Shown here piece after piece: positions 1 to 33,622 of a stretch of 33,622 nucleotides of DNA (position 1 is the stretch's first letter; each line of letters begins with the position of its first letter). Below the pieces are notes generated by a model, which saw only the letters and a list, made by a program, of their open reading frames with translations, had not been told where the DNA came from and made no database searches. Origin of the DNA: Clostridiaceae bacterium. Lineage in GTDB: Bacteria; Bacillota; Clostridia; DUPQ01. The DNA is taken from contig JAAYBX010000042.1 in NCBI GenBank assembly GCA_012729955.1, forward strand, positions 1 to 33,622, read 5' to 3'. Both the position numbers and the translations under genes were made by a program.

Positions 1-756
1 AATATAACTGTCAACAGTGTTTACAGATATCTTCCTGCCACTTGAATTGATTGTATCACTTACCTTTTTTGCTGATACAGGGCTTCCGATATTACTGCTT
101 AAAATTTTGATTATACTTTCAAGTACAGAAATGTCAGTTATACTTTCTCTGGTTGCGACATCTTTTATAAGTATTGTATTATATATCCCTTCAAGATAGG
201 TCCTAATAATGGTGTCTTTTTTTTCAAGACCTGCTACATAAGGAAATGACCCATACCTTAGATAATCGTTAAATGCTGTTCTGATATTCTTTTCTTTGCT
301 GAAATCAAGATATTCTGTAAAGGATAGGGGCAGCATCGATATTTCTATGTATCTTCCTGATAAAAGTGTAGCAAGTTCTCCTGAAAGCATTACCGCATTT
401 GAACCTGTAATATATAAGTCAACATTTTCCTTAATATATAGGCTGTCGATAACTTTTTCAAAAAACTTACACTGTTGAACTTCATCTATAAAAATGTAAG
501 TGTACTTACCCTTTACAAGTCTTTCTTTTATATAGTCATATAGGGCTTTATAATCAAGTAGATTTTCATGTTCTATTTCTTCAAGATTAACATATATAAT
601 CTGATTTTCTGATACTCCCGAATCTATTAAATAATTTATATATAAGGAAAAAAGAGTTGATTTACCGCATCTTCTAACCCCGGTAACAACTTTGATTATC
701 TGTTTTTCGCGCCACTTTTTAAGAGTATCTAGATATTCTTTTCTTTGAACTATCAT
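1..756 (-). CDS. AAA ATPase with DUF4143-type C-terminal region (partial, C-terminus off the window)
   Basis: This leftward reading frame is open to the window edge, so only the first 252 codons are visible. Near the N-terminus it reads VVTGVRRCGKST, a Walker A P-loop of the AAA_14 type, and further on YIFIDEVQQ, a Walker B. A sensor-like ITGSNAVML and the stretch GRYIEISMLPLSFTEYL follow, which are hallmarks of the AAA_14/DUF4143 (COG1373) family. The segment after about residue 200 would be the start of the DUF4143 region. The start is ATG at 756, with AAGGAGGA ending about 6 bases upstream. These proteins are widespread in anaerobes, often in many copies, and their substrate is unknown; older annotations call them archaeal-type ATPases. 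A candidate promoter lies at 781-809. Family is confident, function is not known. Confidence 0.85.
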   Translation of the reverse strand, partial: MIVQRKEYLDTLKKWREKQIIKVVTGVRRCGKSTLFSLYINYLIDSGVSENQIIYVNLEEIEHENLLDYKALYDYIKERLVKGKYTYIFIDEVQQCKFFEKVIDSLYIKENVDLYITGSNAVMLSGELATLLSGRYIEISMLPLSFTEYLDFSKEKNIRTAFNDYLRYGSFPYVAGLEKKDTIIRTYLEGIYNTILIKDVATRESITDISVLESIIKILSSNIGSPVSAKKVSDTINSSGRKISVNTVDSYI

Positions 757-780
757 ATGGTTGTCCTCCTTATTAAGTAG

Positions 781-809
781 AGCATAACAGAATTACTGCT
801 TTAAGTCAA
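781..809 (-). promoter_or_regulatory. Candidate sigma-A promoter for the AAA ATPase gene
   Basis: Read leftward, TTGACT (804-809) and TATGCT (781-786) are separated by 17 bases, placing the transcription start near 774 and giving a short leader with a good ribosome-binding site. The -35 matches 5 of 6 and the -10 matches 4 of 6 consensus bases. Confidence 0.5.
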
Positions 810-873
810 AAGTTTTTTCACATTAGAGAAAAAAGTTTCATTTTTTAAAAGTTTTTTCTCTCTGGTGAAAAAA
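808..873. repeat. Pair of symmetric A/T-tract boxes, repeated directly and inverted
   Basis: Two 22-base elements lie at 813-834 and 852-873. Each begins with TTTTTTC and ends with GAAAAAA, so each is roughly palindromic. The reverse complement of the first matches the second at 19 of 22 positions. The left flank AAAAGTTTTTTC (808-819 and 847-858) is also an exact direct repeat 39 bases apart. The first box sits immediately upstream of the -35 of the leftward ATPase promoter. It could be a double operator, curved A-tract DNA or an UP-like element. The intergenic region 757-1043 otherwise holds only the two promoters. Confidence 0.55.
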
Positions 874-922
874 TATCACTCAAATAGCCTCCTTTGCTTA
901 AAATGATATTTTTTGAAGTCCA

Positions 923-951
923 TTGTTTAAATATATGCTTAATGATATAGT
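923..951 (+). promoter_or_regulatory. Candidate extended -10 promoter for the acyl-CoA synthetase-like gene
   Basis: TTGTTT (923-928), 17 bases, then TATAGT (946-951) preceded by TGA gives an extended -10 (TGnTATAGT). The predicted leader is about 85 bases. The -35 is weak and the extended -10 is the main support. Confidence 0.4.
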
Positions 952-1043
952 TGATGTGTATAGATGTTTTTTCTCAGGAGCAATCTCTTTGAGTATATAG
1001 ATTCATAAGAACCTTTTATACATAATAACCAGGGAGGATGCTC

Positions 1044-2699
1044 ATGAAACAAGAAATTTATAATGAACCCAGATTCACAGACTTTCGACAGCTCATAAAC
1101 CACAGCGCGGATAAATACGGAAAAAGAATAGCTTTTAAGATCAAAACTTCAGATAGCTATATGTATATTACTTATAAACAATTGAAAGAGCGTTTTTATA
1201 CTTTATGTAATGAATTCATATCATCAGGTCTTTTGGGAAAAAGAATAGCCATAATAGGAAAAAACAGTTTTGAATGGGTTTTGTCCTATCTTGCAGCAGC
1301 TACAATCGGAGTTGCTGTTCCTTTAGACAAAGAGATTCATCCTGATGATGCAAAAGCATTTATGGAATCAGCTGAATGTGAAGCAATATGTTATGGAAGT
1401 TCATATGCTGAAAATATACATACCTTATTGTCTGAAAATGTAAAAGCTTTTTCTTTTACAGAAATAATGAGTATGTCTGAACCTGCAAAATCTATAGATT
1501 TCTCGACTGTTGACAACATTAAAATAGAAAAAGATGAAATGCGTGTACTTATCTTTACTTCAGGGACAACAGGCAGTGCAAAAGGAGTTTGCCTTTCACA
1601 GTACAACCTGTGTTCTAATATCCACTCAACAGTCTCTGTGGTAAGAATCAGACAGAATGACACAACTTTATCTATTCTTCCTCTGCATCATACATACGAA
1701 TGTACATTAGACTGCCTTCTAATCTTATCAAGAGGTGCAATGATTACATACTGTGACGGAGTGACAGAAATAGCAAAGAACTTCGTAGAATACAGTCCTT
1801 CAATACTAGTAGTCGTACCTGCTCTTTTGAAGCTGCTAAATAAAAGGATTACGAAATCGATTATTAAATCCTGTCCCGATAAATACAAGGAATTTTATAA
1901 AACAGAATCACTTGCAGAAGCACTACGCAAGACCCCATATATAATCCGTAAGATAATTTGCTCAAAAGTGCGCAAATCTCTCGGTGGAAGAATACGGTTA
2001 TTCATAGTTGGAGCAGCGGAACTGGACACATCTTTAGTAGATGATTTTGCAGAACTTGGTATTCGCACATTACAAGGATACGGTCTTACAGAATGTTCGC
2101 CTTTGCTTGCAGGTAATAATGATTTCTACTTAAATGCTGCTTCAACAGGAATAGCAATACCAGGTGTTACATTAAAAATCGACAATCCGAACGAAGCCGG
2201 AGTCGGTGAGATTCTTGCTAAAGGCGAAAATATTATGCTTGGCTACTACAAAGATCAGGAAGCTACTGATTATGTACTTCGTGATGGGTGGTTCCACACT
2301 GGTGATCTTGGATGTATGGATCCTGATGGCGCCCTATATATAAAGGGAAGAATTAAAAATGTTATTGTCACACAGAACGGCAAGAACATTTATCCTGAAG
2401 AATTGGAAAACCGTTTAATGCAGTTTCCTGAGATTGGCGAGGTTCTTGTATTGGGATCAGTACAGAAAGACGACATACTGGTTAAAGCAAAAATATTCCC
2501 AAACCTTGACGTTCTCAAAGAAAAACTAGGTCGTCTGCCAAGCGGAGAAGACATACATGCTGCAATAACTGATATTATAAGAGACATAAATAAAAAGATC
2601 CCTACATACAAACAGATAAAAGAAACTGAAATTCTTACAAATGTACTGGAGAAAACGACAACCCAGAAGATAAAACGTTTCGGTTCAAATATGAAGTAA
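1044..2699 (+). CDS. AMP-binding enzyme, long-chain acyl-CoA synthetase-like
   Basis: This 551-residue protein belongs to the ANL superfamily, which adenylates a carboxylic acid with ATP and normally transfers it to CoA. Visible core motifs in order are IFTSGTTGSAKGV (P-loop-like A3), GYGLTECSPLL (A5), GWFHTGDLG (A7) and the hinge/C-domain motif GRIKNVIVTQNGKNIYPEE (A8). The C-terminal lysine region (EKTTTQKIKRF) is present, so the enzyme looks complete. An ATG at 1038 abuts GGGAGG directly; the ATG at 1044 has GGGAGG (1032-1037) at a 6-base spacing and is preferred. The gene stands alone between a divergent ATPase gene and a terminator, so context does not reveal the acyl substrate. Fatty acid activation for phospholipid synthesis is likely, but aryl or other acids are possible. 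Confidence 0.85.
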   Translation: MKQEIYNEPRFTDFRQLINHSADKYGKRIAFKIKTSDSYMYITYKQLKERFYTLCNEFISSGLLGKRIAIIGKNSFEWVLSYLAAATIGVAVPLDKEIHPDDAKAFMESAECEAICYGSSYAENIHTLLSENVKAFSFTEIMSMSEPAKSIDFSTVDNIKIEKDEMRVLIFTSGTTGSAKGVCLSQYNLCSNIHSTVSVVRIRQNDTTLSILPLHHTYECTLDCLLILSRGAMITYCDGVTEIAKNFVEYSPSILVVVPALLKLLNKRITKSIIKSCPDKYKEFYKTESLAEALRKTPYIIRKIICSKVRKSLGGRIRLFIVGAAELDTSLVDDFAELGIRTLQGYGLTECSPLLAGNNDFYLNAASTGIAIPGVTLKIDNPNEAGVGEILAKGENIMLGYYKDQEATDYVLRDGWFHTGDLGCMDPDGALYIKGRIKNVIVTQNGKNIYPEELENRLMQFPEIGEVLVLGSVQKDDILVKAKIFPNLDVLKEKLGRLPSGEDIHAAITDIIRDINKKIPTYKQIKETEILTNVLEKTTTQKIKRFGSNMK

Positions 2700-2719
2700 C
2701 ACATAAAAAAATATTCCAT

Positions 2720-2761
2720 GCCTTCTTTATACAATAATGAGAGATAAAGAAGGCTTTTTTA
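2720..2761 (+). terminator. Intrinsic terminator after the acyl-CoA synthetase-like gene
   Basis: GCCTTCTTTAT (2720-2730) pairs perfectly with ATAAAGAAGGC (2744-2754) over 11 bp, with a 13-base loop, and is followed by a run of six T. Confidence 0.9.
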
Positions 2762-2768
2762 TTTCATC

Positions 2769-2830
2769 TTAACATTTTACATATATTTAACATTTGAATG
2801 TACCTAGACTTTACATTGACAATGTATTCT
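2769..2830 (+). promoter_or_regulatory. Candidate PhoP-box array and -10 upstream of pstS
   Basis: TT(A/T)ACA hexamers occur at 2769-2774, 2776-2781, 2787-2792 and 2810-2815. The second and third are 11 bases apart, one helical turn, and the fourth is two turns plus one base further on. TATTCT (2825-2830) is a plausible -10 without a good -35 at the right distance. Direct TTAACA-like repeats upstream of a weak -35 are the known arrangement at PhoP-activated promoters in Firmicutes. The regulator would be the PhoB/PhoR pair encoded in the same operon. Site assignment is by eye. Confidence 0.55.
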
Positions 2831-2884
2831 TTAACCATGAAAAAGAAAATGATTGATTTAAAGAGAAAAGTGGAGGAAAGAAGA

Positions 2885-3754
2885 ATGAAAAAAGTAATAA
2901 CAATAGTTATTAGCTTAATATTAGCGCTTGCTATGTTTAGCGGGTGCACACAGAAAGGTTTTGAACATGAAACTGCTATTACAGTAATAACTCGTGAAGA
3001 AGGTTCAGGAACAAGAGGTGCTTTTATAGAACTCTTTGAGATTGAAAAGAAAAATTCCGACGGCGTGAAAGTTGATCATACAATAGCTAGTGCAGATACG
3101 AATTCCAGCACCGGTGTTGTTTTAGCTTCTGTATCTCAGAATATGTATGCGATAGGATATATATCCTTAGGATCATTGAATAATACAGTAAAAGCTTTAA
3201 AGATTGACGGAGCTGATGCGACAGTTGAGAATATAAAGAGCGGAGCATACAAAGTTTCCCGTCCTTTCAATATTGCAGTGAAAGAAGGACTGTCAGAGGT
3301 TGCACAGGACTTCGTAAACTACATATTATCAAAAGAAGGTCAAGCAGTTGTAGAAGGTGCAGGATATATATCTGCTGTAACAGGAGAATCCTATTCTGGA
3401 ATAAAGCCTTCTGGTAAAGTAACAGTAGCAGGTTCATCTTCTGTAACACCAGTTATGGAAAAACTAAAGGAAGCATATGTAAAGCTTAATCCAAATGCAG
3501 TTATAGAGATTAATCAGTCCGATTCCACCACAGGCGTTAATAGCGCTATAGATGGAATATGTGACATAGGAATGGCTTCAAGAGCTCTTAAAACAAGCGA
3601 AGTTGAAAAGGGAGTCACACCTACTGTAATAGCTATAGATGGTATAGCTGTAATAGTAAATAACGATAATCCTGTAACTGGGATGACAAAAGAAGAAGTT
3701 ACCAAGATATATATCGGTGAGATAACAATCTGGTCAGAAATTGGAAATGAATAA
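2885..3754 (+). CDS. pstS: Phosphate ABC transporter substrate-binding lipoprotein, circularly permuted
   Basis: This 289-residue lipoprotein should capture phosphate outside the membrane for PstCAB. The signal peptide ends in the lipobox FSGC with Cys21. In ordinary PstS the order is a GSSS phosphate loop, the DIG segment, a LF-GKI-NW-E-GG segment, then the SGTR loop, and last the AIGY...GYI segment. Here the order is swapped. TVITREEGSGTR (33-44), AIGYISLGSL (89-98) and GAGYIS (158-163) come first. KVTVAGSSSVTP (178-189), CDIGMASR (226-233) and IYIGEITIWSEIG (275-287) come last. All binding elements are present, so this is a circular permutation, not a truncation. The start ATG at 2885 has GGAGGAAAG just upstream; an in-frame ATG at 2798 would bury the signal peptide. 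pstC begins inside its last codons. Confidence 0.88.
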   Translation: MKKVITIVISLILALAMFSGCTQKGFEHETAITVITREEGSGTRGAFIELFEIEKKNSDGVKVDHTIASADTNSSTGVVLASVSQNMYAIGYISLGSLNNTVKALKIDGADATVENIKSGAYKVSRPFNIAVKEGLSEVAQDFVNYILSKEGQAVVEGAGYISAVTGESYSGIKPSGKVTVAGSSSVTPVMEKLKEAYVKLNPNAVIEINQSDSTTGVNSAIDGICDIGMASRALKTSEVEKGVTPTVIAIDGIAVIVNNDNPVTGMTKEEVTKIYIGEITIWSEIGNE

Positions 3755-4622
3755 TCTAAGTAACAAAAAAAGCAAGAGCATAAAGGAAAACATCATGAAG
3801 GCGATATTCTTTGCAAGCGCCTTCATGTCTGTATTCTCAGTACTGCTCATATGCATATTCCTCTTTGCCAATGGGCTTCCGGCAATGGCGGAAATCGGTT
3901 TTCTCGAATTCCTCTTAGGCAGAGAGTGGAGACCTGGAAATGATATATACGGGATATTCCCAATGATCATAGGAAGCCTTTATGTAACAGCAGGAGCATT
4001 AGCAATAGGTGTTCCTATCGGAGTTCTTACCGCAGTATTCATGGCAAGATTCTGCCCTGCTAAATTGTATAAGATAATCAAGCCAGTCATAAACCTGCTT
4101 GCAGGAATACCCTCTGTGGTATATGGCTTTTTCGGGCTTATGGTAATAGTGCCGTTTATTAGGAATACTTTCAAGGTCAGCGGAACAAGCATGTTAGCAG
4201 CTTCCGTCGTCCTTGGTATCATGATACTTCCTACCATAATCGGCATGTCAGAAGCAGCCATAAGAGCAGTACCCGACAGTTATTACGAAGGTTCATTGGC
4301 ACTAGGCGCAAGCCACGAAAGAAGCGTGTTCTATTCAATGCTTCCGGCTGCAAAATCTGGAATCCTGTCGAGCATAATACTCGGTATGGGCAGAGCCGTA
4401 GGTGAAACAATGGCAGTCGTAATGGTAGCCGGAAACCAGGCAGTAATGCCTTCAGGATTACTAAAAGGTTTGAGGACTCTTACAGCTAATATCGTAATGG
4501 AGATGGGATATGCAGCTGACCTGCACAGAGAAGCACTCATTGCCACTGCAGTCGTCCTCTTTGTTTTCATTCTAATAATAAACTTGATCTTTTCAGTTAT
4601 TAAGAAAGGAATTAAGTCATGA
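3747..4622 (+). CDS. pstC: Phosphate ABC transporter permease PstC
   Basis: A 291-residue inner-membrane permease, one half of the phosphate channel that pairs with PstA and is powered by PstB. About six hydrophobic segments are visible, with a first segment near residues 18-40. LAGIPSVVYGFFGL is the conserved PstC/PstA mid-membrane signature. The cytoplasmic EAA-type loop ALGASHERSVFYSMLPAA would contact the ATPase. The ATG at 3747 overlaps the end of pstS by 8 bases; an in-frame TTG at 3741 is a poorer alternative. The ribosome-binding site is weak, which suggests translational coupling to pstS. Length is normal for the family. Confidence 0.92.
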   Translation: MNNLSNKKSKSIKENIMKAIFFASAFMSVFSVLLICIFLFANGLPAMAEIGFLEFLLGREWRPGNDIYGIFPMIIGSLYVTAGALAIGVPIGVLTAVFMARFCPAKLYKIIKPVINLLAGIPSVVYGFFGLMVIVPFIRNTFKVSGTSMLAASVVLGIMILPTIIGMSEAAIRAVPDSYYEGSLALGASHERSVFYSMLPAAKSGILSSIILGMGRAVGETMAVVMVAGNQAVMPSGLLKGLRTLTANIVMEMGYAADLHREALIATAVVLFVFILIINLIFSVIKKGIKS

Positions 4623-5455
4623 AACGTGCAAAGAGCCAGACGATTTTCTTAAGAAGCATAGTATATATCGCAGCAGCAATTACAATAGTAACTGTTGTAG
4701 GTATTTTAATATATATATTGATTAAAGGACTTCCCCATATATCATGGGATCTGTTCGCATTCAAATACACATCAGAAAATGTATCCTTATTCCCTGCCCT
4801 TGTTAACACATTTACAATGACAATCACAGCTTTATTAATGGCTGCTCCTTTAGGCATATTCTCCGGAATTTATCTTGTTGAATATGCTAATCGTAATAGT
4901 AAAAGCGTGAAGGTCATAAGGATAACGACAGAAACGCTTTCAGGTATACCCTCCATAGTTTACGGGTTATTCGGATACCTTCTATTTGTGGCTACTTTAG
5001 GCTGGGGTTATTCCATGCTGGCAGGAGCTTTCTCTTTGGCAATAATGATACTTCCTGTGATTATACGTTCCACAGAGGAGTCATTAAAGAGCGTTCCAGA
5101 TTCATACAGGGAAGGCAGTTTCGGGTTAGGTGCTGGAAAATTAAGAACGGTTTTCAAGATAGTTTTACCAGCAGCAATGCCTGGTATACTTGCAGGAATA
5201 ATACTATCAATAGGAAGGATAGTTGGCGAAACAGCTGTACTGATTTACACATCTGGAACAGTAGCCCAGATACCAAAAAGCCTAATGGGTTCAGGAAGAA
5301 CCCTTTCAGTACATCTGTACGCTTTATGGTCAGAGGGTATGAATACCGAGTCAGCATATGCTACAGCAGTAGTATTAGTTGTTACAGTCATATTTTTAAA
5401 TGCCATGTCAGCTTATGTAGCAAAGAAATTCACGAAAGGAAAAAAGAATGGATAA
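4619..5455 (+). CDS. pstA: Phosphate ABC transporter permease PstA
   Basis: A 278-residue membrane protein, partner of PstC. It carries the same family signature, [15 protein letters not shown], and the coupling loop [21 protein letters not shown]. The first membrane segment lies near residues 14-35, and a basic tail ([10 protein letters not shown]) ends the protein in the cytoplasm. It starts with ATGA overlapping the stop of pstC, and pstB begins 8 bases before its end, so the operon is translated as a coupled unit. PstC and PstA are clearly related to each other, as usual. Confidence 0.93.
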
Positions 5456-6197
5456 ATTCAAAATTGAAAAACTTGATCTATATTACGATTCATTCCAGGC
5501 ATTAAAGAATGTAAACATATCGATTCCAAAGAATGAGATTACAGCTTTTATCGGGCCATCAGGCTGTGGTAAGTCAACTCTGCTAAAAACACTTAACAGA
5601 ATGAATGACCTTATAGAAGGCTGTAAAATACAGGGCAAAGTACTGTTAGATGGGATTAACATATATGGAAGTATAGATATCAACCTTTTAAGGAAGCGCG
5701 TAGGCATGGTTTTTCAGAAACCTAACCCATTTCCAATGAGTGTTTACGATAACATAGCTTATGGACCAAGAACTCATGGCATAAAATCAAAAACAAAGCT
5801 TGATGAGCTAGTGGAGAGATCATTGACTGATGCTGCTATTTTTGATGAGGTCAAAGATCGTTTAAGGAAAAGCGCTCTTGAACTTTCAGGTGGACAGCAG
5901 CAGAGACTATGCATTGCCAGAGCTCTTGCAGTAGAGCCTGATGTTTTGCTTATGGATGAACCTACAAGCGCACTTGACCCAATATCCACATCAAAAATTG
6001 AAGACCTTGTACTAGAATTAAAAAGCAGATATACTATTGTCATAGTGACACACAATATGCAGCAGGCTACAAGGATATCTGATAAGACAGCATTTTTCCT
6101 ACTTGGTGAAATAATTGAAATGAGCGATACTGAAAGCCTTTTCTCAAAACCAAAAGATATTCGTACTGAAAACTATATAACAGGGAGGTTTGGATGA
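5448..6197 (+). CDS. pstB: Phosphate ABC transporter ATPase PstB
   Basis: The 249-residue cytoplasmic ATPase of the PstSCAB importer. Visible motifs are Walker [10 protein letters not shown], the Q-loop in [11 protein letters not shown] typical of PstB, signature [15 protein letters not shown], Walker [14 protein letters not shown] and the switch histidine in VTHNMQQA. The PstB-specific start [18 protein letters not shown] is also present. Length and motifs are complete. The ATG at 5448 lies inside the end of pstA. Confidence 0.96.
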
Positions 6198-6844
6198 TGC
6201 GTAATAAATTTGACATGCAGTTAGAGGCATTGAACAATAGCCTGATCAGCATGGGAGCAATGTGTGAAACAGCCATTGCTTCAGCAGTAAAAGCATTACT
6301 GGAAAACGATCTCATACTTGCAAAAAAGGTGATGGAATCAGTCAGAGACATTAATCAGTCTGAGAAAGATATTGAAGCAATGTGCTTAAAACTCATACTG
6401 CAGCAGCAGCCAGTTGCCAAAGACTTGCGACAGATTTCATCAATATTGAAAATGATAACAGATATGGACAGAATCGGTGTTCAGGCTGGAGATATAGCTG
6501 AAATAGTGACATTTGCAGATTTATCAGAAAGCAAAGACAGAGTCCATATTGCTGATATGGCTAAAGCAACAATTAAGATGGTATCTGAAAGCATTGATGC
6601 TTTCGTAAAAAAAGATGTAGAGCTTGCTAATCAGGTAATAGAGTATGATGATGTAGTTGATGACCTTTTTACAAAAGTAAAAAATGGCATCGTAAACTTA
6701 ATATCAAAAGATAAAAAGCACGGAGAGCAGGCAGTTGATATAATAATGATAGCGAAGTATCTGGAAAGAATAGGAGATCACGCAACTAATATTGCTGAAT
6801 GGGTAGTTTTCTCCATTACAGGCATACATATGGAAGTGTCATAA
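6194..6844 (+). CDS. phoU: Phosphate signalling regulator PhoU
   Basis: A 216-residue helical protein of two PhoU repeats, which links the Pst transporter to the PhoR kinase and keeps the Pho response off when phosphate is plentiful. Typical sequences are [27 protein letters not shown] in repeat one (about 77-103, split here as [10 protein letters not shown] and [14 protein letters not shown]) and [19 protein letters not shown] in repeat two. The start overlaps the pstB stop (ATGATG at 6194); either of the two adjacent ATGs could serve, with GGGAGG (6183-6188) upstream. The stop overlaps the phoB start by one base. Confidence 0.94.
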
Positions 6845-7518
6845 TGATATATTTTGTGGAAGATGACAGCAGCATAAGAGAACTCGTCGTTTATACATTA
6901 AACAATACCGGTTTTGAAGCACAGGGTATGGATAATGCTAAAACTCTATATGAAAAAATATTAATTAAGAAACCTGAACTTATACTTTTGGATATAATGC
7001 TTCCAGGTGAAAACGGATTGGAAATATTGAGAAAAATCCGTTCATCTTCTGAAACTGCAGGAATACCGGTAATAATGGTGACTGCAAAAGGTACGGAATA
7101 TGACAAGATAATTGGTTTAGATAGCGGAGCTGATGATTATATAGCAAAACCTTTTGGCATAATGGAGTTAGTGTCAAGAGTAAAAGCTGTCTTAAGGCGG
7201 GTGCAGAAGAAAGATTATTCTGATGAATATGAGTATAAGGGAGTTTGTATAAACAACAGTAATCATACTGTTACTGCAGATCTTGAACCAGTACTTCTCA
7301 CTCTCAAGGAGTTCGAGCTTCTATACGATCTTATGTCCAATAAAGGCATTGTTTTAACACGCGATTTACTGCTTGAAAGAGTATGGGGTTATGATTATCC
7401 CGGAGAGACAAGAACAGTTGATGTACATATTCGAACACTAAGACAAAAGCTTGGCAAATATGGGGAAATTATAAGGACTGTAAGAGGAGTAGGATATATT
7501 ATAGGTGGCAATAAATGA
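6844..7518 (+). CDS. phoB: Phosphate response regulator, PhoB/PhoP type
   Basis: A 224-residue OmpR-family response regulator. The receiver domain starts IYFVEDDSS (acidic pocket), has LILLDIMLPGENG with the phospho-accepting Asp, VTAKG with the switch threonine, and ADDYIAKPF with the conserved Lys. The winged-helix DNA-binding domain ends RTVRGVGYII. The ATG at 6844 overlaps the phoU stop as TAATG; an in-frame ATG at 6799 would add residues unlike any receiver domain. Position between phoU and phoR identifies the role. It likely binds the TTAACA-like boxes before pstS. The name phoB rather than phoP is by function. Confidence 0.9.
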   Translation: MIYFVEDDSSIRELVVYTLNNTGFEAQGMDNAKTLYEKILIKKPELILLDIMLPGENGLEILRKIRSSSETAGIPVIMVTAKGTEYDKIIGLDSGADDYIAKPFGIMELVSRVKAVLRRVQKKDYSDEYEYKGVCINNSNHTVTADLEPVLLTLKEFELLYDLMSNKGIVLTRDLLLERVWGYDYPGETRTVDVHIRTLRQKLGKYGEIIRTVRGVGYIIGGNK

Positions 7519-9191
7519 GAAGACGTATATTTATAAGCATATGCCTTACCTCTCTATTAACTCTTTTTCTCACCTTTGCATTTATTACTGGAATCCTTTA
7601 TAACAGCACTTTTAACAGCATAAAGCGAGAAGTAAGAAATGAATCCTTATATATATCAGAAGCTTTAGAGTCATACCAGGGGCACTTTTCAAACATTTCC
7701 TCATACCTGAACACAGTAGGACTAAAAAGCCTTAACCGAATTACCCTTATTGGAAATGATGGCGTAGTTCTTTATGACAATTTCGCATTACCTGCAAATA
7801 TGGATAATCATTCCTATAGACCGGAATTTATTGATGCGATGCAATCAGGTTTTGGTGAAATAACTAGATTTTCTGATACTTTAGGTGAGAGCACATATTA
7901 TTATGCTCTAAAGTTAGAAGACAATAACATACTAAGAATAGCTTCTACTACAAAAAGTGTTCTTGGTATTATTTCAGATTCCATAATATGGTTTATACTG
8001 ATATTCATCGCACTGTTAACAATTTCTGTGATCGTAGCCAGATTTTTAACTGGCTCCATTGTAAAACCTATAAACAGCCTGGATCTCGATAATCCTTTAT
8101 CAAATGATACATATGAAGAATTGTCACCTCTTCTCCTTAGAATGGACAAGCAGAAGAAAGAGATTAATAACAATATTCAGGAGCTGACAAAAACTCGTGA
8201 TGATTTTAGTTTCATAACGGATAATATGAGTGAAGGTCTGGTAATTTTCTCAGAAAACGGCCATGTTATCGCTGCAAATAAAAGCGCAAAAAGAATATTA
8301 GGAGTTGAAGAAAAGCACTATTATCTTGAAAACTGCAGAGACTCAAACTATGTGAAAGCTATACAGTCTTCGTTCAAGGGTTTCTCTGCAAATGAAAAAT
8401 TGTATAAAGAAGGTCATGCATACCAGTTATCAGCAAATCCGGTAAAAGAAAATTCTACAGGGTATGCCACAGTGCTTTTTATAACGGATATAACCGAAAA
8501 AGATCAGGCTGAACAGAGAAGGAAAGAATTTTCAGCCAATGTATCTCATGAACTTAAAACACCTCTTACATCAATACTTGGGTATGCCGAGCTTATATCA
8601 AAGCAGATTGCGAAAAAGGAAGATATTCCTCGCTTTGCAGGATTAATTCATTCAGAGGCTGCAAGACTGCTTCAGGTTATAGAAGACATTATAAAGCTGT
8701 CACGTCTTGATGAGTCTGATCTGGAAAAAGAATTCAAAGATGTTAGCCTTGACGAACTATGTTTGTCAGTTGCAAAAGATCTAGCTACAAAAGCAGAAAA
8801 GCATTATGTTAAAATAAATCTTAATATTATACAGGTATATATTAAAGGATATTCCCCAGTGCTTTATGAGATGATATTCAATCTATGCGATAATGCGATA
8901 ACATACAATAAGCCAGGCGGAAATGTTGACATCTCTTTAAGAAAGAACGAAAATACGGTAACACTAAGTATAATTGATACCGGAATCGGGATACCAATGG
9001 AGCATCAATCAAGAGTTTTCGAACGGTTTTACAGAGTAGACAAAAGCCATTCAAAAGACACTGGCGGAACAGGATTAGGACTTTCAATAGTCAAACATGC
9101 TGCAGCACTTCATGATGCGAAAATCGAATTAAAAAGCGAACCGGGAAAGGGCACCTCCGTTTCTGTTATTTTTAAGCTTAAACATTTTTAA
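7515..9191 (+). CDS. phoR: Phosphate sensor histidine kinase PhoR
   Basis: A 558-residue membrane kinase that phosphorylates the adjacent response regulator. Order: membrane segment 1 (about 5-28), an extracellular domain of about 120 residues, membrane segment 2 (about 153-178), a linker, a PAS domain (about 230-340), the dimerisation/phospho-acceptor motif FSANVSHELKTPLTS with the His near 350, and the HATPase domain with N box NLCDNAITYN, G1 DTGIGIP and G2 GTGLGLSIVKHAA. The start ATGA overlaps the phoB stop. The presence of both an extracellular domain and PAS resembles Bacillus PhoR. No terminator is obvious after the gene. Confidence 0.92.
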   Translation: MRRRIFISICLTSLLTLFLTFAFITGILYNSTFNSIKREVRNESLYISEALESYQGHFSNISSYLNTVGLKSLNRITLIGNDGVVLYDNFALPANMDNHSYRPEFIDAMQSGFGEITRFSDTLGESTYYYALKLEDNNILRIASTTKSVLGIISDSIIWFILIFIALLTISVIVARFLTGSIVKPINSLDLDNPLSNDTYEELSPLLLRMDKQKKEINNNIQELTKTRDDFSFITDNMSEGLVIFSENGHVIAANKSAKRILGVEEKHYYLENCRDSNYVKAIQSSFKGFSANEKLYKEGHAYQLSANPVKENSTGYATVLFITDITEKDQAEQRRKEFSANVSHELKTPLTSILGYAELISKQIAKKEDIPRFAGLIHSEAARLLQVIEDIIKLSRLDESDLEKEFKDVSLDELCLSVAKDLATKAEKHYVKINLNIIQVYIKGYSPVLYEMIFNLCDNAITYNKPGGNVDISLRKNENTVTLSIIDTGIGIPMEHQSRVFERFYRVDKSHSKDTGGTGLGLSIVKHAAALHDAKIELKSEPGKGTSVSVIFKLKHF

Positions 9192-9311
9192 TTCGATAAT
9201 CATCCTGTTTTCTATGCATGTATTTTGTTTTTAATATATATCTTCCCCATATGATGTTGCATTTTCATCATCATTCCTTTAAACTTTAATAAGCGAAAGG
9301 ATTATGCAGCA

Positions 9312-10961
9312 ATGACTACAAAATACTCTATAGGAATTGACTTTGGCACACTTTCAGGCAGAACCGTTCTGGTAGACCTTGACGACAGAAAAGAATTAGA
9401 TGTAGAAATATGCAATTACCCTCATGCGGTAATGGAATCACAACTTCCCAGCGGATTAAAGCTTCCCGCTGACTTTGCATTGCAGCACCCTGATGATTAT
9501 CTTCATGCAATCAAGCATACTGTCCCAGAATTATTGAAACGCAATAACATCAGCCCTGACCAGATTATAGGTATCGGAATTGACTTTACTGCATGTACAA
9601 TGATGTGTGTGGATAAAGAAGGAACTCCTTTATGCTTCAAGGAAGAATATTCAGATAATCCATATGCCTATGTCAAGTTATGGAAGCATCATGCAGCACA
9701 AAAGCAGGCTGACAAGATAAACAAAACTGCAAGAGATATGGGATGTAAGTGGCTGGAACGTTACGGCGGTAAGATTTCCTCAGAATGGTTTTTCCCGAAA
9801 ATTTTGGAAACACTGGAAAACGCATATGATGTATATGAAAACACATACAGATTCATAGAAGCCGGAGACTGGGTCGTATGGATGCTTACAGGAAATGAGA
9901 CCCATAATGCCTGTATGGCTGGTTACAAAGCAATGTGGCATAAAAAAGACGGCTATCCGAAAAAAGAATTCTTCAAAGCCCTGGATCCCCGTATGGAAAA
10001 TATTATCGGAACAAAAGTATCTGACAAAGTGCTTCCTATGGGGGCAAAAGCCGGAGGTTTAAACGGATATGGTGTTTCTCTTACATCATGCAAAGAAGGT
10101 ACAGCAGTCGCAGTCAGCAATGTTGATGCCCATGTTGCAATGCCTGCAGCAGGAATAACCCAGCCCGACAAAATGCTTATGATAATGGGAACATCAACCT
10201 GCCATATGGTGCTTGGCGAACAGGAAAAATCTGTTAATGGAATATGCGGAGTTGTCGAGGACGGTATAATTGAAGGGTTCTATGGATACGAGGCAGGACA
10301 GTCCTGTGTTGGCGACCATTTTGACTGGTTCGCTAAAAACTGCGTACCTTCAGAATATTTGTCAGCCGCTAAAGAGAGGGATATAAGTATACACAAATAT
10401 TTAAGAGAACAGGCCATTAAGCAAAGACCCGGTGAAAGCGGGCTGCTTGCTTTAGACTGGTGGAACGGAAACCGTTCTATATTGGTTGATGCTGACCTTA
10501 CAGGTGTAATTATAGGCATGACTCTGGCAACAAAGCCTCATGAAATATACAGAGCTTTGATTGAAGCAACAGCATACGGCACCAGAATGATAATAGATAA
10601 TTTTGAGAAAAATGGTGTAAAAATAGAGGAGATTTATGCAGCAGGCGGCATAGCGGACAAAGATGAGATGATGATGCAGATATATGCTGATGTTACAAAG
10701 AGGAAAATCCGTCTTTCCGCATCACCTCAAGCTCCTGCTTTAGGTTCTGCCATTTTTGCTGCAGTCGCAGGTGGTTATTTCAACTCAATATCTGAAGCAG
10801 CAGAAACCCTTGGCAAAGTCAGGGAACTGTCATATGAACCAAAAACTGAAAACTCTGCTATTTATGACAAGTTATATGATGAGTATGCCTTACTGCATGA
10901 TTATCTTGGAAGGGGAACAAATAACGTCCTTAAGCGCCTCAAAAGCATTAAGGCAAACTAA
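9312..10961 (+). CDS. araB: L-ribulokinase, FGGY family
   Basis: A 549-residue sugar kinase that phosphorylates L-ribulose with ATP in L-arabinose catabolism. The N-terminal FGGY domain begins SIGIDFGTLSGRTVLVDL, the ribulokinase form of the phosphate-1 motif. Other recognisable pieces are GIGIDFTACTMM, RYGGKISSEWFFPK, SNVDAHVAMPAAG, GTSTCHMVLGE and LALDWWNGNRSILVD, all closely matching Bacillus AraB. Full length. No araA, araD or arabinose transporter is nearby. Instead, exporter genes follow after three bases. The ATG at 9312 has GCGAAAGG about 11 bases upstream. The 120 bases before it show no convincing promoter. Confidence 0.95.
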   Translation: MTTKYSIGIDFGTLSGRTVLVDLDDRKELDVEICNYPHAVMESQLPSGLKLPADFALQHPDDYLHAIKHTVPELLKRNNISPDQIIGIGIDFTACTMMCVDKEGTPLCFKEEYSDNPYAYVKLWKHHAAQKQADKINKTARDMGCKWLERYGGKISSEWFFPKILETLENAYDVYENTYRFIEAGDWVVWMLTGNETHNACMAGYKAMWHKKDGYPKKEFFKALDPRMENIIGTKVSDKVLPMGAKAGGLNGYGVSLTSCKEGTAVAVSNVDAHVAMPAAGITQPDKMLMIMGTSTCHMVLGEQEKSVNGICGVVEDGIIEGFYGYEAGQSCVGDHFDWFAKNCVPSEYLSAAKERDISIHKYLREQAIKQRPGESGLLALDWWNGNRSILVDADLTGVIIGMTLATKPHEIYRALIEATAYGTRMIIDNFEKNGVKIEEIYAAGGIADKDEMMMQIYADVTKRKIRLSASPQAPALGSAIFAAVAGGYFNSISEAAETLGKVRELSYEPKTENSAIYDKLYDEYALLHDYLGRGTNNVLKRLKSIKAN

Positions 10962-10964
10962 AAT

Positions 10965-12710
10965 ATGAACACTGTACTGCAATATGTTAAGCCATATACA
11001 AAAAGAATAGCTTTAGGTTTAAGCATAAAGACTATCGGTACTCTGATGGACTTATTTATTCCTTGGATACTTTCACATATTATTGATAATGTCATACCTA
11101 CAGGAAATATACCGATGGTTATAATTTGGGGCGGCGGAATGATTATATGCTCGATTCTGGCAATAGTCGGCAATATTTCTGCAAACAGGATGGCCGCTTC
11201 AGTTGCAAGAGACACTACAAAAAGGTTAAGGCATGATCTTTTCGTAAAAATATCCTTTTTATCAAATACCGAAGTAGACAAATTCACGATACCGACACTA
11301 ATTTCCAGAATGACAACTGATTCATATGCTATCCATCATCTAGTCGGAATGCTCCAGAGGATTGGTGTAAGAGCACCAATATTACTTCTTGGAGGCATTG
11401 GGATTACTTTGTTTTTGGACGCTACCCTGACACTGGCTATGATAGCAATACTTCCTCTTGCAGCTCTTCTTATAATTTTGATTTCCAGAATCGGCGTCAA
11501 GCTTTACAGAAAAATCCAGATTGCTGTTGATGACATGGTAAGAGTAGTAAGAGAAAACGCTACAGGAATAAGGGTGATAAAAGCGCTATCAAAGTCTGAA
11601 CATGAAAGAGGAAGGTTCCAGTCTGTAAATGAAGACCTTACAAAAAAGGAAAAGAACGCAGCATTAATAATGTCTACAATAAATCCTGCCATGAGTTTTC
11701 TAATGAATGCAGGTTTTGTAGTCGTAATTGTACTTGGAGCATACAGGGTAAATGAAGGGACCAGTGAAATTGGTAAAATCATCGCATTTATGACATACTT
11801 CACTATTATATTAAATGCTCTTATGTCAATAACAAGAATATTCACCATGACTTCCAAAGCAACCGCATCTGCTGACCGTATAAAAGAAGTACTGGATGCA
11901 CAAAATGAAAGAGATATAACTGTAGCTGAGGAAGATGCTTCTAACATAGAAGAAGACACATCCATGAATATACCGCACATCGAATTTAGAAATGTTTCTT
12001 TCAGATACGATAACAGCAAATTTCTTATCAATAATGTATCTTTTTCGCTTCCTCATAAAGCCACACTTGGCATAATCGGAGCTACCGGTTCTGGCAAAAC
12101 AACTCTGGCTCAGCTTCTTATGAGATTTTACGATATAAAGAGCGGCGAGATACTTATTAACGGAAAAGATATAAGGTATATGACCCTATATGATCTTAGA
12201 AGCAAATTTGGCGTGGTTTTTCAGAATGATACTCTTTTTAAAAGTACAGTTGAAGAAAATCTCAGTCTTGGAAGGGATATAGATCTAATACAGATTAAAG
12301 AAGCCGCACAACATGCACAAGCTGCCGGTTTTATTGAAGAAGCTGGAGGTTTTGATGCTGAAGTCGCAATAAAAGGCATGAACTTCAGTGGCGGACAGAA
12401 ACAGCGTATGCTATTGTCAAGAGCTCTAGCAGGTAAACCGGAAATAATCATACTTGATGATGCATCAAGTGCACTGGATTACAAAACTGACGCAAAACTA
12501 AGAGCAGCACTGAATACGAATTATAAAGATTCGACAAAGATGATAATTACACAGAGAATAAGCTCTGTTATGCATGCAGATCAGATAATGGTAATTGATG
12601 AGGGAAAAATAATCGGATTAGGAAAACATGAGGATCTGATCAAAGACTGCCAGCTGTATCAGGAAATTTCCGCATCACAGTTAGGAGGTGGAGAAGATGC
12701 CTCCTCGTAA
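10965..12710 (+). CDS. Heterodimeric ABC exporter, subunit with degenerate catalytic site
   Basis: A 581-residue half-transporter: an N-terminal membrane domain of about six segments (residues 15-310) fused to an ATPase domain. Walker A is GATGSGKTT and the signature FSGGQKQR is canonical. The residue after Walker B is Asp instead of the catalytic Glu (IIILDDASSALD), and the switch position reads ITQRIS, Gln instead of His. That pattern is known for the first subunit of heterodimeric exporters of the BmrC, LmrC and TM287 type. It follows araB by 3 bases and overlaps the next gene by 14. Drug, lipid or peptide export are all possible; the substrate cannot be read from sequence. Confidence 0.9.
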   Translation: MNTVLQYVKPYTKRIALGLSIKTIGTLMDLFIPWILSHIIDNVIPTGNIPMVIIWGGGMIICSILAIVGNISANRMAASVARDTTKRLRHDLFVKISFLSNTEVDKFTIPTLISRMTTDSYAIHHLVGMLQRIGVRAPILLLGGIGITLFLDATLTLAMIAILPLAALLIILISRIGVKLYRKIQIAVDDMVRVVRENATGIRVIKALSKSEHERGRFQSVNEDLTKKEKNAALIMSTINPAMSFLMNAGFVVVIVLGAYRVNEGTSEIGKIIAFMTYFTIILNALMSITRIFTMTSKATASADRIKEVLDAQNERDITVAEEDASNIEEDTSMNIPHIEFRNVSFRYDNSKFLINNVSFSLPHKATLGIIGATGSGKTTLAQLLMRFYDIKSGEILINGKDIRYMTLYDLRSKFGVVFQNDTLFKSTVEENLSLGRDIDLIQIKEAAQHAQAAGFIEEAGGFDAEVAIKGMNFSGGQKQRMLLSRALAGKPEIIILDDASSALDYKTDAKLRAALNTNYKDSTKMIITQRISSVMHADQIMVIDEGKIIGLGKHEDLIKDCQLYQEISASQLGGGEDASS

Positions 12711-14478
12711 TATTAATCCTAATGACAAGAAGCTGACAAAGATAGAAAAGAAACAGGTATTTTCAAGGCTGATGAGATATCTGTGGCAGTATAAATTCCT
12801 ATTGCTTCTGGCTCTTGTAATGACATTGGCAGCTAATCTCCTTTCCCTTGCGGGACCTTTCCTTTCTGGAAAAGCGATTTCAGCTATAGAAAATGGTTTT
12901 GGTAATGTAGATTTTGATACAGTATTCCAATATGCAGGGCTTATGATAGGATTCTTTGCAGTTTCTGCTATTCTTTCCTATCTGCTAACGATTGTAATGG
13001 TTAATATAAGCAGAAACATCACATACAAGATGAGAAAAGATGTCTTTGATAAAATAACAAAACTTCCCGTGGGATTTTTCGATACAAATCAGACAGGCGA
13101 TATATTATCCAGAATCTCGTATGACATTGATGTAATTAATACTTCATTATCCAACGATGTTGTTCACATCTTGGCCGGAATAACAACAGTGGTAGGGTCT
13201 CTTATAATGATGCTTGTCATCTCACCTGTCATGTCACTGGTTTTTGCGGTAACAGTTCCTCTTTCAATTGTTGTGACAAGAAAGATGACAAAAAAGACAC
13301 GCCCTCTATTCAGAAAAAGAAGCGCTAAAATAGGGGAACTGAATGGTTTTACAGAAGAAATGATTAGCGGGCAGAAAACCTTAAAAGCATATCTGCGTGA
13401 GCATTACACAATTCAAAAATATGATGACAACAATAACGAAACTGTCGAAGCGACATATAATGCAGAATACCACGGAAGCATAATAGGACCTACTGTAAAT
13501 TTCATAAACAACCTTTCACTTTCCTTAATAAGCGTATTTGGTGCATTAATGTATTTGACAGGAGGAATAACTATTGCAAATATATCCTCTTTTGTGCTGT
13601 ATTCCAGAAAATTCGCCGGACCGATAAATGAAACCGCTAATATAATCGCAGAACTGCAGTCAGCCTTATCTGCTGCTGAAAGAGTTTTCAGACTTCTAGA
13701 TGAAGATGAAGAAGTTGCTGATAATGAAAATGCAATAGAGTTGAAACAGCCTTTAGGTGATGTGGAAATAAAAGATGTAAGCTTTTCATATGTAAAAGAT
13801 ATTCCAGTTATACAAAATTTAAGCCTTACCGCTCCTAAAGGAAGCCTTGTTGCTATAGTAGGGCCAACAGGTGCAGGAAAAACCACCCTCATAAATCTTC
13901 TCATGAGATTCTATGATGCAGACAGCGGCTCCATAACTCTTGACGGATTCAGAGTTGATAACATAACCCGAAAAGATTTAAGGCTTGCTTATTCAATGGT
14001 TCTACAGGATACATGGCTATTCCATGGCACAGTATATGAAAATGTAACATATGGAAGGCAAAATGCGACAATGGATGAAGTTATATCTGCATGCAAGGCC
14101 GCTAATATTCATAACTATATTGAAAACCTTCCTGACGGGTATGAGACAATGATAAATGATGATGGTACCAATATATCAAAAGGGCAGAAGCAGCTATTAA
14201 CAATAGCAAGAGCAATGCTTATGAATACCAGCCTTTTGATTCTTGATGAAGCTACTTCCAATGTTGACACAAGAACCGAGCTTAATATTCAGCAGGCAAT
14301 GAGGACGCTGATGTCTGACAAGACCTGCTTTATAATAGCGCACAGATTGTCTACGATACAGAATGCTGACCATATTCTTGTAGTAAATAACGGTCGAATT
14401 ATCGAACAAGGCAATCATAAAGAACTGTTGAAACTGAAAGGCTTTTATTCAGAAATGTTTTATTCGCAGTTTTCATAG
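12697..14478 (+). CDS. Heterodimeric ABC exporter, catalytic-site subunit
   Basis: A 593-residue partner of the preceding half-transporter. The membrane domain spans about residues 30-320. The ATPase has Walker A GPTGAGKTT, Walker B LLILDEATSNVD with the catalytic Glu, and the switch His in IIAHRLS. Its signature is ISKGQKQ instead of LSGGQ. The altered signature completes the degenerate site formed with the other subunit, while its own Walker motifs and the partner's signature form the working site. This matches BmrD, LmrD and TM288. The ATG at 12697 has TTAGGAGG at good spacing; the in-frame GTG at 12688 lies within that ribosome-binding site and is rejected. Confidence 0.9.
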   Translation: MPPRNINPNDKKLTKIEKKQVFSRLMRYLWQYKFLLLLALVMTLAANLLSLAGPFLSGKAISAIENGFGNVDFDTVFQYAGLMIGFFAVSAILSYLLTIVMVNISRNITYKMRKDVFDKITKLPVGFFDTNQTGDILSRISYDIDVINTSLSNDVVHILAGITTVVGSLIMMLVISPVMSLVFAVTVPLSIVVTRKMTKKTRPLFRKRSAKIGELNGFTEEMISGQKTLKAYLREHYTIQKYDDNNNETVEATYNAEYHGSIIGPTVNFINNLSLSLISVFGALMYLTGGITIANISSFVLYSRKFAGPINETANIIAELQSALSAAERVFRLLDEDEEVADNENAIELKQPLGDVEIKDVSFSYVKDIPVIQNLSLTAPKGSLVAIVGPTGAGKTTLINLLMRFYDADSGSITLDGFRVDNITRKDLRLAYSMVLQDTWLFHGTVYENVTYGRQNATMDEVISACKAANIHNYIENLPDGYETMINDDGTNISKGQKQLLTIARAMLMNTSLLILDEATSNVDTRTELNIQQAMRTLMSDKTCFIIAHRLSTIQNADHILVVNNGRIIEQGNHKELLKLKGFYSEMFYSQFS

Positions 14479-14486
14479 AATATATG

Positions 14487-14516
14487 AAAGGAGCAGGTAT
14501 ATGCCTGCTCCTTTTT
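14487..14516 (+). terminator. Intrinsic terminator after the exporter operon
   Basis: AAAGGAGCAGG (14487-14497) pairs with CCTGCTCCTTT (14504-14514) over 11 bp with a 6-base loop, followed by more T. It lies between convergent genes and probably also serves pdxK on the other strand, where the AAA of the left arm becomes T. Confidence 0.92.
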
Positions 14517-14542
14517 GCTTCTTCTGTTTTTAATTTTTTTAT

Positions 14543-15388
14543 TTATTTTAATACTTTTGCCAGTTTCTGAAGACCTTCTTCGAAGTTAACACCAAAACGG
14601 ATGTCGGTTTTTGCTTTATATGTACGGATAATGCTTTCTACTGTGAAATCAACAGCTACCGCTGCAGAATCAATAAGGTTCTTACCCTTCATCATAGCAG
14701 ACAGCAGCGCGCTTCCAAAAACATCTCCAGTACCATGATAATACCCTTTGATGCGTTTCTTTGCATAGAACCCGAATTCGTCAGCTTTCTTGTCATATGT
14801 TGCAGCACCAAGTTCCTTTTCGTTGTAATTTACACCTGTTAAGATAACTTTATCTGGTCCCATATCAGCAAGACTCAGTAGCAGATCTTTAATATACTGC
14901 TCGGTATATGGACCTTCTTTGTATTCCTTACCAAGCATAAAACAGGCTTCTGTTATATTCGGGACAACTGCATCAGCTTTAGAAGCAAGTCTTTTCATTC
15001 CTTTTGGAAAATCCGGACCAAAAGCTCCATAAAGTTTACCGTTATCAGCCATTACAGGATCTACAAGCGTTATTAAATCTTTTGTTTTGTATGTATCGAA
15101 TATGCTCGATACTATATCAATCTGTTCAAAAGACCCAAGATACCCTGTATACAGCGCGTCATATCCAATATCCAGAGTTTTCCAGTGCTCCACTATCGGC
15201 ATAATATCCTCGGTAAGATCTCTGAATGTAAACCCTGTAAAACCTCCGGTATGTGTCGATAATACAGCGGTCGGGATAACTGTGCACTCTATTCCCGCTG
15301 CAGATATTATCGGTAATGCTACTGTCAATGAACACCGTCCGAAACAGGATATGTCATGTATTGCTAATACTCTCTTCTGTCTTTCCAT
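14543..15388 (-). CDS. pdxK: Pyridoxamine/pyridoxal kinase
   Basis: A 281-residue PfkB-fold kinase that phosphorylates pyridoxal, pyridoxamine or pyridoxine to salvage vitamin B6. The start AIHDISCFGRCSLTVALPI is the typical opening of the Firmicutes pyridoxamine kinase group. Further motifs are AVLSTHTGGFTGF, ALYTGYLGS, LVDPVMADNGKLY (substrate/metal), VVPNITEA and YYHGTGDVFGSAL, where GTGD carries the catalytic base Asp. Complete. The ATG at 15388 has GAGGTGG upstream. It lies 60 bases after orf111 with no promoter or terminator visible between, so it is probably cotranscribed and placed under the riboswitch at 15821-15938. Confidence 0.92.
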   Translation of the reverse strand: MERQKRVLAIHDISCFGRCSLTVALPIISAAGIECTVIPTAVLSTHTGGFTGFTFRDLTEDIMPIVEHWKTLDIGYDALYTGYLGSFEQIDIVSSIFDTYKTKDLITLVDPVMADNGKLYGAFGPDFPKGMKRLASKADAVVPNITEACFMLGKEYKEGPYTEQYIKDLLLSLADMGPDKVILTGVNYNEKELGAATYDKKADEFGFYAKKRIKGYYHGTGDVFGSALLSAMMKGKNLIDSAAVAVDFTVESIIRTYKAKTDIRFGVNFEEGLQKLAKVLK

Positions 15389-15448
15389 GCTGCCACCTCA
15401 TCTATTTATGCAGAATAATATGCTTTCGCTATATTCTAATATATACAA

Positions 15449-15784
15449 TCAGTATAACTGTGTCAAATAGTTTTCCATCTCTTTTATAACCATTTCAGTG
15501 TCTGCATATGCAAAATACTCATGTTCTCTTCCTATCATATAAATCTGTCCTGATACAAAACCCATGGTGTGCTCGCTATTCAAGCTCATAAATCCTCCAC
15601 AGTTATCCATATCAGGTTCAATTTCGTCACCATTAATCCATTTGAATTCCTTTTTTTTAGCGTATCTTAAAAAAGCATATTCCCTTTCCCTGTTATTCAT
15701 AAGGCTGAAGAATACTGCTCTTCTTTTCTCGCCTGGTTTCAAAAACCACTCTTCCATCTCAGCAATTGAATTAATTTTCTTCAT
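15449..15784 (-). CDS. Unrecognised 111-residue protein behind a SAM-I riboswitch
   Basis: I do not recognise this family. It is a soluble, acidic small protein with no signal peptide, membrane segment or CxxC motif. It has aromatic-rich stretches (IYMIGREHEYFAYAD) and a Gly/Met-rich middle (NCGGFMSLNSEHTMGF). The start ATG at 15784 has a strong AGGAGG at 7 bases. A longer in-frame ATG at 15865 would start inside the riboswitch aptamer and is rejected. The upstream RNA suggests that its expression falls when S-adenosylmethionine is abundant, so a role in methionine, sulfur or methyl metabolism is likely. Its neighbour is pyridoxamine kinase, which supplies PLP, a cofactor of methionine-biosynthetic enzymes. 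That functional link is inference. Confidence 0.8.
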   Translation of the reverse strand: MKKINSIAEMEEWFLKPGEKRRAVFFSLMNNREREYAFLRYAKKKEFKWINGDEIEPDMDNCGGFMSLNSEHTMGFVSGQIYMIGREHEYFAYADTEMVIKEMENYLTQLY

Positions 15785-15820
15785 TTCTTTTCCTCCTATA
15801 TTTTTTCTATAAAGAGAGGC
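15785..15820 (-). promoter_or_regulatory. Predicted ribosome-binding-site sequestering hairpin of the SAM-I riboswitch
   Basis: Read leftward, bases 15817-15808 can pair with 15800-15792, with one bulge and three G-U pairs, burying the whole GGAGG of orf111. The same upstream arm (15816-15807, CTCTTTATAG) is perfectly complementary over 10 bases to CTATAAAGAG at 15934-15925, which includes the 5' side of aptamer helix P1. Ligand binding would hold P1 and free the arm to hide the ribosome-binding site. Without ligand the long-range pairing would open it. This is an OFF-switch model by hand folding. Confidence 0.5.
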
Positions 15821-15938
15821 AAAAAAATACCCATCACGACAGGATGAGTTAATCCCATCATTCAAGCTTTAGCACCTTGTCCCCGACAGGTTGCTGTGTG
15901 GTCATTGAGCTTGTCTCTCGCACACTCTTTATAGGTTC
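15821..15938 (-). promoter_or_regulatory. SAM-I (S-box) riboswitch aptamer
   Basis: Leftward RNA with the SAM-I layout. P1 is ACCUAU (15936-15931) with AUGGGU (15834-15829), followed by the conserved AAGAG joint. P2 outer helix is GUGUG (15925-15921) with CACAC (15900-15896). Within it, GAGAGA-CAAG-CUC-AAUGA aligns position by position with the family core GAGGGA-CUGG-CCC-GAUGA. The loop CAAGCU (15913-15908) can pair with AGCUUG (15868-15863), as in the family pseudoknot. P3 uses GCAACC and GGUGCUAA, both exact consensus. P4 is GAUGGG/CUCAUC. Base changes against the consensus are compensated in helices, which argues for a functional, diverged aptamer. Confidence 0.88.
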
Positions 15939-15943
15939 TTTTT

Positions 15944-15972
15944 ATTATACATCAAATTACTGAATTTGTCAA
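15944..15972 (-). promoter_or_regulatory. Perfect-consensus promoter for riboswitch-orf111-pdxK
   Basis: Read leftward, TTGACA (15967-15972), exactly 17 bases, TATAAT (15944-15949). The start would fall near 15937, just before the riboswitch P1 helix. A perfect sigma-A promoter implies strong constitutive initiation, with control left to the RNA. The remaining bases 15973-16047 hold no gene and only a weak CGATAA/TTATCG hairpin after the permease gene. Confidence 0.85.
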
Positions 15973-16047
15973 ATCGCCTTGCCCATCGATAGAATTTTTA
16001 CCTTAGAGCTTATATAAATCTCATATATCGATAAATACCTATTATCG

Positions 16048-18381
16048 TCAACTGCTGGGTTTTCTATTCTTTATAATGATTACTTTGTTAAATTTAATAT
16101 AAAGGATAATAAAACAGACAATGCATGCAATAACCAGAACAATGCTTTGTATTGTCAGAGCAAGACTTAAGGTTGCAAGTCTGTTCCCATATAAAAATAC
16201 ATTCATCAGAATGTCAGACATTTCTCTTATGCCGGAGAAGGACAGGAATGCCGGTAATACGAAAGCTGCCAATGATATGGATGCTGTAACTATAGGTTCT
16301 CCTGTGTAATGAGATACCAGATTTATAAATGTTGCCATAACGATTAGTCCTATGAACTTAACTGCAAACAACCAGATAAAATACTCCAGTACAGATATCT
16401 CCAAAGGTAGTAATGCAAAATCTTCCATACAAGCAATAGGAGCATCCAGGCAAGCAAATCCGCTTTCTTTTGAGAACTTGATTATATATGGCAGGTATAC
16501 GGTTATAAGCACAATCAAGGAAATAATTAAAGTTATTATCTGTTTGTACCAGAAGGTCCTCTTCCTACCGTATACTGTATATGTAATGACTTCATAGGTA
16601 TTATTCTTAATCTCAACCGCAAAAATGCCTGATATGCAGAGAACTATAAGAACTGATGCATATAGCGCGGTAAACCTTGTAGTAGTTCCGTCAGTGAATA
16701 TTTCCTTATATCCCCTTTCATATATAAAGGAGATATTCCGTCTAATCGTCTGGTCGTTAGCGACATCATACAGATTATGCAGCCTGTCATCCTTAGCGAT
16801 TAATGACATAATGACCTCAATCTGGTCAGTATATGAGTTATATGTGTCCTCTTTCTGCTTTTTTTTGATTTCAATAAGGTTTTCTTTAAGAAAAACAGAT
16901 TTTGTGTCTGATATAGATCCTTCAAGCACCTCCATATACTTCATATATATGAATTCTTTTTTATTCAGTATCTCAGAAGGCTCCCGGGGATGTACAGTCG
17001 CAATCTGAATTATGCAGAAAACCAGAAGTATTATTATTACCGGATTTATTACCATGCTTTTATAAACTTCATACCAGAAGATTCCTGCAACAGGGACTTT
17101 TCTTTTCCTGGCTTTTAACAAAATACCGGATGATGCATATGTTCTTTCTTTTTTCTTTTTAGAAATATGTATACAGATATAAAAAGCTGCAAAAGTTCCG
17201 ACACATATAGTGATCAAAAAAAGCAGCAGGTATGATACCGGATAATTCAGAATATTTATGTTAAGATACTCGATTAATGCTCTGCTAATGTCAAGAAAGT
17301 GGTATGCATTAATGTATTTGAACACATTAAAAAAGGATACCGATGAAATCCCTTTGTTTAAAATATAAGCTGTCCCCATGACCAAAAGAATTCCGACAAT
17401 ACCTTTAAGTGAGTTACTAATGGTGACGAAAATCAGCAAATTTACAGATGATAGAAATATCATTACAGCAACAAAAAGCAATATATACAGTACAAGATAT
17501 CCACCGACACTTATTTCATATATCGAGGATCTGAATCCGTAAACCGATTGTAAAGGCATTGAAATGTCGCCAAAGCCATACAGTAGATAACTTATAACAT
17601 AGGATGACAATACGGTTACTGTTACGCTTACCGACACGAAATAATACATACTTATCAATTTTGACGTCATAAGTTGTTTTCTTCCTCTTTTCATAGTCCG
17701 CAAAAGTTCAAGATTATGGCTATCCCTGTCTTTTGTAAAAGTTTGTATGCAGACAAATATGCCAAATACCCATAGAAGTATCGGGGTGATCCCGTTTCTT
17801 GTCGCACACAGCACACCTTTTGAGCTATTGAACCGTACCATTTTTATATCAAGGCTGTTGAAGTCATCATAAGTTTTAGAAGCATTTCTAATTGTGAAAG
17901 GTGTATCACTGAAAATTGAAGACTTTTTCAGCTGTTCAGCACGATTAATGACAGACTGTATATATTCATCATATGAATATGCACTCTCCACCTCAAGAAG
18001 TTTCTGTCTGAAAAGGCTTAAATCCCTGTATGCAATATCTGTATATTTGTCATAATCACCCTTCCTATATCTTTCCACCAACTTATTTATATCATAATCA
18101 GGATACTCTGTTTTAAATATTCCTATAATATCCTGCCGGTCCATTATTGCTATATTCTGAATTATGATTTGCTCATTGAGATACTTTTCTGCTTGTGTTT
18201 TGTCCATACCCATGAGCAGCTGGTCAAGTTTTCTGATACTTCTGATATCAGCATCAAATCCGAAATCTATTCTCTCAGAAATATATACAGCTAGCATATT
18301 TATAGCTAACAGACAAACCAGAAATATTATTGCTGACCTGTTCAGGAAGGATTTTCTTAACTCATGGGTTATCAGATTCAC
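16048..18381 (-). CDS. Duplicated ABC-2 type permease, 12 membrane segments
   Basis: A 777-residue membrane protein built from two similar halves. Each half starts with a short amphipathic stretch (HELRKSFLNRS; YEVYKSMVINP), then a first membrane segment, a large polar loop probably outside the cell (about 36-195 and 455-590), then five more membrane segments. This is the ABC-2 topology with a large loop after the first segment, present twice in one chain, so one polypeptide could form the whole channel. It overlaps the ATPase gene by 4 bases and is the last gene of a four-gene unit with two lipoproteins. Substrate unknown; export of a peptide or lipid, or an efflux or sensing function, is possible. 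No terminator is clear downstream. Confidence 0.8.
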   Translation of the reverse strand: MNLITHELRKSFLNRSAIIFLVCLLAINMLAVYISERIDFGFDADIRSIRKLDQLLMGMDKTQAEKYLNEQIIIQNIAIMDRQDIIGIFKTEYPDYDINKLVERYRKGDYDKYTDIAYRDLSLFRQKLLEVESAYSYDEYIQSVINRAEQLKKSSIFSDTPFTIRNASKTYDDFNSLDIKMVRFNSSKGVLCATRNGITPILLWVFGIFVCIQTFTKDRDSHNLELLRTMKRGRKQLMTSKLISMYYFVSVSVTVTVLSSYVISYLLYGFGDISMPLQSVYGFRSSIYEISVGGYLVLYILLFVAVMIFLSSVNLLIFVTISNSLKGIVGILLVMGTAYILNKGISSVSFFNVFKYINAYHFLDISRALIEYLNINILNYPVSYLLLFLITICVGTFAAFYICIHISKKKKERTYASSGILLKARKRKVPVAGIFWYEVYKSMVINPVIIILLVFCIIQIATVHPREPSEILNKKEFIYMKYMEVLEGSISDTKSVFLKENLIEIKKKQKEDTYNSYTDQIEVIMSLIAKDDRLHNLYDVANDQTIRRNISFIYERGYKEIFTDGTTTRFTALYASVLIVLCISGIFAVEIKNNTYEVITYTVYGRKRTFWYKQIITLIISLIVLITVYLPYIIKFSKESGFACLDAPIACMEDFALLPLEISVLEYFIWLFAVKFIGLIVMATFINLVSHYTGEPIVTASISLAAFVLPAFLSFSGIREMSDILMNVFLYGNRLATLSLALTIQSIVLVIACIVCFIILYIKFNKVIIIKNRKPSS

Positions 18382-19283
18382 TTGATAAGTTCCTTTTCCC
18401 TTTCCTCATCAAATACAGAAAGATACACATCTTCAACAGTTGCCCTTATCATTCTGTAATCATATCCGTACAAATCTTTCTTCTCACTCTGGTTTTCCTT
18501 AAGAAGGATGCGGACGATAATGCTTTCTGTTGTTTTCTGAATATTACAGACTTCAAAGCGTGATAATATCTTCTCAAGGTTTTCTTCATAAGTCTTTATC
18601 TCGAACACCCTGTTTTCAAGTGATTTACATAACCTGTCTGGGGTATCATGGTATATAAGACGGCCTTTTTTTATAAGTATGATTTCTTTGGCGATATACT
18701 CGACATCAGACACTACATGAGTCGCGATTATCACTATCCTGTTCAGCGCATATCCTGATATCAGGTTCCTGATACGGATCCTTTCTTTCGGATCAAGACC
18801 TGCAGTCGGCTCGTCCAGAATGATAATTTTAGGGTCTCCGATCAATGCCTGTGCAAGCATCAGTCTTTGCTTCATTCCTCCTGAGAATGTACCTATACGC
18901 CTGTCAGACACTTCAAGTAGATTGACTGCTTTTAAAACATATTCTACCTGTCTATTCATCTCTTCTCTTCGTAAGGCTTTCAGTGCTCCTATATATGAAA
19001 GATACTGTGCTGCCGTGAAGGAAGGATAAATGCCATCCTGTTGCGGCATATACCCCAGATATGATCTGAATGAAAGTCCCAGGTCTTTTATATCCACACC
19101 GTTAAGCGATATCTCTCCGGAGTCGCAACTGATGCTGTCAGTTATTATTCGGATGAGGGTTGTCTTACCTGCACCGTTCGGACCTAGAAGACCATAAACC
19201 CCGTCCGTCAGAGTGGCAGAAAATTTATCCAATCCTTTTATCATACCATATGTTTTGCAGATTCCGTTTATTTTCAATTCCAT
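18378..19283 (-). CDS. ABC transporter ATPase
   Basis: A 301-residue ATPase, partner of the following ABC-2 permease. It has Walker A LGPNGAGKTTLIR, the Q-loop in YMPQQDG, signature FSGGMKQRLMLAQAL, Walker B IIILDEPTAGLDP and switch His in IATHVVSD. GMKQR signatures and the NGAGK form are typical of the CcmA/NatA group that works with ABC-2 permeases. After residue 220 comes an extra C-terminal domain of about 80 residues, common in this group. The ATG at 19283 has AGAAGGA upstream, 17 bases after the preceding lipoprotein gene. Confidence 0.92.
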   Translation of the reverse strand: MELKINGICKTYGMIKGLDKFSATLTDGVYGLLGPNGAGKTTLIRIITDSISCDSGEISLNGVDIKDLGLSFRSYLGYMPQQDGIYPSFTAAQYLSYIGALKALRREEMNRQVEYVLKAVNLLEVSDRRIGTFSGGMKQRLMLAQALIGDPKIIILDEPTAGLDPKERIRIRNLISGYALNRIVIIATHVVSDVEYIAKEIILIKKGRLIYHDTPDRLCKSLENRVFEIKTYEENLEKILSRFEVCNIQKTTESIIVRILLKENQSEKKDLYGYDYRMIRATVEDVYLSVFDEEREKELIK

Positions 19284-19300
19284 TTAAATATCCTTCTGAA

Positions 19301-20476
19301 TTATTCCATATCAACATATTGGGATGACCTTGCTATGAAATCCTTAATCCTCATATACCTGAATCCCCTTTTTGAATTTTCAAATGTGATAAGAAGAAGA
19401 TGCTCGTCATCAGCACTTGTAAAAAAGGACATAAACCTTGTCTCTGTACCGCTGTAAGCCATGTCGACTTCATATAAATACCCCTCTTTTGCATCATATA
19501 TATAGTTCTGCCAGTTGTCTTCAGGTGATGTGTCTTCATAATCAGTAGTTATAAAAAAGAAGTCATCAACAACAGAAGTCACTGATGCAATCCCATTAAT
19601 CTTTATCTCTTTTAGTATTGTTTCCTTCCTCGCATCCTTCAGTTCCAGTCTGACAATTTCCGCTTCCCCGTCTGTATTACTAGACAGGTAATACCCGTAT
19701 TCCTTATTGAAAACAACATATGCATACTGTTCCTCTGAATAAAGCGGTAATAGTATGCTTTCCATTGGAAGAAAGGTCTTCAGATCCACCCGCCTTATCT
19801 CATGTATGTTCTTTTCATAATCATGGTATATATATACAAGCATATCTTTGTATGTATGATATAAAACGTTGTAATCTTTTTTTCCTATAGGGTCCTTATA
19901 CATGACATCCATCTTATCAAGATCCACAACATATGTGGAAAAAACGTTGCTGAACTCGACTCCGAATTGATTATCATACGATTCCCTATATGATATTTCA
20001 ACACCGGTAAAGATAAGAAGATTATTATATACATGATAACCATCCAAAACCTTGTCAGTCTTGAGATAACCGGCTATTTTCCTGTTCTCTCCGTTTGCAT
20101 CGGATCTGTATACTGTTAGTTTATTGATAAAATCCCCGCTTGTAATCATGTATAAATGTTTTTTCGACAAAAATGCGGCTGATATGCTGTAACCTTCCGG
20201 TGATACAGCAGGACACTTCGGGTCAGGATTAGCATAGTAATCATATTTCTCATGAGTGCATTCAGGACGGCTGCATAATACTGTCGCTTCACCTGTTGAA
20301 TAATCATTATACATAAGTATCCCGTCGCTGTAAGATATGAGTCCGTTTGCCCCGAAAGAGGCTCCTGCTCCACCATAAAGGTTGTCGTTTGACACTGTCG
20401 TCCTGTTGCTGCATCCTGATATCATGAGGATTGAATTTATTGCTATAAAAAGTATAGTTAATTTCAGTTTACTCAT
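19301..20476 (-). CDS. Lipoprotein with a Cys/His cluster, beta-propeller-like
   Basis: A 391-residue lipoprotein: signal peptide ending ISGC with Cys22. Shortly after, residues GGAGASFGANGLISYSD and GILMYNDYSTGEATVLC lead to CSRPECTH and, 13 residues on, KCPA. A C-x4-C-x-H-x(n)-C pattern after an initial strand repeat recurs in many Clostridia lipoproteins of unknown role, in my recollection, and the rest of the protein has the alternating strand/turn texture of a beta-propeller (repeated YxxxD/NxLxxxY units). The Cys/His group could bind metal or form disulfides. The ATG at 20476 overlaps the upstream stop as TGATG; a GTG three bases earlier is possible. It is the second gene of the ABC cassette. 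Confidence 0.75.
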   Translation of the reverse strand: MSKLKLTILFIAINSILMISGCSNRTTVSNDNLYGGAGASFGANGLISYSDGILMYNDYSTGEATVLCSRPECTHEKYDYYANPDPKCPAVSPEGYSISAAFLSKKHLYMITSGDFINKLTVYRSDANGENRKIAGYLKTDKVLDGYHVYNNLLIFTGVEISYRESYDNQFGVEFSNVFSTYVVDLDKMDVMYKDPIGKKDYNVLYHTYKDMLVYIYHDYEKNIHEIRRVDLKTFLPMESILLPLYSEEQYAYVVFNKEYGYYLSSNTDGEAEIVRLELKDARKETILKEIKINGIASVTSVVDDFFFITTDYEDTSPEDNWQNYIYDAKEGYLYEVDMAYSGTETRFMSFFTSADDEHLLLITFENSKRGFRYMRIKDFIARSSQYVDME

Positions 20477-22212
20477 CACTTCATACCCACTTCTTTCCAG
20501 TATTCTTTTAACTGTCTATTAATTTCATTGATGAGCCTGTCATACCCAAGTTCCTTGAGTTTATAAGCTATTTCACTGATATTCTCCTTAAAACCTGAAG
20601 GATCTATTCTCCAGAGATCATCGCCCTCCTTACAAAGCCTGTCTATTTCAGAAAAATCATATTCCATTCCATTTAAATCAGGCTTAAAAGCATAATTTGG
20701 TGGAATATCGATATTCTCAATAATTACTGAGATGTTCTCCCTGTCAGAAATGCTCACACCGGATGGGTACATAAGATGCTTACAGGTTAATATCGCCCTT
20801 TGATAAATTCCCTGTAAATTAATCACGTTGTCGTTCTTATCATAATTCTCTCCATAATACATAAGATTTGACAGATACGGATCTGTGAACAATGTAGAAA
20901 GGAAGTCATATGCTTCATCAGGATTAAGAGACCAGGATGCTATTCCAACAAGATAAGATCTGTTACCTATTAATGTATATGGACTTGCTTTTATCTGGAT
21001 GTAGTCAGGCTCACTCCTTGCAGAAGAAAAATTATCTACAGTGAAAAATGTTAGATACTGCATATGTTTCTGAACTTTAGGTGATCTGGAAATCTGGAAA
21101 CCTCCTTCCTCTTTATTCTCGCTTCCATTAAAATATTGTTTTATTGCCCAGTCAGCAAGCATTTCGTTCAGATGGATATACTCCGGGTCTGTAAATCTGT
21201 TTATACAGAAAGCTTCGCCATTAGAATCATATTTATATGATAAATACTGATTTTTACCATCAGTAAAAATACCTGCGAGCTTCTGATATATGTATGAAGG
21301 CAGTCTGTTATCAATCAGCATAAGCCTCTGTTCTGTTATCTTTTCTGAAAAATCCTGATATAGGTTTTTATATAGTGTATCAATTTCCTCTATTAACATT
21401 TCAGTTTGGTCTATTCCGTAATCTATGATAATTTTTTTATCAATATTGATATTAAGATTTTCAATAAGACCATTGTTATATAATCCAAATATACCATCAT
21501 AATCAATAAAAAGTCCCCAGTATTCGGAAGGTAATGAATCATACAGCCTCATATCTTTCCTATCCGTTACATAATCTGAAATATCCATTAGAAGCCCGTC
21601 TTTTATCGCATATTCTCCTGGATTTTCCAAAGAAATGCCGCTTTCCTCTATCAATATTCCATTTTTAATATCGGTAACCGAATAACTAACTCGGGTCCCT
21701 GTAAATATAATGTCTATCTGTTGTCCTTCTTCTTTCATTTCCTTTATAAGGTCATAGAAATATTTGCAAACATCATTTACTCTGAAAACTGATTTTCTGA
21801 AACTATCATCTCCAAGCGACTGATAGTCCTTCGTTATCCTGTCGATAATGTTCATCTCATTCAAGAATTTTACGACATATCCTTTTCCCTGAGAAAAAAG
21901 ATAGTCATTATACAAGACAATAAGACTATCACTTATTTCAAATGGATATGGTTTTCTGTCTTTTTCTGCAAATACCAGCTGATTAAGATAATGAATAACT
22001 TCACTAACATCACTGTATGCAAGGATAAGTGTTTTTTTCTCCGGCCACATTAACTCATAATCGAGATTACCTTCAGCATCGTATATGATATTTCTCTCAG
22101 GTAAAACTGAAGGGACAGGTTTACTCGCAAAAGTCCCAACATCAGAAGAGCATGAACAAAATAACAAAAAGATAATAATTAATATAGCAGATGATTTTAA
22201 TAAACTTTTCAT
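20476..22212 (-). CDS. Large lipoprotein related to extracellular solute-binding proteins
   Basis: A 578-residue lipoprotein with a signal peptide ending in FCSC (Cys21 as the likely lipidated residue). The C-terminal half has features of family 1 solute-binding proteins: LVGIASWSLNPDEAYDFLS near residues 420-440, then FTDPYLSNLMYYGENYD, which is the usual helix that closes the ligand lobe. The N-terminal part (residues 60-200) is helical and includes FTGTRVSYSVTDIKNG. No ordinary carbohydrate importer permeases are nearby, only the ABC-2 unit, so it may be a sensor or a delivery partner. ATG at 22212 with AAGGTG upstream. A candidate promoter lies about 150 bases upstream. Confidence 0.72.
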   Translation of the reverse strand: MKSLLKSSAILIIIFLLFCSCSSDVGTFASKPVPSVLPERNIIYDAEGNLDYELMWPEKKTLILAYSDVSEVIHYLNQLVFAEKDRKPYPFEISDSLIVLYNDYLFSQGKGYVVKFLNEMNIIDRITKDYQSLGDDSFRKSVFRVNDVCKYFYDLIKEMKEEGQQIDIIFTGTRVSYSVTDIKNGILIEESGISLENPGEYAIKDGLLMDISDYVTDRKDMRLYDSLPSEYWGLFIDYDGIFGLYNNGLIENLNINIDKKIIIDYGIDQTEMLIEEIDTLYKNLYQDFSEKITEQRLMLIDNRLPSYIYQKLAGIFTDGKNQYLSYKYDSNGEAFCINRFTDPEYIHLNEMLADWAIKQYFNGSENKEEGGFQISRSPKVQKHMQYLTFFTVDNFSSARSEPDYIQIKASPYTLIGNRSYLVGIASWSLNPDEAYDFLSTLFTDPYLSNLMYYGENYDKNDNVINLQGIYQRAILTCKHLMYPSGVSISDRENISVIIENIDIPPNYAFKPDLNGMEYDFSEIDRLCKEGDDLWRIDPSGFKENISEIAYKLKELGYDRLINEINRQLKEYWKEVGMK

Positions 22213-22367
22213 ACTAACACCTTATTCTAACATATTTAATATGAGTCTTCATAATCTCAAATATGAATCGTGCAACTATATTGTCATATGATTTATCTTT
22301 TTTTCTATAATATACCATTTGTGTACATACATGTATTATTTTTTTGATTATCATTTTGTTTAATTCA

Positions 22368-22396
22368 ATTATATCAGAAAAACCCTAAAGTGATAA
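22368..22396 (-). promoter_or_regulatory. Candidate promoter for the lipoprotein/ABC-2 operon
   Basis: Read leftward, TTATCA (22391-22396), 17 bases, TATAAT (22368-22373) preceded by TGA, an extended -10. The leader would be about 150 bases and contains the palindrome ATACATGTAT near 22327-22336. The gap 22213-22461 holds no gene I can support. Confidence 0.55.
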
Positions 22397-22461
22397 ATTT
22401 ACTGAACATAAAATCTTTTATTTTGAAATAATTTTTAAATTTTATGCAAAAATAATACTTA

Positions 22462-22863
22462 TTATTGTAAAGCATTTAGATATTGGAATGCTTCGTTACC
22501 GTTAATATACCCTCTATGACTACTATATGCAGCTACAAATTGTCTATATCCATACTTCAGTTGACCAAAAATACCGATATAATCTACATAATCCTCATAG
22601 GTACCAACTTCATCAAAATACAAATTATCATCATAATCAATGTAATATGCAGTCAATGAAACACCTGCATATAAATTAACTATTGGTGGAAGTGGATCAA
22701 GTGAAGTATCTGCGCTTACAGTTGTATAAGTTACATCTATTGATCCGCTCCAATAACCGGATCCTAAGGGTTCCCAAAATGAGTTACTACCGGCAAAAAC
22801 AGATAATATTGAACATGATAATAAAATAGTAAGTACTACAGATAGTAATTTCCTTTTTTTCAT
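22462..22863 (-). CDS. Small secreted protein of unknown function
   Basis: A 133-residue protein with a clear Sec signal peptide: a basic start MKKRKLL, hydrophobic core VVLTILLSCSILS and probable cleavage after VFAG near residue 25. The mature part of about 108 residues is rich in Tyr, Gly and acidic residues (YIDYDDNLYFDEVGTYEDY) and has no cysteine. I do not recognise the family. Size and export suggest a bacteriocin-like, signalling or surface protein, but no motif proves it. ATG at 22863 with AGGAGGA at 7 bases; the in-frame ATG at 22887 lies upstream of that site and is rejected. It has its own strong promoter overlapping the end of the upstream DUF4180 gene. Confidence 0.7.
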   Translation of the reverse strand: MKKRKLLSVVLTILLSCSILSVFAGSNSFWEPLGSGYWSGSIDVTYTTVSADTSLDPLPPIVNLYAGVSLTAYYIDYDDNLYFDEVGTYEDYVDYIGIFGQLKYGYRQFVAAYSSHRGYINGNEAFQYLNALQ

Positions 22864-22896
22864 AATATATTCCTCCTGTTTATGCAATATATGGTA

Positions 22897-22925
22897 ATGA
22901 TAGCATTTAAATATAATAATGTCAA
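22897..22925 (-). promoter_or_regulatory. Strong promoter for the small secreted protein
   Basis: Read leftward, TTGACA (22920-22925), 17 bases, TATCAT (22897-22902): perfect -35 and 5 of 6 at the -10. The -35 overlaps the stop codon of the DUF4180 gene, so the secreted protein is probably transcribed on its own. Confidence 0.7.
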
Positions 22926-23296
22926 TAATTTAAGACATTGCACATCTTGTCCACAGCTGTCTGAATATCCTGAAGGAATAATATATCTCTCCCATTATTA
23001 CACTCATATATGAAATCTCTCAGACTTTTACTGGTATACATGGTAAAATCACCTACAATGGCAATCTTCTTTTGGTAGTTTATAAATTTCTGCAGTATGT
23101 CCCCTGCAATTTTTGTCTTAAGATCGAAAAATTCCTCACAAATAGCTGACTTGGATATTACTATATAGCTGCATCCAGTCTCGTAATCTACAGTCGCCAT
23201 GAAATCCAGCGCTGACTGGACATCCTTTATAATTACTTCTTCACTATATATAACAGCAATCTTAACCTTATTTTTTTCTATTACTCTAGTTTCCAT
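22922..23296 (-). CDS. DUF4180 domain protein
   Basis: A 124-residue cytoplasmic protein with the DUF4180 pattern: DVQSALDFMATVDYETGC, then ISKSAICEEFFDLKTKIAGD, and the best conserved stretch FINYQKKIAIVGDF followed by YTSKSLRDFIYECNNG and DILFL near the end. The fold resembles the STAS-like domains of the related DUF4325/STAS group, but no activity is known. Length is normal. The ATG at 23296 has only a poor ribosome-binding site (GGGG 13 bases upstream). It diverges from the GH78 gene across 93 bases that hold no clear promoter on the plus strand. Confidence 0.85.
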   Translation of the reverse strand: METRVIEKNKVKIAVIYSEEVIIKDVQSALDFMATVDYETGCSYIVISKSAICEEFFDLKTKIAGDILQKFINYQKKIAIVGDFTMYTSKSLRDFIYECNNGRDILFLQDIQTAVDKMCNVLNY

Positions 23297-23389
23297 TACG
23301 ATTTTTTATCCCCGCTGATGTCATATCATTATATATACTAACATAATGTGATATCCTATTACATATAAAGTCATTTGCGAAGGAGAATT

Positions 23390-25627
23390 ATGATTTTCGA
23401 AAACATAGATTTCATATCAGCAGGTCAAGCAGCAAAAGACAATGATAATGTGAATGATCCCGCCTTGATGTTCAGAAAGTTATTCCATCTTGAAAGCGGA
23501 TATACCAAAGCCATACTTTATGTTGCAGGTCTGGGTATAGGGTATCATTACATTAACGGCATCTCTGTGTCAGAGGATCTTTTCACTTCTGCTACATCAG
23601 AATATACAAAGACAATCTGGTATAACCGGTATGATGTAACAAATATTATCAAGCAGGGGGATAATACAGCCTGCTCTTTGCTTGGAAACGGTTTTTTTAA
23701 TGAGAGTCTAAAGACTGCATGGGATTTTGATAAAGCGCCTTGGCGAAATGTACCAAGATTAATTTACAGGCTTGATGTGTATTATGAAAAAGGAAAATAT
23801 ACAATCGTTTCAGATGAGTCCTGGAAAGTGACAGATAACTGCTATATAACATACAACCAGTTAAGAAGCGGGGAGCATTGTGATTTAAGAAAATATGATC
23901 CTTTGTGGATGCGTATGGATTATGATGATTCTTCATGGAAGAATGCAGTTAGGGTGACCAAACCTCCATATGCTGAATTCAGGGAATTAATAAGCCAGCC
24001 TATTAAAGAATGCGGTATATACCCGGTAAAGACTGTAAAAAAGACTTCAGCCGATACTTATCTATTTGATATCGGGCAGAATATCTCCGGATACATACGG
24101 ATAGATATAGATGAAGATATGGCAGACCCGATAACAATAAGGTATGCAGAAAGCATAAATGAGGACAAAAGCTTAAATCTTAACAAAATGGACAGATTCT
24201 ATAAGGAAAGCGCATTTCAAACAGATAGGATAATCCCATGTGGAACATGTTTCACATGGTCTCCCAAATTTACATATCACGGATTCAGATATATGGAAAT
24301 ATCGGGATTAAAAAAGAAGCCCAAAAAAGGCTCTGTAAAAGGGGTATTCGTACATCAGGATATAAAAAGAACTGCATACTTTGAGTGTTCAGATGAAAAT
24401 ATTAACCGACTATTCAATATGGGAATATTAGCTACATATTCAAACCTTTTCCATATACCCACTGACTGTCCTACAAGAGAGAAGTTAGGATGGACTAATG
24501 ATGCAAGGGCATCATGTGAGCAGATGCTTATTAATTTTGATATGAAATTGTTTTTCGCAAAATACATGCAGGATATATATGATGCAATGCTGGATGATGG
24601 CGCTCTTCCAGGCATTATTCCTTCTTCAGGCTGGGGATACCAATGGGGTTCAGGCCCCATATCTTCGGGTATACTATATGAAATACCTTACAGGTACTAC
24701 ATATATACAGCTGATGATCTTCTTCTTAAAGAATCCTACCCATACTTTTTAAGACATCTTGAGTTTATTAATAACAGAAAGAATGAAGATGGTTTAGTTT
24801 CCTACGGATTATGTGACTGGGCAGGACCATATGAGCAACTTGATAAATCACCAGTACCTTTGGAGCTGACTGATTCCATAATGTATTACTCTTTTCTGAG
24901 TACTACAGTTTTAACCACAAAAATGCTGGATTTACCTATTCATGAGAAATGGCATATTGAAAAGGAAGATATTAAGAACAGAATAATTGAGAAATATATT
25001 GATAACAATGGCAGATGTACCATAGATGAACAGACATCGATATCCATGCTTATATATTATGATTTATTTGAGCATATCGAACCTTTAAAAGAGCAATTAA
25101 GGGAAAATATTGAAAAGCATGATTTTCATCATTACTGCGGGATGCTTGGGTTAAGGCATCTTTATGATGCTTTGACAAAATGTTCTTTAAGTGATTATTC
25201 ATACAGGATAATAACTGCAAATGGATATCCAAGCTATTTTGACTGGATAACTAAGAGGGATGCGACAACTCTGTGTGAAACTTTTCAGGATTCAAACTCA
25301 CAGAATCATCATATGTGGTCGGATTTCATGGCATGGATAATGAAGAACCTAGCAGGTATACAGCCAAAATCTGCAGGATTTGATGAGATATCAGTATGTC
25401 CGTATTTTCCCTATAATCTGAATTATGTAAATGCCTTCATAAATACCCCAAAAGGTAAAATATCAGTATCCTGGAAAAAAATAAAAAATATTGTCAATTT
25501 TTCAATTTCAATACCTTCTGGTTCAAAAGCGGTAATATATTTGCAGAATGCAGTTTTTACAGAAACTGGACTTAATGAAGCTTCATATGATGCAGGAGAT
25601 TATGAGCTTGTGCTTAAGGTAAATTAA
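23390..25627 (+). CDS. Alpha-L-rhamnosidase-like glycoside hydrolase, GH78
   Basis: A 745-residue protein without a signal peptide, so it should act inside the cell. N-terminal beta domains (about 1-330) include GYHYINGISVSEDLF and LLGNGFFNE, typical of the Bac_rhamnosid N-terminal module that contacts substrate, and FDIGQNISGYIRI. The catalytic (alpha/alpha)6 domain begins near residue 335. The signature IPTDCPTREKLGWTNDA (about 356-372) carries the general-acid Glu of the REK subgroup. The catalytic-base Glu fits ATTLCETFQDS near 625, followed by HHMWSDFMAWIMKNLAGI. Both catalytic regions are present. It would remove terminal L-rhamnose from imported glycosides. ATG at 23390 with AAGGAG; a TTG 15 bases earlier overlaps that site. 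No rhamnose catabolic genes lie nearby. Confidence 0.87.
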   Translation: MIFENIDFISAGQAAKDNDNVNDPALMFRKLFHLESGYTKAILYVAGLGIGYHYINGISVSEDLFTSATSEYTKTIWYNRYDVTNIIKQGDNTACSLLGNGFFNESLKTAWDFDKAPWRNVPRLIYRLDVYYEKGKYTIVSDESWKVTDNCYITYNQLRSGEHCDLRKYDPLWMRMDYDDSSWKNAVRVTKPPYAEFRELISQPIKECGIYPVKTVKKTSADTYLFDIGQNISGYIRIDIDEDMADPITIRYAESINEDKSLNLNKMDRFYKESAFQTDRIIPCGTCFTWSPKFTYHGFRYMEISGLKKKPKKGSVKGVFVHQDIKRTAYFECSDENINRLFNMGILATYSNLFHIPTDCPTREKLGWTNDARASCEQMLINFDMKLFFAKYMQDIYDAMLDDGALPGIIPSSGWGYQWGSGPISSGILYEIPYRYYIYTADDLLLKESYPYFLRHLEFINNRKNEDGLVSYGLCDWAGPYEQLDKSPVPLELTDSIMYYSFLSTTVLTTKMLDLPIHEKWHIEKEDIKNRIIEKYIDNNGRCTIDEQTSISMLIYYDLFEHIEPLKEQLRENIEKHDFHHYCGMLGLRHLYDALTKCSLSDYSYRIITANGYPSYFDWITKRDATTLCETFQDSNSQNHHMWSDFMAWIMKNLAGIQPKSAGFDEISVCPYFPYNLNYVNAFINTPKGKISVSWKKIKNIVNFSISIPSGSKAVIYLQNAVFTETGLNEASYDAGDYELVLKVN

Positions 25628-26799
25628 TTATACCAGCCATATTGTCTAACAGTCTGGTACATAGCATATATGTTTTCATTAGGTGTAAATGGTGACAGAT
25701 TATTGGCATCCCTCATTACAAACCTGTCTGTATAAGGCATTACCTCATCCATTATCCTCTTCGTTTCCTTAGCTATCTCCTCAGGCGTCTTCTGCATAAG
25801 GTCATCGCATCTTACACCACCATTGATTCTTACTATATTTGGATTCAAATCCATTACCATCTTCTTAAAATTGACCGGATATCCTGTGTCAAAAGAATGA
25901 ATGTGAAGGTTTTCCTGCAAAAACTTAAAATGTCTTTGAGCATTTCCGCATAAATGTATAGAGTTTACGCTGCTGTCAAAGTCCTTAACCAATCCGGTAA
26001 TAAGCTTTTTATGATAAGGGAATATCATTTCTTCATACATATCAGTAGAAAGCAAGGCAATAGAATCATCAGCAAAACCGAAATTCTTGACTGTTGTATC
26101 AAAATTAAAATGTTTCCATAATCCCTTTAGTCTGAATATGATTGCCTCCACAAGATAATCCATCAGTTCTTCAGCATAATCAGGATCCTCAATAAGATCC
26201 ATGCAGAAGTTTTCCGTACCTCTTATCATACATGCCAAAGTCATAGGCCCGTCTGTTCCTATCCCGCTGAAACCGACTTTTTTAATCGGCAGCCCTTTGT
26301 ATGTGTATCCGCTCTTTTGAAGCTCAAGCATCTCGTTATACAGTCTTAATGATCTTCCCTCAAAATTATCAAAAATCCCTGGAAATGGTTTGTCAAATAA
26401 AATATTTTTGTCATCACCTAAAAGGAATGGTTCGCAGAAAGGTACATTATTCTTTGCATACTGCACCTTGGCTCCAAGCCAGCCTGTTTCATGAAGATTC
26501 TGTCTGTCAACATAAACTGACCACCCATCTTTTGGCATTCCCATTTCATGATCTGCATATATTTCATGTCTCATCATGTCTTCAAACTGGCAGTATACAT
26601 CAGTCATCATCTTTGCATCATTAAAATACTGCTCAAAGGTATATCCATTTGTATTCAGTTTCTTGTCAAGCAGAATAATCCTGTTATTCCCATACACCAT
26701 ACAGGGCATCCTTATAGGCTTGCCTTTTTCGTATGATTCCCACACCTTTTTTGATTCTTCATTATGCTTTTCATAGTCTTTGTCGAATTGAATATCCAT
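25624..26799 (-). CDS. URO-D-fold protein, methyltransferase-like (paralogue A)
   Basis: A 391-residue member of the uroporphyrinogen decarboxylase superfamily. It is not HemE: the opening is wrong and the conserved decarboxylase start is absent. The IHLCGNAQRHFKF stretch near 283 has the HxCG form that binds zinc in MtaA/MtbA/CmuA-type corrinoid methyltransferases, and a later Cys occurs in INGGVRCDDL. ADHEMGMPKDGW and MIRGTENFC are shared with the next gene. No corrinoid-binding protein is nearby. ATG at 26799 overlaps the stop of paralogue B as TAATG, with GGGTGG upstream; a GTG at 26808 is an alternative. Its 3' end overlaps that of the convergent GH78 gene by 4 bases. Reaction unknown. 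Confidence 0.82.
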   Translation of the reverse strand: MDIQFDKDYEKHNEESKKVWESYEKGKPIRMPCMVYGNNRIILLDKKLNTNGYTFEQYFNDAKMMTDVYCQFEDMMRHEIYADHEMGMPKDGWSVYVDRQNLHETGWLGAKVQYAKNNVPFCEPFLLGDDKNILFDKPFPGIFDNFEGRSLRLYNEMLELQKSGYTYKGLPIKKVGFSGIGTDGPMTLACMIRGTENFCMDLIEDPDYAEELMDYLVEAIIFRLKGLWKHFNFDTTVKNFGFADDSIALLSTDMYEEMIFPYHKKLITGLVKDFDSSVNSIHLCGNAQRHFKFLQENLHIHSFDTGYPVNFKKMVMDLNPNIVRINGGVRCDDLMQKTPEEIAKETKRIMDEVMPYTDRFVMRDANNLSPFTPNENIYAMYQTVRQYGWYN

Positions 26800-27962
26800 T
26801 AATACCACCCATTCTCCCTTACTGTTTGATACATAGCATATATATTTTCAAAAGGTGTACATGGCGAGAGATTATTTGCCTCTCTCATAACAAATCTGTC
26901 AGTATAAGGCATCACCTCATCCATTATCCTTTTTGTTTCCTTTGCTACTTCTTCTGGTTTTTTCTGTAAAAGATCATCTACCCTGACTCCGCCATTTAAC
27001 CGTATTATATCACTTCCCAGCTCTGTTGCTAACTTCTTAAAATTAATCGGATATCCTGTATCAAAAGAGTATACTCTTAAGTTATCCTTAATAAACTTGA
27101 AATGCCTCTGAGCATCTCCGCATAAGTGTATTGAGTTTATACTGGTATCGAAATCTTCCAGTAAAAGCGTAAAAAGCTTTTTATGATGAGGAAATATCTT
27201 CTCTTTATACATATCACAGGAAACAAGCGCAATTGAATCATCCCCAAATCCATATCCGTCATTGACCTCTTTAAACCCGAAGTGCTTTCGTAATCCTCTT
27301 ATACGAAAAGTTGCAGCTTCTACAAGGTAATCCATAAGTTCATCAGCATATACAGGATCTTCAATAAGGTCTGCACAGAAATTTTCAGTACCTCTTATCA
27401 TACATCCCAAGGTCATAGGCCCGTCTGTTCCCATAGAACCATACACTACTTTTTTAATTGGTTTTCTTTTATACTCATATCCTTCTTTCTGAAGCTTCAG
27501 CATCTCATTGTATGTTGCGTATGCAAGTTCTTCAAAATTACCAAACAGCTTAGGGAAAGGTTTTTTGAGAAATTCATATTTGTTGTCCTCATCAAGGAAC
27601 GGTTCTGTAAAAGGAACATTGTTTTTCGCGTAAACTATTTTAGCTCCGAACCAGCCGCATTCATAAAGATTCTGCTTGTCTACAGATATAGTCCACCCTT
27701 CTTTTGGCATGCCCATTTCGTGATCGGCATAGATATTGTGGCGCATCTGATATTCACATTCACAACATACTTCCGTCATTATCAGCGGGTCATGAAAATA
27801 ATGCTCGAATGTATATCCTTTTGTGTTAAGTTTGCCATCAAGCATTATTACCCTGTTGTTGACACCAAGGATTACTGGCATCCTTAAGGGTTTTTTTGCG
27901 TTATATGAGTCCCAGACCTTCTTTACTTCTTCATTATGCTTCTCATAATCCCTGTCAAACAC
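26799..27962 (-). CDS. URO-D-fold protein, methyltransferase-like (paralogue B)
   Basis: A 387-residue tandem paralogue of the following gene, about two thirds identical by eye over the full length, so the pair arose by duplication. The HxCG zinc-type motif is kept (SIHLCGDAQRHFKF), but the later Cys of paralogue A is Val here (NGGVRVDDL). Where A has GFADDSIALLS, B has GFGDDSIALVS. The start appears to be GTG at 27962 with AGAGG 10 bases upstream; an ATG at 27969 is out of frame and stops after four codons. Together A and B may form a heterodimer or act on two related substrates. Function unknown. Confidence 0.82.
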   Translation of the reverse strand: MFDRDYEKHNEEVKKVWDSYNAKKPLRMPVILGVNNRVIMLDGKLNTKGYTFEHYFHDPLIMTEVCCECEYQMRHNIYADHEMGMPKEGWTISVDKQNLYECGWFGAKIVYAKNNVPFTEPFLDEDNKYEFLKKPFPKLFGNFEELAYATYNEMLKLQKEGYEYKRKPIKKVVYGSMGTDGPMTLGCMIRGTENFCADLIEDPVYADELMDYLVEAATFRIRGLRKHFGFKEVNDGYGFGDDSIALVSCDMYKEKIFPHHKKLFTLLLEDFDTSINSIHLCGDAQRHFKFIKDNLRVYSFDTGYPINFKKLATELGSDIIRLNGGVRVDDLLQKKPEEVAKETKRIMDEVMPYTDRFVMREANNLSPCTPFENIYAMYQTVRENGWY

Positions 27963-27976
27963 AGTTCATTTACCTC

Positions 27977-28342
27977 TTATCTTTTCGGAAGAATCTCTAT
28001 CCAGTACCCGTCTGGATCGTTTATAAAATACAAACCCATTTTTTTATTCTCATAGCAAATGCATCCCATCTCGTTGTGCTTTGCATATGAGGCATCAAAG
28101 TCATCGCTGACCATTGCAAGATGGAATTCATTATCTCCAAGGTCATATGAGGGCTTATCGAAATCTTTTAGATAGGTAAGTTCCAGCATGAAACCTGTTT
28201 CACGCTCTTTCATGAATACCAGAATAAAAGTGTCTGTTTCTTTTCTTTTTGCTTCTTCTAATCCTAATGCATCTTTGTAGAATGCTATGGATTTATTAAG
28301 ATCTTTTACATTGAAATTAAAATGTGCGAATGAATGCTTCAT
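27977..28342 (-). CDS. VOC superfamily protein, glyoxalase I-like
   Basis: A 121-residue protein with two beta-alpha-beta-beta-beta repeats. It opens KHSFAHFNFNVKDLNKSIAFY, has MLELTY, then DNEFHLAMV, and ends FINDPDGYWIEILP. The four expected metal-ligand positions carry His, Glu, His and Glu, as in lactoylglutathione lyase (GloA), so it is probably a metal enzyme and not a binding protein. Low-GC anaerobes mostly lack glutathione, so detoxification of methylglyoxal by this exact route is uncertain. The ATGA start overlaps the metallo-hydrolase stop, with GAGGAGG upstream. 14 bases separate it from the URO-D pair. Confidence 0.85.
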   Translation of the reverse strand: MKHSFAHFNFNVKDLNKSIAFYKDALGLEEAKRKETDTFILVFMKERETGFMLELTYLKDFDKPSYDLGDNEFHLAMVSDDFDASYAKHNEMGCICYENKKMGLYFINDPDGYWIEILPKR

Positions 28343-29064
28343 GATTCCTCCTCGAAATGAAATGTCTGATTCTCGTGCTCTATTCTTATTATGCTTTCAT
28401 AATATCTGCTAAGTGAATTGTTCTTAAAGATTAAATCAGTTGTTTCATAATTCCCAAAGTAATGCATTGGAAATATTTTATCAGTTGCTGTACCTTCCAA
28501 GAAATATTTAATGCCTTTATCATAATCTTCCTCCTGCCGTATATCTACCGGATAAAATGCATAATCTATTTTCCTGTTATCCAATTTTTTTATCTCTCTG
28601 AAATATCTTTTTTCCATCTTTTCATTGTAGTCAGTACTCTCTTCCTTCCATGTCCATAGATGAAGATCTCCTGAGTGAAAAAACACTTTCCCATCAAAGT
28701 TTACAACATATGCCACTCCAGCATCAGTTGAACCGATAGTCTCAATATGCATGTCATTAACATCAGCTTGCTTATCAGGCATCATGTATACTATGTTGTC
28801 CTGAGTTCTTGGATAGACTGATTTTATCTTGTTTCCATACTTTCTTTTTATATCATATGACATTATAAAAAAAGCTTCTGGATTTCTTCCAAAAAGCTCA
28901 AATATTTTCATATCAAAATGATCCTGATGGCTGTGGCTTGAAAATATATATATATTCTTTTTAATATCTGATGGAAGCTGTCCTTTTCCAAAATAGTCAA
29001 AAAGCATATATGCCTTCTTTGTTTCTATTAGAAATGAACTGTGCGTGAGATGAGTTATATTCAT
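28339..29064 (-). CDS. Metallo-beta-lactamase-fold hydrolase
   Basis: A 241-residue protein of the UlaG-like MBL fold group (COG2220). It opens ITHLTHSSFLIET and carries SSHSHQDHFD, the HxHxDH metal motif; VFFHSGDLHLW gives the later His/Asp metal ligand region, and KIFPMHYFG supplies the last His. It should be a soluble di-metal hydrolase; substrates of this group are varied (lactones, phosphodiesters, acyl-phosphatidylethanolamines). It starts 12 bases after the ECF gene and overlaps the VOC gene by 4, so it belongs to the same operon. Confidence 0.85.
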   Translation of the reverse strand: MNITHLTHSSFLIETKKAYMLFDYFGKGQLPSDIKKNIYIFSSHSHQDHFDMKIFELFGRNPEAFFIMSYDIKRKYGNKIKSVYPRTQDNIVYMMPDKQADVNDMHIETIGSTDAGVAYVVNFDGKVFFHSGDLHLWTWKEESTDYNEKMEKRYFREIKKLDNRKIDYAFYPVDIRQEEDYDKGIKYFLEGTATDKIFPMHYFGNYETTDLIFKNNSLSRYYESIIRIEHENQTFHFEEES

Positions 29065-29076
29065 TCCGTTCCTCTT

Positions 29077-29604
29077 TTATTCCTTTATAATGTTAGCTTT
29101 TCTCAAGGCTAAAACAAGAACTGGTATTAACACAATCTGTAAAACTATACCAGGCAATGCATTCACAAATGCTCCGGCTAAGAATAACTGAAATGTGAAA
29201 CTGTTTCCCGCTGCTGCAAAAATGACATAACTGGCAATTGCCCAGACTATACGTCCGCCAATCATGGATGCGATAAGCGATATATATACATTAAGAGTAT
29301 TCTTTGGGAGCTTTCTGTACAAAAATCCTGCAATCGCTCCATAAGCTGCCATTTCAAAAGCCATAGCCAGCGCGACAGGAAAGATTGGCGGCATTGTGAA
29401 TATTAAGCTTCTTAATGGTGCTGAAATTAAACCTAATATTAATCCATATGGCCATCCACATATGAATCCTATTAAGAGTACCGGAATATGCATTGGTAAA
29501 AGCATACTGCCTATTTGGGGTATCTGCCCTGTAAGAAATGGCAGCACAATCGCTAATGCCAGTCCTAAAGCTGTTATTACAAGTTTTCTGGTTGATATCT
29601 TCAC
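29077..29604 (-). CDS. ECF transporter substrate-binding S component
   Basis: A 175-residue membrane protein with about six hydrophobic segments. LPMHIPVLLIGFICGW is the hallmark of the ECF S-component family PF12822, which binds a vitamin or vitamin precursor and docks to shared EcfAAT modules encoded elsewhere. The start is GTG at 29604, five bases after AAAGGAGGA. The longer in-frame ATG at 29622 would place that ribosome-binding site inside the gene. The bound vitamin is not evident, and no riboswitch I know precedes it. As first gene of the MBL-VOC-URO-D operon it could import a cofactor or its precursor used by those enzymes; that is speculation. Confidence 0.85.
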   Translation of the reverse strand: MKISTRKLVITALGLALAIVLPFLTGQIPQIGSMLLPMHIPVLLIGFICGWPYGLILGLISAPLRSLIFTMPPIFPVALAMAFEMAAYGAIAGFLYRKLPKNTLNVYISLIASMIGGRIVWAIASYVIFAAAGNSFTFQLFLAGAFVNALPGIVLQIVLIPVLVLALRKANIIKE

Positions 29605-29672
29605 AAAATCCTCCTTTACCAAATGGTACCATGAGATACATACTTATTCAACCAAAAGGCTTAGAATAAATT

Positions 29673-29692
29673 ATTGTTAAATAATTAACAAT
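29673..29692. promoter_or_regulatory. Perfect 8-bp palindrome between divergent ECF and PTS genes
   Basis: ATTGTTAA (29673-29680), four bases, TTAACAAT (29685-29692). Read leftward it contains TTGTTA with TATTCT 17 bases on, a possible promoter of the ECF operon. Such placement over a -35 suits a repressor operator. No regulator gene is adjacent. Confidence 0.5.
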
Positions 29693-29706
29693 CTTATGCT
29701 TTTTAT

Positions 29707-29735
29707 TTGACATACAATAATATATGTAGTTCAAT
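29707..29735 (+). promoter_or_regulatory. Candidate promoter for the PTS EIIC-like gene
   Basis: TTGACA (29707-29712) is perfect, followed after 17 bases by TTCAAT (29730-29735), 4 of 6. The leader would be about 18 bases and contains GATAAGGAGAAG as ribosome-binding site. Confidence 0.45.
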
Positions 29736-29759
29736 AGGAAAAACGATAAGGAGAAGCAA

Positions 29760-30854
29760 ATGGCTGATAAAAAGGAAAATAAATTTTGGAGCAAAGTGAA
29801 GAAGTACTTAAACCATGTTTTCATAGACGGACTTTCCGGAATGGCTTTAGGATTATTCGCTACTTTGATAATTGGTACCATAATAGCTCAGATAGGTTCG
29901 TTAATAGGAGGCACTGCAAGCAAATATATAAACATGGTAGCTTCTGTTGCTAAAGCACTAACCGGTGCCGGAATCGGCTTCGGTGTAGCATATAAATTTA
30001 AAGAATCCATATTAGTATCAGTATCTGCAGGTGTTGCAGGCATGGTAGGAGCTTTTGCTGCAAGCATACTTGCTGGAACTGCTTTCCCGGGAACAGGATT
30101 ATTGCTTATAGGACCTGGCGAACCTTTAGGCGCTTTTTTGGGAGCATTAGCTGGAATAGAAATCGGCCATTTAGTATCAGGTAAAACAAAAGTTGATATC
30201 CTGGTCACACCTTTAGTTACAATTACTGCAGGTTCAGCAATCGGTCTGTTAATAGGACCTCCTATTTCAAAATTCATGGGAGCAGTCGGAGCAATAATTA
30301 ACTGGGGAGCAGAACAGCAGCCTTTTATAGTCGGTCTTGTTGTAGCTGTAGTAATGGGATGCGCTTTGACATTGCCAATCAGTTCAGCAGCTCTGGGAAT
30401 AATATTAAAGCTTTCAGGTTTAGCAGCAGGTGCGGCAGTCGCAGGATGCTGTGCTCAGATGATCGGATTTGCTGTAAGCAGTTACAGGGAAAACAAAATT
30501 AATGGATTAATTGCTCAGGGTCTTGGAACCTCAATGCTCCAGATGCCTAATATAGTTAAAAAACCGATTATTTGGATTCCTCCAATAGTCGGAAGCGCAA
30601 TAGCCGGACCCGTATCGGCATGGTTATTGAAAATGACATGTGACTCTACAGGTTCCGGAATGGGTACAGCAGGACTGGTAGGTCCGATAATGACATTCAA
30701 GACTATGATAGCGGACGGATTCTCAACCTGGTATACCTTGCTGACCATTATAGGTGTTCAGTTTATACTTCCCGCTGCTGTCGCTCTTTTAGTGTCTGAA
30801 CTTATGAGAAAGAAAGGACTTATAAAGTTCGGTGACCTTAAACTTGACATGTAA
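29760..30854 (+). CDS. Orphan PTS EIIC_2-type permease
   Basis: A 364-residue membrane protein of roughly ten hydrophobic segments, Gly-rich (GLSGMALGLFATLIIGTI; KALTGAGIGFGVAYKF). Sequences such as ALTLPISSAALGI, TCDSTGSGMGTAGLVGP and TMIADGF match the PTS_EIIC_2 family, and the protein is typically full length. No EIIA, EIIB or sugar-catabolic gene is nearby, so phosphorylating partners would have to come from elsewhere or the protein is not a classical PTS transporter. ATG at 29760 with AAGGAG 7 bases upstream. Terminated at 30896-30923. Substrate unknown. Confidence 0.85.
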   Translation: MADKKENKFWSKVKKYLNHVFIDGLSGMALGLFATLIIGTIIAQIGSLIGGTASKYINMVASVAKALTGAGIGFGVAYKFKESILVSVSAGVAGMVGAFAASILAGTAFPGTGLLLIGPGEPLGAFLGALAGIEIGHLVSGKTKVDILVTPLVTITAGSAIGLLIGPPISKFMGAVGAIINWGAEQQPFIVGLVVAVVMGCALTLPISSAALGIILKLSGLAAGAAVAGCCAQMIGFAVSSYRENKINGLIAQGLGTSMLQMPNIVKKPIIWIPPIVGSAIAGPVSAWLLKMTCDSTGSGMGTAGLVGPIMTFKTMIADGFSTWYTLLTIIGVQFILPAAVALLVSELMRKKGLIKFGDLKLDM

Positions 30855-30895
30855 ACAATAGGTAATTTTTTGTAGTAAAATTTTTAATAAAAGAC

Positions 30896-30923
30896 GATAC
30901 CACCCGAATGGGTGGTATCTTTT
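30896..30923 (+). terminator. Strong intrinsic terminator after the PTS EIIC-like gene
   Basis: GATACCACCC (30896-30905), loop GAAT, GGGTGGTATC (30910-30919), then TTTT. It is a perfect 10-bp stem. Confidence 0.95.
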
Positions 30924-30945
30924 GGATTATGTGGATTTATATATC

Positions 30946-30966
30946 ATTCAAAAGGGGGTTTTGAAT
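30946..30966. terminator. Hairpin directly behind trxA
   Basis: ATTCAAAA and TTTTGAAT form a perfect 8-bp stem around a loop of five G (five C on the trxA strand), starting one base after the trxA stop. There is no T-run after it on either strand, so it may stabilise the 3' end more than terminate. Confidence 0.4.
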
Positions 30967-31278
30967 CTATACCTCAAGCAAATCTAAAATAGCTTGTTTT
31001 GACTGTACGCCAACAGTTCTTCTTACAACATTTCCATTCTTGATAACAACCATAGTAGGAATGCTCATTATACCGTAACGCTGTGCAAGTTCAGGCTCTT
31101 CGTCAACATTAACTTTGCCTACAACTTTATCAGTAACTTCTCCAGCAACTGCTTCAATTGTCGGTGCTACCATTCTGCAGGGTCCGCACCAGCTAGCCCA
31201 GAAATCTATAAGAACGGGTTTATCTGATTTTAATACTTCATTTTCAAAATTGCTTTTCGTTATCTTTAATACTGCCAT
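30967..31278 (-). CDS. trxA: Thioredoxin
   Basis: A 103-residue cytoplasmic disulfide reductase. It has the active site FWASWCGPCRM, the buried Asp region VLIDF, the cis-Pro loop SIPTMVV and KNGNVVRRTVGV. The start ATG at 31278 has AAGGAGG at 8 bases; an in-frame upstream ATG would add a tail not seen in thioredoxins. It is transcribed away from the peroxiredoxin gene across 152 bases, and thioredoxin commonly reduces peroxiredoxins. TATAAT near 31325 is a possible -10 but the -35 is poor. Confidence 0.96.
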   Translation of the reverse strand: MAVLKITKSNFENEVLKSDKPVLIDFWASWCGPCRMVAPTIEAVAGEVTDKVVGKVNVDEEPELAQRYGIMSIPTMVVIKNGNVVRRTVGVQSKQAILDLLEV

Positions 31279-31378
31279 TTTTTGTGCCTCCTTAGTTTTT
31301 AGCCAAATCACTTTGTTAATCATATTATATACCTTCCTAATATCCAAACAGTGACTTTATCACATTTTTTATGTATGC

Positions 31379-31407
31379 TTGAATGTATAATTAGTACATT
31401 GTATAAT
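31379..31407 (+). promoter_or_regulatory. Candidate promoter for the peroxiredoxin gene
   Basis: TTGAAT (31379-31384), 17 bases, TATAAT (31402-31407). A second TATAAT lies at 31386-31391. GTGACTTTATCAC at 31351-31363 is a short imperfect dyad upstream of it; it does not match PerR or Rex consensus that I know. Confidence 0.6.
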
Positions 31408-31430
31408 TAACACATTAGGAGGAAGTTAAT

Positions 31431-32108
31431 ATGGAAGAAAACAATGTAACAAGAATGCCCCTTTTAGGAGATGATGCACCAGCTTTTACAGCGGTAACAA
31501 CACAGGGAAAGATAAATTTTCCAGCAGACTATAAAGGAAAATGGGTAATACTCTTTTCGCATCCGGCTGATTTTACTCCTGTTTGCACAACAGAGTTTAT
31601 GACATTCGGTTCTATGATAGAAGAGTTCAAAGCACTCAATACTGAGCTTGTCGGCCTTTCTGTAGACTCACTTTATGCTCATATTGCATGGCTTCGCAGA
31701 ATCCAGGAGCTTGAATGGAATGGGAAAAAGAACATTGAGATAAAATTCCCTCTTATTGAAGATATCCGTATGGAAGTTTCCAAACTTTATGGCATGGTTC
31801 AGCCAGGACAATCAAATACGCAGGCAGTCCGTGCCGTCTTCGTTATTGATCCAAAAGGAAAAGTCCGTACAATATTGTATTACCCTTTGTCAATGGGAAG
31901 GAATTTCGATGAAATCAAGCGTATTATCCAGGCATTACAGAAGGCAGATGCTGATCAATGCGCTACTCCCGCAGACTGGAGACCTGGCGATGATGTAATA
32001 GTTCCTACAGCAGGTTCATGCGGAACTGCAAAAGAAAGAATGGAATCAAAAGACGAGAATATGTACTGTCTTGACTGGTTCCTTTGCTTCAGAAAACAGA
32101 AGAAATAA
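31431..32108 (+). CDS. Peroxiredoxin, Prx6/archaeal type
   Basis: A 225-residue thiol peroxidase. The catalytic motif is HPADFTPVCTTEF (peroxidatic Cys near 50), with the conserved Arg in AVRAVFVIDPKG. The long C-terminal extension contains ADWRPGDDVIVP, the block that defines the Prx6/archaeal Ahp group, followed by three further Cys (GSCGTAKERM and MYCLDWFLC), as usual in this group, where one can act as resolving Cys. Good AGGAGGAAG before the ATG at 31431. Divergent from trxA, its likely electron donor. A terminator follows at 32135. Confidence 0.92.
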   Translation: MEENNVTRMPLLGDDAPAFTAVTTQGKINFPADYKGKWVILFSHPADFTPVCTTEFMTFGSMIEEFKALNTELVGLSVDSLYAHIAWLRRIQELEWNGKKNIEIKFPLIEDIRMEVSKLYGMVQPGQSNTQAVRAVFVIDPKGKVRTILYYPLSMGRNFDEIKRIIQALQKADADQCATPADWRPGDDVIVPTAGSCGTAKERMESKDENMYCLDWFLCFRKQKK

Positions 32109-32134
32109 GTATAACCAAATCATTTAAATGCAAG

Positions 32135-32157
32135 AAGCAGGATTTTTCCTGCTTTTT
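32135..32157 (+). terminator. Intrinsic terminator after peroxiredoxin
   Basis: AAGCAGGA (32135-32142) pairs with TCCTGCTT (32147-32154) around a TTTT loop, and the T-run continues to 32157. Confidence 0.88.
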
Positions 32158-32281
32158 CATTTACATTCATTATCAACAGATAAAAGCACTTTCCCATTAG
32201 TATTATCATTGCCAGCATCAAATTGTATATGATACTATATATTCTGACTTAAAAAGCACTATCAGACAGAAGGCATAAAAA

Positions 32282-33220
32282 ATGATTAAATATAACTACA
32301 GTAAAGAGTTAAAGAAGCCTGTAAGCTTCGGGAATATGAATTTTGAAAATCCTCTTATCCGTGCATTTATGAGAGCAGGCTGCAGACTTTCTAATCTGCA
32401 AATTAAACCTTTTAGAAGTGAGGATGGTATTTCAAGAAGAACTATACTTATACCGGTTGATGATAATGTAAAAATACCTTGTATTGTAATTGAGCCTTCA
32501 GATGTTAAAAAATCTCTTCCTGCACTTATTTATTTTCATGGTGGAGCATTCGTATGCCCTATAGTGAGCCTTATGATAGATAATGCAGCATACTATGCAA
32601 AAACTATGAAAATAAGAGTTTTTCTTCCTGAATACAGGCTTGCTCCTGAATACCCGTTTCCTATTCCTCTGTATGACAGTTATTACTCCTACAATCATAT
32701 TGTTGAAAATACTGATACTTATCTTGTAGATAGAAACAGTATCCTTATATATGGTGACAGTGCAGGCGGCTGTCTTGCTGCAAGTGTGTGCCATATGTTA
32801 AGAGATAATAGAAAACATATACCAATCGCACAAATACTTATTTATCCGGTAACTGATAATTCCATGACATCTGAATCCCTAGAACAGTATAAGGATGCAG
32901 CTTGGACAAAAATAGCAAACATGCATATGTGGAACTCATATTTAAAAAACGGGCACATGGACATGATTGGATATGCTGCTCCTTTAAATAATTTAAATTT
33001 CAATAATCTGCCTTCTGCATATATCGAAGCATTGGAAATGGACACATTAAGAGATGAAGCAATAGCATATGCAGATAAACTTAAAGATGCAAAATTAACC
33101 GTTGATACATATCTAGTCAAAGGGGCATACCATGGATTTGATATAGACCATACTTCAACTTTAGTAAAGAAGGTCCTTGAACACCGCGTGAAGGTAATGC
33201 AGAATTTTCTGGCTAAATAA
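32282..33220 (+). CDS. Alpha/beta hydrolase, HSL-type acetyl esterase
   Basis: A 312-residue cytoplasmic esterase of the hormone-sensitive-lipase group. FHGGAFV is the oxyanion-hole motif; YRLAPEYPFP is the family block after it; IYGDSAGGCLAA carries the nucleophile Ser; GAYHGFD carries the catalytic His; the acidic residue is likely Asp in EMDTLRDEA. An N-terminal cap of about 75 residues precedes the core. It should cleave short acyl esters, possibly acetyl groups from sugars. ATG at 32282 with AGAAGG upstream. TTGCCA (32209-32214) with GATACT 16 bases on is a weak promoter. It converges on the ZIP gene with 25 bases between. Confidence 0.9.
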   Translation: MIKYNYSKELKKPVSFGNMNFENPLIRAFMRAGCRLSNLQIKPFRSEDGISRRTILIPVDDNVKIPCIVIEPSDVKKSLPALIYFHGGAFVCPIVSLMIDNAAYYAKTMKIRVFLPEYRLAPEYPFPIPLYDSYYSYNHIVENTDTYLVDRNSILIYGDSAGGCLAASVCHMLRDNRKHIPIAQILIYPVTDNSMTSESLEQYKDAAWTKIANMHMWNSYLKNGHMDMIGYAAPLNNLNFNNLPSAYIEALEMDTLRDEAIAYADKLKDAKLTVDTYLVKGAYHGFDIDHTSTLVKKVLEHRVKVMQNFLAK

Positions 33221-33245
33221 ATTAAATCAAAAACTTTCTTTTATG

Positions 33246-33622
33246 CTATATAAACAGCCAAAGGCTCATCGCCATTATAACCATACCTGCTATCATTCCA
33301 TATATAGACAGGTGGTGTTCCCCATATTCTCTAGCAGATGGCAGTAATTCGTCTACTGATATGAATACCATAATCCCAGCAACTGCCGCATAAAGTATTC
33401 CGTTAATTGTATCATTCATAAAAGGCATTAATATGAGATAACCAATTAGTGCTCCTATAGGTTCTGAAAGACCTGATGCAAAAGAATACAAAAATGCTTT
33501 CTTCTTGCTTCCTGTAGCATAGTATATTGGTACAGAAACTGCTATTCCTTCAGGAATATTATGTATAGCTATGGCTGCAACAATCGGTATTGCTACTCTG
33601 GGTTCTTGAAGAGCGGCAACAA
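33246..33622 (-). CDS. zupT: ZIP-family metal transporter (partial, N-terminus off the window)
   Basis: This reading frame enters from the right edge, so only the last 125 codons are seen. [14 protein letters not shown] is the metal-binding helix motif of ZIP transporters of the ZupT group (HNxPEG), and [12 protein letters not shown] is the matching second motif. [17 protein letters not shown] gives a third membrane helix with family-typical charged residues, and the chain ends MAMSLWLFI. It should import zinc, iron or manganese through the membrane. The gene stops with TAG 25 bases from the convergent esterase. Gene symbol by family; metal preference is not readable. Confidence 0.9.

Follow-up and report, generated by a model that had tools for sequence, protein, structure and literature searches.

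A P4-less SAM-I riboswitch precedes a family of small clostridial proteins linked to SAM synthetase genes

We analysed 33,622 nucleotides of clostridial DNA (hereafter, the window) and found a SAM-I (S-box) aptamer directly upstream of orf111, a gene for a 111-residue protein of an undescribed family. S-boxes recur ahead of orf111 homologues in other genomes, where the SAM synthetase gene metK repeatedly lies next to the small gene and is fused to it in two cases, and the aptamer contains a pseudoknot that covaries between homologous leaders. Our preferred reading, which we hold with a probability of about 0.6, is that the locus is a mobile SAM-OFF cassette under dual control that yields a MetK-linked accessory protein under SAM shortage. 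We propose more tentatively, at slightly under even odds, that the P4-less S-box, a third mutually exclusive helix and a MetK accessory or regulatory family together form a new SAM-responsive module that is mobile between lineages. The features of the locus are collected in Table 1.

Table 1. Features of the S-box, orf111 and pdxK locus in the window.
Feature	Coordinates	Strand	Basis
Sigma-70 promoter of the S-box transcript, TTGACA-N17-TATAAT	15944..15972	-	12/12 consensus
SAM-I (S-box) aptamer, P4-less, with P1, kink-turn P2 and P3	15852..15937	-	RF00162, 57.1 bits; covariation in 13 leaders
Pseudoknot replacing P4, L2 CAAG (15913-15910) with CUUG (15866-15863)	15863..15913	-	Covariation in 13 leaders
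Antiterminator, GAUGGG-AUUAA-CUCAUC	15843..15859	-	Sequence; 5' side shared with the P1 3' strand
Intrinsic terminator stem, then a T-run to about 15821	15829..15849	-	Sequence, 3' of the aptamer
Anti-P1 element, CUCUUUAUAG	15807..15816	-	Covariation, permutation test, models of Shine-Dalgarno accessibility
Shine-Dalgarno sequence of orf111, AGGAGG	15792..15797	-	Sequence
orf111, 111-aa protein of an undescribed S-box- and metK-linked family (ATG at 15784, stop at 15449)	15449..15784	-	Homologue searches; no family match
Second promoter, for pdxK, TTGACA-N17-TATATT, inside the 3' end of orf111	15438..15466	-	11/12 consensus
pdxK, pyridoxamine kinase	14543..15388	-	NF005491, 313.8 bits (cut-off 231)

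The window leader contains a SAM-I aptamer without P4

A cmscan search of the whole window returned RF00162 (SAM) as the sole Rfam match, at 57.1 bits and E = 7.8e-11 on the minus strand. The score exceeds the gathering cut-off of 44.4 bits, and the match covers the full length of the model (positions 1-108). The SAM-I aptamer of the original prediction, with its P1, AAGAG joint, kink-turn and GCAACC, is thus real, although that prediction overlooked both the absence of P4 and the promoter of pdxK described below. The window aptamer shares with SAM-I the helices P1, kink-turn P2 and P3, the AAGAG joint, the conserved core of GCAACC and GGUGCUAA, and the L2 pseudoknot (PK-1). It differs in that the P4 positions of the model are deleted from its alignment to RF00162, and a 4-5 bp partner of the L2 pseudoknot stands right after P3. 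We treat P4 as a variable peripheral helix because the curated RF00162 score is still passed without it. Short aptamers of 84-91 nt also occur ahead of metK in the same lineage, where P4 is likewise lacking, and in most S-boxes of the distant family described below. SAM-IV riboswitches also lack P4 while retaining PK-1 (PMC6890682), but the window aptamer shows no sign of their P5/PK-2 arrangement: its P3 loop is short, and no PK-2 strand is evident by inspection. RF00162 is the best match within its clan, ahead of RF01725, and the aptamer does not belong with SAM-IV or SAM-I/IV (RF00634, RF01725). The 2.28-Mb assembly contains only two S-boxes, the second of them upstream of metK.

Comparison of 13 aligned leaders of homologous orf111 genes supports this anatomy. 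Pairing reaches 97.8% in the aptamer helices, where eight pairs are doubly changed. It is 100% in the L2-J3/1 pseudoknot, where three of the four pairs have changed on both sides, giving the variants CAAG/CUUG, CUGC/GCAG, CAGC/GCUG and CAGA/UCUG. From its sequence, the window RNA would be expected to bind SAM. The perfect promoter reported earlier ahead of the aptamer is confirmed, and its predicted +1 is the first base of the aptamer. As in other SAM-I leaders, a terminator/antiterminator platform follows. The window leader differs in having a second platform element, past the terminator, that can pair with either the 5' strand of P1 or the Shine-Dalgarno sequence.

An element beyond the terminator is predicted to expose or bury the Shine-Dalgarno sequence

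The post-terminator element CUCUUUAUAG is perfectly complementary over 10 nt to CUAUAAAGAG (15934-15925), which comprises the 5' strand of P1 and J1/2, and it can pair instead with the Shine-Dalgarno region. All 13 aligned orf111 leaders carry a CUCUUUAUGG-like element 3' of the terminator that complements CCAUAAAGAG, again the P1 5' strand and J1/2. The resulting anti-P1 helix is paired in 93.8% of alignment cells, compared with 42-64% when the strands are slid against each other, and covariation is limited to three doubly changed pairs of ten because the element sequences are A/U-rich. Across 84 S-box leaders, native anti-P1 pairs far exceed permuted ones in stability (sum -775.9 versus -650.2, sd 14.1; z = -8.9; 0 of 5000 permutations), a signal to which relatedness among the leaders may still contribute, as kinship is not fully removed by the permutation and shuffle tests.

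We assessed the accessibility of the Shine-Dalgarno sequence using nearest-neighbour energy models that leave out the pseudoknot and the ligand. In the window leader, the predicted openness is 0.03 with P1 formed and 1.00 with the anti-P1 helix. The corresponding values with each helix forced are 0.10 and 0.96 for the 13 aligned leaders, and 0.15 and 0.82 for 27 orf111 leaders, in seven of which P1 fails to bring openness below 0.3. As a control, metK leaders of the window's own lineage keep their Shine-Dalgarno sequences 0.65-0.92 open with P1 forced, and strong anti-P1 pairing was looked for in those metK S-boxes and not found. The models predict that the SAM-bound fold buries the Shine-Dalgarno sequence and that the SAM-free fold exposes it, so that one switch would combine transcriptional with translational control. 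Putative dual control of this kind is supported by the comparison of leaders as well as by the energy models.

Dual-platform riboswitches, in which the 3' side of the terminator bears the ribosome binding site, are known in other classes, and in these the ligand lowers both transcription and the translation of read-through RNA (PMC2258182). The window leader is predicted to resemble them in that SAM would reduce transcription and, on read-through, translation. It differs in that the Shine-Dalgarno sequence lies outside the terminator and would be freed by a helix with the 5' strand of P1 itself. We found no description of such a helix between P1 and a post-terminator strand in open-access PMC text. 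A 100-nt S-box upstream of metK in another genome (L094, G880) has a perfect 12-nt complement between its P1 5' strand and the sequence before the Shine-Dalgarno (UAACUUAUUAAG / CUUAAUAAGUUA), and the anti-P1 element is therefore not confined to orf111 leaders.

The element could alternatively be non-regulatory, with CUCUCUUU conserved for transcript stability or as part of an upstream short ORF. Its sequence frequently translates as MGFFxxLF..., its base composition is strongly biased, and shared ancestry may supply part of the signal. The reading frame nevertheless differs between homologues (for example, MGFFVLSLWK* in L068 and MGFSFALFMEIKK in L076), and complementarity to P1 is kept, with matched changes in L075, in L077 and in the window and its sister locus L035. 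We consider this alternative unlikely, though it retains some weight. A short ORF running across the terminator was rejected since its frame is unconserved.

Homologues of orf111 are consistently preceded by S-boxes and often adjoin metK

The order S-box, orf111 (71% identical), pdxK is repeated in a sister species (G003). A contig search with the single orf111 sequence gave nothing, and a two-sequence profile led to L060, a locus in a distant Clostridia MAG. There, an S-box is followed by a homologue of 87 aa (45% in its best-matching segment), and metK begins 5 nt past the stop codon of the homologue. Homologues are present in 27 of 287 genomes of this distant family, one of the matches being weak, and a class-wide search added a further one (G320). 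Of the intact homologues whose upstream DNA could be read, all 27 have an S-box directly upstream. Those counted are the window, G003, G774, G792, G828, G850, G870, G900, G923, G924, G933, G941, G951, G967, G320, G976, G977, G983, G990, G993, G1004, G1009, G1019, G1029, G1031, G1036 and G1042; the S-box of G923 scores 42.3 bits, under the gathering cut-off. The count leaves out G901 and L059, which lie at contig edges, the decayed copy in G001, and G934, where the upstream DNA is replaced and the reading frame interrupted. A weak profile match in G926 (L215, E = 4.5e-4) has no S-box and was treated as an unproven homologue.

In about 15 homologue genomes (G901 included), the metK start coincides with or closely follows the stop of the small gene, or the two genes are fused; in L077 (448 aa) and L211, an orf111 homologue is joined in frame to a complete MetK. 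About half of the homologues, including that of the window, do not adjoin metK, and in G941, G967, G924 and the window genome the S-box of orf111 is separate from the one belonging to metK. The original prediction had proposed looking for S-boxes upstream of orf111 homologues and for a link to methionine metabolism, and both are present. The gene orf111 is an S-box regulon member linked to methionine/SAM metabolism. Known S-box regulons comprise methionine, cysteine and SAM genes, as in C. difficile (PMC11477304), and genes under SAM riboswitches that lack an assignment have been mentioned in a general way (PMC3766115). The S-box metK genes of Clostridia, for example in C. difficile (PMC11477304), share the placement of the switch directly ahead of the SAM synthetase gene. 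The orf111 family differs by adding a small protein, which is encoded between the switch and metK, forms a fusion with MetK, or has an S-box of its own.

Other ORFs are found in a similar position. At L168, L171, L172, L173 and L165, an ORF of 80-110 aa lies right behind an S-box, with metK next in L168, L172 and L173, and a 250-aa ORF (MKNKIILHLPHSSTKLPRFYKRR...) separates S-box and metK at L129 (G906). Homology of these small ORFs to orf111 could not be demonstrated (hhalign probability 0.2% for L168, L171 and L172/L173), and a range of small proteins apparently occupies the position between S-box and metK.

Orf111 belongs to an undescribed family and is most likely a MetK accessory protein

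The small protein had been called unrecognised, and it stays so: neither orf111 nor 14 of its homologues have a significant match in Pfam, NCBIfam, PHROGs, PADLOC or the PDB. Weak matches of the family to Imm6, a PHROG, FosB and Cas9 were rejected as single-member or sub-threshold. No description of the family was found in open-access PMC text. The AlphaFold model of the window protein is poor (two sequences, pLDDT 56), while the L060 homologue is predicted to have an alpha/beta fold (three sequences, pLDDT 77.7, pTM 0.70) that has no match in the PDB. This predicted structure comes closest to uncharacterised phage proteins (Foldseek probability at most 0.98, TM 0.55-0.58, E 0.02 or weaker), such as D4N4K7 of Leuconostoc phage 1-A4, which resemble it in fold but have no sequence match. 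The predicted fold gives no function.

We infer that an accessory or regulatory role towards MetK is the most likely function of Orf111 because of its predicted low-SAM expression, the metK neighbourhood and the MetK fusions. The link to MetK is based on gene neighbourhood and two fusions. Orf111 might instead be cargo with no part in SAM metabolism, such as a phage-derived or defence-type small protein that is produced once SAM is depleted, for instance by a phage SAM lyase. The phage-like predicted fold of the L060 homologue (probability 0.98, TM about 0.55) would fit such an origin, as would fast divergence, standalone copies, decay together with the S-box, the disrupted copy in G934, and the near-identical weak S-boxes at contig ends of G901, G971 and G967, that of G967 two genes before a serine recombinase. 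We regard this as distinctly unlikely, since there is no PADLOC match, homologues were not found in the phage and plasmid records and viral contigs searched, and the repeated adjacency to metK with two MetK fusions would be hard to explain.

The pyridoxamine kinase gene appears to keep its own promoter

The S-box had originally been predicted to control both orf111 and pdxK. The first part is supported; the second is not. Although pdxK starts at 15388, 60 nt past the orf111 stop as reported, the motif TTGACA-N17-TATATT stands directly upstream of it in all four congeners, two of which have no working orf111. The gene is conserved in G001 (91% identical), where the S-box and orf111 are visibly decayed remnants ahead of an intact pdxK, and in G002 (87%), where both are absent. 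Because pdxK is retained without the S-box and keeps its own promoter, the S-box belongs to orf111. It is probable from these comparisons that pdxK is not obligately under S-box control; SAM could act on it through read-through only, which may add expression but is not needed. A single S-box operon tying SAM to PLP supply is improbable: the 60-nt gap has no terminator in two species and read-through is possible, but the pdxK promoter is common to four congeners, pdxK survives without S-box and orf111 in two of them, and pdxK follows no other S-box examined. These findings correct the proposal that the S-box regulon reaches PLP supply through a vitamin B6 kinase at this locus.

The cassette was probably acquired horizontally

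S-boxes of the distant family match the window orf111 aptamer at up to 89% identity, whereas its identity to the metK S-box in the window genome is 71%. Together with the patchy distribution within the genus, this makes a horizontally acquired cassette the simplest reading, and we consider such an acquisition probable.

The surroundings of the locus also vary. In G003 (L035) and G001 (L180), the S-box follows immediately after a DUF4180 gene. In the window, the DUF4180 gene (22922-23296) is separated from the S-box by a segment of about 6.9 kb (16048-22887, minus strand) encoding an ABC permease, an ABC ATPase, two lipoprotein-like genes and a 141-aa secreted protein, which looks like an inserted transporter and secreted-peptide cluster. 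Two similar tandem genes of about 390 codons at 25624-27962 (minus strand), which by eye we take to be of the uroporphyrinogen decarboxylase or corrinoid methyltransferase type, are kept beside the locus in G003. The weak S-box-like aptamers at contig ends (L174, L175 and L176, in G901, G971 and G967, respectively) score 38 bits and are 97 nt long. In L176, the aptamer is followed by a 134-aa ORF and the serine recombinase, as if on a mobile element.

A proposed mechanism of dual control and its implications

We propose that the cassette is self-contained, consisting of a promoter, a P4-less SAM-I aptamer, a terminator, an anti-P1/anti-Shine-Dalgarno element and orf111. With SAM bound, P1 and the terminator would form, and in any read-through RNA the post-terminator element would fold onto the Shine-Dalgarno sequence, so that orf111 would be off at two levels. 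Without SAM, the 3' strand of P1 would build the antiterminator, while its 5' strand and the AAGAG joint would pair with the post-terminator element, locking the aptamer open and freeing the Shine-Dalgarno sequence; orf111 would therefore be made when SAM is scarce. Members of the family (about 85-110 aa) would then have SAM synthetase as their target or partner, most likely serving MetK as an accessory or regulatory domain. Within the window's genus Orf111 would work in trans, as metK has its own S-box elsewhere, and the acquired cassette would have landed ahead of pdxK, which keeps its own promoter.

The leader is predicted to exemplify a terminator-type riboswitch that adds translational control by means of its free P1 strand, and the anti-P1 element is a reason to inspect other S-box leaders past the terminator. 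SAM synthetase is essential, and no small bacterial partner of the Orf111 kind is known to us for this enzyme. The linkage between S-box and orf111 suggests that a component of SAM control has gone unrecognised, and a family linked throughout to S-boxes and fused to MetK at least twice would offer a direct, testable route to a MetK partner.
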